The position numbers and the translations under genes are program-made. The notes beneath the pieces were generated by a model that was given only the letters and a program-made list of their open reading frames with translations, made no database searches and was not told where the DNA came from. DNA of 64,000 bases from assembly GCA_016938735.1 (NCBI GenBank), contig JAFGUB010000052.1:62001-126000 (forward strand). Reading direction: 5' to 3'. Positions 1 through 64,000 of this stretch are shown piece by piece. How positions within the stretch are numbered: the first letter of the stretch is position 1; each line of letters opens with the position of its first letter. The stretch comes from Campylobacterales bacterium (GTDB lineage: Bacteria; Campylobacterota; Campylobacteria; Campylobacterales; Sulfurimonadaceae).

Positions 1-2
1 TC

Positions 3-323
3 GCTCAAGCGCTCAAATCGACCCTGATGCGCCCCGCCGATCTACTCGCACGCTACGGCGGCGAAGAGTTTGTGGCCGTCCTGCCCGAAACCGACGATAC
101 GGGGGCGATGCAGATCGCGAGCCGAATGCTTGAGGCGATCAGTGCGCTGCAGATTCCCCACGCCTACTCCAAAGCCGCCGATCATGTCACGGTCAGCATC
201 GACGTCGTCTCTTCTAGGGTATCTTCCAGAACGGACGCGGCGCAGCTACTTCAACGCGCCGATGAAGCGCTTTATAGAGCCAAAGCCACGGGGCGAAACC
301 GCGTCGAGGGCTATGAACTTTAA
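3..323 (+). CDS. Diguanylate cyclase, C-terminal part (5' end outside window)
   Basis: This is the end of a GGDEF domain, which makes cyclic di-GMP from two GTP. The active-site loop GGEEF is encoded at 57-71 after RYG, and the usual closing motif ADEALYRAKATGRNRV is present close to the C-terminus. The open frame continues to the left edge, so the N-terminal sensor part is missing. Its stop codon shares bases with the stop of the convergent peroxidase gene (TTAA at 320-323), so there is no room for a terminator between them. The GGEEF signature indicates an active cyclase. Confidence 0.88.
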   Translation, partial: AQALKSTLMRPADLLARYGGEEFVAVLPETDDTGAMQIASRMLEAISALQIPHAYSKAADHVTVSIDVVSSRVSSRTDAAQLLQRADEALYRAKATGRNRVEGYEL

Positions 324-1492
324 TCAAGCAGATGCTCATAACGGGCATCGGTGAGGGTTTTAAGAAAGGCGACAAGCGCATCGATTTTGGCTTCGGTGAG
401 GGGTTTGGTGGCTTGAAGCACCTCGTGGTTGATCGTCGCGTTGACCTCCGGCGCGTCCCAGGGTTGAGCGGTTTCGGGGTTGAGCGCGTGGCCGCCCTGA
501 CCTGCCATGTGGTCATAAAAGGCGATCACCGTGCGCAGCTCTTTAAAGACCCCGTTGCTCATATACGGCGCGGTGACGGCGATATTGCGCAAAGTCGGCA
601 CCTTTACCTTGCCATAATGCGCGGAGTCGTTAATGTCCGCTCTGCCGCCAAGGCCCAAATCGGTGGTATCGCGGCTCAGCCCTTTGGCGCTTAGCGTTGC
701 GTAGTTGCGCGGGGTGCCGATGTTTTCATACTCGAAGTTGGTGAAGCTCTCACGCGGGCTTTCGCTCTCGGTGTTGAGGGCGTGGCAGGTGGCGCAGTTG
801 GTGTTGTTGTTGCTAAAAAAGAGGGTGTAGCCCAGCTCCTCCTCATCGCTAAACGCCGCCGCTCCTGCTTTCCAGCGGTCGTATTTGGAGTCAAAGGGGG
901 CAAACTCTTCGGTCTTTTCATACTTGGCGATCGCTTCGGCGAGGGCGTCGTATGCCGCTTCGGCATCCTCAAAGATCGATTCACCGTAGAGGGTTTTAAA
1001 GTTACTGACATAAAGATCATTCTCTTTGACCCGCTCGATGACGCTCTGCGCGTCACTCATCATCATTTCGGCACTGTCGAGAAAAGGGCCTTTGGCCTGC
1101 TCTTTAAGGCTCGCGGCGCGCCCGTCGTGAAATTGGCCCCCTTTATAACTGCCGTCACTCTGCTGATGAAACTCTGGGCTAAGCTGCGCATAGCCCGCCG
1201 TGGGGGCATTGCGCCCTCCTAAAGTAAGGCCGTCATCACCAAGTGAGAGCGCGCCGCCTACGGGGTTGCCATGAGAGGGATCACGAAAACGCGCATCGGC
1301 AAGCCCGTGCTCGGCGTTGTGGCACGAAGCGCATGAGATGGAGCGTGTGAGCGAAAGATTGGCGTCGTGAAAAAGTAGGTCCCCAAGCTCCTCTTTGGTG
1401 AGTTTTGGGGCTTCTTCTTTGGGGCTAGAGCTGCCTCCGCCGCAGCCCGCCAGCATCAGGGTAGCCAAAAGGCTTACATGTAACGATTTCAT
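320..1492 (-). CDS. Di-haem cytochrome c peroxidase-family lipoprotein
   Basis: A 390-residue MauG/cytochrome c peroxidase family protein. Two haem-binding motifs are visible, CASCH at residues 54-58 and CATCH at 233-237. The N-terminus has a lipobox ending in Cys17, so it is probably a periplasmic lipoprotein that reduces H2O2 with electrons from cytochrome c, or a related MauG-like oxidase. The start at 1492 has AAGGAAG upstream; the open frame extends further but only into the porin gene. It is the last gene of a six-gene minus-strand operon that begins with imelysin irpA. A TTACATGTAA copy (1474-1483) lies in the signal peptide and encodes LHV. Confidence 0.85.
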   Translation of the reverse strand: MKSLHVSLLATLMLAGCGGGSSSPKEEAPKLTKEELGDLLFHDANLSLTRSISCASCHNAEHGLADARFRDPSHGNPVGGALSLGDDGLTLGGRNAPTAGYAQLSPEFHQQSDGSYKGGQFHDGRAASLKEQAKGPFLDSAEMMMSDAQSVIERVKENDLYVSNFKTLYGESIFEDAEAAYDALAEAIAKYEKTEEFAPFDSKYDRWKAGAAAFSDEEELGYTLFFSNNNTNCATCHALNTESESPRESFTNFEYENIGTPRNYATLSAKGLSRDTTDLGLGGRADINDSAHYGKVKVPTLRNIAVTAPYMSNGVFKELRTVIAFYDHMAGQGGHALNPETAQPWDAPEVNATINHEVLQATKPLTEAKIDALVAFLKTLTDARYEHLLD

Positions 1493-1502
1493 GGTTGCTT
1501 CC

Positions 1503-2828
1503 TTAAAAGATAAATCCGGCGGCCAGCGTGACAATCGCCTCATCCGAGAGCTTCGCATCATCGCCATAATCGCGCATCATATAATCCGCCTTGAGCGCCA
1601 CTTTGGGGTCGGGGTAGTAAGCTACGCCCGCCGTAGTGTCGAGAAAGCGGTGGTTGTCGGGATATTCCAGCGTAGCGTCCGCGTCCATATCCAACCGCTC
1701 CAGCTCCCCAAAAACAAAGAGCTGCTGCGAAGTGGCGAAGTGGCGCAGCACGTTGTAGCCCACATTCACATAAGCGCCGTTCACGCTTTGGCTGCGCGCG
1801 CCCTGGGGCAGCTCCTCAGCATCACTGCCCAGCGTCCCCATCGCCAAGAGCGCTTGAATATTCCACCCCTCTTTGATGTAACTGGCGTGCAGTTCACCCA
1901 GCATCACATCCACCTTCGCATCCGACACGAGCCCCGTACTCACCCCAGGCGCACTCTCTTCGACCACGCTTGAAGTACCGTAAAAGAGCGATCCGCCAAG
2001 GCTGAGCCCCTCCATCACATCGGCGCCCAGCCGCGCCACGAATCCAAAGTCATCACTAAAGACCCGCGCTCCCTGACGCCCAAGCTGAATATAGCGCCCC
2101 TCTTCAAAGCCCCCCGCATCGGGCGCGTTCACGACGCCCGCGTAGTACTCCACCTCCCCCAAAACCCCGTGCGCCAACAGACCGTTGGCATGCCACGTCG
2201 AGGGGATGATCCAGCTCTCCACCACGGGGCGCTCGGTGCTTAAAAAGGCGACGGGTTCGTGGTTGAGGTTGATCTGTCCCATCGGCACCAGTACATGCCC
2301 CACCCGTACGCTAAAGGCGGGATCGATCAGAAAGTCAAGGTAGCTAAACTCCACGATGGCGTATTTGTAGTTCTTCTCCCCATCGCTGCGCGCGCCGCCG
2401 TCTTCAAACTCGATCTCGGTGTTCATGACGATCCAGTCGTTGAAGCGAAAGCCGATGTAGGGGACAAAACGCACGATGTTGCTCTCCGCTTTGCGGCGGG
2501 TTTCATTGGCCGTGTCTGAGGCGTAGTTTTTGAAATCGGTGTACTTTTTGAAGCGGTATTCGCCATACCCGCCGATGCTCACGGCGCTTTTGGAGTGGTA
2601 GACCTTGGAAGCGGCCTGCCCCATCGCGCTAAAGCTGGTGTACTCATCCACGGGCGAGTAGATCGCGTCGCGCAAAGAAGCCATCTCTTCGATCAGCCCC
2701 TCCTGACTCTGGTTCTGCGCCGCTTTGAGCTGCGCGACTTCGGCTTTAAGCGCTTCAAACTCCGCCTGAGTGATTTCCGACGCGCCCAAAGCGAGGGTGC
2801 AACTAAGCGATAATAGGATTTTGTTCAT
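1503..2828 (-). CDS. Outer-membrane beta-barrel porin with N-terminal coiled coil
   Basis: A 441-residue protein with a signal peptide, a short coiled-coil stretch (about residues 20-50, repeated E/K/L/Q heptads) and then a long beta-rich region ending in a terminal Phe, the usual end of an outer-membrane barrel. It resembles phosphate-selective O/P-type porins and related anion porins; the substrate cannot be read from sequence. The start at 2828 follows TTGGAG and overlaps the end of the hydroxylase gene by 26 bases. Its place in an iron-responsive operon with imelysins and haem enzymes suggests it supplies a substrate or metal complex to the periplasm, which is inference. Confidence 0.72.
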   Translation of the reverse strand: MNKILLSLSCTLALGASEITQAEFEALKAEVAQLKAAQNQSQEGLIEEMASLRDAIYSPVDEYTSFSAMGQAASKVYHSKSAVSIGGYGEYRFKKYTDFKNYASDTANETRRKAESNIVRFVPYIGFRFNDWIVMNTEIEFEDGGARSDGEKNYKYAIVEFSYLDFLIDPAFSVRVGHVLVPMGQINLNHEPVAFLSTERPVVESWIIPSTWHANGLLAHGVLGEVEYYAGVVNAPDAGGFEEGRYIQLGRQGARVFSDDFGFVARLGADVMEGLSLGGSLFYGTSSVVEESAPGVSTGLVSDAKVDVMLGELHASYIKEGWNIQALLAMGTLGSDAEELPQGARSQSVNGAYVNVGYNVLRHFATSQQLFVFGELERLDMDADATLEYPDNHRFLDTTAGVAYYPDPKVALKADYMMRDYGDDAKLSDEAIVTLAAGFIF

Positions 2829-3699
2829 CTTTTTTCTCCAATGTAAAAGGTTCAAAAAATAGCGCCGCGAGCGTGTCGTGGCGCACGTTAGCGCCAAATT
2901 CAAGGGGGCGCACAGGGCTTACATGTAAGGTACCAAACAGACGATCCCAGACCGAGAGCGCACCGCCGTAATTGGTGTACGTGGTGCCGATTGCGTGGTG
3001 AAGCTGGTGCATGTAGGGCGAAATAAACCAGTGCTCCAGAGTGTCGCCAAACCGCAGCGGCAGGTGCGAATGGCGCAGGTTCGCGCCCGCCAGATTAAAG
3101 AGCGCCACCAGAGCGTTCGCGCCCAAAAACTCCGCCACCCCGATGCGCGCGCCAAAAAGGGTGATAAATACTCCCGTCACCACTCCCGCACTTAGGGCGT
3201 AACGCAGCCCAAAGAGGATGTTCTCGATCGGATGCACGCGGTAAAAGGTAAGCGGATTGAGTACCTCCGCGCTGTGGTGCACGCGGTGCAACCGCCACAA
3301 AAAAGGGACGCTATGCAGCCACCGATGAAGCCAATAACGGGTAAAGTCGCTCACCACAAAGAGGCTCAGCGTATAGAGCGCCACAATCAGCGTATGGCCT
3401 AAATGTAAAGGCTCACGATACCCCAAAGCACCGTTCACCCACAGCGCCACATCCGAAGCGCTAAGCATCAGCGGAGCGATCAGCGCGGCTTTGATGAGCG
3501 AAATGAGCACAAAATACATGTAATCGAGTTTTGCCGAAGGGTGCAGCCAGATTGCGCGGCTTACCCCTATGCGGTACTGCGGCCTTACATGTAAGAACAC
3601 CGCCGCTATGAGGGCACTGCTGAGCAGGTAGAGCCAATAGATGCGGCTTTGCGGAGTCAGCAGGTAGTTTAATCCCAAAAGATCAAGCGCTTCAGTCAC
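2803..3699 (-). CDS. Membrane fatty-acid hydroxylase/sterol-desaturase family protein
   Basis: A 298-residue integral membrane di-iron enzyme. The histidine clusters of the family are all present: HRWLH (125-129), HRVHH (138-142) and HQLHH (231-235), with hydrophobic segments between residues 20 and 120 and a second membrane block near 165-205. These enzymes use O2 to hydroxylate or desaturate lipid chains; the exact substrate is unknown. Translation appears to begin at GTG 3699, overlapping the end of the upstream imelysin gene. Two exact TTACATGTAA copies (2919-2928 and 3585-3594) lie inside the gene, both read as LHV. Confidence 0.8.
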   Translation of the reverse strand: MTEALDLLGLNYLLTPQSRIYWLYLLSSALIAAVFLHVRPQYRIGVSRAIWLHPSAKLDYMYFVLISLIKAALIAPLMLSASDVALWVNGALGYREPLHLGHTLIVALYTLSLFVVSDFTRYWLHRWLHSVPFLWRLHRVHHSAEVLNPLTFYRVHPIENILFGLRYALSAGVVTGVFITLFGARIGVAEFLGANALVALFNLAGANLRHSHLPLRFGDTLEHWFISPYMHQLHHAIGTTYTNYGGALSVWDRLFGTLHVSPVRPLEFGANVRHDTLAALFFEPFTLEKKDEQNPIIA

Positions 3700-4711
3700 C
3701 GTCGGCCTCGATGATCTTTTGGGTGTAGTTCAGCGCCGCGATCAGCGCGGTGTAGTTGGTTTGCAGCAGATTGATCTGCGCATAGAGCGCCTTGATTCGC
3801 GTATCGGTGGCGTCGTTCTCGATGGGCGCGTCAAAGGCGTCGATCATCGAAAGCGCCCCTGTGATCGCCGTAGTGATCGCCTCTGCCTGCGGCGCAGCGG
3901 AGGCAGAGGCGGCGATCTGACTGAGCCCTGAGCTCATCACGGCCTGATGCGCCTCCAAAACGGCGCGCATCGCCAAGAGCGAGCTTTGAGAGACGGCGTA
4001 CTCAAAATGCGCCGCGTCGGGGTTATCTTTGTATTTGACCACCAAGCCCGCCGCCTCGCCGATACGCCACTCCTTGAGCTTGTAGGCACTGTCGATGAGC
4101 TGATTGATCAGCACGCCCACCCCCTCCTCACCGCCGCTCAGGCCGTTTTGCACATAAAACTGCTCGATCTGAGCGTAGTTGCTTTGCAGATGAGCGAGCA
4201 TCACCGCCGCCGCGCCGCGTTCGCGCTCTGTGAGATTGCCATCGTTAAAGAGGGTGTACTCCAGAGCGTTGATACTCTTGGTGTTGTTTTGAAAGAGCGC
4301 GATGGCGAGATCGCCGCTTTGCGCAAAAATGCGATCGAGCTTGGCGTGCAGATCGGTGTTGCCGATATGAAAGGCATCCACATTAGCGGGAATATCGATC
4401 ATGGTTTGGCTCAGATCATCCGCCACATAAAGCGCCTCGACGCGCTTCCATGCACGCGCCATATCGCGCCACGCCTCACGCAGCGCAGAGAGCTCCGCCG
4501 TCTCGATCGCCATCCCCAGCGTCTCCGCGCTGCTGCGAAGCGCTAGAGCGTCTTGGTGCAGCACCTCGGAGCTGATGGATGCGAGTGCGCCCTCTAACGT
4601 CACGGTCGTACCCGGAGTGCCGATCAGCCCGTTTTCGCCGTCATAAGCGTTGTCGCCCATACAGCCGCCCAGCATCAGTAACAGTGCCATACTCCCAAAT
4701 ATCGATTTCAT
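3692..4711 (-). CDS. Imelysin-family lipoprotein, second copy
   Basis: A 339-residue lipoprotein (lipobox LGGC, Cys17) with the all-helical imelysin/IrpA fold suggested by its spaced Trp-Arg-rich helices. It lacks a clear GxHxxE motif; the matching region reads NALEYTLFN, so if metal binding is needed this copy may be a non-binding partner. ATG 4711 overlaps the stop of the di-haem oxidoreductase gene as ATGA, which implies translational coupling. Imelysin pairs flanking a DHOR cytochrome are a known arrangement in iron-regulated operons, and the family is thought to act in periplasmic iron handling rather than proteolysis. Confidence 0.75.
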   Translation of the reverse strand: MKSIFGSMALLLMLGGCMGDNAYDGENGLIGTPGTTVTLEGALASISSEVLHQDALALRSSAETLGMAIETAELSALREAWRDMARAWKRVEALYVADDLSQTMIDIPANVDAFHIGNTDLHAKLDRIFAQSGDLAIALFQNNTKSINALEYTLFNDGNLTERERGAAAVMLAHLQSNYAQIEQFYVQNGLSGGEEGVGVLINQLIDSAYKLKEWRIGEAAGLVVKYKDNPDAAHFEYAVSQSSLLAMRAVLEAHQAVMSSGLSQIAASASAAPQAEAITTAITGALSMIDAFDAPIENDATDTRIKALYAQINLLQTNYTALIAALNYTQKIIEADGD

Positions 4712-6072
4712 AATGACTCCAGATAATCAAGTAAAAGTCGGCGCTTGGAACCCTCCAGCGCCTTAAACGCATCGCGCGAAGAAGAGGCTTCACCGCCGTG
4801 CCACACAATCGCCTCTTCGATGCTGCGCGCCCTGCCATCATGCAGTAGACCCGTTACATGTAAGCCCACGCCCCACAGCGGCGGCGTGCGAAACTCCCGC
4901 TCGGAGGCCTCAAACACGCGGTGTCCGTCCGCGAGACCTTCGCCCATATCGTGCAGCAAAAAGTCGCTGTAAGGCTCAATGGCTACGCCGTCTTGGGTTG
5001 TGAATACGCGCACATGACAGCGCGTACAGGCCAGATCGTCCATAAGAGCGCGCGCTTCTTCGGCTTTGGCAAACACTTTGGGCAGCGGCGCTTTGAGGTG
5101 GCTGAGATAAAAAGCAATCGCCTCAAGGCGCTCTTGGGGCAGGTCAAATTCATGCCGGCCCTTGGGCGCTTCGTTACATGTAAGCTGTGCAGGGGTGCAG
5201 TTTTCAAACGGAAAAAGCGGATTGGAAAGCCCCATATCGTTGTGCGCGGCATTGGCGCTTTGATGCAAAAGCGAAGGCGAAGCGGCCTTCCATGTAAAGC
5301 GCCCCAAGAGCCGCGCCCCATCGACCCAAACATGGTTAGGCCGACCCGAAATACCGTCTTTGTTTCTATCGTCAGGATCGGCATAAGCCAAAATATCCGC
5401 CTCCGCGATCCGCTCGATCAGCCCTGAGCCCACCAGCGCGATGGCGCGGTGTGCGGCGATGTTGGTCTGCGGATCGAGCGCTCCGTAGCCAAGGGCATCG
5501 ACGCTGTAGACGGGGCGCTGCAGTTCATAGTGGGTCGCATCGCCGTAGCGACCTTCGATCATCTCATAGCGCACCTGCGCCACTCCCTCGGCTGCCACCT
5601 TCGCATTACCATGAACACTCAGTTGTCCGCCATAGACGGGATCGGGTACAAAACCGATGGAGCGCTGGGCCTCACCCGGGGTTTTGGAGGGTTGGGAGAG
5701 GCGAAAGACCAGCGCACGTTCCACTGCGCCCTGAGCATTCACCACCGCGCCTGCGCCGTTGTGCGGGTGGCAGGTGCTGCAGGTGTTGGCGCTAAAGAGC
5801 GGCCCCAAACCGTCACGCGCGGTGGTCGCCGAAGGGGCTTCGACCCAGGGGATATAAAAAAAGCTTTTGCCGAGCATCCATACATCGGTGGCATTATCAT
5901 CCATCGCTATGGGGTGGGTGAGGGCTTTTTCGGAGCGATCAGCGGTAAAGTAGCCCTTTGGCGCGTCGGAGAGGGGCGCCTGTTTGGCATCGGAGCAGCC
6001 CAAAAACAGAAGCCCCGCCAGCGACAAAGGGTAAAAAAGAGCTCTTTTACTCAACAACGGTCTCTTCCGCAT
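4708..6072 (-). CDS. Di-haem oxidoreductase (DHOR) family lipoprotein
   Basis: About 454 residues, with a lipobox FLGC (Cys26) and two haem motifs, CSTCH (98-102) and CTRCH (349-353). It belongs to the putative thiol-oxidoreductase/DHOR family (PF06537), which is regularly found beside imelysins. Several starts are possible: GTG 6090, ATG 6081 and ATG 6072; the last has AGAGG at a normal distance and gives a clean signal peptide, so it was chosen. It overlaps the end of irpA by 26 bases. Two TTACATGTAA copies occur inside (4854-4863 read LHV, 5174-5183 read LTC). A periplasmic redox step in iron acquisition is likely but unproven. Confidence 0.8.
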   Translation of the reverse strand: MRKRPLLSKRALFYPLSLAGLLFLGCSDAKQAPLSDAPKGYFTADRSEKALTHPIAMDDNATDVWMLGKSFFYIPWVEAPSATTARDGLGPLFSANTCSTCHPHNGAGAVVNAQGAVERALVFRLSQPSKTPGEAQRSIGFVPDPVYGGQLSVHGNAKVAAEGVAQVRYEMIEGRYGDATHYELQRPVYSVDALGYGALDPQTNIAAHRAIALVGSGLIERIAEADILAYADPDDRNKDGISGRPNHVWVDGARLLGRFTWKAASPSLLHQSANAAHNDMGLSNPLFPFENCTPAQLTCNEAPKGRHEFDLPQERLEAIAFYLSHLKAPLPKVFAKAEEARALMDDLACTRCHVRVFTTQDGVAIEPYSDFLLHDMGEGLADGHRVFEASEREFRTPPLWGVGLHVTGLLHDGRARSIEEAIVWHGGEASSSRDAFKALEGSKRRLLLDYLESL

Positions 6073-7480
6073 CGGTAACATCCTCTTCACTAAGACTGAT
6101 GCCGAAGTCCGCCGCTACCGACACCATCATATCGCCAAGCTGACGCATCTTGTTTTTGGCGTCGATGATGTTTTGGCGCGCGACGCCGCTATCAAGCGAA
6201 AACTCCGTCGGGCGTACCTGATAGTCAAAGTGCTGCGATGATTTGGCGGTCGCGTCGATGGCGTTCACATGCGCGGTGATCTGCGCCACCAGATCCGAAA
6301 GCTGCGCTTGCGTGAACGCCTTCACCAGCTCTCCCATCGGTTTGGCGCTTTGCAGCGCCGTACCTGCGGGGTATTGGTTGCGCATCACGTTGGTGAAGCC
6401 CTGAAAGTTGAGCAGTATGTCGCGGTGGGTGTTGTCGGAGAAGCACGAATGCTCATCCTCTTCGCTGGGGGTGAGCACCGCCACGGCGATACGCTCGTTG
6501 GCCAGTTCGGATTTCAAAAAGACCCCCATGCCCCCAAAGATCGCCTTGAGCGCCGCGTCGGTAGCGATATTGTCACTCGCTTCCGCGCCTGTCAGTTCAC
6601 CCAAAAAGGCCGCGCGGTAGCGCCCCGTATTGCCCTCTCTCGTGGTGCGCCATGCACCGGCAACCCTCTCAAGATCATCCACCAGCTTCGCTGCCGCCGC
6701 GTTGAGATAGGCTTTGCGGCGCTGGGCATTCGCATCGGTGGTGTAGTCGCTCAGCGGACGCTGCCCTGCGGTCGTCTGACCGTGGGTGATCGTGTCGGCG
6801 ACGAAGTTGTCATAGTCCTGATCCTGCCCCCAGAGCAAAAACTCGATAGCGTGGTAGCCCGTAGCCACGTTGGCTTCCCCGCCGTTTTCATTCAGTGCGC
6901 TAAGGGCATCCACGCTGATGGCGCTCACATCGACCGCTTCGCCGCCGCTAGGCGTGAAACTGCCTGCGGTATCGATGATATTGCCCGCCGTGCGCGCACC
7001 GTCCGCATCCAAGGTGTAGTCGATCATCGCTTCATCCAAAGGCCAGGCATTGATCTGACCCTCAAGCGCACCGTAAGCTTCGGCGACCCAGCCCTCTTCG
7101 GCATCGATCGGGCCGCCGCTAAGACGGAAAATTTCGCTGGGGCTATAGGCTTCACGCGCTTCGATCCACGCCGCTTTGGCTGAAGCCAAAGTCACTTCGG
7201 TCGGATTGGCCGTAAAGGCGGCAAGAGCGCTTTGAAGGGCTTTGGCACCCAAGAGCGCATCCTCATAAGAGAGCAGTGCCACATGCGCATAACCCCGTAA
7301 AAAAGCCTTTTTGTCCGCTTCGGAGACAACCGTAGCACTTGAAGAGGAGGCGCTGGATGTCGCGCTGCTGAGCGACGAGGAGCTTGTATCCCCGCCGCCA
7401 CCGCCGTTACATGCGCTCATACCCAAAACCAGTGCGGCGCTTAGTGAGAGTGCGCCCAAGAGATGCTTCGATGGTTTCAT
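6047..7480 (-). CDS. irpA: Imelysin-family iron-regulated lipoprotein (IrpA-like)
   Basis: A 477-residue lipoprotein (Cys24 after GMSA) with a Ser-rich linker (residues 33-50) and an imelysin domain. The family signature GxHxxE is present as GYHAIEFLLWGQD (Gly208, His210, Glu213). Imelysin proteins bind iron or haem-type ligands in the periplasm; the original peptidase label is doubtful. It is the first gene of a six-gene minus-strand operon: irpA, DHOR, imelysin 2, hydroxylase, porin, peroxidase. AAGGAT lies before the start, and a Fur-box-like element lies just upstream (7491-7510). Confidence 0.85.
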   Translation of the reverse strand: MKPSKHLLGALSLSAALVLGMSACNGGGGGDTSSSSLSSATSSASSSSATVVSEADKKAFLRGYAHVALLSYEDALLGAKALQSALAAFTANPTEVTLASAKAAWIEAREAYSPSEIFRLSGGPIDAEEGWVAEAYGALEGQINAWPLDEAMIDYTLDADGARTAGNIIDTAGSFTPSGGEAVDVSAISVDALSALNENGGEANVATGYHAIEFLLWGQDQDYDNFVADTITHGQTTAGQRPLSDYTTDANAQRRKAYLNAAAAKLVDDLERVAGAWRTTREGNTGRYRAAFLGELTGAEASDNIATDAALKAIFGGMGVFLKSELANERIAVAVLTPSEEDEHSCFSDNTHRDILLNFQGFTNVMRNQYPAGTALQSAKPMGELVKAFTQAQLSDLVAQITAHVNAIDATAKSSQHFDYQVRPTEFSLDSGVARQNIIDAKNKMRQLGDMMVSVAADFGISLSEEDVTDAEETVVE

Positions 7481-7490
7481 CGTCTAAATC

Positions 7491-7510
7491 CTTTTGATAA
7501 TTATTATCGG
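7491..7510 (-). promoter_or_regulatory. Fur-box-like operator of the irpA operon
   Basis: GATAATTATTATC at 7496-7508 matches the Fur consensus half-sites (GATAAT/ATTATC) and lies about 15 bases before irpA. This predicts iron repression. A second weaker element, AATAATTATCC, lies at 7601-7611 nearer the divergent rhodanese gene. Confidence 0.6.
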
Positions 7511-7518
7511 TATCCTAC

Positions 7519-7528
7519 TTACATGTAA
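7519..7528. repeat. TTACATGTAA palindrome, intergenic
   Basis: Exact copy in the irpA-rhodanese divergent gap, 11 bases from the Fur-like element. Confidence 0.9.
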
Positions 7529-7665
7529 CTTGATTTTTCCTTATTTACAATAATCGTTTTCAATATTGATTTGAATCTCAATGAATCTGCTTAAAGTGGA
7601 AAATAATTATCCTCTAAGAAGTTTTTATCTATGATCCTCCTTCACATCAACCGTAAGGAACCGCT

Positions 7666-8541
7666 ATGTTTAAAACCCTTCTACTCTCCACCCTCTCACT
7701 CTGCGCCTTTGCCATCGAACCGCTCGTCGATAGCGCATGGCTAGAGAGCAATCTGGGCAATCCCAAACTGCGTATCGTCGAAATCGCCGACGCGCCACGC
7801 TATGAAACCGGCCATATTCCCAATGCCGCACGCAGTGATATCGACGCATGGCGCGAAGCTAAAGAGGGCTATATCGCCATCAAGCCGCTTGAAGCGATTG
7901 AGGCCGAAATCCACCGCCTTGGGATCGACCAGAAGAGCGAAGTGCTGCTCTACGCCCCCATCGACACCCCCAAAGATCAGCTCAAAACCAGCTACATCTT
8001 TTGGGCGCTGCACTACCACGGCATCACCGATGTCGGCATTTTAGACGGCGGCAAAGCGGCCTACAAGGGCGCGCTGCAAACTAAAACCACCCCCATCGCG
8101 CCAAGCAGCTACAGTGCCAAACGCAATAACGCCCTCTTCGCCGACCGCAGCTATGTCAGCGCCCATCTCGGTAAATTGCCCATGATTGATGCGCGTCCGG
8201 GGGATAAGTATTTGGGCATCACCCCCACCGACGGCGTCAAGCGCAACGGCCATATCGCGGGGGCTATGAGCTATCCGTGGAACTACTCGGTCACTGCCGA
8301 TCATACGCTCAAATCATCGAACGATCTGCGTACGCTCTTTGGCGAAGGCTACGGGCTTGATCCCAAAAAAGAGGTGCTGGTCTACTGCACGGGCGGCTTG
8401 GAGACTTCGTTTAACTACTATGTGTTGGCCGGTGTGTTGGGGTATAAACATGTACGCCTCTACGACGCATCGATGAAAGAGTGGGGCAACCGCAACGATA
8501 CCGCGATGACGCAGTACCGCTTTGAGCTTTTTTCGAAGTAG
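7666..8541 (+). CDS. Periplasmic two-domain rhodanese (sulfurtransferase)
   Basis: A 291-residue exported protein (signal peptide about residues 1-17) with tandem rhodanese domains. The C-terminal domain carries the active loop CTGGLETS with catalytic Cys241; the N-terminal domain has no Cys at the equivalent place (YAPIDT), as is normal for thiosulfate/3-mercaptopyruvate sulfurtransferases. It moves sulfane sulfur from thiosulfate or a similar donor to an acceptor. AAGGAA precedes ATG 7666. A periplasmic location suits a sulfur oxidiser. It ends only 7 bases before the convergent flavodoxin stop. Confidence 0.86.
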   Translation: MFKTLLLSTLSLCAFAIEPLVDSAWLESNLGNPKLRIVEIADAPRYETGHIPNAARSDIDAWREAKEGYIAIKPLEAIEAEIHRLGIDQKSEVLLYAPIDTPKDQLKTSYIFWALHYHGITDVGILDGGKAAYKGALQTKTTPIAPSSYSAKRNNALFADRSYVSAHLGKLPMIDARPGDKYLGITPTDGVKRNGHIAGAMSYPWNYSVTADHTLKSSNDLRTLFGEGYGLDPKKEVLVYCTGGLETSFNYYVLAGVLGYKHVRLYDASMKEWGNRNDTAMTQYRFELFSK

Positions 8542-8548
8542 TGTCAGT

Positions 8549-9058
8549 TTAGGCTGCGAGTGAAGCGCGGATCTGCGCACACCAACGCTTGACGCGCTCA
8601 CCGGTTAGGTCGCTTTGGTTGTCCTCATCGAGCGCCAGACCGACAAATGCGTCATCGCGCAGCGCGGTCGATTCGTCAAAATCATAGCCGTCGTTAGGCC
8701 ATGACCCGACCACCTCCGCACCGTTTTTGACGACCACGTCGTAGAGGGTGCCCATGGCGTCGAGATAGTTCTCGGCGTACTCCTCTTGATCGCCCAAACC
8801 AAAAAGCGCGACGGTTTTACCCGAAAAATCGATCTTTTCAAGCTTGGGCATGTAGCTGTCCCAATCATCTTGCAGATCACCGCTGCCCCAGGTGGACGCA
8901 CCGATGATGATGCGCCCATACGGCTTGAAAGCGTCGGCGTCGCAGCTATCGACATTATGTAGCGTAACGTCCAGATCGGACAACTCTTTTTTGATCATCT
9001 TGGCGACACGCTCGGTGTTGCCCGTGGAACTGGCATAAAACAGACCTATTTTTGACAT
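8549..9058 (-). CDS. fldA: Flavodoxin (long-chain type)
   Basis: A 169-residue FMN electron carrier. The phosphate-binding loop ASSTGNTE is at residues 9-16, and the aromatic FMN-stacking loops are represented by ASTWGSGDLQDDW and LGDQEEY. Length and the extra C-terminal loop fit long-chain flavodoxins. In Campylobacterota flavodoxin accepts electrons from pyruvate and 2-oxoglutarate oxidoreductases, and here it could also feed nitrogenase. AAGGAG lies before the start. It is the third gene of an operon with a DUF2325 protein and an unknown gene, under a Fur-like site, as expected for a ferredoxin substitute made when iron is scarce. Confidence 0.93.
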   Translation of the reverse strand: MSKIGLFYASSTGNTERVAKMIKKELSDLDVTLHNVDSCDADAFKPYGRIIIGASTWGSGDLQDDWDSYMPKLEKIDFSGKTVALFGLGDQEEYAENYLDAMGTLYDVVVKNGAEVVGSWPNDGYDFDESTALRDDAFVGLALDEDNQSDLTGERVKRWCAQIRASLAA

Positions 9059-9840
9059 GATTTCTCCTTGCGATTGGCAAATGTAAATGAGTAGGGGATC
9101 ATCTTGACCTCCAACGACGGTGATTTTTGTACGGTGATATGACGCGTAAAGCGCTCGGACTTGGGATAGACCAGATACAGCGCGTCAATGGGCTCTTTTT
9201 CTAACTGCTCAAAAGCTGCCTCCAGATGCGGTTTTCGCTGTGCGATATTTTTGGGATCGACCTGCCTCCAGCGCGGATAGAGCCGGGTACGCCGCCCCTC
9301 CTCATCGACGTGGATGTAGGGGGCGTCAAAGCTCACTTTGGTGTTTTTTTGTCGGGGAATACGCCGATAGACGGTCTGCGCAAAAAGGGTGTCCAGATCG
9401 CACATCAGCGCCACTTCGCGCCCGTCAAACATCAATGCGACTACCTCTGCGGCGGGATGAGCATAGCCCGTGAGCACCGAAAATTCGCGCTCAAACTCCC
9501 AATCCCGCGCCAAATAGCGCTCGCGCGGCGTCGTACACTGCTTGAAATACTGCATCAAAAGCGGCGTCTCCGCCGCGTAGATACACACCACCCTCTGTGC
9601 CCGCTCGATGCGCGGCACCTTCAGAACAAACCCGCCCATGATGCGCTCATGCAAAATCGTGCGGATGTCTTTACGAAACAGCGTACGATCCTTCAGCGGT
9701 ATCTGCATCGAGGGCGGCAAAAAGTCGTTGAACATCGCAAAAAACATCCGGCGACGCTCACACAGCCCCTCCACCTGATAACTTTTGGGCATGATCTCCA
9801 AAGTTTTCGATTTGGATGATGCAAAGCCGATCTTACGCAT
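9046..9840 (-). CDS. Unknown protein between DUF2325 and flavodoxin genes
   Basis: A 264-residue soluble, basic protein that I do not recognise. There is no signal peptide, membrane segment or obvious cofactor motif; it has many Arg and aromatic residues, and a central stretch reading VALMFDGREVALMCDLD. It overlaps flavodoxin by 13 bases and the upstream DUF2325 gene by 8, so the three are almost certainly co-translated. That coupling suggests a role in iron or redox adaptation. Confidence 0.7.
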   Translation of the reverse strand: MRKIGFASSKSKTLEIMPKSYQVEGLCERRRMFFAMFNDFLPPSMQIPLKDRTLFRKDIRTILHERIMGGFVLKVPRIERAQRVVCIYAAETPLLMQYFKQCTTPRERYLARDWEFEREFSVLTGYAHPAAEVVALMFDGREVALMCDLDTLFAQTVYRRIPRQKNTKVSFDAPYIHVDEEGRRTRLYPRWRQVDPKNIAQRKPHLEAAFEQLEKEPIDALYLVYPKSERFTRHITVQKSPSLEVKMIPYSFTFANRKEKSCQK

Positions 9841-10126
9841 GACGGCGCTCCATCATCGAGCAGAACTCTTGCTCAATGCAGCCGCAGCCGCGACGGGTGC
9901 AGATAAGGGGAATGTTCATCTTTTTGGCCTCTTTTTTGAAGTGGCTCATGGAGTTGTGTTTGAGAAAATCGGTGAGCATAATGACGCAGTCGGTATTGGC
10001 CGGAATCTGCTTATGCGAGGTGGAGTTGCGGCGGCTATCCCAATGTTCGGTATGTTGGGCTCCTAGAGCCTTCAGACGTTCAGCCAGCGGGGCGATCTTG
10101 TCTCCGCCGATGATGAGAATGGACAT
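9833..10126 (-). CDS. DUF2325-domain small protein
   Basis: A 97-residue protein with the DUF2325 pattern: an N-terminal ILIIGGDKI strand-loop, an Asn-Ser-rich centre (RRNSTSHKQIP), NTDCVIMLTDFLKHNSM, and a Cys-rich end, CTRRGCGCIEQEFC. The C-terminal cysteines could bind a metal. Its biochemical role is unknown; the family often occurs near iron or redox genes. The start at 10126 follows GGAAGTGAAG. It heads the operon DUF2325-unknown-flavodoxin with a Fur-like site upstream. Confidence 0.75.
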   Translation of the reverse strand: MSILIIGGDKIAPLAERLKALGAQHTEHWDSRRNSTSHKQIPANTDCVIMLTDFLKHNSMSHFKKEAKKMNIPLICTRRGCGCIEQEFCSMMERRHA

Positions 10127-10186
10127 GCTTCACTTCCTTTTATGATATTAAATATCAAAATATTAGCTATTTGTTGCTTAAATGGA

Positions 10187-10206
10187 TTTGATATTTATTA
10201 TCATTA
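10187..10206 (-). promoter_or_regulatory. Fur-box-like operator before DUF2325-flavodoxin operon
   Basis: The stretch holds GATATTTATTATCATTA, close to the Fur consensus GATAATGATAATCATTATC, in an AT-rich gap upstream of the 10126 start. It predicts derepression of flavodoxin under iron limitation. Confidence 0.5.
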
Positions 10207-10211
10207 GTAGC

Positions 10212-10221
10212 TTACATGTAA
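10212..10221. repeat. TTACATGTAA palindrome, intergenic
   Basis: Exact copy immediately beside the Fur-like element, between the Spy-like gene's stop and the DUF2325 gene. Confidence 0.9.
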
Positions 10222-10259
10222 CCGATGCGGCCTGATGGCTCAAGCCGCTCCGAAGCGAT

Positions 10260-10685
10260 TTAACGCTGATGCTCTTTCATCTGCCTGAGCAGCTCAAGCA
10301 CCTCTTCGTACTTCTCTACGCCCAATACCTCGCGCGTTTTGTTGAGCGCATCGATATGCACCTCGGTCAGTTCACGCTTCACTTTGGTGAGCGCATCCAG
10401 ATCGACGGCGACCTCTTTTTGGGTTTTACCCTCTTTGACCACCGCTTTTTTGATCCGCTTCTCGATCTCGTCGGCCTGATCAAACAGCGTATGGATTTTG
10501 TTGGGGAAAACGTCGATCACCTCTTTTTGCAGGCGTTCGTTTTGCTGTGCGCTGAGCCCCAGCTTCTCTTCGTGCATCTTGAGCGCCTTTAGCGGATGGG
10601 GCAAAGCCACCAGCTCATCGACGATATGGTTGCCGTCAGCAGCCAGCGTACCGCACAACAGCGCTATGGAGAATAGGTATTTCAA
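10260..10685 (-). CDS. Periplasmic Spy/CpxP-like helical protein
   Basis: A 141-residue exported helical protein with the shape of Spy/CpxP (LTXXQ) chaperone-like proteins: a signal peptide (about 1-16), the LGLSAQQNERL motif near residue 42 and long charged helices. Members bind unfolded proteins or respond to metal stress in the periplasm. The start is TTG at 10685, with AAAGGAAC before it. A Fur-like element lies at 10751-10772, linking it to iron. Confidence 0.68.
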   Translation of the reverse strand: MKYLFSIALLCGTLAADGNHIVDELVALPHPLKALKMHEEKLGLSAQQNERLQKEVIDVFPNKIHTLFDQADEIEKRIKKAVVKEGKTQKEVAVDLDALTKVKRELTEVHIDALNKTREVLGVEKYEEVLELLRQMKEHQR

Positions 10686-10750
10686 TGGAGTTCCTTTAGG
10701 ATTAAATAGAGGCGTAGCCTAAACCGAACTATAGAGTAAGCAGCCTTATA

Positions 10751-10772
10751 TAATCATAATAACCATTATCAT
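10751..10772 (-). promoter_or_regulatory. Fur-box-like operator before Spy-like gene
   Basis: TAATCATAATAACCATTATCAT resembles two overlapping Fur half-sites and lies about 65 bases upstream of the TTG start, in the divergent gap of 10686-10929. Confidence 0.5.
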
Positions 10773-10809
10773 ATAATACTTATCGCTTGCTTTTATCGCT
10801 CCGCAATCC

Positions 10810-10819
10810 TTACATGTAA
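10810..10819. repeat. TTACATGTAA palindrome, intergenic
   Basis: Exact copy in the middle of the divergent gap, flanked on both sides by Fur-like elements. Confidence 0.9.
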
Positions 10820-10842
10820 TAAAAACGGCTTCAGGGGCCAGA

Positions 10843-10920
10843 GGAATCAATGATAATGATATTCAACAAAATATTGATTTAAGCCTCTCTATTCTATAAT
10901 TTTGATAATTACTATCAAAG
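10843..10920 (+). promoter_or_regulatory. Promoter with two Fur-box-like sites for the tiny-gene operon
   Basis: AATGATAATGATATT (10849-10863) and TTTGATAATTACTATCAAA (10901-10919) look like Fur half-site arrays. A -10 type TATAAT sits at 10894-10899 between them, and AAGGAG follows at once for the 10930 start. The layout predicts strong iron repression. Confidence 0.5.
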
Positions 10921-10929
10921 GAGCTACCC

Positions 10930-11148
10930 ATGAGTTTTTCTCTTCCCGTCGTCGCGGAACCCGATTTCAATCTCTTTGCCATGACGCACGATCTGCGCTA
11001 CTATCTTCAGGAACACTACGCCATCCCCGTGAGCAAAATCGAGCATGTTTTTTTGTGGGGCGAGCGTATCGACTTCTCGCTGCGCGAAGTGTCGCTGTGC
11101 GAAAGCGTCGCACCGTGGTATCAGCAACTGATGCTCAAAGCCGCTTGA
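10930..11148 (+). CDS. Small unknown protein A of an iron-responsive gene run
   Basis: A 72-residue protein with no recognisable family, signal peptide or membrane segment. It is rich in aromatic and acidic residues. The start is supported by AAGGAGCTACCC directly before ATG. It is first of three tiny plus-strand genes behind a promoter with Fur-like sites. Confidence 0.6.
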   Translation: MSFSLPVVAEPDFNLFAMTHDLRYYLQEHYAIPVSKIEHVFLWGERIDFSLREVSLCESVAPWYQQLMLKAA

Positions 11149-11161
11149 AGCGAGACCGAAG

Positions 11162-11389
11162 ATGCCGACCTGCTTTTTGATCGATACGATGGACAACGGC
11201 TATACATGGCAGGATTTTGATCTCTTTGACGTCGGCGTGGAGTACGCCACGGAGGTGCTCGAAATCCCCGAAGAGTATCTCGAATCGGTGGTGAGCTATT
11301 ACGGAAAGCACATCGAAATCACCCTAATCGAGACACCCCAATACACCCAGGAGGATTGGTACTATGCGCTTCTTCCCTACGCCGCCTAA
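11162..11389 (+). CDS. Small unknown acidic protein B
   Basis: A 75-residue, strongly acidic protein rich in Tyr, Asp and Glu. No family was recognised. It begins 13 bases after the previous stop and overlaps the next tiny gene by 26 bases, so the three genes are probably made from one transcript. Confidence 0.55.
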   Translation: MPTCFLIDTMDNGYTWQDFDLFDVGVEYATEVLEIPEEYLESVVSYYGKHIEITLIETPQYTQEDWYYALLPYAA

Positions 11390-11507
11390 ACGCCCCGGGC
11401 CCAACGAGCCTTATTATACCTGCGTCGAAACGTTCGAATTGACCTTTGCGCTGCTGCTGTGCGGCGGATTGTGGTACATGGCGGCCTTCATAGCCGAACA
11501 TATGTAA
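11364..11507 (+). CDS. 47-residue single-pass membrane peptide C
   Basis: This short frame begins at ATG 11364 with CAGGAGG at a good distance and ends with TAA at 11505-11507. The peptide has a Pro/Arg-rich N-terminus (RFFPTPPKRPGP) and one hydrophobic segment (about residues 26-44). Such small single-span proteins are often auxiliary subunits of membrane complexes; which complex is unknown. It overlaps gene B by 26 bases, which favours translational coupling. Confidence 0.55.
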   Translation: MRFFPTPPKRPGPNEPYYTCVETFELTFALLLCGGLWYMAAFIAEHM

Positions 11508-11558
11508 TCCTTCGGAGCCTCAAAGCAATTTTTGAGCGCACACGGGTGACGGGGGCCT

Positions 11559-12632
11559 TTAGGCGTAGTAACGCTTCAGAGCGTCCATCTTGCGCCCCAT
11601 ATTCAGCAGCGCCATATCGGCGATCACCAGCGCCGCCATCGCTTCGCACACCACGCTGCCGCGTATTGCGACGCAGGGGTCGTGTCGTCCTTTGAGCGCG
11701 CACTCGACCTCCTCGCCTGAGGTGTTGAGGGTCTGCTGGGCAATGAAGATCGAAGGGGTGGGTTTAAAATGCACCTTAAGCGTAATCGCGTCGCCGTTGC
11801 TGATCCCGCCAAGGATTCCTCCGGCGTGATTGCTCTCAAACCCCTTACATGTAAGCGGATCGTTGTTTTGGCTGCCGCGCATTTTGGCCGCTTCTACCCC
11901 CTCGCCGATCTCGACCGCTTTGGCGGCGTTGATGCCCATCATGGCAGATGCAAGGAGGGCGTCAAGTTTATAATACATCGGCTCGCCCAGCCCCGCAGGA
12001 GCGCCTTCGATACGCACTTTGACCACCCCGCCGACCGAATCGTGGGCGTTTTTGGCCTCTAAAATCGCCGCTTTTTGCGCCGCTTCGGCACGTAGATCGA
12101 GTGCGAAAATCTCGCTTTGCATGGCGTAGTCAAAATCCTCCGCCAAGCCTTCGATCCCCGCGACGGCGCAGACGCCGCTCTTACATGTAATGCCCAGTTC
12201 GCGCAGCATCAGCTTGGCAATCGCGCCTGCGGCAACCCGCGCGGCCGTCTCGCGCGCACTCGATCGTCCGCCGCCTCGGTAGTCGCGGATACCGTATTTG
12301 TGAAAATAGGTGTAGTCGGCATGGCCGGGACGGAAGATGTTTTTGACGTTTTCATAATCTTTGGACTTCTGATCGCCGTTATAGATCACCATCGCTATGG
12401 GGGTGCCGGTGCTTAAGCCCTCAAAGACGCCGCTCAGAATCTGCACGACGTCCCCCTCTTTGCGCGCGGTGGCAAAGGCGTTTTGACCGGGTTTGCGCCG
12501 ATCCAGCTCACCTTGGATGAAGGCTTCATCGATAGCGAGTCCCGCAGGCACACCGTCCACCACGCAGCCCAGCGCCACCCCGTGCGACTCTCCGAAGGTA
12601 CTAAAAGCGAAACGCTCCCCGAATCGGTTCAT
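11559..12632 (-). CDS. aroC: Chorismate synthase
   Basis: A 357-residue enzyme that turns 5-enolpyruvylshikimate-3-phosphate into chorismate, using reduced FMN. Family signatures are visible: FSTFGESHG near the N-terminus, [14 protein letters not shown] with the Arg-rich [10 protein letters not shown], and NNDPL towards the C-terminus. AAAGGAGC lies before the start. It overlaps rnc by four bases (ATGA), forming an rnhA-rnc-aroC run typical of Campylobacterota. Two TTACATGTAA copies lie inside (11845-11854 and 12181-12190), both read with the Thr-Cys-Lys frame. Confidence 0.96.
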
Positions 12633-13309
12633 ATCAGCTCCTTTTGCAGTGCCTCAAGCGCGATCTTGGCCGCCTCTTGCTGCGCCATTTTTTTGCTCTT
12701 GCCGATCGCTGCGGCGTAGGTTTTGCCATCGATTCGCACCGCCACCTCGAACTCTTTGAGATGATCGGGCCCCCGGCTGTTGATGAGCTGATACTCCGGC
12801 GTCATGCCGAAGTGCGCCTGTGTGAGCTCCTGAAGCGCCGTCTTGTAGTCCTTGAAGAGCTCTTCGAGCGAGAGTTCACGGTAGCTCTCTTCCAAAAGCC
12901 GCGTCGTGATCTGCGTCACCCGCTCGAGCCCGCACTCCAGATAGATCGCCCCCATCAGCGCCTCGAAGGCGTTGGAGAGCAAGGAGGGCTTAGAGCGTCC
13001 CTTGTTGTTCTCTTCGGCGCTTGAAAGATAGATAAAGCGCCCCAGATCAAGCGCGTTGGCCAGACGGGTGAAGCCCTCTTCATTCACCAGCGAGGCGCGC
13101 AGCTTGGAGAGCTTGCCCTCATCGTGGCGCGGAAAATGCTTGAACAGATATTCGCCGACGACCAGATCGAGCACCGCGTCGCCTAGAAACTCCAGACGCT
13201 CATTATTGTAGGGCTGCTTAAAGCTTTTGTGCGTCAGCGCTTCAATAAGGAGCTTCTTCTCTTTAAATCGGTATCCCAGCCGCTCTTGCAGCAGATCTAA
13301 CTCATCCAT
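12629..13309 (-). CDS. rnc: Ribonuclease III
   Basis: A 226-residue double-strand-specific RNase for rRNA and mRNA processing. The signature [12 protein letters not shown] is near residue 38 and the C-terminal double-stranded-RNA-binding domain follows ([30 protein letters not shown]). The longer open frame upstream lies inside rnhA; the start at 13309 has AAAAAGGAAAAG before it and gives the normal family length. Confidence 0.96.
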
Positions 13310-13739
13310 TGACTTTTCCTTTTTTGAATTGTTCCGCTTCGCCTCTGGCGATGGCGTCGCAGCGCTCGTTCTCCGCGTGGCCGTCATGCCCGCGCACCCA
13401 GGTTGCCCTGACGCGGTGCGGAGCGCTTACATGTAAGTACTCCTGCCACAGATCGGGGTTTTTGACTTTGGCAAAACGCTTCTTCACCCACCCCTCAAGC
13501 CACTCTTCGATCCCTTTGGTGACGTAGCTTGAATCACTCACGATCTCCACGTCGCACGGCTCTTTGAGCGCGCGCAGCCCTTCGATGACGGCGCGCAGCT
13601 CCATGCGGTTGTTGGTGGTGTGCGGCTCGCCGCCGCTGATGATGCGTTCGACGTCGCCGTAGCGCAAAATCGCGCCATATCCGCCGGGCCCGGGGTTGCC
13701 CAGCGCGGAACCGTCACAAAAAAGAGTGATTGCTTTCAA
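13302..13739 (-). CDS. rnhA: Ribonuclease HI
   Basis: A 145-residue enzyme that cuts RNA in RNA-DNA hybrids. Catalytic carboxylates are seen in [16 protein letters not shown] (Asp9), MELRAV (Glu) and SDSSYV (Asp). It starts with TTG at 13739 after AAGGAA and overlaps rnc by 8 bases. A TTACATGTAA copy (13427-13436) encodes LHV near the C-terminus. Confidence 0.95.
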
Positions 13740-14754
13740 AAAATTCCTTGGTCAGAATCGGCTCGGCCACCACACTGTCGATAGCGCGGCAGCTCGGACA
13801 GCGATGAAAAGCGAAGGGGAAGACCTGCTTGCACTCGCGGCATAGGTACTCAAACTGCAAGGTCGCCCCCCGCTCCGAACCACGGCGCAGTTTGATCAGC
13901 ACATCAAACTCGAACACCTCGCTTGATGACGCCAGATCCACAACGCCGCGTGCGCTGAAAAGCTCCCGCAGATAGCCGTTTGATGCAATTATATCCAAAT
14001 CAAGCGCCCCCTCCTCAAGCCGCCACAGCAGGTCGGCGATGCGCCCGCACTGCGATTGATCGAGGTAGCGCCACGCCAGATCAGGAGCATGTGCAAAAAG
14101 ATACTCGTAAGCCAAATACGAGAGACTGCGCTGCGATCCAAACTCATCCACCAGCCGCAAAGCCTTCTCACGCACGTCGCCTGAAGCGCTCAAAAGGGCC
14201 CGCACCTGAAGATAGAGCTTCTCTTTACGTACATCCACACCCAGCTCTTCAAGCGGCTCTAGCACCTCGATCGCCTTATGAAACTGCCGCAGTTGCTCAT
14301 ATACCAACAGCAGTGCCTGCAGCGCCTGAGGCGTTCTGGGATGCACCTGCAAAATCTGCATGAAGATCTCTTTGGAACGTTCCAGAAAACCGGCCTTGAG
14401 ATAGATCTGCCCCAGCAAGAGCATGATATCCGGACGCGTGCCGCCGCCTCGACGCTGCTCGATCAGGTTTTGATAGATTTCAATCGCCTTTTCGAAATCA
14501 CCCCCCTTCTCATACGCATGCGCCAGCAGCAACCACGATTTCTCGGAGAGTCCGCCGCTTTGAATGAGCGCTTTAAGCTCCGTTTCGCCGCTGAGTCTGT
14601 GAAACTGCTTGGCAAAGCGTTCGAGTGCGCGGTCGTCCTCTTTGATCTTATGGCGCCCCCACCAATAGCTAAAGGTAGCGACAATAAAGACCAGCGTAAA
14701 AAAGACGATTACCCCAAAAAGTGGATCGCGAAACTCGATAAACAGCGCTTCCAC
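13714..14754 (-). CDS. LapB-like TPR membrane protein
   Basis: A 346-residue protein with one N-terminal transmembrane segment (about 10-32), a run of TPR-type helices (about 45-280) and a C-terminal zinc-ribbon-like module with two Cys pairs, CREC and CPSC (near 308-325). This is the architecture of LapB/YciM, which controls lipopolysaccharide synthesis in Proteobacteria through a rubredoxin-like domain. Function is inferred by architecture only. It starts with GTG and overlaps rnhA by 26 bases. Confidence 0.68.
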   Translation of the reverse strand: MEALFIEFRDPLFGVIVFFTLVFIVATFSYWWGRHKIKEDDRALERFAKQFHRLSGETELKALIQSGGLSEKSWLLLAHAYEKGGDFEKAIEIYQNLIEQRRGGGTRPDIMLLLGQIYLKAGFLERSKEIFMQILQVHPRTPQALQALLLVYEQLRQFHKAIEVLEPLEELGVDVRKEKLYLQVRALLSASGDVREKALRLVDEFGSQRSLSYLAYEYLFAHAPDLAWRYLDQSQCGRIADLLWRLEEGALDLDIIASNGYLRELFSARGVVDLASSSEVFEFDVLIKLRRGSERGATLQFEYLCRECKQVFPFAFHRCPSCRAIDSVVAEPILTKEFFESNHSFL

Positions 14755-14757
14755 GCG

Positions 14758-15123
14758 CTAGGGCCTTACATGTAAAGCGTCGCGCTGCCAAACCCTTGGC
14801 GGCTCTTCGGCGCTCTCGATGCGCGCAATGCGCTCTTGCTCATCGGGATAGATCCGAAGAAGTGGTTCGCCACCGCGCGAAACGATGATCATGCGATGAC
14901 GTACGCCCCCTTCCATGCGGCTGTAGCCTTGCGCCTCGCAGCCCGGCAACGCAGCAGCGATGCGGGATGGCTCAAAAGCGACGGATCCGTCAAGCGTATT
15001 GACACCGCGCTCGTGAAACGATAAAGCGTACGGTAGACCGCGCTGCTCCGAGCAGCCGCTCAGAACCAATAAGAAGGCCCCAAAAAAAAGCGATAGAAGC
15101 AAAGCCTTAGCGCTCGCCCTCAT
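14758..15123 (-). CDS. Small lipoprotein of unknown function
   Basis: A 121-residue lipoprotein with a clear signal (LVLSGC lipobox). No family is recognised for the mature part. The open frame could extend to 15387, but that portion is antisense-phase to the acidic gene and is dominated by Met/Arg, so the start at 15123 (GAGGACG before ATG) was chosen; it overlaps the acidic gene by 17 bases. A TTACATGTAA copy (14766-14775) forms its C-terminal LHVRP. Confidence 0.7.
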   Translation of the reverse strand: MRASAKALLLSLFFGAFLLVLSGCSEQRGLPYALSFHERGVNTLDGSVAFEPSRIAAALPGCEAQGYSRMEGGVRHRMIIVSRGGEPLLRIYPDEQERIARIESAEEPPRVWQRDALHVRP

Positions 15124-15400
15124 CGTCCTCTTCGCTCTCTTCGCCCTCCTCAAGAGGTTCATCTTCGTCAAAAGCGTCAAACTCCTCTTCAAACGCATCA
15201 TCGTCAAACGCATCATCGTCGTCCATGCCGTCATCATCGCTATTTTCCAGCGCATACAAAATCGTCTCGACCTTTTCGATAAACGCCTCAAGATCGCCGT
15301 CGTAAAACCTCTTGTAGCGTAGTGCGTCTTCAATAAACTCCTCACCGCACTGCGCTTTTTGCAGTAGCTCCATGAGCTGTTCGTCACTGATTACGGACAT
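15107..15400 (-). CDS. Highly acidic small protein
   Basis: About 97 residues. The first half is helical; the second half is almost entirely Asp and Glu with a few Phe and Ala. No family is recognised. Two adjacent ATGs exist (15403 and 15400); AAGGAG sits better for the second. The acidic tail could act as a nucleic-acid mimic, metal sponge or disordered tether; none can be chosen from sequence. Confidence 0.65.
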   Translation of the reverse strand: MSVISDEQLMELLQKAQCGEEFIEDALRYKRFYDGDLEAFIEKVETILYALENSDDDGMDDDDAFDDDAFEEEFDAFDEDEPLEEGEESEEDDEGER

Positions 15401-15439
15401 CATGACTCCTTGTAAAGCTTTTTGGCTATGATACCCCAG

Positions 15440-17494
15440 CTATCCAAAAAAAGAGGGTTCCGGCGTGCGCAGAGGCGAAGCGACCGGCGGCGAAAAGTGA
15501 TACCCCTGAGCATAATCGATGCCGATCTCACGAACGATTGCGAAAATGGAGTCGTTTTCGACAAACTCGGCCACCGTCTCGATCCCCATGCGCTTGGCAA
15601 AGCCCACAATCGTCTCGACGATGATGCGCGCGTTGCGGTCATGCTCTAGCTGACGGATCATCGATCCGTCGATCTTGATAAAATCCGCCCTTAGCCGCAT
15701 TAGATAGCCGAAGTTGGAGTAACCGGTGCCGAAATCATCAATAGCGATGCGGCAGCCGTACCCTTTCATCTTGGTGATAAAGGCCTCGACCGCCTCGAAG
15801 TTCTCGATCCCCTCCGACTCCAAAAGTTCCAAAATCACTTTATCACCGACCCCATAGTGCTCCAGCATCTCCTCAAGATACTCCTGCAAAATCGGATCGA
15901 GCATATCGTCGATGGAGAGGTTGATCGAGATCGCCTCATTAAGGGTCGAAACGGTCTCAAAGGCGCTACGGATCATCGCTTTGGTGATCGAGCGGTACTG
16001 TTTGGAGCGTTTCGCCACCGTGAGGAAGTGATAGGGCGAGTAGACCGTTCCCTCCTCATCGATGAGCCTTACCAGCGCCTCATGCTTATGAATACGCCCC
16101 GTTGCGCTTTCGATGATCGGTTGGTACTAGGCGACGATACGCTCTTGCTCAATCGCCGCCTTAAGCTTCTCACTCCAGAGCAGATTACGCTCGAACTCTT
16201 TTGAGATAGAGAGCTCATGCGTATAAACAAGCAGTCGGTCCTGACGTTTTTTGACCTGTTTGAGCGCCACATCGGCAGAGGCGAGCAACGCGTCGGGAGA
16301 CTCAAACGAGATACTTCCCGACACCTCCAGCCGCAGCGTGGTCGCATCGACCGTCAAGGGCGTCGCATTAAGGGCGTCGATTAGTTCTTGGATGATCTTG
16401 ATGAAGCGATCTTTGCTCAGATAGCGGTTGAGGACCAAAAATTCGTCGGCATGCAGATGATAGAGGGTCAGCGCCTCGCTTAGACGTGCGTTTATGGACT
16501 CCGCAAATCCCTTAATAATGCGGTCGCCCACAAGGTGCCCGTAAAAGTCGTTGAGTTTACTGAAACCATCAATGTTGAGCAGCGCCACGGAAGGTGATTC
16601 CAAGCCAAGCAGATCGACGCGCAAACGCGTTCGGTTAGGCAAACCCGTCAGCATATCGGTATAGGCGCTGCGCTGGATCGCTTCGCGCTGGTCGATGGTC
16701 TCGGTGATGTCGTGACGCACTGCAATAAACGATTCGATCTCACCTACCTCATCAAGCATCGGCTTGATAATCATATCGACCCAGTAGTACCCCTCGCTTT
16801 TAGTACGGTTTTTGACAATCCCTTTCCATACTTTTTTGTCCAAAATCGTCTGCCACAGCTCCTTAAAGAGTTCGCGCGGCGTATCGGGATGACGCACAAC
16901 GCTGTGAGGATGGCCCAGCAGCTCTTCGCGGTTGTAGCCCGAGACCTCAACAAAACGCTCATTCACCTCAATAATACGTCCATATGGATCGCTTTTAGAG
17001 ACAATACTGCTGACATCAAGCGCCTCTTTGTAATCTTCAAGAAGGCGCATTTGATTCTCAAGCTCCCCGGTGCGCTCTTGCACCAGCGATTCAAGACGGC
17101 GATTGGTCTCAAAAAGCTTTTGCTCCTGCTCCAATCGCTCCGTGATGTCGTGCGCTATCGCGATGTTGTAGTCTTCGCCCTCAAAAACAACGTGCTTGAC
17201 ACGCGCTTCTACCGGAAACTTGGAGCCGTCTTTGCGGGTCAAAACGGCATAATCGACCAACGCCCCCTCTCTTTTGAGTGCGTCAAGATGGTGTAAAAAG
17301 CTCTCTTCTGCAGGATTCATAGGGGTTCTGATGGCGGGGATTCCGATAGCGCGCAGTTCTTCAAAACTGTAACCGATCTCTTTTTCCGCCGTTTCATTGC
17401 AGTACTCAATGCTTCCGTCAGAGAGCCGCAACACGAAAATCATGTCGTTGGATTGATTGAGTAGATCCGATAAAAAGTGAGCCGAACGTTTCAT
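15440..17494 (-). pseudogene. PAS-PAS-GGDEF-EAL protein interrupted by one in-frame TAG
   Basis: One continuous frame of 685 codons, except for a TAG at 16127-16129 (codon 456). Domains in order: PAS (about 10-120), PAS (about 165-285), a GGDEF-type domain with degenerate active loop HADEF, and a full EAL domain. The EAL part starts exactly at the stop: residues before it end IVA and those after read YQPIIES, then HEALVRL and DDFGTGYSN, so the phosphodiesterase motifs survive. The intact frame on both sides shows a recent point nonsense or read-through. As written, only the first 455 residues would be made. Start ATG 17494 is uncertain; a GTG at 17533 is possible. Confidence 0.82.
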
Positions 17495-17553
17495 GCTGAT
17501 GATTGTATCTAAAATAATCGCATCACTCCTCACGCCCTAGTCGTAGCAGATCG

Positions 17554-17563
17554 TTACATGTAA
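17554..17563. repeat. TTACATGTAA palindrome, intergenic
   Basis: Exact copy in the divergent gap (17495-17752) between the PAS-GGDEF-EAL gene and thrS. Confidence 0.9.
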
Positions 17564-17752
17564 AGCCCGTCCGCCCATCGAAGTCTGCAGATCAAAAAGA
17601 GATTTCAACCCTTTTTGGGTACAATTATCAGATTTTTAGAAGATTGTTTTAAAAGGGGCAACGATTTCTCTCTCGATTCACACGGGTACTTGCCGCCTCT
17701 TGAGTACTCTTCTCTCGCACCACACTCTACATGTAACAGGAACGACTCTCTT

Positions 17753-19561
17753 ATGGATCAAATAGCCATCAAGCACAACGACGCCATCGTCGATTTGCAA
17801 ACGGCGCACGCACAGGGAATCAGCGGAGAACCTATTCTCTTCGACAACTCCCCCGCTGCGCTGGAGGTACTGCGCCACTCTACGGCCCACCTGATGGCCC
17901 AAGCCATCAAAAACCTCTACACCAACGCCAAATTCTTCGTCGGCCCCGTCGTCAAAGAGGGGTTTTATTACGACTTCAAGGTCGATGAGAGTATCGGCGA
18001 AGAGGATCTTAAAAAGATCGAAACCGAAATGACGCGCCTTGCCAAACTCAAAAGCCCGATCGAGCGCTATGAGATCAGCATGGAGGAGGCCAAGTGCAAA
18101 TTCGCGGATGACGAGCTCAAACTCGCCGTCATGGAGCGCATCCCCTCTGAGACGGTGAGTATCTACCGCCAAGGCGATTTTGAAGATCTCTGCCGCGGGC
18201 CGCATCTGCCAAGCATCGGCGATATCCGCCACTTCAAACTCACCAAAATCGCCGGAGCCTACCTCGGCGGCGACAGCTCCAAAGAGATGCTCACGCGCAT
18301 CTACGGCATCGCCTTTGCCGACAAAGAGAGCCTCAGACTCCACCTGGAGATGCTCGCCGAAGCCGAAAAACGCGACCACCGCAAAATCGGTAACGAAATG
18401 AAGCTCTTCACCTTCCGCGAAGAGGTCGGTGCGGGCTTTCCGATCTGGCTACCTGCGGGTTCTCGCCTGCGCTCACGGCTGGAGCAACTGCTCTTCAAAG
18501 CCCACCGCAAGCGCGGCTATGAGCCGGTACGCGGGCCTGAAATGCTGCGCGCCGATCTGTGGAAAGTGAGCGGACACTACCAAAACTACGGCGAAAATAT
18601 GTACTTCACCCACATCGACGAGCTCGAATTCGGCGTCAAGCCGATGAACTGCGTCGGACACATCAAGGTCTACGAGCAGGATCTGCGCAGCTACCGCGAC
18701 CTGCCGCTGAAGTTTTTCGAATACGGCGTCGTTCACCGCCATGAGATGACGGGTGCGCTGCACGGGCTCTTTCGGGTACGCGAATTTACTCAAGACGATG
18801 CCCACATCTTCTGCACCCCTGATCAGATCGAAGCGCAGATCATCGAAGTGATCGATTTTGTAGACCGCATCATGCGCAGCTTCGGCTTTAGCTACAAAAT
18901 GATGCTCTCGACCAAACCCGAAAAAGCGGTCGGCGACGACAGCGTCTGGGAGACCGCGACGAACGCTCTGCGCACCGCGATGGAGCGCCACAACCTCGCT
19001 TATGACGTAGATGAGGGCGGCGGCGCTTTTTACGGCCCCAAGATCGACATCAAGATCACCGACGCTATCGGGCGCGAGTGGCAGTGCGGCACCGTACAGC
19101 TCGACTTCAACCTCCCCGCGCGCTTTGAGCTGGGCTACACCGCCGAGGGCAACGAGAAGCTGCAACCGGTGATGATTCACCGTGCCATCTTGGGCTCATT
19201 CGAGCGTTTTATCGGAATTCTGACCGAGCACTATGCCGGAGAGTTCCCGATGTTCGTAGCACCCACGCAGGTGGCCATCGTCCCCATCGCTCCAAGCCAC
19301 GAAGCCTATGCTAAAGAATTATCGGATAAACTAATGGACATTGGTGCGGACTGTGAGGTGTTCGATAAGAACGAAAGCCTCAACAAGCGGATCCGTACGG
19401 CGGAAAAGGGGCGTGTACCTATGATCATCGTTTTGGGTGACGAAGAGGTGAACGCACGCAGCGTGGCGGTGCGCGATCGACGCAAGCGCGAACAATACAA
19501 TCTGGGCGAAGCGGAATTTATCGCCCTGATCCAACAACAACTCAATGAGGTACATTTTTGA
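17753..19561 (+). CDS. thrS: Threonyl-tRNA synthetase
   Basis: A 602-residue class II synthetase that charges tRNA-Thr. The N-terminal editing region ([10 protein letters not shown]), the catalytic core (MNCVGH zinc-site motif, [13 protein letters not shown]) and the C-terminal anticodon-binding domain are all present. Length matches the short Campylobacterota form, which lacks most of the TGS region. AACAGGAA lies before ATG 17753; a longer frame begins at 17615 but lacks support. It begins the run thrS-infC-rpmI-rplT and its stop overlaps the infC start. A one-mismatch palindrome copy (CTACATGTAA, 17727-17736) lies in its leader. Confidence 0.96.
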
Positions 19562-20097
19562 ATAACACCAAAAAGCAAGACAAAGTGATCATGAATGAGG
19601 ACATTCGTGTCCCCCAAGTACGCTGCAACGTAGACGGCGGCGAAACCCTCGGCATCATCTCGACCGACGAAGCGATGAAGATCGCCAACGACATGGGACT
19701 GGATCTCGTGCTTATCGCCCCCACTGCCAATCCTCCGGTCGCCAAGGTCATGAACTACGGCAAGTTCAAGTACCAAGAAGAGAAAAAGGTTAAAGAGCAG
19801 CGCAAAAAGCAGACCAAAATTGAGATCAAAGAGATCAAACTCTCTGTCAAAATTGCCGATAACGACATCGGCTATAAAGTTAAACATGCCAGAGAGTTTA
19901 TCGAAGAGGGCAAACATGTCAAATTCCGCGTCTTTTTACGCGGGCGTGAAATGGCTCACCCCGAAGCCGCCAAAGAGGTGCTTGATCGCATTTGGCCTAT
20001 GATGGAAGACATCGCCATGCTTGATCAGCCCCCGCGTCTTGAAGGACGCTACTTCAACATGCAAGTCATCCCCCTGCGCGACGAAAAGAAAAAGTAG
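19558..20097 (+). CDS. infC: Translation initiation factor IF-3
   Basis: A 179-residue IF-3 with both domains: the N-terminal half ([27 protein letters not shown] signature near residue 65) and the C-terminal domain with [13 protein letters not shown]. It starts with TTG at 19558, overlapping the thrS stop (TTGA), with GAGG seven bases before. A rare start codon is typical of infC and allows IF-3 to repress its own translation. Confidence 0.95.
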
Positions 20098-20151
20098 CCC
20101 GGCCCAGTGCCGCAGGCTGCAATTTTTCTTTCATTATCAGCAATTTTCCTG

Positions 20152-20157
20152 TATAAT
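20152..20157 (+). promoter_or_regulatory. Possible -10 element before rpmI
   Basis: TATAAT preceded by T-rich sequence, 43 bases upstream of rpmI in the infC-rpmI gap. It could give separate transcription of the two ribosomal protein genes. Confidence 0.4.
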
Positions 20158-20199
20158 TCCAGACTCGTTTTAGAGAAAATTTGATAAAGGAGTCACTCG

Positions 20200-20391
20200 A
20201 TGCCAAAGATGAAATCCGTCAAGGCCGCCGTCAAGCGTTTTCGTATCAAGAAAAACGGCACCATCAAACGCGGTAGCGCGTTTCGCCGCCATATCTTGAC
20301 CAAACAAGATGCCGCGACACGCCGCGAACAAAACAGCCCGAAACTGGTACACTCTACCAATATCGCCGCCATCAAAGAGATGATCAAGTAA
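20200..20391 (+). CDS. rpmI: Ribosomal protein L35 (bL35)
   Basis: A 63-residue, very basic protein of the large subunit with the conserved start MPKMKS and [29 protein letters not shown] lies before the start. It is followed by rplT after a 99-base gap. Confidence 0.96.
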
Positions 20392-20450
20392 GTTGATCCC
20401 ATCCATTCCCCAGCGCTCATAGCGTGGGCAAGTCCGCAAAAGCGGCACCT

Positions 20451-20469
20451 TTACATGTAAACATGTAAC
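20451..20469. repeat. Overlapping double copy of the palindrome upstream of rplT
   Basis: An exact TTACATGTAA (20451-20460) is followed without a gap by ACATGTAAC (20461-20469), so ACATGTAA occurs twice at a 9-base period. It lies in the rpmI-rplT gap, 22 bases before the rplT start, where L20 autoregulation acts in some bacteria. Confidence 0.85.
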
Positions 20470-20490
20470 GGGTCAAGAAAAAGGAAAAAT

Positions 20491-20844
20491 ATGCCAAGAG
20501 TTAAAACCGGTGTCGTACGCCGCCGCCGCCACAAGAAAGTCCTAAAAGCCGCCAGAGGTTTCTTCTCAGGTAGAAGAAAACACTTCCGTAAAGCCAAAGA
20601 GCAGCTAGAACGCTCAATGTATTATGCGTTTCGCGACCGCAAACAGAAAAAACGCGAATTTCGTAAATTGTGGATCATTCGTATCAACGCGGCCTGCCGC
20701 CTGAACGATATCAGCTATTCACGCTTTATGAACGGTCTGAACAAAGCAGGCATCGAGCTTGACCGTAAAATCCTTGCCGATATGGCCATGAACGACGCAA
20801 AAGCCTTCAGCACTACCGTCGCAGCAGCCAAAGCGGCCCTCTAA
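20491..20844 (+). CDS. rplT: Ribosomal protein L20 (bL20)
   Basis: A 117-residue basic protein needed early in large-subunit assembly. Family signatures [18 protein letters not shown] and [19 protein letters not shown] are present. AAAAGGAAAA precedes the start. It is the last gene of the thrS-infC-rpmI-rplT run, with a hairpin after the stop. Confidence 0.97.
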
Positions 20845-20853
20845 AACCAGCAT

Positions 20854-20873
20854 CGGAAGCGCTTGCGCTTCCG
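20854..20873 (+). terminator. Hairpin after rplT
   Basis: CGGAAGCGC-TT-GCGCTTCCG is a perfect nine-pair stem with a two-base loop, nine bases after the rplT stop. Only a short GTTT follows, so it may be a weak terminator or an mRNA end that serves both convergent genes. Confidence 0.6.
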
Positions 20874-20877
20874 GTTT

Positions 20878-21114
20878 CTACTCCACTTCGTACCCACGCT
20901 CCAAGAGACACTTCAAACACTCACCGCTCGGTTTGGGCGTTGCCGAAGCTTCCGCATCTTTTTGGTCGTAATAGCGGCACTCCGATAGATCGCGCGCCAG
21001 CATCTGTTCACTATGGTCATGCGGACAGATCAAACCGTTAAAAGTGATCCGTTTGGATGTACATCCACCCAACAAAACAGCTACCAAAAACATTACATGT
21101 AAGCCTCTATTCAT
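20878..21114 (-). CDS. Small Cys-containing lipoprotein
   Basis: A 78-residue lipoprotein (lipobox LLGGC). The mature part has a CPHDH segment and ends with CLKCLLERGYEVE, so it has several Cys and His residues that could bind metal. No family recognised. The start at 21114 follows AAGGAG; it overlaps the end of thyX by 8 bases. A TTACATGTAA copy (21093-21102) is inside the signal peptide. Confidence 0.68.
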   Translation of the reverse strand: MNRGLHVMFLVAVLLGGCTSKRITFNGLICPHDHSEQMLARDLSECRYYDQKDAEASATPKPSGECLKCLLERGYEVE

Positions 21115-21733
21115 GGCCTTCTCCTTTGATTGATGCCGCAAAAAGGTATTGATGATCTTGCGGAACTGCGCCATAGAGCGTATGCGCCAAATCCCGTATC
21201 TCCCAAAGTGCCGCCTTGTCGCTGCGCAAAGAGAGGAAGTTTTGCAGACTTCTGGCGTTGATGCTCCAGGTAAGCTCCGTTTTATAGCTCTCGGGCAAGC
21301 AGTATTTAGCGCGGTCGTTGCTGATGCCTGCTGCGAGCACTTGGCGCAGGTTCTCCAGCGCCAGCACGCTCATTTGATCCACCATCTCGACGCCTGTGAG
21401 CACCAGATACTGCGCCGCACGCTCAAGCTGTGTTGCTTCAAAGGGTGCTTCTTCTTTGAGCTCTTTAAGGGTGTAGCGGGTGCTTTTGACTGAAAGCGAG
21501 GCCATACGGTGACGGGCAAGCTCTTGAAGCAGTGCGCGGCTAACGCCTTCGATATAAAAAGTGTAGTGCAGATGCTCCAGTGTCGAAGCGTGCTTAAATT
21601 TATTGCCCACGCGGTCAATGAGCTCGCGGTCTTTTTCGCCGCCTTGATCGCTCTTATCGAAACTCTGCCAACAGGTGCGGATCGCATCGGCGCAGACGAT
21701 GAGCGGGGTATGATGTATGAGGGTGACAATCAT
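21107..21733 (-). CDS. thyX: Flavin-dependent thymidylate synthase
   Basis: A 208-residue ThyX, which makes dTMP from dUMP with FAD and methylene-tetrahydrofolate. The diagnostic motif is present as RHRMASLSVKSTRY (RHRxxSxxxxSxRY). Substrate-contacting residues near LPESYKTELTWSINARSL also fit. AAGGAG lies before the start. ThyX replaces ThyA in most Campylobacterota. Confidence 0.94.
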   Translation of the reverse strand: MIVTLIHHTPLIVCADAIRTCWQSFDKSDQGGEKDRELIDRVGNKFKHASTLEHLHYTFYIEGVSRALLQELARHRMASLSVKSTRYTLKELKEEAPFEATQLERAAQYLVLTGVEMVDQMSVLALENLRQVLAAGISNDRAKYCLPESYKTELTWSINARSLQNFLSLRSDKAALWEIRDLAHTLYGAVPQDHQYLFAASIKGEGHE

Positions 21734-21781
21734 GGATGCTCCTTAAGAAAGAGCATTGTACATGTAAAGCCCTTAGGGGAT

Positions 21782-23887
21782 TTACATGACGAAGACGTGC
21801 GGTACGATGAAGGGGTATTTCTTCTGCTTACGGTAGATGTGCTTGCGTACGACCTGACGAATATCGTTCTCCATCGATCTGGGATTTTCGATGTGGTTGG
21901 GCTTGACGTTGACCATAAACTGCTCCAGCACATCTTCGATCTCTTTGGCAAATGCGCGGTCGTTTTTGTCGCTCACCAAGCCAAAAGAGGTGACGCGCGG
22001 TCGGGTGATCAGCGTCGAATCGGCTTCGCTCACCTGCGCAATGATCAGCACCACGCCATCTGTGGCCATCTTCTGACGATCAATAATGATGTCATCTTCG
22101 ATCTGATGGTTGTTTTGGTTGTCGATGTAGGTTTTGCCCACTTTAACCGTTTTGGCTTTGCGCATATATTTTGGGGCGACTTCGATACAATCACCATCGC
22201 TCATCAACAAAATATTGCGCTCCGGCACCCCGCAGTCGATCGCCGTCTGACGGTGGCGCATAATGTGGTTGTACTCACCGTGAATCGGCAAGAAAAACTT
22301 AGGGTTCGTGAGGCGCAACATCAATTTCTGCTCTTCAATACTGGCGTGACCCGAGACGTGGATGTCACGGTCTGAATAGACCATGGCACCGGCACGTTGA
22401 AGGTGGTTAAGCATCCCTGAGATCGACGCTTCGTTGCCCGGAATGGGACGGGCTGAGAGGATGATCAGATCGGTCGGCTTGATCTTGATATGGCGGTGCT
22501 CGCCGATGGCCATACGAAAGAGTGCAGAGTTGGCTTCACCCTGACTGCCCGTCGTCACAATCAACACGTCTTTGTCGCTGATCTTGGAGACATACTCCGC
22601 ATCGACGAAGATCCCCTTGGGAAAGCGCACATAGTCATACTGCATTGCCGTCTCAAGGTTGCGCTCCATCGAGCGGCCGATCACACAGACCTTGCGGTTG
22701 TATTTGACGCCGTACTGAATTGCCTGATAGACACGGTGGACGTTGGAGCTAAAGGTCGAGAGGATGACCCGACCCTCTGCCTTGGAGAAGATGCGATCAA
22801 GCGCCGGAGCGACAGAGAGCTCGCTGGGCGTATGCTCTTTGTTGTACGAGTTGGTCGAATCCGAAAGTAGACACAACACTCCTTGCTCACCGTAATGGGC
22901 AAAACGGTGCAGGTCCGCCGTGTAACCGTCTACCGGCGTATGGTCGATCTTGAAGTCGCCCGTATGAATGATCGTACCCGCTTCCGTCTTGATGGCCAAG
23001 GATGAAGAGTCGATGATGGAGTGGGTCATGTGCATCCACTCGATCTCAAAATCATTGCCGATTTTGTACACTTCGCGCTTGACGATGGGGTTGAAATAGC
23101 GTCTAAAGTCTTTGATGTGGTGCTCATCAAATTTAGCGCCGATCATCGCCAGCGGCAGAGGTGTGCCGTAAATCGGAAACTGCATCTCTTTAAACAGATA
23201 AGGCACCGCCCCGATATGGTCTTCGTGGGCGTGGGTGATGATCACCGCCACAATTTTGCTCTTGATCTCTCTGAGATAGGTAAAGTCGGGAACAAGGATA
23301 TCGACGCCATGCATTTCACCGTCAGGAAAACTCATACCGACGTCAATCACAATCGCTTCATTGTCCGTCTCAATCACCGTGATATTGCCGCCGATCTCGC
23401 CCAAACCGCCTAGCGGGGTAATGCGTACTTTAGCATTACTTTCAAGGTTGACCTTGTAGTGCGGGTTGAGCCTATTTTTGTGCATCTCTTGATTTTTTTT
23501 GACAAAATCAAGCAGATTTTTATCAACCGGTGTCGCACCGCCTCTGCGTCCGCCGCCTGAGGAGATGGTATCGCTACCCTTGGGCGCTCCGCTCGAACGA
23601 CCGGAACTGCCGCGGTTGCCACGGTCGCGGTTGCCCTCGCGCGGGCTGCCCTCCTCACGGGGTTCTCTGGCTTCTCGTGGTTCGCGCGGCTCTCTTGGCT
23701 CGCGGCTCTCTCTGCCTTCGCGCGGTTCGCGGTTGCGGTTTCTGTTGTCGTTTTGGGGTTTTTCGCCGGAATGGTCGTCTTTGCGGTTGCGGTTGGGACG
23801 TCTGCGGCGGCGGTTTTCGCCTGTTTTGGCTGCGGGTGCAGCATCCGGAGTGTGGGGGGTAGCAGTTGCTTCGATGTCGTTTGCCAT
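21782..23887 (-). CDS. rnj: Ribonuclease J
   Basis: A 701-residue metallo-beta-lactamase/beta-CASP nuclease, the main 5'-end-dependent mRNA decay enzyme of Campylobacterota. The zinc motif THAHEDHIG is in the core, with the beta-CASP domain and C-terminal domain following. The first 135 residues are a low-complexity, disordered tail rich in Arg, Glu, Pro, Asn and Gly, including about six REP-type triplets around residues 60-80. Such tails occur on Helicobacter RNase J and bind RNA or the RhpA helicase. The next gene upstream is rsmA. Confidence 0.93.
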   Translation of the reverse strand: MANDIEATATPHTPDAAPAAKTGENRRRRRPNRNRKDDHSGEKPQNDNRNRNREPREGRESREPREPREPREAREPREEGSPREGNRDRGNRGSSGRSSGAPKGSDTISSGGGRRGGATPVDKNLLDFVKKNQEMHKNRLNPHYKVNLESNAKVRITPLGGLGEIGGNITVIETDNEAIVIDVGMSFPDGEMHGVDILVPDFTYLREIKSKIVAVIITHAHEDHIGAVPYLFKEMQFPIYGTPLPLAMIGAKFDEHHIKDFRRYFNPIVKREVYKIGNDFEIEWMHMTHSIIDSSSLAIKTEAGTIIHTGDFKIDHTPVDGYTADLHRFAHYGEQGVLCLLSDSTNSYNKEHTPSELSVAPALDRIFSKAEGRVILSTFSSNVHRVYQAIQYGVKYNRKVCVIGRSMERNLETAMQYDYVRFPKGIFVDAEYVSKISDKDVLIVTTGSQGEANSALFRMAIGEHRHIKIKPTDLIILSARPIPGNEASISGMLNHLQRAGAMVYSDRDIHVSGHASIEEQKLMLRLTNPKFFLPIHGEYNHIMRHRQTAIDCGVPERNILLMSDGDCIEVAPKYMRKAKTVKVGKTYIDNQNNHQIEDDIIIDRQKMATDGVVLIIAQVSEADSTLITRPRVTSFGLVSDKNDRAFAKEIEDVLEQFMVNVKPNHIENPRSMENDIRQVVRKHIYRKQKKYPFIVPHVFVM

Positions 23888-23896
23888 CCGAATTCC

Positions 23897-24670
23897 TTAA
23901 TGTAGCTTCAAATATAGCCGGTGATAGTCGGGTGTCCCTACCTGATGAGGTCTGATGGAAGGCTCTAGCCCAAGCTGCGCGAAGGCGGCTTCAAGCAGAG
24001 GCTTACCGTAGCGCGTGGAGAGATTTTTATGTAGCGTTTTACGCGGTTGTGTGAAGGCCGCGCGCAACATGGCTTCAAACGCTTCATCATTCCGATCTGC
24101 CGTTTTTAAAAGGAGCAGTACGGCAGAATCGACTTTGGGTGGAGGATCAAAAGCCTCAGGCGGAACAATCGTCACAATCGACGGCTGCGCCACACTTTGG
24201 GCAATGACACTCAGTGCCCCAAAGTTACTCTCTCCAGCTTCCGCAGCGAACTTTTCCGCCACTTCACGCTGCACCATCACAAGCAGATGACGACACATGG
24301 GATCGGCGAGCGCTTTTAGGATAATATTAGTCGCAATGTAATAGGGCAAATTTGCCACTAAATCATACGGCTCATCCAAAAGCTGCATCTTCCAGGCGTC
24401 TAAAACATCTCCGCATCGGAGCGTAAGGCGGCCGGTAGTGATCGCATCATGAAAACGGTCGTTCAAATACTTGCATAAATCGGTATCGACCTCAAAAGCG
24501 GTGACACTTTTGACTTCAACTAAGAACCTAGTCAAATCACCTAAGCCAGGCCCGATTTCAGCGATTTTATGGCTGTTTTTGGGCATCGATTGGATGATTT
24601 TGTGTAAAACGCTCTCATCTTTGAGAAAGTTTTGACCAAACTGTTTTTTGGCAACATGGGCTTTGTGCAT
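23897..24670 (-). CDS. rsmA: 16S rRNA dimethyladenosine transferase
   Basis: A 257-residue KsgA-type enzyme that dimethylates two adenosines at the 3' end of 16S rRNA. Motifs: KKQFGQNFL near the N-terminus, the SAM loop IGPGLGDLT, and the catalytic NLPYYIAT. A longer frame starts at 24715, but the family normally begins close to HVAKKQFGQNFL, so ATG 24670 is preferred; neither start has a strong ribosome-binding site. Confidence 0.94.
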   Translation of the reverse strand: MHKAHVAKKQFGQNFLKDESVLHKIIQSMPKNSHKIAEIGPGLGDLTRFLVEVKSVTAFEVDTDLCKYLNDRFHDAITTGRLTLRCGDVLDAWKMQLLDEPYDLVANLPYYIATNIILKALADPMCRHLLVMVQREVAEKFAAEAGESNFGALSVIAQSVAQPSIVTIVPPEAFDPPPKVDSAVLLLLKTADRNDEAFEAMLRAAFTQPRKTLHKNLSTRYGKPLLEAAFAQLGLEPSIRPHQVGTPDYHRLYLKLH

Positions 24671-24748
24671 GGGGGATTCTACCCAAGACTCACTTACAAA
24701 TAGATAACATTTCACAATACAGCGTCACTACGCTAAGCACCGATACTT

Positions 24749-24774
24749 TATAATGCGCCAAACGTTACATGTAA
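24749..24774 (+). promoter_or_regulatory. hisF promoter -10 with TTACATGTAA in the leader
   Basis: TATAAT (24749-24754) is followed 10 bases later by an exact TTACATGTAA (24765-24774), nine bases before the hisF ATG. The palindrome thus covers the expected ribosome-binding region, and hisF has no better Shine-Dalgarno than AAAGAG directly after it. Confidence 0.5.
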
Positions 24775-24783
24775 AGAGCGCTC

Positions 24784-25542
24784 ATGGACTATTTCGCTAA
24801 ACGCATCATCCCCTGTCTCGACGTCAAAGACGGTCGTGTCGTCAAAGGGGTCAATTTCGTCGGTCTACGCGACGCCGGAGACCCCGTGGAGGTGGCCAAA
24901 CGCTACAACGAAGAGGGAGCCGATGAGCTCACTTTTCTGGATATCACCGCCAGCCACGAGAACCGCGATACCATCGTGCATATCGTCGAAGAGGTGGCCA
25001 AACATGTCTTTATCCCGCTCACGGTGGGTGGGGGCATCCGCAAACTCGATGACATTTACGCCCTGCTCAATGTCGGCTGCGACAAGGTCAGCGTCAACTC
25101 CGCCGCGATCAAGCGCCCCGAGCTGATCGATGAAGGGGCCAAACGCTTCGGCGCCCAGTGCATCGTCGTCGCGATTGACGTCAAAAAAACGGGCGACAAG
25201 TACCATGTCTACCTCAACGGCGGACGGGTCGATACGGGGCTAGACGCGATGGAGTGGGCGCGCGAAGCGGTGGATCGCGGCGCGGGAGAGATACTGCTCA
25301 CCTCGATGGACACCGACGGCACCAAGACGGGTTTTGATATTCCCATCACCCAAGCAATCAGCGAGATGGTACATGTACCCGTCATCGCCAGCGGCGGCGC
25401 GGGGACGATGGAGCACATCAAAGAGGCGTTTGAGCACGGAGCCGACGCGGCGCTGGCGGCGAGTATCTTTCACTTCAAAGAGATCGAGATTATGGAGCTT
25501 AAGCGCTATTTGTCGCAAAACGGGATTCCGGTACGGCTATGA
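24784..25542 (+). CDS. hisF: Imidazole glycerol phosphate synthase, cyclase subunit
   Basis: A 252-residue (beta/alpha)8 enzyme of histidine biosynthesis that pairs with HisH. Both phosphate-binding halves are visible: [15 protein letters not shown] with catalytic Asp near residue 11, [10 protein letters not shown] with the second Asp, and [14 protein letters not shown]. The stop overlaps the next start as ATGA. A near-palindrome GTACATGTAC is at 25369-25378. Confidence 0.97.
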
Positions 25543-26063
25543 TTCTGTGCGCCGGAAACATCGAAAGCTTCGACTTCGCTACCCCCATCGGCATCGGCCT
25601 TGTGGAGGCGGCGATGAACGTGACGCGGCTCTGTCTTTTCGATAAGCCCGAATACCTCCTTTTTATCGGCAGTGCGGGCAGTTACGGCGACTTTGGGCTA
25701 CTGGAGCTGGTGGAGTCCAAAACCGCCGCCAATATCGAACTCTCGATGCTGCAAAACCAATCCTACACCCCGCTGGACAATGTGGTCTCAAGCTACAGCG
25801 GTAGCGGGCACGACGCCATCGTCAACTCCTCCAACTACATCACCACCGACGCCGCGCTTGCGCAAAAGATGCTTGGGCTAGGCGTCGGTATCGAAAATAT
25901 GGAATTTTTTGCGGTGATGCGGGTAGCGCAGGAGTTCGGCATCAGCGCGGGCGGACTCTTTTGCATCACCAACTACTGCGATGCGCAAGCGCATAGTGAC
26001 TTTCTTAAAAACCATGAAGCCGCCAAGGCCAAACTCTCCTTACATGTAAAGGCACGCCGCTGA
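25539..26063 (+). CDS. Purine nucleoside phosphorylase-superfamily protein
   Basis: A 174-residue protein with features of the nucleoside phosphorylase/MTA-SAH nucleosidase fold: [10 protein letters not shown] near residue 43, and the base/ribose-binding loop [16 protein letters not shown] near residue 128. It is shorter than the usual 230 residues and the substrate is unclear; a futalosine-like or MTA substrate is possible. It is coupled to hisF (ATGA) and to rlmN (TGATG). A TTACATGTAA copy (26040-26049) encodes LHVK at the C-terminus. Confidence 0.7.
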
Positions 26064-27133
26064 TGAAACCGACGATTTTAGACTTCACCAAAGAAGAACT
26101 CGCCTACCATGTAAAGCCCGCTTTTCGCGCCAAACAGATCTTCGGATGGGTTTATCATCAATATGCGCAAGATTTTATGCAGATGGAGAATCTGCCCAAA
26201 GCCCTACGATCAGAGCTTGCTGAGCGCTTTGACATCATGCCTCTCTTGATGGTGCGCAAAGAGGAGTCGAGTGACGGCACCCTCAAATACCTCTTCGCGC
26301 TGCGCGACGGTAAAACAATCGAAACGGTACTGCTGCGCATGAAAGAGGAGTGGGTGGATGAAGAGGGAGTCAAACACGCCTCGCGCTACACGGTGTGCGT
26401 CTCGACGCAGGTGGGCTGCAAGGTGGGCTGTTCGTTTTGTCTCACCGCCAAAGGGGGGTTCACGCGCGATCTGGGTGCGGGTGAGATCGTGGCGCAGATT
26501 TTGGCGGTCAAAATCGATCAGGGCCTGGAAGCCGCCAGACGGCTCAACATCGTCTATATGGGCATGGGCGAACCGCTGGATAACCTTGAGAACCTCGCCA
26601 AAGCGATTAATATCATCAAAGACGAAGAGGGTCTCTCAATCTCCGGCAAACGCCAGACGGTCTCCACCAGCGGGCTCTCGACCAAGATCGACAAACTCGG
26701 CGCCATGGATCTGGGCGTACACATCGCCATCAGCCTGCACGCGGTGGATGACGATCTGCGCAGCGAACTGATTCCGATGAACAAAGCCTACAATATCGCC
26801 TCGATCATCGACGCGGTCAAGCGCTTTCCCATCGACACGCGCAAACGGGTGATGTTTGAATATCTGGTCATCAAAGACAAAAACGACGACTTAGACTCCG
26901 CCAAAAAGTTGGTCAAACTCCTAAGCGGCATCAAGGCCAAGGTCAATCTGATCTACTTCAACCCCTATCCGGGCGGATTGTACGAGCGCCCCGACGAGGC
27001 GAGTATGAAGGCCTTTAGCGACTACTGCATCGCTCACGGTCTGCTCTGCACCATCCGCGACTCCAAGGGGCTTGATATCAGCGCCGCCTGCGGCCAGCTC
27101 AAAGAGAAAACCCAAGAAGAATTAAAGGCTTAA
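26063..27133 (+). CDS. rlmN: 23S rRNA (adenine2503-C2)-methyltransferase
   Basis: A 356-residue radical-SAM enzyme that methylates A2503 of 23S rRNA and A37 of some tRNAs. The iron-sulfur motif CKVGCSFC has Cys at 119, 123 and 126; the methyl-carrying Cys is in SAACGQL near the C-terminus. MGMGEPLDN and [11 protein letters not shown] also match the family. Confidence 0.96.
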
Positions 27134-27135
27134 TT

Positions 27136-27240
27136 ATGGATACCACTACGCTTATTTTGCTCGTCTTTATCGCCGTTGTCGTCATTATAGGGATCGGCGG
27201 CTTTTTGTGGGCCGTCAACCAAAAGGATGAGGAGCGTTAA
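27136..27240 (+). CDS. ccoS: CcoS-like cbb3 oxidase assembly peptide
   Basis: A 34-residue single-span membrane peptide starting two bases after rlmN. The pattern (hydrophobic span, then FLWAVNQKDEER) matches CcoS, which is needed to insert cofactors into cbb3-type cytochrome oxidase. The family usually ends with an acidic patch after the FxWAV motif, as here. No other cco genes are in the window, so the name rests on the short motif. Confidence 0.6.
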   Translation: MDTTTLILLVFIAVVVIIGIGGFLWAVNQKDEER

Positions 27241-27242
27241 AC

Positions 27243-27701
27243 ATGAGCAGCGAACTTGAGTGGAGCGACATCTACAAACTGGGCATCGACGAGATCGACG
27301 CACAGCACCACAAACTCTTCGATATCGTCCATGAGATCTTCGCGCTCAGCGACCATCCGGGCGTCAAAGAGGAGATCAAACGGATTTTTTATGAGCTCAG
27401 TGCCTACATGGCCACCCACTTCGCCGATGAAGAGCGCTACATGCAGAGCATCGGCTTTCCCGAACTCGAAGCCCACCGCCAACGCCATGAGCAGATCATC
27501 ATCCAAACCGCCAACATCCTCAAAACCACCAAACCCTCCGCCGGAGTGAGCATCATCAAAACCAAGATGAAGGTCGCCGCCAAACAGCTTCTTGTCGATC
27601 ACATCGTCAACGAAGATATGAAGATTAAACTCTACCTAGCCGGACTGCGCAAGCGCGACCACGAAGCCGCACAAACGATCATTGCGCTCGATGAGCTATA
27701 A
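27243..27701 (+). CDS. Bacteriohaemerythrin
   Basis: A 152-residue O2-binding di-iron protein. The ligand pattern is complete: DEIDAQHHKLFDI, HFADEERYM, HRQRHEQI and HIVNEDMKI. It may store or sense O2, supply it to oxidase, or protect O2-sensitive enzymes such as nitrogenase. GAGGAG lies before the start, within the end of the ccoS-like gene. Confidence 0.9.
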   Translation: MSSELEWSDIYKLGIDEIDAQHHKLFDIVHEIFALSDHPGVKEEIKRIFYELSAYMATHFADEERYMQSIGFPELEAHRQRHEQIIIQTANILKTTKPSAGVSIIKTKMKVAAKQLLVDHIVNEDMKIKLYLAGLRKRDHEAAQTIIALDEL

Positions 27702-27727
27702 TCACACCAAAACACCAAGGAGTTTCT

Positions 27728-28117
27728 ATGAAAATCGCCGTTCCCGTTAAAGACGAATCCCTCACTTTTTTCGGCAATGCCGGACACACCCCGCACTTCG
27801 CGGTCTTTGAGATGAGCGGAGCGGGTATGTTCAAGTCGTTCAAGCTCAGCGAACTGCGCCGCAATCCGCGCAGCGACCTAGATCATGACCACGACGATGA
27901 CGACCATCACTGCAGCCACGGTCATGACGACGCGGAGCACATCGCCCAGCATGACAAAATGGGCAAAGCGCTCGAAGATTGCGACTACCTTGTCGTCTCA
28001 CGCGCCTGCAAAAACACCGCCAACACCATGAAAAACCACGGCGTCTCCATCATCAAATACGACGGTGCCGACCGCTCGGGCGAAGCGATCTTGCGCCAAC
28101 TCGCCGCGAAGTTCTAA
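27728..28117 (+). CDS. NifX/NifB-type cofactor-binding domain protein with His/Asp insert
   Basis: A 129-residue protein of the dinitrogenase iron-molybdenum cofactor-binding superfamily (start KIAVPVKDESLTFFGNAGHTPHFAVFE). A His- and Asp-rich insert (about residues 52-75, e.g. DHDHDDDDHHCSHGHDD) interrupts the fold and likely binds metal. The C-terminal part reads VVSRACKNTANTMKNHGVSIIKYDG. The family binds FeMo-co precursors in NifX, NifY and NafY, but stand-alone members also occur outside nif clusters. CAAGGAG precedes the start. Confidence 0.78.
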   Translation: MKIAVPVKDESLTFFGNAGHTPHFAVFEMSGAGMFKSFKLSELRRNPRSDLDHDHDDDDHHCSHGHDDAEHIAQHDKMGKALEDCDYLVVSRACKNTANTMKNHGVSIIKYDGADRSGEAILRQLAAKF

Positions 28118-29745
28118 ATCACAAAATCGCTGCCGCGCATCGGGCAGCTCTTGACCTCTTCAACAAGGACATGGCTGACGATGCGCTTGCCATCTACCAC
28201 CACACCGATCTGCATTGCCTCTAACGCCAGCTTCTCCTCCAGCGTCATCACCCGTACGATCACTTTGACCTTGTGCGCATAGGGCTTTAGCGCTTCACAG
28301 ATAAGGCGGGTCTTTTCGAAGTTCTCCAGTGTGATGATCACCGCCGCCGCATTCTCTACATGTAAGGCATCGATCACCGAAGGCTTGGACATATCGGCGT
28401 AAAAAGTGATTTTTCCCTCATCTTTCGCCCGTTTGGCATGTTTATAAGAGTTATCCACGATCACATACTCCGCGCCCAGCATATCGAGCTCTTTGGCCAC
28501 GAACTTACCCACGATGGAGTAACCGCACACGACAATATGGTTACGCCGTTGTGCCAGATGCTCGAAGCGGTTGTCAAAGGTCTGCTCGCCCAGCCACTTC
28601 ACCACAAGCGCGTCGGTGCGGGCGATCATAAAAGGGGTGAGCATCAGCGACACCACGGTCGAGAGCACCAGCAGTTCGATCAACTCCGGCTCGATCAGTG
28701 CCGCATGTCCCGCCAGCGCGAAGATGGCGAACGAAAACTCCCCGATCTGTGAGAGCGCCAGTGCCGTCTTGAGGGCGGTATCGCGTTTGCTCGTGAGTGC
28801 AACAATCGCAAAGATGATTAAGCTTTTAAGCGCGAAGACGACGGCTATCAGCAAGACGATCTGATGGATGTGCGTGGCAAAAAATTCCAGATTGATCTTC
28901 ATACCCACCGTCACAAAAAAGAGCCCCAGCAGCAGGTCTTTAAAGGGGGCGATATCGGCCTCGACCTTATGATGATACTTCGTCTCGGCAATGATCATCC
29001 CCGCCACAAACGCCCCCAGTGAATAGGTAAAACCCATCTCATGCGCAAAGAGCGACGAGGCCATCAAGATCACCAGCACCGAAGCGATAAAGAGCTCTTC
29101 GATGTTGCTCTCGGCCGAAAAATGCAGCAGATAGGTCATCACCGGTTTACCCACCATAAAGAGCAACACTAAAAGCAATATGGCACTCCAAAAGGTATCA
29201 AAGAGCACCCCTGCAAAGTCGATCTCTCCGGCACTCAAAAAACCGATGAGAAGCAAAATGGGGATTACGGCAAGGTCTTGAAAGATCAAAATGCCCGTAG
29301 CACGCTGTCCGTAGGGCTGATGAATCTGTTTGGAGTGCTTGAGGTAACTCAGCACCACCGCCGTCGATGAGAGTGAAAGGGCCAGCGCAATAATGATCGA
29401 CGCGGCCATAGCTACGCCAAAACCGTAGTGCGCTACCGCAAAAAAGAGCCCAGAACTCAGCAGCACCTGTGCCACACCGTTGGCGAAGACCTCGATCTTC
29501 ATGCTGCGCATCTTCTCCAGAGAAATCTCCAGCCCGATGGTAAACATCAAAAAGACGATCCCAAACTCCGCCGCCGTCTCAAGCAGATGCGAATCGGCGG
29601 CGCGGTGCAGATCAAAAGCGTAGGTGATGGCCGTGCCCGTGAAGATGTAGCCGATGATCTGCGAGATCCCAAGCTTGCGCAACACCAAATTGATCACCAC
29701 AGAGAGTGCCAGCGCGGCTATGGCGTAATGCAGCGTCGATTCCAT
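28114..29745 (-). CDS. Kef/CPA2-type cation:proton antiporter with TrkA-N domain
   Basis: A 543-residue membrane protein with about 12 hydrophobic spans (residues 1-385) and a C-terminal RCK/TrkA-N nucleotide-binding domain (VVCGYSIVGKFVAKEL near residue 410). It exchanges K+ or Na+ for protons; the RCK domain gates it. It ends soon after the RCK-N domain, with only a partial RCK-C. The stop overlaps the convergent NifX-like gene by 4 bases. A one-mismatch palindrome (CTACATGTAA, 28356-28365) lies inside. Confidence 0.87.
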   Translation of the reverse strand: MESTLHYAIAALALSVVINLVLRKLGISQIIGYIFTGTAITYAFDLHRAADSHLLETAAEFGIVFLMFTIGLEISLEKMRSMKIEVFANGVAQVLLSSGLFFAVAHYGFGVAMAASIIIALALSLSSTAVVLSYLKHSKQIHQPYGQRATGILIFQDLAVIPILLLIGFLSAGEIDFAGVLFDTFWSAILLLVLLFMVGKPVMTYLLHFSAESNIEELFIASVLVILMASSLFAHEMGFTYSLGAFVAGMIIAETKYHHKVEADIAPFKDLLLGLFFVTVGMKINLEFFATHIHQIVLLIAVVFALKSLIIFAIVALTSKRDTALKTALALSQIGEFSFAIFALAGHAALIEPELIELLVLSTVVSLMLTPFMIARTDALVVKWLGEQTFDNRFEHLAQRRNHIVVCGYSIVGKFVAKELDMLGAEYVIVDNSYKHAKRAKDEGKITFYADMSKPSVIDALHVENAAAVIITLENFEKTRLICEALKPYAHKVKVIVRVMTLEEKLALEAMQIGVVVDGKRIVSHVLVEEVKSCPMRGSDFVI

Positions 29746-29814
29746 CAGATCCCTTTGCGGCTGTATTTGAGCGAATTATAACGGTTGTACAGCCGTATTA
29801 CCGGGAATAAATGG

Positions 29815-31290
29815 TTAAAAATGCGCGAATGTATCTGCCGTGATCCCCTCATACCATCCGATCAGACCGTCTCCTGCCAGTTCGGAATAGAATTTTCCGC
29901 GCACTTTTGGCACCTCTTCGTCGATGATCATGCCCGATTCATTGAAATAGAAATCTTTGTAAATGGCGACACCAAGTCGTTTGATACTGCTTTGCACCAT
30001 CGAAAAGCAACTCGCCGAAAAGGTTTCGACGACCTCATCCTTGCCTTCTAGCAATCTGCGCGCGATCATAACACCCGCCACTTTTGCAGAACTGTAAGCC
30101 GTCTGCGCCGCCGCCGGAACCCCTGCTTTTTTCTTGGGGTTGTCTTTGAAACTCCCTTTACCGTAATCGGCACTGTCCCCGATCACATAAACCGTATCGT
30201 CGGTGATCGAATAGAATTTTCTCGGTGCCAAAATCGCCCCGCCCCAACTGTTCGTCTGCAACCCCGCATGGGCGATCAATCCACTTGCCCGCTGAATCGG
30301 AATCAGGTTCAAAACATCGTAGTGCATCTCCTCGCGGATATAGTCCATATTGTCATCGATCGTGCGATAAGCGATCTTTTTGGTGTCAAAATCCACATCC
30401 AACAGATCAAATCCCCCTACATACTCGATAATATCTTTATAGAGTGCTTCAAAAGTCTGCTCAAAAGCCTCCGGCTTTGCTTGAGGTCTTGGGGAGCTGT
30501 CTAGCACCGTTACCTTTGCCTTGCCGACGAGTCCCTCTTTTTTGATCCAGTTAGCGATCATGCAAGCACGTTCATAAGCAGCAGGCGCGCAACGGTTCAA
30601 AGAGGCATGCGCGACGCTCTGTTCTAGCGATTTCATGATGCGCGTGCGTGGTGGAATAATGACGATATTGCCGACACCGCCCCCCTCTTTGAAGGTCTGA
30701 AGGTGTTTGAGAAGAATGGAGTGCTCCACCCCCACGTCACTCGCCAAACCGCCGGGTGCCAGCAGCTTCGCCTGACGTATCTTGGCCTCATCCCAATGCG
30801 GGAACTCCACTTGATAATCGTACTCGATCCCCGGAGCCAATACCAAAAGATCATATTCAAGGCACCCTTTGGAGGTAAAGACCCTTTTTTTGGCACGGTC
30901 AATATCCACGACTTCACCGTGCAGCACCTCATAATGATAGGTGAGCTGGGCGGCGGTGTAGTCAAATAGAAACATCTCTCTTTTGAAATAGGGATCGCCG
31001 CTGAGCAGCGTATTGCTCATCGGGCAAGAGAAGTAGTTTTGATTTCTTTCAATCACGATCACTTCGATGGCGTTGGCAGGATCGTTGGCTTTGATCGTCG
31101 AGGCGATATTCAGCCCGCCAAAACCGCCGCCCACGACCACGACGCGTTTGCCTTTTTTAGGCTTGATGGGTTGTAGCGAACAGTTGCTTGAAAGGCTTAC
31201 ATGTAAGGCTTTTTCATTTTTGTGCGCACATCCGGTGACGGATGCAACCACTCCGACGGCACCAAGGGTTAAAAAATCTCTTCGTTTCAT
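29815..31290 (-). CDS. Flavocytochrome-c sulfide dehydrogenase-like flavoprotein
   Basis: A 491-residue exported FAD protein. It has a twin-arginine signal (MKRRDFLTLGAVG), an FAD loop VVVVGGGFGGLN, the redox Cys region YFSCPMSN near residue 95, and a second Cys region SASCFSM near the end. This fits FccB-type sulfide dehydrogenase or a related sulfide:quinone oxidoreductase, oxidising sulfide in the periplasm. No FccA cytochrome is adjacent, so the partner is unknown. The start at 31290 follows AGGAGAAAG. A TTACATGTAA copy (31197-31206) is between the signal and the FAD loop. Confidence 0.82.
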   Translation of the reverse strand: MKRRDFLTLGAVGVVASVTGCAHKNEKALHVSLSSNCSLQPIKPKKGKRVVVVGGGFGGLNIASTIKANDPANAIEVIVIERNQNYFSCPMSNTLLSGDPYFKREMFLFDYTAAQLTYHYEVLHGEVVDIDRAKKRVFTSKGCLEYDLLVLAPGIEYDYQVEFPHWDEAKIRQAKLLAPGGLASDVGVEHSILLKHLQTFKEGGGVGNIVIIPPRTRIMKSLEQSVAHASLNRCAPAAYERACMIANWIKKEGLVGKAKVTVLDSSPRPQAKPEAFEQTFEALYKDIIEYVGGFDLLDVDFDTKKIAYRTIDDNMDYIREEMHYDVLNLIPIQRASGLIAHAGLQTNSWGGAILAPRKFYSITDDTVYVIGDSADYGKGSFKDNPKKKAGVPAAAQTAYSSAKVAGVMIARRLLEGKDEVVETFSASCFSMVQSSIKRLGVAIYKDFYFNESGMIIDEEVPKVRGKFYSELAGDGLIGWYEGITADTFAHF

Positions 31291-31356
31291 TCTTTCTCCT
31301 ATCCAGTATGTTAAGATCGGCAAATTTATCATATGTAAATTAACGTGCCATTAAAA

Positions 31357-31380
31357 TAATCTTTAATGATAATTATGATT
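31357..31380 (-). promoter_or_regulatory. Fur-box-like element before sulfide dehydrogenase-like gene
   Basis: TAATGATAATTATGATT (31364-31380) resembles Fur half-sites, in the AT-rich 213-base divergent gap between this gene and pyrG. Confidence 0.4.
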
Positions 31381-31545
31381 TGTTGTATTTATTTACTTTT
31401 GGATACCGCCAAAAATTCATAAGCGAAAATAGCCATCTAAAAAATCTCAAACACACGCCATACGCTCACGATAAACTTTATCGGCGGCTTAGCCTGCGGG
31501 CGCTATAATCGCAACATTCATAGCATCCAAAGGGCAGGGCAGCAC

Positions 31546-33174
31546 ATGACCAAATACATCTTCGTTACAGGCGGCGTCTTGAGTTCACTGGGCAAGGGGA
31601 TCACGGCGGCCAGCATCGGAACGCTGCTCAAACACGCCGGCAGAAACGTCGGTATGCTTAAAATCGACCCCTACATCAACGTCGATCCCGGTACCATGAG
31701 TCCGCTGGAGCACGGCGAAGTGTTCGTCACCCGCGACGGCGCGGAGACCGACCTCGACATCGGTAACTACGAACGCTTTCTCGACACCTCTTATCTTCGC
31801 ACCGCCAACTTTACTACAGGTCAGGTCTATCAGTCGGTGATTGAGCGTGAACGCGCGGGCGGCTATCTGGGACAGACCATTCAGGTGGTGCCGCACATCG
31901 TCGGCGAGATTGTCGATCGTATCAAAGCGGCGGGCGCGGGGCACGATCTGCTGGTTGTGGAGCTTGGCGGTACCGTCGGTGACATCGAAGGATTGCCCTA
32001 TATGGAGGCAATTAGGCAAATGAAGCATGATGATGAAGTAGCGGGAACCCTCTTTATACATGTAACGCTCATTCCCTTCATCAAAGCGGCCGGCGAGCTC
32101 AAATCCAAACCCACCCAACACTCTGTCCAAGAGCTGCGCCGCATCGGCATCACCCCGCAGATGCTCATCGCCCGCAGTGAAATCCCCATGCCCAAAACCT
32201 TCAAAAAGAAGCTCGCCCTCTCTTGCGACATCGCCCAGGATTGCGTCATCGAAGCACTTGATGCACCCAGCATCTACGCCGTACCGATGATGTTTTTGCA
32301 GCAAAACATTCTAGGCCCCATCGCCAAAGAGTTAGACCTTGGCGAACTCCAGCCCGACATGGAGCAATGGGACTCACTCGTTAAAAAGATCGTCTCCCCC
32401 CAAAAACGCGTCACCATCGGCTTTGTGGGCAAATACCTTGAACTCAAAGAGTCGTACAAATCCCTCACCGAAGCGCTGATTCACGCCGGAGCCCACCTCG
32501 ATACCCGCGTGGACATCTACTGGGTAGACAGCGAAGAGATCGAATCACGCGGTGCCGAAGCGCTCCTGCGCGACTGCGATTCGGTGCTCGTAGCCGGAGG
32601 ATTCGGCGCACGCGGCGTCGAGGGCAAGATCAAAGCGATTGAATACGCCCGAACCCGCCGTGTGCCTTATCTTGGTATCTGCCTTGGAATGCAGCTCACT
32701 TTGGTTGAATATGCCCGCAATGTCCTGGGCTATGAAGATGCCAACTCCGTCGAGTTCAACGAACAAACTACCCATCCCATGATCTACCTCATCGACGCCT
32801 TTATCAACCAATCAGGCAAGACGGAGCTGCGCACCCATGAATCCCCCATGGGCGGCACGCTGCGTCTGGGCGAATACCCCTGCGAAACCAAAGAGGGCTC
32901 GCATCTAGCCGAAGCCTACGGCAACACCAAGATCATCTATGAGCGCCACCGTCACCGCTACGAAGCCAACCCCACCTACCGCGAAGCGCTCGAACAAGCG
33001 GGCATGATCGTCACCGGCGAATCGGACGGGCTCATCGAAGCGGTCGAGATCGTCGATCATCCGTGGTTTTTGGGGGTACAGTTTCACCCTGAATTTACCT
33101 CACGCCTGCAAACCCCCAATCCCACTATTTTGGCCTTTGTTAAAGCGACCCAAAACCATGTCGAAAGGTCTTGA
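31546..33174 (+). CDS. pyrG: CTP synthase
   Basis: A 542-residue enzyme that aminates UTP to CTP. The N-terminal synthetase domain begins [17 protein letters not shown] (P-loop); the class I glutaminase domain has the nucleophile in GICLGMQ, and the His-Glu pair in QFHPEFTS. Full length. It overlaps recJ by 17 bases. Confidence 0.97.
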
Positions 33175-34765
33175 CGTTCCGCTGCTTAACAAACAGCGCC
33201 TCATCGAAACACTCTCTCGCCGTTTTGAACATCATCGCGACTGCAAGCTTTCCGACATCCCAAGCCCCGCTTTGCTACTCGGCGCTGAGCGTGCGGCGCA
33301 GCGCTTGTGTGATGCCGTTATCAAAAAAGAGCGCATCGTTTTGGTGGGCGATTATGATGTAGACGGCGTCACCTCCACGGCGCTGTGTGTGCTCTTTTTT
33401 CGAGAGATCGGCGCTCCGCTGGAGGCCGTCATCCCCAACCGTTTTATCGACGGCTACGGCGTTTCGCCCAAAATCTTGGAGCGCATTGATGCCGATCTGA
33501 TCTTTACCGTCGATAACGGGATCACCGCCATCGAAGCGGCGCAGGTGTGCAAGGAGCGCGGTATCGATCTGATCATCACCGATCACCACACCCCCGCGCA
33601 CGCACTGCCTGAAGCCTACGCCATCGTCAACCCCCGACAAGAGGGCTGCCCCTATCCATTTAAAGAGATCTGCGGCGCACAAGTGGCATGGCTGCTGATG
33701 GGGCTGCTCAAACAAAAACTAAACCTCAAAATCGACATGAGCCAATACCTCGAACTCGTCGCATTGGCCGTCATCGCCGATGTGATGCCGCTGGTGGGTA
33801 TCAACCGCACCATCGTGCAAGCGGGACTGCGCCAGATGATGCAAAGCCGCCGCAGCGCCTCGGTCATCATCCGCGAGTTTCTGGGCAAAAGCCGCATCAC
33901 CTCAGAGGATATCGGCTTTCAGATCGCCCCGCGTCTGAACTCCGCCGGACGCATGGAAGAGGCGCGTATCGCTCTGAACTTTTTGACGGCTTGCGATGAA
34001 GAGACGGCCTACGCCCACTTCATGCACCTCAGCCGACTCAACGACGAACGCAAGGCCACGGAAGCGCAAACCACCGAAGAGGCAGCCTTACATGTAAGCG
34101 GTGATGAGCGCATCATCGTCGTCTCCGGTGAAGGGTGGCATGAGGGGGTTGTAGGAATTATCGCGGCGCGGCTGGTACAGCAGTTTCATCGTCCCGCCGT
34201 CGTGCTCTCCATCGAAGGGGAGCGTGCCAAAGGGAGTGCGCGCTCACTAGGCGACGTCAACATTTTTGAGCTGATCAAAACCCAAGAGCATCTGCTGCAA
34301 AAGTTCGGAGGGCACAAAATGGCGGCAGGGCTGAGCTTACATGTAACGCAGATCGAAGCGTTTAAAGAAGGGATCAATGCTGCCGCTGCCGATCTTCCCG
34401 CTGAGGCTTTTATTCCCATTGAGGAGATTGTAGGTGCAATCTCCGATGATGCGATTGATTTTGAGCTGCTTGATATTTTAGAGCGCTTCGAACCCTACGG
34501 TGAGGCCAATCCGCGCCCCCGTTTTCTCGCCAAAGACGCCGAAGTCCTGAGCGTCAAACTCTTTGGAAGCGAGCGCAACCACAGCCGCGTCAGCCTGCGC
34601 CTTTCGCCGATGGCCAGACACAGCCACGACCTGCTCGCCTTCAAAGAGGTCCTCAGCGTTCCACAAAACCGCCGCATAACCTGCAGCTATACCGTCAACA
34701 AAAACGAGTACAACGGCAAGGTCTCGATCCAGCTCATGATCGAGCGGATCTACTCCTCTTCATAA
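33158..34765 (+). CDS. recJ: Single-strand-specific exonuclease RecJ
   Basis: A 535-residue DHH-family 5'-3' exonuclease used in recombination and mismatch repair. Metal motifs: [33 protein letters not shown] and the DHHA1-type [10 protein letters not shown]. Start ATG 33158 is inside the end of pyrG. It holds two exact TTACATGTAA copies 249 bases apart (34088-34097, 34337-34346), both in the LHV frame. It overlaps the convergent VOC gene by 16 bases. Confidence 0.94.
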
Positions 34766-35538
34766 AGCTCCACCAGCAAAAAGTGCACACCCAGCGGATC
34801 GGTAACGACCACAAAATCACCCACCCCTTCAGCCGACATCACATCCGAAGCAATGGCTCCGCCAAGCTCCTCAAGCTTATCGAGTGTTGTGTCGAGGTCA
34901 TCCACCTGAATGTAGATCGCCCAGTGGGGAATGACCCCCTCCCACTCCTCTTGAATCTCGATCATTCCGCCGACAGCTTCGCCCGCCTTGCGAAAGTGGG
35001 TGTAGTTGTACTCGCTCTCGCACTCCTCGTCGCTGTGCGCCTCCCATCCAAACAGCGCCTCATAAAAGGGAGAAGCGTTTTTGGGTTCAAAGACATACAG
35101 CTCGTTCCAGCCGATTGTGCCCTCTTCGCGCATCCGCACTGAGCGCGGCGCCATAGACTCCCACAAAGCTACAAAAGCCCCTTCGGGATCTTCAACCAGT
35201 GCCATTTTCCCCTCTTCACCGATCTCAAAAGGATCCATCACCACTTCGCCTCCAAGCTCGATCACACGGGCACAGACGGCGTCGATCTCCTCGACTGCGA
35301 TAAAACTCTGCCAATACGGCGGAGTCTCCGCCGCAGACTCTTCGTCAATCTCATACATTGCACACACCGGAGTCTCCTCTTTGGTGAAAAGGATATACGA
35401 CATCTCCCCATCCGTAGGCAGTGCGTGCATCTGCCAACCCAATAGCTCACAATAGAAGGTTCCGGCGATCGCCGTATCGGTGGTGGCGAGTTCCGCCCAG
35501 CAAAAATACCCCGGATCAAACTTGGTAATCACAGCCAT
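34750..35538 (-). CDS. Two-domain VOC (glyoxalase-fold) protein
   Basis: A 262-residue protein with two tandem VOC domains, each ending in the typical DPEGAFVALWE or DPLGVHFLLVE strand. Members include glyoxalases, dioxygenases and antibiotic-binding proteins, and the sequence does not choose between them. AAGGAG lies before ATG 35538. Confidence 0.8.
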   Translation of the reverse strand: MAVITKFDPGYFCWAELATTDTAIAGTFYCELLGWQMHALPTDGEMSYILFTKEETPVCAMYEIDEESAAETPPYWQSFIAVEEIDAVCARVIELGGEVVMDPFEIGEEGKMALVEDPEGAFVALWESMAPRSVRMREEGTIGWNELYVFEPKNASPFYEALFGWEAHSDEECESEYNYTHFRKAGEAVGGMIEIQEEWEGVIPHWAIYIQVDDLDTTLDKLEELGGAIASDVMSAEGVGDFVVVTDPLGVHFLLVELYEEE

Positions 35539-35594
35539 GAAACACTCCTTGGAGATAAAATAACCCATCATACCTCCACGCGGTTTCAACTATG

Positions 35595-35604
35595 TTACAT
35601 GTAA
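35595..35604. repeat. TTACATGTAA palindrome, intergenic
   Basis: Exact copy in the short divergent gap between the VOC gene and mqo. Confidence 0.9.
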
Positions 35605-35647
35605 CGCAGTTGTTGTATAATCGTTCACTTTTCCTACCGGAGCCTCA

Positions 35648-37000
35648 ATGACCCAAAATCACTACAATGTCATCATCGTCGGCGGCGGCATTTCGGGTGC
35701 GGCACTCTATTATGAACTGGGTCGCTATACCGACATCCCAAAAATAGCTCTTTTGGAGAAATACGAATCACTCTCCACGCTTAACTCCAGCGGCTCGGCC
35801 AACTCCCAAACCATCCACTGCGGCGACATCGAAACCAACTACACCCTTGAAAAAGCGCGCAAGGTCAGCCGTACCGCTAAAATGGTCGAGAAATACTGCC
35901 TACAGTACAGCTATGAAAACACCATCCTCTTTTCACACCAAAAAATGGCCATTGGCGTGGGCTTTGAAGAGGCCAAGTTTATCCGCAAGCGCTTTAATGA
36001 ATTTAAGGAGCTCTACCCCTATATGGAGCTCTATGAAAAGGAGCGCATCAAGGAGATCGAACCCGCGCTGATTTACGATGAGCAGGGGCATGAGCGCGAA
36101 GAGGAAGTTGTGGGCATGGGGGCGCAAAACCAGTGAACGACGGTCGACTTTAAAGCGCTCTCTGATAGCTTCATCGACAACACCCTCAGTCGTGACGACA
36201 AAATCACCGACATCTTTTTCAACTCCGAAGTGAAGCACATCCAAAAGCTCGGCAAGCTCTTTCACCTCGAAACCGTGCGTGGGCACCACTTCACCGCCGA
36301 TTTTGTAGTGGTCAATGCCGGAGCGCACAGCCTCTATCTCGCGCATCAGATGGGTTATGGGCATGAGTACGCCACATTGCCGGTGGCGGGCAGCTTCTAC
36401 GTCTCGACTAAAAAGATTCTAAACGGCAAAGTCTACATGGTGCAAAACCCCAAACTTCCCTTTGCCGCACTGCACGGCGACCCGGACATTCTGCTTGGCG
36501 GTTACACCCGATTCGGTCCCACCGCGCTGGTGCTGCCCAAGCTTGAGCGCTTTCACGGCAATGCCACCGTCATCGACTTTTTCAAGACCCTGCGCATCGA
36601 CCTGCATATCTTTAAGATCTTTTACGACTTGCTCAAGGATAGCGACATCCGCAACTACATCCTGCGCAACTTCCTCTTTGAGATCCCCTACTTCAACAAA
36701 AAACTCTTTATTAAAGACGCCCGCAAAATCGTCCCCTCACTTCAAGAGAGCGACATCGAGTACGCCGAAGGCTTCGGCGGGGTACGCCCGCAGGTGCTGG
36801 ATAAAAAGAGTGAAAAGCTGATGCTCGGCGAAGCCTCCATCAACACCGGAGAGGGGATCATCTTCAATATGACCCCCTCTCCGGGGGCCACCAGCTGTCT
36901 TGGCAACGGCATTCGCGACGTCGCCATTATCGCGGCGTATCTGGGGCTGCATTTTGACGAAGCCGCGTTTAAACGCGAGCTCACCGACGATCAGGAGTAA
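35648..37000 (+). pseudogene. mqo: Malate:quinone oxidoreductase with one in-frame TGA
   Basis: One 451-codon frame interrupted only by TGA at 36134-36136 (codon 163). The protein matches the Helicobacter/Campylobacter type of Mqo: VIIVGGGISGAALYYEL, SSGSANSQTIHCGDIETNYT, LPVAGSFYVS, VQNPKLPFAALHGDP and FNMTPSPGATSC. It would oxidise malate and pass electrons to quinone. The sequence runs QNQ-stop-TTVDFKAL; in Helicobacter Mqo, as I recall it, Trp stands at this place, so TGG to TGA is the simplest change. GGAGCC precedes the start. Either a recent null allele, a sequencing error, or read-through. Confidence 0.82.
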
Positions 37001-37003
37001 AAG

Positions 37004-38113
37004 ATGAAAAAACTGCTCTACATCACCGACCAGCAAGAGTACAGCGAGCACGGCACCATCGGTGCGCTCTTTCACGGCTACCTCAAACAGTACATGCAGG
37101 TCAACGTCGTCTACTTCACCAAGTACAAACACAGTTTCCAGACCAAAGGCGACGACTTCATCGTCCCCGAACACCGCAATGGCGACATCATCGACTACCT
37201 GCTTAAAAAGGAGATCGATATCGCTTCGTACGACTACGTCTTTGTGCGCAATATCGCCCATATCCTCGAGACGGTGCTCAAATACCGATCTAAATACGGC
37301 TACAAAGTGGGCTTTCGTGCCTCCTTTGCCAAATCGAGCGAAGCGTATGAGCGGGCCAAACTTGAGGGAACGGGATGGCTTAAAACCCTCCAAATCAAGT
37401 ATGGCAACTGGCGCAAAGACCGTTTTGTCAATCAAGTGGACATCTTCATGCCCACCTCCACGCAAATGCAGCGGGTCTTTTACCCAAACGCTACATGTAA
37501 GGTCTATCCCCTGCTCACGGCGCTGAATCCCGCCACGATGAGTATCCGCAACGCGCGCGGTGACGGGGTGCGCCGCTTTATCTACGTCGGCTCGCTCGAT
37601 CCGCTGCGCGAATTTGAAGTGGTGCTCGATGCCTTCAACTCCATCGCGCAGCTTGGCTGGAGCCTGAGTGTCTCGGTGTACAACCCCAAAACCATCCGTG
37701 CCCTTCTTAAACTCTACCCAAAAATACGTGAGCGCGTCAGCATCCATGACGCCGACGAACTCGCCGCCATCAAAGCGCAGGTGTGCGCAAGCGATGTGGG
37801 GCTGGGAATGCTACCTGTACGCGAGCTCTACAACAACGCCCTCTCGGCCAAGGTGGTGGACTACTACGCCTGCGGCGTCCCCGCGCTACTGAGCGACAAC
37901 GCCAAAAACCGCTCCATCTTCGATGAGGGCAGCGAAGCGCTCTTTAGCCCCTTTGAGAGCGAAGCCATCGCGCAGCGGCTCAAAGCACTCATCGCCATGG
38001 AGGAGACGCAGCTCATTGAGATGGGGCGCAAAGGCCAAGCCAAGCTGATCGCACTTGAACGTAGCTACGACGTCATGGCCGCAAAACTTGCCAAAGAGCT
38101 TGAAACCCTCTAA
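37004..38113 (+). CDS. Glycosyltransferase family 4-like protein
   Basis: A 369-residue protein with GT-B layout: an N-terminal half beginning KKLLYITDQQEYSEHG and a C-terminal half with FIYVGSLDPLREFEVVLDAF and an acceptor/donor-site region GMLPVRELYNNALSAKVVDYYACGVP. The role is probably surface polysaccharide or protein glycosylation. CAGGAG precedes the start, four bases after mqo. CTACATGTAA (37491-37500) is a one-mismatch palindrome copy. Confidence 0.8.
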   Translation: MKKLLYITDQQEYSEHGTIGALFHGYLKQYMQVNVVYFTKYKHSFQTKGDDFIVPEHRNGDIIDYLLKKEIDIASYDYVFVRNIAHILETVLKYRSKYGYKVGFRASFAKSSEAYERAKLEGTGWLKTLQIKYGNWRKDRFVNQVDIFMPTSTQMQRVFYPNATCKVYPLLTALNPATMSIRNARGDGVRRFIYVGSLDPLREFEVVLDAFNSIAQLGWSLSVSVYNPKTIRALLKLYPKIRERVSIHDADELAAIKAQVCASDVGLGMLPVRELYNNALSAKVVDYYACGVPALLSDNAKNRSIFDEGSEALFSPFESEAIAQRLKALIAMEETQLIEMGRKGQAKLIALERSYDVMAAKLAKELETL

Positions 38114-38143
38114 GCACGCTTTATGCATATAGCCTTTATATGC

Positions 38144-38153
38144 TTACATGTAA
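38144..38153. repeat. TTACATGTAA palindrome, intergenic
   Basis: Exact copy just before a small gene; the probable ribosome-binding bases AAAGGG begin at its last A, so it lies in the translation start region. Confidence 0.85.
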
Positions 38154-38162
38154 AGGGTGTGT

Positions 38163-38441
38163 ATGCCAAGCAAAGAGGAAGTTTTGCTCCTGGAGATCTG
38201 CGAATGCGGTGCCAAAAACGTCGCTCAGGCGATTGAGATCTTCCAAAACACCTCGTTGCCCTTTAAAAAATCGAAAAAGCTGGTGACGGAGTGCAACAAA
38301 AACTGCTGCCGTGGGGCACTTGAGAAGCTCAACGACATGGTCACCTTCGGACGTTTCGATTATGACGAGATTGCCCACCTCATCCATCTGCGCCACGACC
38401 GCATGGCACGCCTGCTCGAAGGACTCAAAAGTGACGACTGA
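38163..38441 (+). CDS. Small Cys-containing unknown protein
   Basis: A 92-residue protein with ICECG near residue 11 and CNKNCC near residue 41, so four to five cysteines spaced for an iron-sulfur cluster or metal site. No family was recognised with confidence. Start ATG 38163 is preferred over GTG 38157. It overlaps the LRR-GNAT gene by 11 bases. Confidence 0.6.
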   Translation: MPSKEEVLLLEICECGAKNVAQAIEIFQNTSLPFKKSKKLVTECNKNCCRGALEKLNDMVTFGRFDYDEIAHLIHLRHDRMARLLEGLKSDD

Positions 38442-39930
38442 AGCGCTCACCACTCTACACCACTGGCTTTTTCAGCACAACGCGATTGATGCGCACACAA
38501 CCCCCCAATCGCTGCTTGACCTCACCAGACTCGATCTCTCCTCGCGCAACCTGCTCAGCCTACCTGATTCCATTGCCTTATTGCCTAAACTCAGCGCCCT
38601 CAACCTTGCCAACAACCGCCTAGAGAGCCTGCCCGATCTAAGCACGCTAAACGCGCTCGTGCATCTCGATCTACGCCGTAACCAGCTCAAAAGCCTGTGT
38701 GAATCCTTCGGCAATCTAAGCGTACGCTCGCTCAACCTCAGCGCCAACCGCCTCAAATCGATTGACACGCTGCGTTCATGTAATTTCTTGCGCGTGCTTG
38801 ATCTAAGCGCCAACACCATTGATGAGACGACGGGGATTTTTGACGCCATGCCCGATCTGCGCAGCCTAAACCTCGCACACAACGCCCTTGGCCGCTTTAG
38901 CATCGCGCCGCATCAAAGCTTGGAGCATCTCAACCTCTCGAACAACTTTTTAACCGCCGTCGATCCCGCGCTTGGACGACTTGAAGAGCTCAAAACCCTG
39001 GATTGCTCCAACAACCAACTCACCGACGTGACCTTACTTGAGGGCTTTGCCTCGCTTGAGCGGCTCGATCTAAGCTCCAACCGCATCGTCACCGCGCGCT
39101 TGGGTGCGTGCGAGATGCTAGAAGAGCTGAGCCTCGATGACAATCCCTTAAACGTGCTACGCTTCGAACCCGATTTCGCCCCCGATCTGCGTCTCTTTTC
39201 GGCACAAGGCTGCGGCTTGAGCAGACTCGATCTGCCCCCTTCACGCACGCTTGAGTCGCTTTTGCTCGCCGACAATCAGCTAAGCGCCTTGCCTTCGACG
39301 CTCTCAAGCTACACCGCCTTGAAAGAGCTTGACCTCAGCGCCAACGCCCTCACCGATCTCTCTGAAGCGCTCAAACCCTTACATGGTCTACACACCCTCA
39401 TGATCGATCGCAATCCGCTCCCGCAGGAGCAGATCGATCAACTGCTCTTGCGGGGCATCGACAACTGCGATCTGTCCGTCAAACACGCCATTCGCATCGA
39501 CGCTGCAAAGCCTGAGGATTGCCCTGTGATGGCGCGTCTACTGGGGCAACTCTTTAGCATCGAGCGCGACTTCGTCATCGACTATGAGCGGCAGCTTGCC
39601 GGGCTGGAGCTTTTACTGCAAGATCCCCGCTGCCGCGTCTTCGTCGCAAAGCACCAAGAGCGCGTTGTGGGCATGATCACGATGCAGCCGCTGATCTCCA
39701 CCGCATCGGGCGGCGCGGTGGGACAGGTAGAAGACCTAATTGTCGATGCCACCTACCGCAACATCGGCATCGGCTCGAAACTGCTTGCGCGCGTGGTTGA
39801 GGAGGCCAAAACGCTGGCCTACCGACGCATCGCATTAGGGGCCGACATGAGCAACCGCAAGGCGCTGGAGTTCTACCGCAGCCATGGGTTTGTCAAAACC
39901 AACCTCAATAGTTATCATTTATCACTCTAA
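38431..39930 (+). CDS. Leucine-rich-repeat protein fused to GNAT acetyltransferase
   Basis: A 499-residue fusion. Residues about 25-345 are a run of roughly 14 leucine-rich repeats of 21-23 residues (LxxLxLxxNxL; for example LNLANNRLESLPDL and LDLSSNRIV). Residues about 350-499 are a GNAT N-acetyltransferase domain, with the acetyl-CoA loop RNIGIGSKLL near 443 and the closing NRKALEFYRSHGF. The LRR would choose a partner and the GNAT part would acetylate it; this is inference. GTG 38431 has AAGGA upstream and fits the domain start. No signal peptide, so cytoplasmic. Confidence 0.85.
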   Translation: MTTEALTTLHHWLFQHNAIDAHTTPQSLLDLTRLDLSSRNLLSLPDSIALLPKLSALNLANNRLESLPDLSTLNALVHLDLRRNQLKSLCESFGNLSVRSLNLSANRLKSIDTLRSCNFLRVLDLSANTIDETTGIFDAMPDLRSLNLAHNALGRFSIAPHQSLEHLNLSNNFLTAVDPALGRLEELKTLDCSNNQLTDVTLLEGFASLERLDLSSNRIVTARLGACEMLEELSLDDNPLNVLRFEPDFAPDLRLFSAQGCGLSRLDLPPSRTLESLLLADNQLSALPSTLSSYTALKELDLSANALTDLSEALKPLHGLHTLMIDRNPLPQEQIDQLLLRGIDNCDLSVKHAIRIDAAKPEDCPVMARLLGQLFSIERDFVIDYERQLAGLELLLQDPRCRVFVAKHQERVVGMITMQPLISTASGGAVGQVEDLIVDATYRNIGIGSKLLARVVEEAKTLAYRRIALGADMSNRKALEFYRSHGFVKTNLNSYHLSL

Positions 39931-40007
39931 AATAATCAATTATCAACAGAAAAAAGATCGCTCTACGGTACAATAAGCATTGATTATCATATAAGGAAAC
40001 ATGATAG

Positions 40008-40523
40008 ATGCAAAAACCTCCTACCGTGAACGCCCGCGAGTATCAGCTACGTGACAACGACTTTATCATCTCCAAAACCGATCCGCACGGCGTCATTACT
40101 TACTGCAACCGCATCTTCGTTGAGATGTCGGGCTATAGCATAGAGGAGCTCATCGGTGCGCCGCACAACATCGTCCGCCACCCCGACATGCCCGCACTGG
40201 CCTTTAAGATGGCGTGGGAGCTGATCCGCTCAGGCAGAGAATTTTTCGGTTTTGTCAAAAACCTGCGCAAAGACGGCGCTTTTTACTGGGTCTTTGCCTA
40301 CATTACCCCTGATCGCAACACTCAAGGTGAGATCATTGGTTTTACCTCTGTGCGGCGCAAACCCTCGCCGCGCGCACTAGAGCAGATTATTCCACTCTAT
40401 GAACGGCTTTGCGCCCTTGAGCGCACAAGCGGTATCGAAGCGGCGAATGCGGAGTTAGGGCGTCTGCTTGAGGCGCACCACACCCACTACGACGCCTTTA
40501 TCACCCGTCTGCAAAACGCCTAA
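40008..40523 (+). CDS. PAS-domain energy-taxis sensor (CetB/Aer-like)
   Basis: A 171-residue soluble protein with an Aer-type PAS domain (about residues 10-125), including GVITYCNRIFVEMSGYS, PHNIVRHPDMP and DGAFYWVFAYITP, which in Aer and CetB hold FAD. It has no signalling domain of its own; the next gene, a chemoreceptor, provides it. This is the split aerotaxis arrangement known as CetB/CetA in Campylobacter. AAGGAAAC precedes the start. Confidence 0.82.
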   Translation: MQKPPTVNAREYQLRDNDFIISKTDPHGVITYCNRIFVEMSGYSIEELIGAPHNIVRHPDMPALAFKMAWELIRSGREFFGFVKNLRKDGAFYWVFAYITPDRNTQGEIIGFTSVRRKPSPRALEQIIPLYERLCALERTSGIEAANAELGRLLEAHHTHYDAFITRLQNA

Positions 40524-40535
40524 AGGAACCCATCG

Positions 40536-41966
40536 ATGCCTCTATCTTTGATTATATCTGCACTGTTTACGGTTATCGCGCTCTATCTTGCGCTCATGCA
40601 CCGCGACCCCGTCGCCGCCTTGGTCGTCTTCACCTCAGGCGCATTTTCCTTTTTGCTACTACGCCGTCCTCCTACTTCCAGCGATGCTGAAGATGACGCC
40701 ATCTTGGCGCTCGTGCGCGCTGCGGCGCAAGGCAAACTCAGTGAGCGCCTCTCCCTCACCAACCCCAAACACCCACGCTTCGAGCTCTCTTGGGCGCTCA
40801 ACGATATGCTCGATCAGATCGAAGTGATCCTGCGCGAAACGCGCTACAGCATCGAAGCGATCGGTGAACACAAGCTCTACCGCATGATGTACCCGCAAGG
40901 CTTGCACGGCGAATACCGGCTCACCTCAGAGGCGCTTCAAAGCGCCATCGACGCGCTCAAAGAGAGTGAAAAATATGAGATGATGGGCCATCTAGGCGAA
41001 GCGCTCGATCAAACTGACGGCGGGATCGAGGGAAATATGCAGATCATTCTTGAAAATATCACTAACGTCTCTGATGTGATCAAAAGCGTCACGGTAGGTA
41101 TCCACACCGCGGCCCGCACCGCCAATGAGACGCTAGGATCAGTTGAAAGTGCCAACCGCGACGTTGCCGATCTCACAACCTTGTTGCAAGAGACGCAAAG
41201 TGAGGTCGAAGCACTCAACCATAACGTATCCGATATTGCTAAAGTGGTCGATCTCATCAAAGAGATTGCCGATCAAACCAACCTGCTCGCCCTCAACGCC
41301 GCCATCGAAGCGGCCCGCGCCGGAGAGCACGGGCGCGGATTTGCCGTAGTGGCCGATGAGGTGCGCAAACTGGCCGAAAAGACCCAAAAAGCGACCGGAG
41401 AGATCTCCATTACCATCCAAACCCTCACGCAAGGCTCGTTGTAGATCGTCGACAACACCTCAAAAACCGCCTCCGTCATGGGCAACGTAAACGATGCCAT
41501 GTCAAGCTTTATCGAGACGCTCCAATCGCTCGACGGAGAGCTTGGCGGCTCCAGTGGCAACGCCAACCGCTCGACCCTGCATCTGCTGCTGACCATCTTC
41601 AAAATCCACCACATCATGTTCAAATCAGAAACCTATTCCATGGTGATCAAAGGCAAACTCAAAAGCGGCTATCAGATCAAAGACCACCGTCAGTGCCACT
41701 TCGGTCGCTGGTACGACACGATAGGTCAAAAGCTCTTCAGCAGCAATCCCCTCTATCATCAAATGGCCGCGCACCATCAAGAAATCCACCGACTGCTTAA
41801 TGCCAATCTAGAGTATCTCGAACAGTTCGGCAACGTTTCAAGAGAACATAAAGCGGAGGTCATCGCACGCTTTGCCAAGGCAGAAGGTCATACGCGCTCA
41901 CTCTTTGAGCTGATGGATCGGCTCAGCCACGAATACGGAGAGCGTGTCGATTTTAGCACTTTCTAA
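40536..41966 (+). pseudogene. CetA-like chemoreceptor with CZB domain, one in-frame TAG
   Basis: A 477-codon frame interrupted only by TAG at 41442-41444 (codon 303). Order: two N-terminal membrane spans (about 1-45), a HAMP-like linker, the receptor signalling core with the hairpin tip [39 protein letters not shown] written in two parts at about 245-285, then the stop, then a chemoreceptor zinc-binding (CZB) domain with IHHIMFK, CHFGRWY and HHQEIHRL. The stop removes the return helix of the core and the CZB domain. It would partner the PAS protein upstream. CAG to TAG is the simplest origin. AAAGGAAC precedes the start. Confidence 0.82.
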
Positions 41967-42349
41967 AAGAGGTGCGGCCACACCTCGATCGTCTCAATCA
42001 CCAAAACACATATCCATATGAAAATCGCCACTCCGGTTGCCGCCGCCGAAACGTCCTTGACAATACCTATCTTCTCATCGAAATCGGTCTTCATGTAGTC
42101 ACAAATCGCTTCGATGGCGGTGTTAAAGATTTCGGCACTGAGCATCACGCCCGTGGCCAAAAGGATAATAGAGGCGTCAAAAAGGCCGTTAAAAAGAAGC
42201 ACAGGTACAAACAAAACCGCCGAAACCACCACTTTATAGAGCACACTCACGTCGCTAAGCACCGCAAATCGTATCCCCTTAACAATGATCTTGAGTTTGC
42301 GCAAGGGGTGATAACCGTGCTGTCCGGTTTGTAGAAATTTGTTCTGCAT
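41963..42349 (-). CDS. dgkA: Diacylglycerol kinase
   Basis: A 128-residue membrane kinase that recycles diacylglycerol to phosphatidic acid. Three hydrophobic spans and the signature SAEIFNTAIEAICDYM are present. The longer frame upstream of ATG 42349 is not supported; AAGG precedes this start. It overlaps the end of the receptor gene by 4 bases. Confidence 0.92.
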   Translation of the reverse strand: MQNKFLQTGQHGYHPLRKLKIIVKGIRFAVLSDVSVLYKVVVSAVLFVPVLLFNGLFDASIILLATGVMLSAEIFNTAIEAICDYMKTDFDEKIGIVKDVSAAATGVAIFIWICVLVIETIEVWPHLF

Positions 42350-42411
42350 TACAAGCCTTTTTGGCTCGATTATAGCATGGCGAGAAGATGAATGGATGAG
42401 GGCTTCGCCCG

Positions 42412-42431
42412 AAGGCGAAGCTAAGAGGGTG
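42412..42431 (-). terminator. Hairpin after nifK
   Basis: GCTTCGCC-CGAA-GGCGAAGC is a perfect eight-pair stem with a four-base loop, three bases beyond the nifK stop. There is no T-run on the minus strand, so it may stabilise or end the nif mRNA. Confidence 0.6.
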
Positions 42432-42434
42432 TGC

Positions 42435-43979
42435 TTAGCGCACGAGGTCGAAGAAGTAGTCCGTAGAGGCGATGCCCTTGGTCTCTTCATCAAGCTGATC
42501 AAGCACCTTGTTGGTGATCCAAGTCAGCAAGTTGAGCGCTCCGTCGTAGCCGCTGATAGAGTAGCGGTGCAAGTGGTGGCGGTCAAAAATCGGGAAACCG
42601 ATGTAGATCAGCGGCGTGCCCGTGTCGCGCATCAGCTCTTTACCGTAGCTGTTGCCGATCATGAAATCAACCGGTTCAGTGAAGAGCAGGCTGCGCATGT
42701 GCCAGAGGTCTTTGCCGGCCCATACATGTAAGCTATCTTTAGCCGGTGAAGTATCAAGAAGCGCGCGCATCTCCTCTTCCCAGCCTGAAGGTGCGTTGTG
42801 GCACAGTACATGCGTAGGCTCAGCGCCCATCTCCAGCAAGAAACCGACCACACCGATCAGGAAGTCAGGATCTCCCCAGATGGCGAATTTTTTGCCATGC
42901 ATGTACGGATAGCTGTCTTGCATCGCATCGACGAGTCTGCCGCGCTCAGTTTTGAGTTTGGCAGGTACCTCTTTGCCGGTGAGTTCAGCAAGTTTCATCA
43001 CGAACTCATCAGTCCCTTTGAGACCTACAGGGTTAGAGAAACCACCTTTGTGCTTCCAGCGCTTTTGCACCATTTTCATGGTTTTCACGGTGGCATATTT
43101 CTGCAAAGAGATGGTCGCAGTTGAGTTCATACAATCTTTGGCATCTTCGATTTTGGTACCGCCGGCGAACATGTGGTACTCGCCTGCAGGCATATCCCAC
43201 TGATCAGAGTGGTCGCCCAGCATGATGTAATTCGCGCCGAAAGACTCAACAATGGCTTTGACCGAACGGATTGAGCCGATATAGGTCTCAAAGCCAGGGA
43301 TGATGTTGATGCGCTCTTTTTTCTCACCTTCGTTACCTTCGGTGAGCTGCTGCATGGTTGCTTGCATCATGTTGTCATAGCCGGTGATATGGCTGCCGAC
43401 AAATGAAGGCGTGTGCGCATAAGGAACCGGATACTCGCGTGGCAAGAACTCGCCGCCGTCTTCGTCTTTGGCACCTTCGATGAACGCATAGAGGTCATCA
43501 CCGATAACTTCCGCCATACATGTAGTCGATACCATGATCATTTTTGGTTTGTAGATCGCCGCACAGTTTTTGAGGCCGTCTTTCATGTTGGCAAGACCGC
43601 CGAATACCGCCGCGTCTTCGGTCATAGAGTCTGATACACAAGGTGTAGGCTCTTTGAAGTGGCGTGTAAAGTACGAGCGAAAGTACGCCACACAGCCGTG
43701 TGAACCGTGTACATAAGGCATGGTATCTTCAAAGCCCAGAGCGACCATAACGGCACCCAAAGGCTGACACGCTTTAACCGGATTGACGGTGATCGCTTCA
43801 CGCGCCAAGTTCTTTTCGCGGTAGTCCCATGATTTGGTCCACTCAGCGATTTCTTGAACTTTTGCAGGGTTGATCGCGCCCATACCGCCTTCAAATTGCT
43901 TTTTGTTGGCGAGTACTTCTTGATATTCCGGCTTTTGAAACAGTTTTTGTCCGTTGACTATTTGTTCTGCATTTTGCAT
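42435..43979 (-). CDS. nifK: Nitrogenase molybdenum-iron protein beta chain
   Basis: A 514-residue subunit of dinitrogenase that forms the NifD2NifK2 tetramer and shares the P-cluster. Signature stretches: VNPVKACQPLGAVMVALGFE and HGSHGCVAYFRSY, which hold P-cluster cysteines, and CVSDSMTEDAAVFGG. CCAGGAG lies before ATG 43979; the longer frame is not supported. It is the last gene of nifH-orphan-nifD-nifK, 29 bases after nifD, and is followed by a hairpin. It holds only imperfect palindrome copies (ATACATGTAA at 42723-42732). Confidence 0.96.
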   Translation of the reverse strand: MQNAEQIVNGQKLFQKPEYQEVLANKKQFEGGMGAINPAKVQEIAEWTKSWDYREKNLAREAITVNPVKACQPLGAVMVALGFEDTMPYVHGSHGCVAYFRSYFTRHFKEPTPCVSDSMTEDAAVFGGLANMKDGLKNCAAIYKPKMIMVSTTCMAEVIGDDLYAFIEGAKDEDGGEFLPREYPVPYAHTPSFVGSHITGYDNMMQATMQQLTEGNEGEKKERINIIPGFETYIGSIRSVKAIVESFGANYIMLGDHSDQWDMPAGEYHMFAGGTKIEDAKDCMNSTATISLQKYATVKTMKMVQKRWKHKGGFSNPVGLKGTDEFVMKLAELTGKEVPAKLKTERGRLVDAMQDSYPYMHGKKFAIWGDPDFLIGVVGFLLEMGAEPTHVLCHNAPSGWEEEMRALLDTSPAKDSLHVWAGKDLWHMRSLLFTEPVDFMIGNSYGKELMRDTGTPLIYIGFPIFDRHHLHRYSISGYDGALNLLTWITNKVLDQLDEETKGIASTDYFFDLVR

Positions 43980-44008
43980 GATGATTCTCCTGGTTGCGAA
44001 GAGGAGGC

Positions 44009-45475
44009 TTACGCCTCGCTCTCCCATGGTGCTTTGGTGTGTGCCCAAACGGGAGAGTTCATCGCCAAATCCATATCTTTGGCAAAGATGGCAAACCCGT
44101 CATACCCGTGGTATGGACCGCTGTAGTCCCAAGAGTGCATCTGACGATACGGCAGACCCATTTTTTGGAACACATACTTCTCTTTGATCCCTGAAGCAAC
44201 AAGGTCAGGTTGAAGTTTTTTAACAAACGCTTCGAGCTCATACTCATTGACGTCGTCATAGATTACGGTAGAGCGGAAGATCTCCTCTTTGGTACGTTTG
44301 TAGTCATCATCATGGGCAAATTCATAACCCGTTCCGATCACTTCCATACCGAGGTCTTCATACGCACCGATGACGTGACGCGGGCGCAGACCGCCGACGA
44401 ACAACATGACTGTTTTACCCTCAAGGCGTGGGCGGTATTTGTTGATGACCGCATCGACCATAGGTTGGTACTTCGCAATGACCTCTTCACATTTAGCCTG
44501 AACACCTTCGTCGAAAAACGCTGCGATTTTGCGCAGTGATTTGATCGTTTGGGTTGGGCCGAAGAAGTTGTACTCAATCCAGGGAATCCCGAACTCTTTC
44601 TCCATGTGACGGCTGATGTAGTTCATCGAGCGGTAGCAGTGCAGCAAGTTGAGCTTCACTTTAGGTGTCATCGCCATCTCTTTAAGCGTTGCATCCCCTG
44701 ACCACTGAGCCACAACACGCAGACCCATCTCTTCGAGCAAAATACGGCTTGACCATGCGTCACCGCCGATATTGTAGTCGCCGATGATCGCTACGTCGTA
44801 CTCAGTCGGTACAATCGCGTCGCCAAGGGTGTCTACTTTGCCATCAAAGATGTAGTCGCGAACGGTGTCATTGGCAATGTGGTGACCGAGTGATTGAGAT
44901 ACACCGCGAAATCCTTCGCAGTTAACCGGAACAATCACTTTGCCGGTCTGTTTGGCATACATTTTTGAGGTAGCGTTGATATCATCCCCGATCAGACCGA
45001 TCGGACACTCTGATTGCACGGTGATGCCGTTGTTGAGTGGGAAGAGTTCATCAATTTCACTAAAACATTTGGTCAATTTTTTGTCACCGCCGAATACGAT
45101 GTCTTTCTCTTGGAAATCTGAAGAGAAGTTCATCGTAACGAAGGTGTCCACACCTGTAGTACCGATGTAGTAGTTACGGCGACCTGCGCGTGAATACTGT
45201 CCACAACCGATTGGACCGTGGCTGATATGAACCATGTCTTTGACAGGACCCCATACAACACCTTTAGATCCGGCATACGCACAGCCGCGTTGGCTCATGA
45301 CGCCCGGAACGGTCTTTTTGTTGGAGCGGACATCACCGCAGGTTTTTTGACTCTCATCATCGGGTGTACCGACGCCAAGGTGCTTAGCGCGGTTTTTTGC
45401 TGCTTTTGAAGGATACGCTTTAAGTACCTCTTCGACGGCGGCTTTCTGTTTCGCTTCTAAGGATTCTGGTCCCAT
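44009..45475 (-). CDS. nifD: Nitrogenase molybdenum-iron protein alpha chain
   Basis: A 488-residue dinitrogenase subunit carrying the iron-molybdenum cofactor. P-cluster motifs [15 protein letters not shown] and [10 protein letters not shown], the FeMo-co Cys in [11 protein letters not shown], and the FeMo-co His in [11 protein letters not shown] are all present, so it should be catalytic. The residue set fits molybdenum nitrogenase rather than the vanadium or iron-only forms. It is 25 bases from the orphan upstream gene. Confidence 0.97.
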
Positions 45476-45500
45476 AATATGCTCCTTTACTGCTATAGAA

Positions 45501-45860
45501 CTACGCCGCTACGATGCGGAACATAGACATAGAGTCAAATTTTTTGCACATGTGCATGGATTCATCATCACCGTCAAGACGCTTGGAAAGTTCGGCAATT
45601 TGGTAGCGGTTGGTATAGATCATGTAATCAGTCTCAGCTGTTTTAGCGTAGTGAACCAGTGCTTTGAACATAAAAGTATCTTTCTTGGTATAAGAAAGCT
45701 CTTCTTTTTGGTTCTCACGGCTGGTCATGTACATTTTGATCTCATTGATACCATCAATACCGCCAACTTTTGCGAGCTCTTCGTCGAGTTTTTCAACAAC
45801 TACTTGATCAGGAATAGTATTTCCCATGGATGCAGGGAAGTGGAAACCTAAAATAAACAT
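45501..45860 (-). CDS. Unknown 119-residue protein between nifH and nifD
   Basis: A 119-residue soluble protein, co-directional with nif genes and with AAGGAG before ATG 45860. It does not show the PII/NifI pattern (no T-loop or trimer motifs), although NifI proteins take this position in some archaea and anaerobes. It is rich in Met, Lys, Glu and Tyr, and ends in a helical [18 protein letters not shown] stretch. The tight spacing suggests a nitrogenase-linked role, for instance regulation or protection. Confidence 0.75.
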
Positions 45861-45911
45861 GTAATTCTCCTTCTTTTTCTGTTATTTTCTTTTCATTATG
45901 AGAATGTAAAC

Positions 45912-45936
45912 GTCACCCCGGCTTCACCGGAGTGAC
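45912..45936 (-). terminator. Stem-loop in nifH-orphan gap
   Basis: GTCAC-C-CCGG-CTTCA-CCGG-A-GTGAC: a five-pair outer stem, one mismatch, a four-pair inner stem and a five-base loop. It lies 27 bases beyond the nifH stop. Hairpins here are thought to raise nifH mRNA over nifDK by partial termination or 3'-end protection. Confidence 0.55.
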
Positions 45937-45948
45937 ACCGCGTTTGGC

Positions 45949-45958
45949 TTACATGTAA
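45949..45958. repeat. TTACATGTAA palindrome, intergenic
   Basis: Exact copy between the nifH stop and the nif hairpin; the only exact copy between 38.2 and 47.0 kb. Confidence 0.9.
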
Positions 45959-45962
45959 AGGC

Positions 45963-46904
<942 letters not shown>

Positions 46905-47020
46905 CTATTGCAGGATGCATTCTCGATTTTTTCGGGGTTTGAGCGCGACAAGAAGAGACAAAATGGTCATTTTTGTAGGAACGATTTATGTAAAGCGCCG
47001 CGATTTTGCGACGAAAAAGC

Positions 47021-47030
47021 TTACATGTAA
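47021..47030. repeat. TTACATGTAA palindrome, intergenic
   Basis: Exact copy three bases after the mnmH stop, upstream of nifH; preceded by HindIII-like AAGC. Confidence 0.9.
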
Positions 47031-47033
47031 GGC

Positions 47034-48086
47034 TTACGACAAAAAGTCGTAGACCGCCCGAGCGTCGCCGCGAAAGAGAATGGGAAGAGTTGTGCGCTCG
47101 ATCTGGTAGTCATACATCGGATCGTAGTATTCGCACAGCAGGGTTTCGATCCATATTTTGTGCTTATCTGCTTCGCCGTAGGCCTCTTGATGCTTCTGCG
47201 CCTCGTGCATCTGCGTGCGCACATGATCATAACGCTCGTGCCCCAGACGTTTCATGATGCGCTCAAGCGCCTCCAGCATCGCCTCAAACCAGCGTTCCCC
47301 CATGCGCCGCTGCAAGTCGGTCACATACGCCTCAAACACCACCTCGATGCGCTCCTCAAGCGGACACTCCAGCACAATCAGTACACCCTTTAAAAATGCG
47401 TCATAGATCGGTTTGGGAATAAAGAACCGCCCGATACGGTAGCTCTCATGCTCGATGATGAGCGACTCATGCCGCTGCGCCTCATGGCGAATCAGCGCGT
47501 AAGCCAGAGCGTTTTCAAAATCGATCTGCGCAGGTTGAGGCGTGCTCATCTTGCCAAAGGCCGATCCGCGATGATTGGCCAGCGCCTCCAGATCGATGCT
47601 GCCGCGCAAGCGATTGAGCAGCAGCGTCTTGCCCGATCCCGTGCGTCCGCCGATGATGCGCACGCTGCTTTGCGCCGCGATGCGCTCGGCTTCGGCGCTC
47701 AAAAAGGCGCGAAATGCCTTGTAACCCCCTTTGATGCGCGGTAGCTCTATTCCCGCCTCACCAAGCCACTGCTGCGCAATGCGCGAGCGCTGACCGCCGC
47801 GAAAACAGTAGATGTAGGCTTCGGGATGCGCCCTAGCAAACTCCGCCCACACCGCTACACGCGCCTCTTTGACCGCACCGCCGATCAGCTCATGCCCCAG
47901 CGCCACCGCCGCCGCGTTGCCCGCTTCTTTATAGCGTGTGCCCACCAAAGCGCGTTCATTGTCATCTAACAGCGGCAGATTGACCGCGCCTTCAAACGAA
48001 CCTTTGTCAAACTCAACGGGTGCGCGCACGTCGATAAGCGGCCGCGCCTCCAGTACAATGGAGCGGAAATCCTCCAACAGTGTCAT
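47034..48086 (-). CDS. mnmH: tRNA 2-selenouridine synthase
   Basis: A 350-residue SelU/MnmH enzyme that converts 2-thiouridine at tRNA wobble position 34 to 2-selenouridine. The rhodanese domain has the catalytic Cys94 in CFRGGQRS; the P-loop domain has GGRTGSGKT (146-154). ATG 48086 overlaps the selD stop (ATGA), so the donor and user of selenophosphate are co-translated. Confidence 0.93.
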   Translation of the reverse strand: MTLLEDFRSIVLEARPLIDVRAPVEFDKGSFEGAVNLPLLDDNERALVGTRYKEAGNAAAVALGHELIGGAVKEARVAVWAEFARAHPEAYIYCFRGGQRSRIAQQWLGEAGIELPRIKGGYKAFRAFLSAEAERIAAQSSVRIIGGRTGSGKTLLLNRLRGSIDLEALANHRGSAFGKMSTPQPAQIDFENALAYALIRHEAQRHESLIIEHESYRIGRFFIPKPIYDAFLKGVLIVLECPLEERIEVVFEAYVTDLQRRMGERWFEAMLEALERIMKRLGHERYDHVRTQMHEAQKHQEAYGEADKHKIWIETLLCEYYDPMYDYQIERTTLPILFRGDARAVYDFLS

Positions 48087-49117
48087 CAAATCACCTCAAT
48101 CAGCGGCATCTTGGGCGAAGTCGTCTCGCCGATCGGCTCAAGCTCCAGTCCATAGCGGCGCGTCACCTCCAAAAATGCCGCCACGCTTTCGCGTGCCACC
48201 ACACACAGCAGTCCGCCGGAGGTCTGCGCGTCGCAAAAGAGATCTTGTTGCGCCGCACTGAGCGGCCCCAGATGCGCCTTGTAACTCTCAAAATTTCGCC
48301 GCGTGCCGCCGGGGACGCAGCCAAGGGCCTGATAGTGCACCGCGCCCTCTAGCAGCGGCACCGCGTCAGCGTAGATGAGCGCCCCCACGCCGCTGCCCAG
48401 ACAAATTTCACTCAGATGTCCCATCAGCCCAAAACCCGTCACGTCGGTCATGGCGCTCACCCCTTCGATCTGCGCGATCTCGAAGCCCGCGCGGTTGAGC
48501 GTGCACATCGCATCAATGGCGACCTGCAGCTCAGCAGGCGTGATCTTGCCCTGTTTTTGGGCGGTGGTGAGGATACCCACACCCAGCGGCTTGGTCAAAA
48601 AGAGCAAGGCGTCACTTTGGGCCGTGTTGTTGCGTTTGAGATTGCGGTTTTCGACGATCCCACTTACCGCAAGCCCAAAGATCGGCTCGGGCGCATCGAT
48701 GCTGTGACCGCCGGCAAGCGGAATCCCCGCTTCCTTACATGTAAAGCGTCCCCCTTCAATCACCGCCTTTGCCACATCGCTTGAGAGCAGATTCACCGGC
48801 CAGCCGAAGATGGAGAGCGCCATCAAAGGCCGCCCGCCCATCGCGTAGATGTCGCTGATGGCATTGGTAGCGGCGATCCGCCCGAAGGTAAAGGGATCAT
48901 CCACAATCGGCATGAAAAAATCGGTCGTCGAGAGCATCGAGGTGCCGTTGCCCAGATCATACGCCGCCGCGTCGTCGTTACTACCGTTGCCCACCAGCAA
49001 CTCAGGGCAGACCATAGCGTCGCGTGAACCTTCCAAAATGGCATCGAGCACCTTGGGTGCAATTTTGCAGCCACAGCCCGCACCGTGAGAGTATTGGGTC
49101 AGTTTAATATCACTCAT
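48086..49117 (-). CDS. selD: Selenophosphate synthase
   Basis: A 343-residue enzyme that makes selenophosphate from selenide and ATP. The active-site loop is AGCGCK with Cys15, Cys17 and Lys18, the Cys form rather than the selenocysteine form. The ATP-binding Asp motifs [10 protein letters not shown] and TTDFFMP follow. AAGGTG precedes ATG 49117. A TTACATGTAA copy (48735-48744) encodes FTCKEA. It feeds mnmH and perhaps selenoproteins made elsewhere. Confidence 0.95.
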
Positions 49118-49176
49118 CAATCACCTTTTTTTCAGCATGATAATCTTCAAGCGCTTAATGATGCTATGCTTCGCTT

Positions 49177-49647
49177 ATGAAAAACATCACCATTCCTTAC
49201 TTCGCCACACTGAACCTTGAACACATCGTACTCGATTACAACGGCACCATCGCCAAAGACGGCCTGTTGCTAGACTCCATCAAGCCGCTGCTTGCCCTGC
49301 TGGCCGCACACTACCGCTTGCATGTCATCACCGCCGATACCTTTGGCAGCGTCCACGCCCAGCTTGAGGGGATTGAGCTTAATGTCGTCGTCTTGCAAAG
49401 CACCGATCATAGCGCCGAAAAAGCCGACTTCATCCGCACGCTCGGCGCTGAGTCGTGCGCGGCAATAGGCAACGGCAACAACGACGCGCAGATGCTACAC
49501 ACCGCCGCGCTGGGCATTGCGGTACTAGGAAGTGAAGGGTGCGCCACCGCCACTTTGCTTCAAAGCGATCTTACATGTAAGCACATTAGCGAAGCGCTCG
49601 AACTGTTCCTGCACGAAAAAAGGCTGATCGCCACTCTTCGCCGCTAA
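49177..49647 (+). CDS. HAD-family phosphatase-like protein
   Basis: A 156-residue HAD domain without a cap. Motif I is DYNGTIAKDG, where the second Asp of the usual DxDGT is Asn, and motif IV is GNGNNDAQML, as in P-type ATPase-like single-domain HAD proteins. The DxN change may alter or abolish phosphoaspartate chemistry. TTACATGTAA (49571-49580) encodes LTCK. It is divergent from selD. Confidence 0.78.
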   Translation: MKNITIPYFATLNLEHIVLDYNGTIAKDGLLLDSIKPLLALLAAHYRLHVITADTFGSVHAQLEGIELNVVVLQSTDHSAEKADFIRTLGAESCAAIGNGNNDAQMLHTAALGIAVLGSEGCATATLLQSDLTCKHISEALELFLHEKRLIATLRR

Positions 49648-49702
49648 AATCAATCGCTTTTAAGGAATAGCTCGCTATCCTTTCGGCCTTCATTCATTTA
49701 AC

Positions 49703-49789
49703 GCGCTCGTGGTGAAATTGGTAGACACGCTAGATTCAGGTTCTAGTGGCCGAAAGGCTGTGGAGGTTCAAGTCCTCTCGAGCGCACCA
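49703..49789 (+). tRNA. tRNA-Leu (anticodon CAG)
   Basis: A full cloverleaf: acceptor GCGCTCG/CGAGCGC, anticodon stem CTAGA/TCTAG with loop TTCAGGT (anticodon CAG), long variable arm GGCCGAAAGGCT, T-arm GAGG-TTCAAGT-CCTC and an encoded CCA. A mobile element is inserted in it: a second, different 3' half lies at 57634-57691. Confidence 0.95.
49730..49748 (+). repeat. attL core inside tRNA-Leu
   Basis: Nineteen-base core covering the anticodon stem-loop, identical to attR at 57634-57652. Confidence 0.85.
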
Positions 49790-49790
49790 C

Positions 49791-50378
49791 CCCTAAAATA
49801 GGGACTTTCAAAGCCCTCAACCCCTTCAAAAAAAACGCTTTAAGCTTTCATCAATTGCGGTAAAATTGCGGTTTTTGGAAAAAAAGACGTAGCGTTTACG
49901 GTTTGGCTCTTCAAGCTTGATTGTAAGTTTCTCGCAAAAAAACTCAAACAACGATCCACCTCAACCCGCTTTTTGCTTCGCGTCTGCTTCGTTTTGCTTG
50001 CACTTTGCTTTCGGTCTGCTTTGGTTTTGTTCTGCAATAACCATTGGTTACGGTTCGGTTTTCCATTATGAAGGCGTACAGAAAACCCAAATAACCCACT
50101 GGGTTTTTAGAAAGCGTTCGGTTTTCCATTATGGAGCGCTCATCCTGCGCCGGGGTTGCAGTTGGTAGTTTTTCGATTTCACAAAAAAATGAAAACGGAA
50201 ATAAATGCTCTTCCTTCGCCGGGGATCAAAGAGGGTTTTGCGCCGCAACGATTCATAAAGTTGCGAATCGTTATTGAGTTTTGGTTATTCATAAATCTAT
50301 GAACAATCAAATCTTCACCAATGGCGCATATTTGCCCGACGATCAACGATCCAGCCGCCGGACGAGCGCAGTATGGGT
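49791..50378. other. Repeat-dense noncoding left end of the element
   Basis: I see no gene here. It holds: an inverted repeat CCCTA-AAA-TAGGG (49791-49803); ATTGCGGT twice (49854-49861, 49865-49872); an 18-base direct repeat GTTCGGTTTTCCATTATG (50053-50070 and 50116-50133) around a hairpin AACCC-ACT-GGGTT (50093-50105); overlapping alternative hairpins CGCAAC/GTTGCG (50244-50265) and AACGATTC/GAATCGTT (50247-50272); and TTCATA-AATC-TATGAA (50288-50303). This density suggests integrase arm sites plus a replication origin, packaging site or control region. Confidence 0.6.
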
Positions 50379-50609
50379 TCAGCTCTCTTTAGCGTGTGTC
50401 GCGCTCCAGCGCTCCAGCTCCTCAACCGTGGGCATGTCGTGCAGCAATGGCCGGAATTTGAAATAAAACCGCAACGCCTCTTCGATGATCGCTGCTTTTG
50501 AGCTATGGGCTGATTCGGCTTCGAGTCGATAAAATGATGTCGTGTCGATGGATGTGCGGATGCTGTGTCTCATAGCGAGATTATTGCGCAGCGGTTGAGA
50601 TTTCGGCAT
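50379..50609 (-). CDS. Ribbon-helix-helix-like small protein 1
   Basis: A 76-residue protein whose centre, IRTSIDTTSFYRLEAESAHS followed by SKAAIIEEALRFYF, has the strand-helix-helix pattern of CopG/Arc-type DNA-binding proteins. It is the leftmost gene of the element. Starts at 50624 and 50573 are also possible; none has a good ribosome-binding site. It could be a regulator or an antitoxin; no toxin is adjacent. Confidence 0.55.
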   Translation of the reverse strand: MPKSQPLRNNLAMRHSIRTSIDTTSFYRLEAESAHSSKAAIIEEALRFYFKFRPLLHDMPTVEELERWSATHAKES

Positions 50610-50647
50610 GGAGTCTTTTTGCATCCGATAAAGAAGAAGATTTTGCG

Positions 50648-50875
50648 CTATGGGTTCAGCTCTTTTTTTGCGTGCGCCGTGCTCTTCTTCGTCCTCGTGC
50701 CAAACATCTCTCCCGCCTCATCATAGGCTTTTTGAAATGTCGGGGATTCGTGCAGGATCGCTTCAATCACTTTACCAAAGCTTACTCCCCGCTCTTCTTT
50801 GAGGATCTCAATCGCAACGGCTGCTTGCATCTCAATCGTGGATCGTGCGAGATAAACGCGTGTAGGTTTTTTCAT
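50648..50875 (-). CDS. Ribbon-helix-helix-like small protein 2
   Basis: A 75-residue protein beginning KKPTRVYLARSTIEMQAAVAI and then a helix GVSFGKVIEAILHES, again a strand-helix-helix outline. The similarity in size and layout to the neighbour suggests an old duplication or a regulatory pair. A start at 50926 is possible. Confidence 0.5.
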   Translation of the reverse strand: MKKPTRVYLARSTIEMQAAVAIEILKEERGVSFGKVIEAILHESPTFQKAYDEAGEMFGTRTKKSTAHAKKELNP

Positions 50876-50947
50876 GGCGATAATGTAGTGCAGCGACTTT
50901 TTGAGCAGTATGGGGCTTTTTCTCATTTTTGAGTAAAAAGATGATCG

Positions 50948-50957
50948 TTACATGTAA
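50948..50957. repeat. TTACATGTAA palindrome inside the element
   Basis: Exact copy next to the 12-base tandem repeats; shows that the motif has reached or came with the mobile DNA. Confidence 0.9.
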
Positions 50958-50960
50958 GCC

Positions 50961-51008
50961 CTTCGTAAGGGGCTTCGTAAGGGGGTTCGTAAGGGGGTTC
51001 GTAGGGGG
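50961..51008. repeat. Four tandem 12-base repeats (SYTTCGTAAGGGG-like)
   Basis: Units CTTCGTAAGGGG, CTTCGTAAGGGG, GTTCGTAAGGGG, GTTCGTAGGGGG lie end to end. They resemble replication or regulatory iterons. A minus-strand frame through them would give TNPL/TKPL peptide repeats, but it has no good start, so coding is doubtful. Confidence 0.75.
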
Positions 51009-51160
51009 TTGCACCCTTTGGGGCTGTGAGGAATAGCGCATATTTCGCTTAGGCGCAACGATCCTGTGCGCGCACCGTGTATTGGTACGCCTTTGGGATT
51101 TTTAGCGCTGTGGCTTGCGTAGCTGTCTGATATGGCCGTTGATGACGTTGAATGCGCCGC

Positions 51161-51673
51161 TCATGCCGCTGATGCGCTTTCGGGGGTTTGCCGCAAAGCT
51201 TCAATTGCATCTTGAAAGGTCTCTTGAAGCAGCGCTCTATCAAAGGAATTTTGGACAATGATTTTGACGATAGCGTCGTGATGATGTTGCGGGATCGCCT
51301 CAAGGATGCCCCGCGTCGTGTCCAGCAAAACAGAATTGACCGTGTTTGCCGTAACACAATCAGCTTGAAACTCTTCGCGCAGTACGTCCGGCACTTCGCC
51401 AAACTGTTCAACCGAAAAACCGCATTCAAGGCTCTTAATCTTGGAATATGGATCGACTTCCGTTTTTGCAGAATGTAGCGCCGTAATGTCTGCGCTCATT
51501 CCGATTGATAAGGGCAATTCCGCCCGATAATTCGCATATCGTCGGACTGAGTCCACCGCATCAAACTTCTTTTGAGCGTCGGGCTGTAAAATCCCCTTCT
51601 TAACGAGCGTGCGCACCTGTCTATCGCTGATCCCTAAAAGCTGTGATAGCTCTTTTTGATTCAATTTCTTCAT
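51161..51673 (-). CDS. Small-terminase (Nu1)-like HTH protein
   Basis: A 170-residue protein. The first 40 residues, MKKLNQKELSQLLGISDRQV and then RTLVKKGILQ, form a winged-HTH start like that of phage Nu1/TerS DNA-packaging subunits; after a middle region, a helical segment, NTVNSVLLDTTRGILEAIPQ, resembles the oligomerisation part. TerS recognises phage pac/cos DNA, and satellites carry their own copy to redirect packaging. AAGGAT precedes ATG 51673. A plain phage regulator is the alternative. Confidence 0.5.
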   Translation of the reverse strand: MKKLNQKELSQLLGISDRQVRTLVKKGILQPDAQKKFDAVDSVRRYANYRAELPLSIGMSADITALHSAKTEVDPYSKIKSLECGFSVEQFGEVPDVLREEFQADCVTANTVNSVLLDTTRGILEAIPQHHHDAIVKIIVQNSFDRALLQETFQDAIEALRQTPESASAA

Positions 51674-51792
51674 AATGATAATCCTTTTCATGTATAGGAA
51701 GCGGAAGCGCTTTTTATTTTTTGAAAAATAGCGAGTTCTTGCGACTCGTAACGCCCGCACGGGGAAAACTGCTAGAAGTACCTTGCGTTTTT

Positions 51793-51990
51793 TTACATCG
51801 TTCCATCCCGTAGCTGCTGCGCCTCCTCAATGGCCTCCACGCTGTCTCTGATGATGTTCTGTAGCAGGTCAAGCGCTAAATGTGCGTGTTCGTCCGTGTG
51901 GCCGCCATCTCCCATTGCTGAAATGAGGCACGCCACGGCTTTGAGCGTATCGATTGGCGCCTCTTTGATCTGGCTGATGGTTACGTGCAT
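51793..51990 (-). CDS. Small acidic unknown protein of the element
   Basis: A 65-residue helical protein, no family recognised. The start at 51990 overlaps a possible 33-codon frame upstream. Confidence 0.45.
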   Translation of the reverse strand: MHVTISQIKEAPIDTLKAVACLISAMGDGGHTDEHAHLALDLLQNIIRDSVEAIEEAQQLRDGTM

Positions 51991-52082
51991 AGGCCACCCC
52001 CACCTGCGGGGTTTGTGCTGATCGAATCGACCTTCGCTATTTGTTTGATGATCGCCTCAAGTAGGCGTATTTTGTACTTCAT
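51981..52082 (-). CDS. Possible 33-residue peptide of the element
   Basis: ATG 52082 to TAA 51981-51983; the stop lies just past the next start, so translation could be coupled. The peptide starts MKYKIRLLEAIIKQIAKVDS and ends in a Gly-rich tail. The ribosome-binding site is weak. Confidence 0.35.
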   Translation of the reverse strand: MKYKIRLLEAIIKQIAKVDSISTNPAGGGGLCT

Positions 52083-52093
52083 AGTTAGATTGG

Positions 52094-52423
52094 TCACTTC
52101 GCTGCCTCACCTTTCAGCTCTTCTAGCCGAAGCTCTGCCATCGCCACGGCGCGCTCATAAACCCGTTTTGCGGCCTCAACGCTTCGCTGCACTTCCAGCT
52201 CTGATTGCATATCCTCGTCGGGCATCAAGTCATAACAGCGGCTTTCGATTTTGCGGCACACTTCCATAATGGCATTGGCGATTCCGGACAGCTCCAGCTC
52301 GTCAAGTTCACCGCCGGATTTATCAAGCAGCTTTGCAATTGACCAAATTGAAGTTTGGTACTGCATGATGTTATCTATGGCCGTGTATGGCACAACTTTT
52401 AGCATTGGTATTGTCTCTCTCAT
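52094..52423 (-). CDS. Unknown helical protein of the element
   Basis: A 109-residue protein, mostly helical and rich in Glu, Ala and Arg; no family recognised. A longer frame could start at TTG 52543, but ATG 52423 has a strong GGCAGGAG and overlaps the stop of a 16-codon leader frame (ATGA). Confidence 0.55.
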   Translation of the reverse strand: MRETIPMLKVVPYTAIDNIMQYQTSIWSIAKLLDKSGGELDELELSGIANAIMEVCRKIESRCYDLMPDEDMQSELEVQRSVEAAKRVYERAVAMAELRLEELKGEAAK

Positions 52424-52470
52424 GTTTTGCTCCTGCCTGTCGGCTCGATGTGTTTGATAAGCTTGCTCAT
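52420..52470 (-). CDS. Possible 16-residue leader peptide
   Basis: ATG 52470 has ACAGGAGATTTTACA before it and the frame MSKLIKHIEPTGRSKT ends at TGA 52420-52422, overlapping the next ATG. This is the layout of a translational-coupling leader. Confidence 0.35.
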   Translation of the reverse strand: MSKLIKHIEPTGRSKT

Positions 52471-52539
52471 TGTAAAATCTCCTGTAATCTTTTTTTTGAT
52501 TGCCGCCGTGACCACCGACCAAAGCGCCGCGGCGTTTAT

Positions 52540-52734
52540 TCAACGATCCTGCTTGTAGTGCCGGATCGCCTCTTTGATCTCATCCACGTTCGTTTCCATG
52601 GACTCCATCAACTCCTTACATGTAAAGCCGTCTACAACATGCTGATAAAGCTTTGTTCGTGTCTTCTTCCATTCGTTAAGCGTAGCCGGTCGAAGTTCGA
52701 GCCGTCTTGCTATTTCACGATCACTAATCCCCAT
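52540..52734 (-). CDS. Small HTH DNA-binding protein of the element
   Basis: A 64-residue protein with an N-terminal helix-turn-helix (MGISDREIARRLELRPATLN), likely a regulator. AGGAGAAAC precedes ATG 52734. The gap upstream holds a good promoter flanked by two direct repeats, suggesting self-regulation. TTACATGTAA (52616-52625) is in the gene, read FTCKEL. Confidence 0.62.
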   Translation of the reverse strand: MGISDREIARRLELRPATLNEWKKTRTKLYQHVVDGFTCKELMESMETNVDEIKEAIRHYKQDR

Positions 52735-52753
52735 GTTTCTCCTTTCATTGTTT

Positions 52754-52831
52754 CGCTATTGGTATCAATAGACTTATGATTGTATCTTTATTAGCACCAT
52801 TAAGTCAATAGTGAAACGCTATCAGTATCAA
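52754..52831 (-). promoter_or_regulatory. Promoter and paired operators before the HTH gene
   Basis: On the minus strand, -35 TTGACT (52803-52808), an 18-base spacer and -10 TACAAT (52779-52784). A 15-base direct repeat lies just outside each element: CGCTATTGGTATCAA (52754-52768) and CGCTATCAGTATCAA (52817-52831), two differences. This looks like a repressor-controlled promoter. Confidence 0.6.
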
Positions 52832-52856
52832 GCATGTCTTGCTGATCCGGCACATT

Positions 52857-53039
52857 TCACCGGATCACCTCACCGCCCAGCTCAAGCAATGTTATCTTTG
52901 CCGCGTGGTCTGGCTCTAGCCCGTCTCGAGTCATGGCTACGATCCGCGCTCGATGTTGCTGTGATAGACTCGCAACCATTCTGGCATCTTCGCCCCATGC
53001 GTAATAGCCGCCGCGCTCTCTGCGCTCCAGCCGCTTCAT
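52857..53039 (-). CDS. 60-residue unknown protein of the element
   Basis: A 60-residue Arg-rich protein coupled to the upstream 191-residue gene by ATGA overlap, with GGAGCATGCACG before the start. No family recognised. Confidence 0.5.
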   Translation of the reverse strand: MKRLERRERGGYYAWGEDARMVASLSQQHRARIVAMTRDGLEPDHAAKITLLELGGEVIR

Positions 53040-53611
53040 CGTGCATGCTCCCCATGTGCAAGCAGCTCATTGAATAGGATCGCATTGCGCAGACGTTCAA
53101 GCACTTCTTTTGCCCCATGTGCGATAAGTTCTCCGTGGTCGAATCCGGCCACGTTGTTAAACTCTGCAAGTTTTTCAAGTGCGCTGAGTAGTTCGGGTTT
53201 GATCTCTGATGTGTAGCGCTTCCGTACCGCCTCAAGGCTCTTGGATCGTGTGGCTGATCGTGCTGCTGCTGCTGCTTGAATATCAGCTCTCTTTTGTTCG
53301 GCTGTCTCTCTGATCGAATCTAAAACCATCTGCGCCGCGCTAACGCCTGCCTGCTGTGCTAAAATCTCGAATTCGTCCAGCGTTTGAGCGTTTTCGATAA
53401 AGTCCAAAGCTTTTTGAGCAGCCGCCCGCTGTTCATCAGAGAGTAGCGTGTAAAGTTCGCCAAACTCATCTTGGATCGTGCGCAGCCTTGGACGCTCAAG
53501 CCCTTCGACCATGTGGCTCTTAGCATTCGCCATTCGTAGGATTGTCTCTTGGTTTTCGCGGTTGTGCGCCTCGATTTGTTCCTGCGTCAGTTGATGTTTT
53601 GTGTATGACAT
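53036..53611 (-). CDS. Unknown 191-residue helical protein of the element
   Basis: Mostly helical, rich in Ala, Glu and Gln, with a likely coiled coil at about residues 90-150. No family recognised; could be a scaffold or DNA-binding protein. GGAAAAC precedes the start, and a 266-base noncoding gap with direct repeats lies upstream. Confidence 0.6.
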   Translation of the reverse strand: MSYTKHQLTQEQIEAHNRENQETILRMANAKSHMVEGLERPRLRTIQDEFGELYTLLSDEQRAAAQKALDFIENAQTLDEFEILAQQAGVSAAQMVLDSIRETAEQKRADIQAAAAARSATRSKSLEAVRKRYTSEIKPELLSALEKLAEFNNVAGFDHGELIAHGAKEVLERLRNAILFNELLAHGEHAR

Positions 53612-53780
53612 TTTTTGTTTTCCTTTTTTCCTGATAAAAGATAATCTCCCAAAGCGACTCCCCGCCGCTCACCTCGGATGCACCCGCTCAAGCTCTCCTT
53701 GAAGAGAGTTTTGGCTGATGCAGGCCGCTTGCTCTTTGCCCTGTGCTGAGGCTATCGACTCTCTGCCATACCCCATAAGC

Positions 53781-53876
53781 AAGAGCGTGTGCAACAAATC
53801 CCCTGAAACGCCCTATAATAGGAGCCTCCAGCGGATGGCACTTAGCCTTATAATATGTCAAGAGCGTGTGCAACAT
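53781..53876. repeat. Direct repeats in the 53612-53877 gap
   Basis: CAAGAGCGTGTGCAACA occurs at 53781-53797 and 53859-53875 (78-base period). TATAAT-like strings accompany each (TATAATAGG near 53815, TATAATATG near 53850). They may be operators or promoters for the 191-residue gene. Confidence 0.5.
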
Positions 53877-53877
53877 T

Positions 53878-54597
53878 TCACCTCATCCAGCGCCATAATG
53901 TGGAGCGGTTAATGCCTAGCTCTGAGCATATTTCGATGTCGCTTTTACCTTCGTCCTTCAACGTCAGCGCCGCCGTCTTCTTCGTCTCTTTATCTGCTGA
54001 CCTCTTCGCATTCGTAAGCGCAGCTCCTTTTCGTCTTGAATGTTTTAGCTCATCCGCTGAGAGCTTCACCGGCCATTCGTCGCAATGATCCAGCGCAAAC
54101 TTGTAGGCACTGATCGCACGACGCATAGTCTGTCTGATTCCTTCGTCGTTGCCTGCGACTTCATTGAAGCGCATGGAAACCGCGATTAGCTGCTCTAAAT
54201 GTAGTCGCTGCTCGAAATGAAGTCTCTTTCCATGTCTGCATAGCATCTTGTACGCCTCTTTTTTTCCCTGAGGAAACTGAGGAGCAGGAAATTTCACGAA
54301 TGCCGGGAAATGCTGCCCCAGCTCTTTGATGGTATAGAGACGATCCGGCACTGTGTCGATGGGCTGCTGCCATTCGCGCAGTTCGCAGCGCTTCAGCCGG
54401 TTCATGACCTGCACCTTGATTGCTGCCACCCGCTGCCACTCTCGCCAGCTCTGCGGTGCAAACTCGAATTGATAAGATGCTTCAATCGTCGTTTTGCCAT
54501 CGCTCCTGCTGAGCCGCCGCTCATTTGATGGAGGAGGGAGCGCTCGTAGGTCTGACTCGAATATGGCAGGGACATTAAGCCTGATGCCCCACTGCAT
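53878..54597 (-). CDS. HTH-containing unknown protein of the element
   Basis: A 239-residue protein. The last 30 residues, KDEGKSDIEICSELGINRST and LWRWMR, form a resolvase/transposase-type helix-turn-helix; the rest has no recognised domain. It occupies the place where satellites often carry a replication initiator, but no primase or helicase motif is visible. It overlaps the HNH gene by 23 bases. Confidence 0.6.
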   Translation of the reverse strand: MQWGIRLNVPAIFESDLRALPPPSNERRLSRSDGKTTIEASYQFEFAPQSWREWQRVAAIKVQVMNRLKRCELREWQQPIDTVPDRLYTIKELGQHFPAFVKFPAPQFPQGKKEAYKMLCRHGKRLHFEQRLHLEQLIAVSMRFNEVAGNDEGIRQTMRRAISAYKFALDHCDEWPVKLSADELKHSRRKGAALTNAKRSADKETKKTAALTLKDEGKSDIEICSELGINRSTLWRWMR

Positions 54598-55108
54598 AAT
54601 AAGGCACCGTCACGGCGCAGTAGTGCGCGCAGTTCTCTTTTGTCGTCGTCCACTCAAGATTCTCGGTTCGGTTATCAACCTTGACCAAATTTTTATGATT
54701 GACAAAATCTTTGCCCTCGACCTTTTCGAGAAACGCATCCGCAACGATCCGATGAACAAACAAGCTGTGCTGCTGCATAAACCTGTCGCGAAGCACAACG
54801 CGAAGGTATCCGTTTTTCGTCAGCGTGGGCCGTATCCATAAGCCGCTGTGCCGTCGTCCACCTCTGCGCCCTGGTTCGTGTCTTCGATGTGAGAATATTC
54901 GCCCAAAGCTCGTTATGCTGTACAAGCCTTCAAAGCCCTCAATATTCCGGATCGCTTCATCTTTGTGTAGCAGAATCGTCCGCATAAGGCGGTTTTGCTG
55001 CTGCCTGTGTAGCGCTTTCGTGGTATCATTCTTTTTGATTTTCTTCGCATGGTCTGCGCCGCCGTCCTTCGTCAAAACTTCAGCGGTGCGGTTCTGTGTT
55101 ATCTTCAT
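54575..55108 (-). CDS. NUMOD4/HNH endonuclease
   Basis: A 177-residue protein with a NUMOD4 segment (EGFEGLYSITSFGRIFSHRR) and an HNH core in which the metal His/Asn fall in VHRIVADAFL, VNHKNLVKVDNRTENLEW and TTKENCAHY. Such enzymes are homing or phage nucleases. AAGGGCAGG precedes the start. Complete, so likely active. Confidence 0.8.
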   Translation of the reverse strand: MKITQNRTAEVLTKDGGADHAKKIKKNDTTKALHRQQQNRLMRTILLHKDEAIRNIEGFEGLYSITSFGRIFSHRRHEPGRRGGRRHSGLWIRPTLTKNGYLRVVLRDRFMQQHSLFVHRIVADAFLEKVEGKDFVNHKNLVKVDNRTENLEWTTTKENCAHYCAVTVPYYAVGHQA

Positions 55109-55118
55109 CGCCTGCCCT

Positions 55119-55442
55119 TCACTTCAGCTTGATCAAAATCTTTTTGCGTTCCGGCTTTGGATGGTTCACTACCCAATCGACCGCCATTAAAAAGCTGCTC
55201 ATTCCCTCAACTTTTTGCAGAAAATCCGTAAAGTTTCCACTGAATTTTGAAGGCCACTCCTCGCTAATCTTCCCATTGCTCCAAAGTTGGAACTCTCTAC
55301 CTTTCGCCTTAAAAAACTGCTCTGTGCCCGCCCCTTGTCGTGATTCGATTTTGTAGCCCCGCAACTCAAGCAGGCGGATAACCTCTTTTTGGTCTGCATT
55401 AACGGTTTTGACGATTTCGAGCTTTTGTTGATAGGTTAGCAT
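55119..55442 (-). CDS. Unknown 107-residue protein of the element
   Basis: Begins MLTYQQKLEIVKTVNADQKE, basic, with a C-terminal NHPKPERKKILIKLK. No family recognised. It overlaps the AlpA-like gene by 7 bases. Confidence 0.55.
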   Translation of the reverse strand: MLTYQQKLEIVKTVNADQKEVIRLLELRGYKIESRQGAGTEQFFKAKGREFQLWSNGKISEEWPSKFSGNFTDFLQKVEGMSSFLMAVDWVVNHPKPERKKILIKLK

Positions 55443-55630
55443 CGGACACCGCCTTGCTCGATCCATGAATCAAGTTCGAGTCGATCAAAAATGATCTTTC
55501 GCCCGATTCGTTTGTGCGGGACTTTTCGCTCAAAAATGAGTTTTCTTAAATGACTCTCTCCGAATGGGTATTCGTCAATTGTCTGCCTAAAATCCAAAAA
55601 ACGGTTTTGGGTTTTGGTTTCGTTTTGCAT
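55436..55630 (-). CDS. AlpA/excisionase-like HTH protein
   Basis: A 64-residue protein with the excisionase-type winged HTH: EYPFGESHLRKLIFERKVPH and KRIGRKIIFDRLELDSWIEQ. AlpA-type proteins switch on or direct excision by integrase, and are a hallmark of Gram-negative phage satellites. GGAGTAACC precedes the start. Confidence 0.75.
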   Translation of the reverse strand: MQNETKTQNRFLDFRQTIDEYPFGESHLRKLIFERKVPHKRIGRKIIFDRLELDSWIEQGGVRC

Positions 55631-55726
55631 GTTTGGTTACTCCTTGATTTTGTCTTTCAAGGCGTAGTATGCAGAAATGCGTTTACCACTTTTTTGCGAG
55701 TAGTTTTTTTTTGGTAAAAGCCCCTA

Positions 55727-56293
55727 TTATTCGAGTTTGTCTTTTAACTGCTTGATCTCCATCGAAAAGCCTTCGATGTTGTATTTTTTGACAATCTCGT
55801 CGATTGTCTGCTTCAGCTTCGACTTTGTCTTGTTAGAAGGCTTTGTAAAAAGCATGAAAGGCACGATTGTTGAGAATCTATCATCTGCGGGAGGATTTTG
55901 CAGCTCATCAATAAACTGATCGATAAGATCAATCATTTGTAGGTATCTATCCTTATCGCCGATTGTAGGTAACGGAAGCCCCCTTCGAAAAGCTGTTGCT
56001 CGTCTGCGCTGTTCTTCCCTAACCGCCGCCCGCTCATGCTCCCCCATTGCCCAGCTGATTTGTTCCGCTTTTGCAAGGTTCCAATGTTTAATCGCTGTTG
56101 CGAGTTTGCTGGATACAATCTTAAAATTTTCCTCACCGACCAAAGATAAAAAAGCCCCGTACTCCTCTATAACTTCTATCTGGTCAAAATATACCGACTC
56201 ACCTATAACAAGCTCTTTTTCTGCTTCTTCTCTAAAAACAGACATGAAGCGCTCAACCTTCTTGCTGTTGATTTGTTCTTTTTTTGGCTTCAT
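55727..56293 (-). CDS. Unknown 188-residue protein coupled to integrase
   Basis: A charged, mostly helical protein coupled to the integrase stop by ATGA overlap. No family recognised. Its close coupling suggests a role in integration or its control. Confidence 0.6.
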   Translation of the reverse strand: MKPKKEQINSKKVERFMSVFREEAEKELVIGESVYFDQIEVIEEYGAFLSLVGEENFKIVSSKLATAIKHWNLAKAEQISWAMGEHERAAVREEQRRRATAFRRGLPLPTIGDKDRYLQMIDLIDQFIDELQNPPADDRFSTIVPFMLFTKPSNKTKSKLKQTIDEIVKKYNIEGFSMEIKQLKDKLE

Positions 56294-57459
56294 CTTCCAG
56301 CCCCCCTCGGTTCAGCTTCACCCCGCAAAATGGCGAAATAGCGCTCTAGCCATTCGCGAATGAATTGCACCCCTAGCCAACTGTATCGCCCCGTAATCGA
56401 TCCCGTGGCGTGCCCCAACAATGCGCCGCGTGATTGCTCCTCTAGCCCGTCCGCTATAAGAATATGCCCTATAAGATTGCGCGTTTCGTGCATTGTCATT
56501 TCTAAGCCCAGCCGCGCCGTTAATGCGCTCCACCAATTTTGAACGGTGTAGCGGCTAACCGCCCCATCGTTTCCAACAAAAAGAAAATCATCGCGCTCGC
56601 TCATCAATTCGCGCAGCGGCTCGACTATCTCATCAAGCAGTGGGAATGTAAGCGAGCTTTTCGTTTTTGTGTTCTCCTCACCCTCGACCGTGTAAGTGAG
56701 CTTTTCCAGATTGATCGCCTCTTTTCTGATCCGAATCACCTCGCTTTGCCGCCGCCCTGCCAGCACAAAAAGGAAAAATACACGCTCTTGCAGTCGTGGC
56801 CACTCCACAACCCCCCGGTAAAGCTTTCGCGCATCCGATACGTCAAGCTCAAAGTGCTTTTTGTTTGATACGGTAATCTTGAGTGCAGCCGCCGGATTCT
56901 TATCGATAACGCCGCGCTCGATGTACTCTTTGAAAACGGGGCTTAGGTAATCGCGCACCAATCTTTGCGTCCGTGCCGCCTTTCCCGCCTCTTTCATCTT
57001 TTTAACGATCCGCTTCAAATCGTCCGCCGTAACCGACCCTATGCTCATGCTTCCGATTTCTGGCTCAATCCATGCTTTAAAAACCGCCGTTTGGATCTTT
57101 CGATTATCCTGCGATAATGAGCGCTCTTCCAGCAAGTCAAAAAAAGCCGTGCTCATGTTTTCGGTTCGTTTTGGCTTGAATCCCCGTTCTCTGATCGCTG
57201 CGCTCACATTGATGCGTTCGGCCAATGCCTCTTCAAGTGCTTTTTTAGGTGTGCGCCCCGTGTCGATGTTGATCGCGTCAAGCTGTGATTGTTTCCCCTT
57301 GTAGGTTCGCGATACAAACTCATAATGCTTTAAGCCCGATTGCCTCACCCGCTTCAAATCATCCGGCATGATCTCCTCGACTCCATCAAAGAGCTTTGCA
57401 GCGTCGTTATAAAAAAGCCCTTTGTAGCCTCTGATCTTTTTCATGTCGTTCCACGTCAT
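56290..57459 (-). CDS. int: Tyrosine recombinase (integrase)
   Basis: A 389-residue site-specific recombinase. Catalytic set: Arg in LAGRRQSEVIR (near 230), His-x-x-Arg in HETRNLIGH (near 335), His in LLGHATGSITGRYSW and the nucleophile Tyr there (near 360). An N-terminal arm-binding domain and a core-binding domain precede it. It lies beside attR, and three ATTGCGGT-type sites (57483-57529) lie before the gene. Start 57459, or ATG 57444. Confidence 0.92.
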   Translation of the reverse strand: MTWNDMKKIRGYKGLFYNDAAKLFDGVEEIMPDDLKRVRQSGLKHYEFVSRTYKGKQSQLDAINIDTGRTPKKALEEALAERINVSAAIRERGFKPKRTENMSTAFFDLLEERSLSQDNRKIQTAVFKAWIEPEIGSMSIGSVTADDLKRIVKKMKEAGKAARTQRLVRDYLSPVFKEYIERGVIDKNPAAALKITVSNKKHFELDVSDARKLYRGVVEWPRLQERVFFLFVLAGRRQSEVIRIRKEAINLEKLTYTVEGEENTKTKSSLTFPLLDEIVEPLRELMSERDDFLFVGNDGAVSRYTVQNWWSALTARLGLEMTMHETRNLIGHILIADGLEEQSRGALLGHATGSITGRYSWLGVQFIREWLERYFAILRGEAEPRGAGR

Positions 57460-57482
57460 AAGAAAACACCCCCGTTTAAGCT

Positions 57483-57529
57483 ACCGCAATTCATAGGAAT
57501 AATTGCGGTTTTAGAGATAAAATTGCGGT
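57483..57529. repeat. Integrase arm-type repeats, right end
   Basis: ACCGCAAT (57483-57490, inverted), ATTGCGGT (57502-57509) and ATTGCGGT (57522-57529). The last is in AAAATTGCGGTTTTTT, nearly the same as the left-end copy at 49862-49876. Confidence 0.6.
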
Positions 57530-57579
57530 TTTTTGATAACATCTCGTAAAAGCACATGAAAGATTATAGCAGAATAAAG

Positions 57580-57593
57580 CCCTAAAAATAGGG
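57580..57593. repeat. CCCTA-AAAA-TAGGG inverted repeat, right end
   Basis: Mirrors CCCTA-AAA-TAGGG at the left end (49791-49803), each 40-42 bases inside its att core. Followed by GTTTTG, so it might also act as a terminator. Confidence 0.6.
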
Positions 57594-57633
57594 GTTTTGT
57601 AACAATGTGTGAAACTTAAGAATAGTTGAATTA

Positions 57634-57691
57634 CTAGATTCAGGTTCTAGTGCCTCACGGTGTGCTGGTTCGAGTCCAGTCGAGCGCACCA
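57634..57691 (+). pseudogene. Displaced 3' half of tRNA-Leu (attR)
   Basis: It starts with the 19-base core and continues with a variable arm GCCTCACGGTGT, T-arm CTGG-TTCGAGT-CCAG and CGAGCGCACCA, so it would complete a proper tRNA-Leu with the 5' half at 49703-49729. It is the pre-insertion 3' end, replaced by the element's own version at 49749-49789, which differs in variable arm and T-arm. Confidence 0.85.
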
Positions 57692-57825
57692 CCTTCAACT
57701 GTATCAACCACTCTTCTCTTGTTCACACTCATTAACAGAGCATTAAACCCGCGCACACCCAAATACCCTATGATACTCCAAGGCAAAGGGTTACGCCCAA
57801 GCCGAAACAATACAAAGGATTTATC

Positions 57826-58182
57826 ATGAAACGTTCTATCATTATTGCTTTGCTGCTCAGCTCCGTGAGTGCATTTGCGTGTATGGGCGGAGGTATGTGC
57901 AAAGATCATCAGATGGGCATGATGCGCGATCTAGGCCTCAACGACGAACAAAAAAGCAAAATACGGACCATCCGTCAAGAGGCAAGGTCTGAAAAATTCA
58001 AGCTTATGGATAAGATGGAAGAGTTGCAGGATCAAACCGACACACGCATTATGGCAGTGCTCAACACAGAGCAAAAAGCCAAATTCATTGAACTGCGCCA
58101 AGAGAATGTACGCGCTTGCAAAGGCCCCAAAGGGTGCGAGGGTGGTACAATGAGAGGCGAAAAGAACTCCTGCGGTAAGTAA
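57826..58182 (+). CDS. Periplasmic Spy/CpxP-like metal-sensing protein
   Basis: A 118-residue exported protein. Signal peptide (1-18), Met/Cys/His-rich start CMGGGMCKDHQMGMM, the LGLNDEQKSKIRTIRQEA motif, helices, and a Cys-rich tail (CKGPKGCEGG). The residues suggest copper or heavy-metal binding. Its stop overlaps the response regulator start (TAATG), so it may sense metal for that system. AAGGAT precedes the start. Confidence 0.75.
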   Translation: MKRSIIIALLLSSVSAFACMGGGMCKDHQMGMMRDLGLNDEQKSKIRTIRQEARSEKFKLMDKMEELQDQTDTRIMAVLNTEQKAKFIELRQENVRACKGPKGCEGGTMRGEKNSCGK

Positions 58183-58847
58183 TGCACAAAATCCTGCTCA
58201 TCGAAGACGACACCGACATCACCTACTTACTCAAGCGCTTTTTGGCGCAGTATCAGATGGAGGTGATCGCTTATGAGCGCCCCACCAAAGCACTCGATTC
58301 GTTTGCCATTGAAGCCTATGACCTCGTGCTGCTCGATCTCACACTGCCGGAAATCGACGGTATCGAGGTGTGCCGACGGCTCAGAGATCTTAGCGATATT
58401 CCCATCATCATCTCCTCGGCGCGGCATGATCTGAGCGACAAAATCCTCGCACTCGAATACGGCGCCGACGACTACCTGCCCAAACCCTATGAACCCAGAG
58501 AACTCGTCGCACGCATCCAAAGCAACCTGCGTCGCTACAGCGGCACTCTGCGGCGTAGCGATGCACGCTTTGTGCTGCACGAGCAGCGGATGCAGATCGA
58601 CAAAGACGCCAAGCCACTCACCCTCACCCAAGCGGAGTACGAGATCCTCGCGCTGCTGATCAAACAAAAAGGGAAGGTGATCTCCCGCGACTTTATCGCC
58701 AACAACGTCGATGCGATCTCATGGGAGAGCTCCGAGCGCAGTATCGACGTCATCATCAGCCGGCTGCGCCACAAGATCGAAGAAGACCCCAAACAGCCCC
58801 GCTTCATCCGCTCTATCCGCAGCGTCGGCTATCGGTTTGACGAATGA
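58182..58847 (+). CDS. OmpR-family response regulator
   Basis: A 221-residue regulator: receiver domain with phospho-acceptor Asp52 (LVLLDLTLPEIDG), acidic pocket EDD (8-10) and Lys in YLPKPYEP, followed by a winged-helix DNA-binding domain ending SVGYRFDE. It overlaps its kinase by ATGA. It likely controls metal or envelope stress genes, including the Spy-like gene upstream. Confidence 0.92.
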   Translation: MHKILLIEDDTDITYLLKRFLAQYQMEVIAYERPTKALDSFAIEAYDLVLLDLTLPEIDGIEVCRRLRDLSDIPIIISSARHDLSDKILALEYGADDYLPKPYEPRELVARIQSNLRRYSGTLRRSDARFVLHEQRMQIDKDAKPLTLTQAEYEILALLIKQKGKVISRDFIANNVDAISWESSERSIDVIISRLRHKIEEDPKQPRFIRSIRSVGYRFDE

Positions 58848-60070
58848 AACTGCCCTACTACCGTTCGCTCTTTTTCAAGCTCAATCTCCTCTTTGCCATC
58901 GGCTTGGTACTGCTGAGCCTGCTCTTCTTACATGTAAAGCGCCATGAACAGATGGAGCGCCATCGCCAAATCGCGCAGCGGGCCATGGAGCTCTCAAGGC
59001 TGCTCCACCACGGCTTCAAAACGCAAGAAGCAAATTGGACCCAAGAGGCACAAGAGGCGAACTTCGTCTGCATCCATGATACCCGCACACCGTGCAACGC
59101 CAGACCGCTCCATCTGCCGATGCTACGCCATCAGGAACAACGAGCTTTACATGTACTCACCGACAATGAAGGTACGATCTTTTATCGGTTTGAGCGCGGA
59201 GGCAGTGCGCTGCTCTTTGAAGACCGCAACGATTTTGATGCGTTTCGCCTCTCCAATCTTCTTTTTGTCGCTCTTTTTGCAGGGCTTTTGCTGCTCTATC
59301 TCACGATGCGTCAAAGCCTCCTGCCGTTGCGGACTTTGGCATCGCAGATCAGGCGCTTTGCCGAGGGAGAGACGCAGATCAACACCCAGAGCCGCGGCAA
59401 AGACGAGATCGCCCTCATCTCCAACGAATTTCACGACGCCGTAGCGCGTATCAGGCAGCTCGAATCAACCCGCACCCTCTTTTGGCGCAACATCATGCAC
59501 GAGCTCAAAACGCCGCTCACCAAAGGGAAACTCGCCCTCGCACTGCTGGATGAAAACCCCGACACCCTCTATCTCCACAAAGTATTTGAGCGTATGGACG
59601 CGCTGATCAACCAGATGGCACAGATCGAAAAACTCGACCATGCCGCTCTCTTTAAAAACGAAGCGGCGCTCGTTGCGCTCACTGAGCGCGCCATAGAGCG
59701 GCTCTACCTCGACACCCCCTCAGCGCTGCTGGATGTGCAGATTCCCCAAGCGCTGCACGTTAGGGTCGATGAGGAGCTCTTTATCAGTGCGCTGAGCAAC
59801 CTCATTGACAACGCAATCAAGTACGCCGATACCTACCCCATCACCCTACGCGCCGATCATGAGCGGCTCTACATCCGCAACGCCGCAGCACCGATGCGCC
59901 ACGGTTTTGAAGCCAACAAAACCCCCTTTGTCGGCGAACATGCCAAAAGCGGTCTGGGTTTGGGATTATATATCGCTGAGGCTATCGCCCAAAAACACGG
60001 CTTCCGGCTCGAATACGCCTATGTCGAAGGGATGCATCAATTTTGTATCGTTTGGGGAGAGCAGTGCTAG
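58844..60070 (+). CDS. Sensor histidine kinase
   Basis: A 408-residue membrane kinase. Two membrane spans (about 10-30 and 135-155) enclose a periplasmic domain; HAMP follows; the phospho-accepting His219 is in HELKTPLTKG; the ATPase domain has NLIDNAIKYA and GLGLGLYIAEAIAQKHG. TTACATGTAA (58928-58937) lies at the end of the first span; TTACATGTAC (59147-59156) is a one-mismatch copy. Its last 105 bases overlap the convergent GIY-YIG gene. Confidence 0.9.
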   Translation: MKLPYYRSLFFKLNLLFAIGLVLLSLLFLHVKRHEQMERHRQIAQRAMELSRLLHHGFKTQEANWTQEAQEANFVCIHDTRTPCNARPLHLPMLRHQEQRALHVLTDNEGTIFYRFERGGSALLFEDRNDFDAFRLSNLLFVALFAGLLLLYLTMRQSLLPLRTLASQIRRFAEGETQINTQSRGKDEIALISNEFHDAVARIRQLESTRTLFWRNIMHELKTPLTKGKLALALLDENPDTLYLHKVFERMDALINQMAQIEKLDHAALFKNEAALVALTERAIERLYLDTPSALLDVQIPQALHVRVDEELFISALSNLIDNAIKYADTYPITLRADHERLYIRNAAAPMRHGFEANKTPFVGEHAKSGLGLGLYIAEAIAQKHGFRLEYAYVEGMHQFCIVWGEQC

Positions 60071-60307
60071 TTTTTGCGCACGGCTGAGCTTTTTGATCTG
60101 CCGCTCGCGCGAAAGTGCCCCGCTTTTATCGGGGCAAACTTCCGTATACACAAGCCGCACAGGACGGCGCGAACGGGTATATTTGGCTCCGCTTACACCG
60201 CCGTTGTGCGCTTTGAGCCGCGCCTTGACGTCACGCGCAATACCCGTATAGAGCGTCGCATCACTACATTCAAGCATATAGACGACGTAAGGCTCCACCC
60301 TGCGCAC
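59966..60307 (-). CDS. GIY-YIG nuclease-domain protein
   Basis: A 113-residue YhbQ/UPF0213-type protein. The GIY-YIG core reads VVYMLECSDATLYTGIARDV, with the catalytic Arg in KARLKAHNGG and SRERQIKKLSRAQKLALL following. The last 28 residues are encoded opposite the kinase 3' end (105-base overlap) and lie outside the fold. Start GTG 60307 or GTG 60298. Confidence 0.8.
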   Translation of the reverse strand: MRRVEPYVVYMLECSDATLYTGIARDVKARLKAHNGGVSGAKYTRSRRPVRLVYTEVCPDKSGALSRERQIKKLSRAQKLALLSPNDTKLMHPFDIGVFEPEAVFLGDSLSDI

Positions 60308-60601
60308 TTATTTGATAATGTGATCAGCCAGCGCCGCAATATCCGCTTCGCTCAGAGCTTTGACCTGAGGCGCCATCAGATTTTTCATCGGCCCGCCGTA
60401 GCTGCCGTCTTGATACCCCTTCATCGATGCGATAAAGTCGGCTTTGGACATATCTTTGATGATCTTACTTTTGCCAAGACCCGATTTTTCACCCGCAGCG
60501 CCGTGACAGACTGCGCATTTTTCATAGAGCGCAGAGGCATCTGCCAACGCTACCGTCGTACTCAAAAGCAGTGCTGCTACTGTTACATGTAACCCTCTCA
60601 T
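60308..60601 (-). CDS. Small monohaem cytochrome c
   Basis: A 97-residue exported class I cytochrome c (c553 type). One CAVCH haem site near residue 30 and the axial Met in NLMAP near residue 76. It likely carries electrons between bc1 and cbb3 oxidase or peroxidase. AAGGAG precedes the start; TTACATGTAA (60583-60592) lies in the signal peptide. Confidence 0.9.
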   Translation of the reverse strand: MRGLHVTVAALLLSTTVALADASALYEKCAVCHGAAGEKSGLGKSKIIKDMSKADFIASMKGYQDGSYGGPMKNLMAPQVKALSEADIAALADHIIK

Positions 60602-60657
60602 TATGACTCCTTCTTAGTGCTAAATGAGAACTATTACAAGCTAAATCCGCCTAAAGA

Positions 60658-62031
60658 TCAGTAATAGATGCTCATCTCTTTAGGATAGCGGATCGTATAG
60701 CCGATGAGCACCTTGGTACGCTCATCGGGTGCAAGGGTCACCTCAAATTCCAGCTTGCCCGTACGCGCGTCAAAGCGGTATTCTAGTGCTTTGCCCTCGA
60801 TACTCGGCGCACGCAGCGCCACGACGATACGCTCATCACTTGAGACGGGGATACGTTCGCACACGGTGACACTACGGCTCTTGGTATCGCGGTTATGCAG
60901 ATGCAGCTCAACGCCCTCCTCCTTTTGCAGATCCCCGCCAAAAAGCCCCTTTTGCTCAGAGAAATCGACCAGCCTCTTGCGCTCTGCCTCAATCTCATAA
61001 GCCACGGCGGTGTTGATCCGCAGCGTCGATGCTTCGCGTAGCATCCGCGCATGCTCAATCAAACGTCCTTTTTGACGCACCTTGATCGTCTCGCTCTCAA
61101 GTGGCTTGGGCAGCTCCAGCGTCACCGTCTCATACACCGCCTTGTCGCCATAAGCGTCCCAGCGCAGGCTCTGCGTGGGTGCCAGCGGTGTCTGCTCGAT
61201 CTCAAAGCGCTGCGCCGCACCGTCGGATTCCAGCACCGTCTTGCCCAGCCGATACTGCCGCAAACGCTCCTGCGTCATCTGCGGCGCAGCGGGAGCGGGA
61301 GCCGCTTCCATCGCCATCACCGCCGTGCGTTTGAGCTTCTCGGGCGCACCGTTTCGGATCACCTGCGGCGCAAAGGCGATCGGCGGGCGTAGGGTATCGG
61401 CCCTACGGTCATAGAGCCGAACCTCATCGACGATCAGATCGATACCCGAACGGTTGGTGAGCATCACATCATGAAAGAGCACCTTTGCATCCAGATCGAG
61501 CAGATAAACGCTCTCAAAACCCACACCTTTATCGATGATCAGCTCCACCTCTGCGCCCGGAAGCACATCAAAAAAGAGCCCCTGCTCGGAGGTAGTGCGC
61601 TGCTGCAAGCGTGCTTGCGTCTCTTGAATCTGTAGGCTCAAAGCCGCGCGCTCCGTCGCGATCTGCGCCTTGTGCTGCGCGATGAAAGCCGCCTGTTCCA
61701 TCAGCGTCTTGGGCTCGATCGCCCCTTGTGGCCGCTGCACGCTTAAGAGCGTCTCAAGCGCCGAGTACTCCTCTTCCAAGTGTACATCACGCCGCCGCAG
61801 CGCTTCAAGACGCAAAAGCTCCTTGCACGCCCCTTGCGCCTCTTCGCAAGCCGCCTCACGGTGCAGCATCAGCGCACCGTTCGCATCCATCGCACGCACC
61901 CCCTCAGCCAAGCCGATATAGGTCGATTCAGGCCGATAGCGGTAGCGGCTCTGATCTTGATACACCTCCAAATAGGCCGCTTGTAAGGCACAAGCAAAGC
62001 CCAAAAACACACCGACAAGACGCTCTAACAT
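60658..62031 (-). CDS. DUF4139-family exported protein
   Basis: A 457-residue protein with signal peptide (1-18), a coiled-coil section (about 60-155) and a C-terminal DUF4139 beta-rich part with the motif NRDTKSRSVTVCERIPVSSDE. The family is widespread and of unknown function, probably envelope-linked. GGAGTAGCC precedes the start. Confidence 0.78.
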   Translation of the reverse strand: MLERLVGVFLGFACALQAAYLEVYQDQSRYRYRPESTYIGLAEGVRAMDANGALMLHREAACEEAQGACKELLRLEALRRRDVHLEEEYSALETLLSVQRPQGAIEPKTLMEQAAFIAQHKAQIATERAALSLQIQETQARLQQRTTSEQGLFFDVLPGAEVELIIDKGVGFESVYLLDLDAKVLFHDVMLTNRSGIDLIVDEVRLYDRRADTLRPPIAFAPQVIRNGAPEKLKRTAVMAMEAAPAPAAPQMTQERLRQYRLGKTVLESDGAAQRFEIEQTPLAPTQSLRWDAYGDKAVYETVTLELPKPLESETIKVRQKGRLIEHARMLREASTLRINTAVAYEIEAERKRLVDFSEQKGLFGGDLQKEEGVELHLHNRDTKSRSVTVCERIPVSSDERIVVALRAPSIEGKALEYRFDARTGKLEFEVTLAPDERTKVLIGYTIRYPKEMSIYY

Positions 62032-62053
62032 GGCTACTCCTTTGATCGACCTT

Positions 62054-62063
62054 TTACATGTAA
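62054..62063. repeat. TTACATGTAA palindrome, intergenic
   Basis: Exact copy in the 69-base divergent gap between the DUF4139 gene and cdsA. Confidence 0.9.
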
Positions 62064-62100
62064 AGGGCTATAATGCCGTATTTTGACGTAAGGGACGATA

Positions 62101-62856
62101 ATGGATTGGCTAGGAGCGCACAAAGAGCGGGTGATGACCGGAGCCGCACTGATGGCGGTGGCGCTGGTTGTGGGCTACATCGACAGTTTTTTTCTCACTT
62201 GGCTGTTGCTGGGCCTCATCTATATGTTTGCGTTTTACGAAGCCGCAGCACTCTTTGGCGCACGCAATAATGCCCTCTTCACCTACGCCGCCCTCATCTG
62301 GATCGTCGCCGCGTTTTACCCTTACGGCGACGATCTCTTCATTATCGCGGGCATCGTCTTTGCCTCCTTTGTAGCCTACCGCAACGACCACGACTGGAAA
62401 GATTTTCTCCCCTTCATCTACCCCACCGCCGGTATGCTCTTTATGCTCAGCCTCTACAAAGAGTACGGTATGATCGCCCTGCTGTGGCTGCTCATTACCG
62501 TCGCCGCCACTGACATCGGCGCCTACTTTGTAGGCAAGAAGTTCGGTGCAACCCCCTTTTGTTCCACCTCGCCCAAAAAGACCGTTGAAGGGGTGATCGG
62601 CGGCGTGCTGATCGCTACGCTGCTGGCCACGGGTGCCGGCGTGGGGATCGTAAGCTTCGGTACCGCCCTCTTTATTTCGCTCGTCGTTGCCATCGCTTCA
62701 GTCTTTGGTGACCTCTTTGAAAGCTCGCTCAAACGCCAAGCCGGCGTTAAAGACAGCGGCTCGATTCTGCCGGGTCACGGCGGAGTCCTTGACCGTATGG
62801 ACGGCTACCTCTTCGGTAGCGTCGTCATGGTGATCCTGCTGCGGGGTCTGGTTTGA
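62101..62856 (+). CDS. cdsA: Phosphatidate cytidylyltransferase
   Basis: A 251-residue membrane enzyme that makes CDP-diacylglycerol for phospholipid synthesis. About seven spans, TDIGAYFVGKKFG, TVEGVIGG and the signature SVFGDLFESSLKRQAGVKDSGSILPGHGG (in two parts) are present, with catalytic Asp residues. AAGGGACG precedes the start. It is coupled to dxr by TTGA overlap. Confidence 0.94.
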   Translation: MDWLGAHKERVMTGAALMAVALVVGYIDSFFLTWLLLGLIYMFAFYEAAALFGARNNALFTYAALIWIVAAFYPYGDDLFIIAGIVFASFVAYRNDHDWKDFLPFIYPTAGMLFMLSLYKEYGMIALLWLLITVAATDIGAYFVGKKFGATPFCSTSPKKTVEGVIGGVLIATLLATGAGVGIVSFGTALFISLVVAIASVFGDLFESSLKRQAGVKDSGSILPGHGGVLDRMDGYLFGSVVMVILLRGLV

Positions 62857-63923
62857 TCCTACTGGGCTCCACCGGCTCAATCGGGGTCAATACCCTTGCC
62901 ATCGCCGAACGCTTCGGCTTACATGTAGAGGTGCTCGGTGCCGGGCGCAATATCGAACTGCTCAACCGCCAGATCAAGCGCTTTAACCCCTCCATTGTTG
63001 TTATTCAAGAGGCCCGTGATCGCCCCATCGTCGATCATCCGCGTGTACTGATCGGGCAAGAGGGGATCATGGAGGCGATCCGCGAAGCCAAAAGTGATCT
63101 GGTGATTAATGCCATTGTGGGCTTTGCGGGTCTGCGCGCCACCCTTGAAGCCCTTACATGTAAAAAAAGGGTCGCTCTTGCCAATAAAGAGTCTCTGGTG
63201 GTGGCAGGTGCTTTTTTGGATAGCTCCGACATCATCCCCATCGACAGCGAACACTTCGGTCTGTGGTATCTGCACGACATCACCCGCCCCATCGAGCGGA
63301 TGCTCATCACCGCCAGCGGCGGCGCCTTTCGCGACTGGCCGCTGGAGCGCTTGCAACACGCTACACTCGCAGATGCCCTGCGCCACCCCAACTGGTCGAT
63401 GGGGCGCAAAATCACCATCGACAGCGCCACGATGACCAACAAGCTCTTTGAGCTGCTTGAAGCACGCTGGCTCTTTGGCGAAGGTAATTTTGACGCCATC
63501 ATCGAGACCCGCTCGCTCATCCACGCCCTCATCGACTACCGCGACGGCTCTACGACTGCTCACTTTGCCCGCGCCGATATGCAGTTGCCCATCGCCTTCG
63601 CACTGCTAGGCAGCGTACAAGAGCGCATCGTCGATCGTGTCGATCTGCTCGAGTGCGGCGGCCTTGAGTTTCGGGCAATCGATCCCGAGCGTTATCCCAT
63701 CTGGTCGATCAAAGAAGATCTTCTGCGCCGTCCCAAACGCGGCGTAATCGTCAATGCCGCCAACGAAGCGGCCATTGAGCGCTTTATCGCCGACGAGATC
63801 GGCTTTATGCAGATCGCCCGCTTGACGCTTGATGCCTATGCGCACTTCGACGTTGAAGCCTCGGAAGTCGATGCCCTCTTCGCACTCGATGAAGAGGTAC
63901 GCCGCTGGGTGAAGGAGCGCTAA
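62853..63923 (+). CDS. dxr: 1-deoxy-D-xylulose-5-phosphate reductoisomerase
   Basis: A 356-residue enzyme of the MEP isoprenoid pathway. The NADPH loop LLGSTGSIGVNTL is at the very start, followed by ALANKESLVVAG, SEHFGLW and the flexible-loop region GRKITIDSATMTNKLFE. It starts with TTG 62853, overlapping the cdsA stop. TTACATGTAA (63154-63163) encodes LTCK in the substrate domain, and TTACATGTAG (62919-62928) is a one-mismatch copy. Confidence 0.96.
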   Translation: MILLGSTGSIGVNTLAIAERFGLHVEVLGAGRNIELLNRQIKRFNPSIVVIQEARDRPIVDHPRVLIGQEGIMEAIREAKSDLVINAIVGFAGLRATLEALTCKKRVALANKESLVVAGAFLDSSDIIPIDSEHFGLWYLHDITRPIERMLITASGGAFRDWPLERLQHATLADALRHPNWSMGRKITIDSATMTNKLFELLEARWLFGEGNFDAIIETRSLIHALIDYRDGSTTAHFARADMQLPIAFALLGSVQERIVDRVDLLECGGLEFRAIDPERYPIWSIKEDLLRRPKRGVIVNAANEAAIERFIADEIGFMQIARLTLDAYAHFDVEASEVDALFALDEEVRRWVKER

Positions 63924-64000
63924 ATGGGCTTTTTGAGCTACTTTTTTGACTATTTTTGGCTCTGGATCGCCCTGCTGGTTTTGGTCGTCATCTATTTGCA
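63924..64000 (+). CDS. Start of a membrane-protein gene (3' end outside window)
   Basis: ATG 63924 is directly after the dxr stop with GAAGGAG before it. The 25 visible residues are strongly hydrophobic with many aromatics (GFLSYFFDYFWLWIALLVLV), so an N-terminal membrane segment. Family unknown. Confidence 0.65.
   Translation, partial: MGFLSYFFDYFWLWIALLVLVVIYL

Follow-up and report, generated by a model that had tools for sequence, protein, structure and literature searches.

What is the role of a protein that joins a long array of leucine-rich repeats (LRRs) to an acetyltransferase domain of the GNAT type, and is it a single protein at all? The question is raised by one gene in the window, that is, the whole 64,000-nucleotide stretch of DNA analysed here. 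An earlier note on this DNA had described roughly 14 repeats, a full acetyltransferase with an intact acetyl-CoA loop, and no signal peptide. These readings are borne out. The main result beyond the confirmed fusion is the context: the gene is set in the nitrogen-fixation (nif) cluster of sulfur-oxidising bacteria. The positions of the relevant features are given in the table.

Table. Features of the LRR-GNAT locus (window coordinates)
Feature	Position	Strand	Remarks
LRR-GNAT fusion gene	38431..39930	+	GTG start, 499 aa, one ORF
LRR part, residues 1-346	38431..39468	+	helical N-cap, 14 LRR strands, C-cap with a ...CDL motif as in stand-alone nif LRR proteins
GNAT domain, residues 355-499	39493..39930	+	
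E434-D435, invariant	39730..39735	+	alignments
Acetyl-CoA (P-loop) motif R443-N-I-G446-I-G448	39757..39774	+	
Y482, invariant	39874..39876	+	alignments
CCx92	38157..38441	+	94 aa; likelier start ATG at 38163
nifK	42435..44048	-	TIGR01286 793 bits, cut-off 427
nifD	44009..45475	-	TIGR01282 826 bits, cut-off 654
nifH	45963..46904	-	TIGR01287 422 bits, cut-off 394
Conserved 119-aa protein between nifH and nifD	45501..45860	-	no Pfam/NCBIfam match

By its sequence, the protein belongs both to the GNAT acetyltransferases and to the LRR proteins. The repeats are recognised by the Pfam families LRR_4 (E 1.3e-31, six stretches) and LRR_8 (E 8.4e-31), both above the curated cut-offs, and residues 390-487 by Acetyltransf_1 (E 3.2e-18, 66.5 bits against a cut-off of 20.7). 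Among the Pfam matches with E up to 0.1 there is no LRV repeat family, and the DRAT domain PF07357 is likewise absent from the matches. Structure prediction, which the earlier note had proposed as a check, gives an LRR solenoid followed by a GNAT domain (AlphaFold2 with 36 aligned sequences, mean pLDDT 92.3, pTM 0.70). In this model the 14 strands of the solenoid span residues 33 to 324, the GNAT domain begins at about residue 355, and the junction between them is short and ordered. No obvious N-terminal signal sequence is seen by eye.

The catalytic features are conserved. Two alignments, of 25 and of 36 rows, show no or almost no variation at E434, D435 and Y482, the tyrosine presumably occupying the usual position of the general acid in GNAT enzymes. 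The P-loop R443-x-x-G446-x-G448 is nearly invariant, with at least 90% conservation in the 36 rows, which draw on several phyla. This pattern argues for catalysis. In the LRR part, concave positions are better conserved than other non-core positions (0.73 vs 0.60), as would be predicted if that face binds a partner; the conservation lies mostly in the N-terminal repeats and partly reflects the LRR consensus. The nearest named NCBIfam profiles to the GNAT domain are amine and aminoglycoside acetyltransferases and RimI, all under the cut-off, and the solved structures nearest to it in sequence are mostly of uncharacterised proteins or aminoglycoside acetyltransferases. Full-length fold searches with the fusion protein are dominated by LRR proteins.

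The fusion recurs in many genomes. The search for the same domain order, also suggested in the earlier note, gives matches in 77 of the 228 genomes of the window's family, 29 of which contain the fusion. Both halves lie within one ORF in 27 of these 29; in G022 the gene is cut across two contig ends, and in G131 it is split into two overlapping frames. Four more fusions, from other families (G499, G408, G327, G358), were found in a search of 398 genomes of the order. The best 80 of 138 matches in an alignment-based scan of contigs from 84,980 species include the fusions L075-L098, labelled as Sulfuricurvum, Sulfurimonas, Sulfurovum, Sulfurospirillum and further or mixed Campylobacterota bins, as well as a fusion remnant with few repeats (L099). 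Outside Campylobacterota, these 80 matches contain no fusion and solely GNAT-only relatives. In a phylum-wide draw of 397 genomes, all matches at E <= 1e-30 fall within the same order. A single-protein scan of species contigs produced no match, and the plasmid collection yielded no full-length match to LRR-GNAT.

The earlier note had allowed for a frame artefact, with the two parts being separate genes in all relatives. The parts are indeed separate genes in Arcobacteraceae-type genomes, and the LRR part is absent in many Sulfuricurvum-type genomes. The many relatives with one part only, and the different frames in G131, speak for neighbouring genes having been joined by a sequencing or frame error. 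However, the parts are fused in the 29 family and four order genomes listed above, the GNAT tree groups the fusions together, and the modelled junction is ordered. With one open frame in 27 of 29 family genomes, the artefact is ruled out, and we assign it a negligible probability.

The earlier note was right about the fusion and the enzyme core but overlooked both the nif cluster and the overlapping cysteine-rich gene upstream. Downstream of the LRR-GNAT gene, at a distance of 2.5-7 kb, the window carries nifK, nifD and nifH on the opposite strand; LRR-GNAT and nifK are tail to tail, with other genes between them. The conserved 119-aa protein is encoded between nifH and nifD, the position of the NifI genes in other diazotrophs. 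The nif cluster of this genome is spread over two contigs; its contig C41 carries nifB, nifV, a gene for a two-GNAT protein, a SIR2-like gene, clpP and clpX. The common order in relatives is nifB-nifV-GNAT275-CCx92-LRR-GNAT-nifH-c7-nifD-nifK, and a second arm contains nifX-like, redoxin-like and SIR2-like genes, clpP, clpX and nifS. The label nifX-like is without profile support, and a 171-aa neighbour is labelled tpx on weak grounds, its Redoxin score being under the cut-off.

Some neighbours of the fusion are of separate interest. GNAT275 (about 275 aa; Acetyltransf_10 and Acetyltransf_18) differs from the GNAT of the fusion; it directly follows nifV, for example at L073:11704-12564, and occurs in the fetched stretch of 23 of the 29 fusion loci. 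A FeoA-domain gene (PF04023, 57 bits) lies between GNAT275 and CCx92 at L085:4895-5116 and also at L100:8997-9221, and ORFs of similar length occupy this position in several other nif loci. Beside nifH in the window (47034-49120, minus strand) there are selenium-gene-like rhodanese-domain and AIRS-domain genes (Pfam), which we take to be selU and selD. At 35648-37000 (plus strand), a gene of a FAD-dependent oxidoreductase (DAO/Mqo-like) is broken by an in-frame stop codon. An intact 450-aa copy is present in G022 (L074:367-1719), with 425 of 451 positions alike; the stop is either recent gene decay or an assembly error.

The linkage to nif genes extends to the relatives. At least one nif gene is present in the fetched stretch of 28 of 29 fusion loci in the family and of all four in the order, and the same is true for all 28 loci examined out of the 29 with a close stand-alone GNAT (G060 was left out). 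The nifD gene is present in 70 of the 228 family genomes. The fusion or a close stand-alone GNAT is found in 54 of these 70, against four of the 158 nifD-negative genomes (Fisher p 7e-33, a value that is too small, since related species are not independent). This count leaves out LRR-only matches, GNAT matches of at most 38% identity, and G145 (47% over 92 aa), whose fetched locus L214 is within a nif cluster. In the nifD-negative genomes G134, G015 and G064 (L042, L044, L052), nifB-nifV lie beside the fusion or GNAT, and in the nifD-negative G059 nifB or nifV does so on a 5.6-kb contig. That the LRR-GNAT gene is a dedicated member of the nif cluster is well supported. Control by sigma-54/NifA was considered as well and dropped: a simple scan for sigma-54 promoters upstream of CCx92 gave 2 of 65, no better than shuffled sequences (1.8%).

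The last 11 nt of the upstream gene, CCx92, overlap the start of the LRR-GNAT gene. In relatives its product is about 80-94 aa long, and in 25 aligned rows the cysteines C15, C17, C46, C50 and C51 and the lysines K20, K37, K38, K40 and K41 are invariant. The sequence has no credible Pfam or PDB profile match. In a Foldseek search with its predicted model (pLDDT 86), the four top matches are Bfd [2Fe-2S] proteins, with E 1.7-4.0. The model superposes on Bfd with a VIA Z of 5.0 (55 of 56 residues, 2.3 A), compared with a Z of 4.3 for the next unrelated row. The cluster ligands of Bfd are C-x-C and C-x-x-C. The exact C-x-x-C is absent from CCx92 in the 25 rows, where the cysteines are C15-x-C17 and C46-xxx-C50-C51, and the Bfd spacing is not matched exactly. 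The predicted fold is thus a weak hint that CCx92 may be Bfd-like and bind a [2Fe-2S] cluster.

The position after CCx92 is a slot filled by an LRR protein alone, by LRR-GNAT, or by a GNAT alone, depending on the lineage. An LRR protein alone occupies it in part of genus g16 and in families f9 and f20; the window's genus, like many others, has LRR-GNAT there; and Sulfuricurvum-type genomes have GNAT alone. CCx92 adjoins the fusion in 27 of 29 family loci and in all four order loci, and it adjoins the stand-alone GNAT in 28 of 28. Family f9 is called Arcobacteraceae-type because its GNATs group with the Arcobacter record L111 in the tree; the name deep-sea-Sulfurimonas-type for the part of g16 is a guess. 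In four f9 genomes (G560, G434, G450, G339) the CCx92-LRR pair is in the nif island, in three of them after nifB-nifV-GNAT275. In these four genomes the nif-type GNAT gene is on the same contig at a distance of 41-53 kb, where it follows the SIR2-like gene and clpX and precedes a ferredoxin-type gene; in L174, the one locus tested, this last gene encodes a 4Fe-4S ferredoxin.

Both halves of the fusion have relatives among these separate genes. Scored with an HMM of the stand-alone LRR protein, the fusions reach 80-137 bits, whereas an unrelated LRR protein from the window's own genome gets 45; the two groups also share a C-cap that ends in CD[LIVM]. These likenesses mark the LRR part as a relative of the stand-alone nif LRR protein. 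In a tree of 95 of the 101 GNAT domains, duplicates and short ones being left out, the fusion GNATs group with stand-alone nif-cluster GNATs, apart from other GNATs of the family (nine rows from the same searches), although some deep forks are weak. One clade contains 28 fusions and three GNAT-only rows (96/68), with an inner fork of 29 rows (97/89). Since the alignment has few columns and some branches are long, the deep forks are unsure. The single clade indicates one fusion event followed by losses or partial copies; on this tree, LRR-GNAT originated about once in Campylobacterota, through the union of two nif-island genes that are still separate in Arcobacteraceae-type genomes.

Intermediate stages are visible. 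L099:8222-8917 retains the last LRRs and the GNAT, and L100:9974-10462 the GNAT alone, both in nif clusters that are otherwise fusion-like (among the best 80 of 138 matches), which suggests that loss of the repeats has been caught part-way. The deep-sea-Sulfurimonas-type and f20 genomes also have CCx92-LRR. However, their GNAT is of another clade, which is found in nif-less genomes too. The deep-sea-Sulfurimonas-type GNATs were rejected as the missing half because the tree places them with GNATs of nif-lacking genomes, and f9 is used instead as the evidence for separate parts. G194 has a second, LRR-less nif GNAT about 10 kb downstream of the fusion (L043:19107-19538); it is very close to the fusion in the tree and appears to be a recent partial duplication.

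Relatives that consist of the GNAT alone (about 40-48% identity) come from Methylobacter, Desulfobulbales, Clostridium, FCPU426 and other groups. Within the best 80 of 138 matches there are 37 GNAT loci from outside Campylobacterota; a strict nif match (at least 37% identity for NifH or NifD, or at least 50% for NifB) is found for 18 of them, a loose match only for three, and none for 16. Of these 16 loci without nif genes in the available stretch, several are short contigs and most are from methanotrophs. In the Methylobacter locus L132, nifK, nifD and nifH on the minus strand are followed by genes of a SIR2-like protein, a 145-aa protein and the GNAT on the plus strand. In L138 the GNAT gene is directly preceded by a thioredoxin-like [2Fe-2S] ferredoxin gene (PF01257 over the cut-off), and by eye L145, L148 and L153 have a similar arrangement. 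In Desulfobulbales-type nif loci (L124:9628-9921, L143:8636-8950, L133 and L146) the GNAT is preceded by a conserved protein of 98-105 aa, which in L124 has no Pfam match.

The SIR2-like gene is present in the fetched stretch of 17 of the 29 fusion loci, many of which are on short contigs. All 21 members of this protein cluster (c4) match SIR2_2, weakly (E up to 1). The Methylobacter member, whose gene adjoins nifH and is separated from the GNAT gene by one other, is over the cut-off with 29.4 bits; two Campylobacterota members with scores are under it. No credible match to PDB sequences was found. Proteins of the SIR2_2 family may act as NADases instead of removing acetyl groups. Genes of similar description lie in other nif regions. 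The R. capsulatus (Rhodobacter) nif cluster encodes the SIR2-family protein Rcc03262, not found in a nifA mutant (available part of PMC6925177), and a Rhodovulum nif operon encodes a SIR2-like protein together with an LRR protein (available part of PMC9412634); both SIR2 genes are likened to that of our cluster by description. The nif island of Zymomonas also contains a SIR2 gene (excerpt of PMC8600466).

The simplest reading of a catalytic GNAT behind an LRR array, with a SIR2-like gene in the cluster, is guided acetylation of a protein in the service of nitrogen fixation. The earlier note's proposal that a chosen partner may be acetylated fits the LRR part and the nif setting. We consider the case evenly balanced for LRR-GNAT being a nif-dedicated protein acetyltransferase whose LRR part docks a nif client and whose action is probably opposed by the SIR2-like protein; protein acetylation, the client and the direction of control are what we infer. 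The LRR part would dock the client and hold it at the active site of the GNAT domain, which would move the acetyl group from acetyl-CoA onto a client lysine. The first candidate client is CCx92, as its gene adjoins all three contents of the slot and overlaps that of the fusion, and as it has invariant lysines beside invariant cysteines. NifH or NifDK would be the next candidates, given that in Zymomonas under N2 fixation NifH K12 and NifK K395, as well as NifA K45, are acetylated (excerpt of PMC8600466). Deacetylation would fall to the SIR2-like protein encoded in the cluster, and ClpXP may remove the modified or the unmodified client. Nitrogenase assembly or activity would then be tied to the levels of acetyl-CoA and NAD+ in organisms where no DraT was found. 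Many nif clusters have a GNAT but no longer an LRR part, so that docking by the LRR is not essential. The 16 of 37 loci without nif genes (best 80 of 138 matches) and the presence of the SIR2-like gene in no more than 17 of 29 fusion loci count against this reading. So do the GNAT of another clade in deep-sea-Sulfurimonas-type and f20 genomes, the possible NADase nature of SIR2_2 proteins, the outcome of the sigma-54 scan, and the division of the window's own nif cluster between two contigs, with LRR-GNAT and nifK tail to tail.

Other readings of the same evidence are less probable. The protein could be a small-molecule acetyltransferase for a polyamine, amino acid or other amine needed in nitrogen fixation, the LRR part anchoring it to the nitrogenase assembly machinery. 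This fits the sub-threshold profiles and solved relatives described above, as well as the LRR-less GNATs in many nif clusters; however, a fused LRR part of 350 residues conserved in 29 genomes would be unusual for a metabolite enzyme, and a SIR2-like gene lies in the same operon or cluster. We regard this explanation as unlikely, if by no means far-fetched. Catalysis is dispensed with altogether if LRR-GNAT is a scaffold or assembly chaperone that binds CCx92 and a Nif client, its GNAT domain sensing CoA or acetyl-CoA. In f9, f20 and deep-sea-Sulfurimonas-type genomes, CCx92 is paired with an LRR protein that has no GNAT fused to it, which would suit such a role. The (nearly) invariant acetyl-CoA loop, E434, D435 and Y482 in 36 rows from several phyla would not, and the scaffold seems to us quite improbable. 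Slightly less probable still is that a general GNAT travels with nif islands and has no role in nitrogen fixation. Some of the methanotroph relatives indeed have no nif gene in the available stretch; yet in the nif loci examined the slot that follows CCx92 is retained despite changes in cluster order and in the LRR part, and just four of 158 family genomes lacking nifD have the gene.

A more specific form of guided acetylation is a reversible switch dedicated to nitrogenase, with the LRR-guided GNAT as writer, the SIR2-like protein as eraser and CCx92 as substrate or redox sensor. We hold this to be a speculative possibility, with the chances well on the negative side. If true, it would fill a DraT/DraG-like role in Campylobacterota and some other diazotrophs, reading acetyl-CoA, NAD+ and the redox state. 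Post-translational control of nitrogenase is known mainly from ADP-ribosylation. Enzymatic control by acetylation is barely studied, and the fusion may chemically tag a nitrogenase-related protein. A conserved acetyltransferase in the nif clusters of several phyla, which in the present case is fused to a module for protein binding and has a SIR2-like gene as company, makes acetylation control of nitrogen fixation testable, and such extra parts may have to be weighed on transfer of nif clusters to other hosts.

Among known systems, the type III effectors XopAC, SlrP and XopL also combine LRRs with an enzyme domain, but the enzyme domains are different. NCBIfam profiles of the XopAC/SlrP type match weakly, through the LRRs (62 bits vs 450 and 44 vs 1113). 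A role as type III effector or virulence factor was rejected in view of these scores, far under the cut-offs, and of the nif context; nor has the protein an obvious secretion signal. Like the LRR protein of the Rhodovulum nif operon that occurs with a SIR2-like protein (PMC9412634), PST1332 of Pseudomonas stutzeri, an LRR/LRV-annotated nif-operon protein (PMC2820453), resembles our protein by annotation; the available parts of these papers report no GNAT fusion. The protein lysine acetyltransferases Pat and AAPatA (ACT-GNAT) combine a GNAT with a targeting or regulating domain (available part of PMC8556138); in the candidate described here the extra domain is the LRR part. A term search for LRR and leucine-rich found neither in the available text of PMC8556138 and PMC4964394, and no published LRR-GNAT fusion or nif-cluster GNAT of such kind was found in the PMC open-access literature.

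DraT uses ADP-ribose from NAD+. If our reading is correct, the likeness to DraT/DraG would lie in reversible covalent control by genes tied to nitrogen fixation, and it is an analogy only. The systems differ in that the DRAT domain was found in none of 30 genomes searched (28 from the window's family and two from f9); by the same search it is present in four of 18 genomes reached through other loci. The closest relatives are found in nif clusters. The stand-alone nif-cluster GNAT has no LRR part and reaches no NCBIfam equivalog; it belongs to the same GNAT clade, with about 40-53% identity, and adjoins nif genes in Sulfuricurvum, Methylobacter, Desulfobulbales, Clostridium and FCPU426 loci (best 80 of 138 matches). 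The stand-alone nif LRR protein of Campylobacterota (about 330 aa) is without a GNAT, lies directly downstream of CCx92 and has the same N- and C-caps as the fusion.
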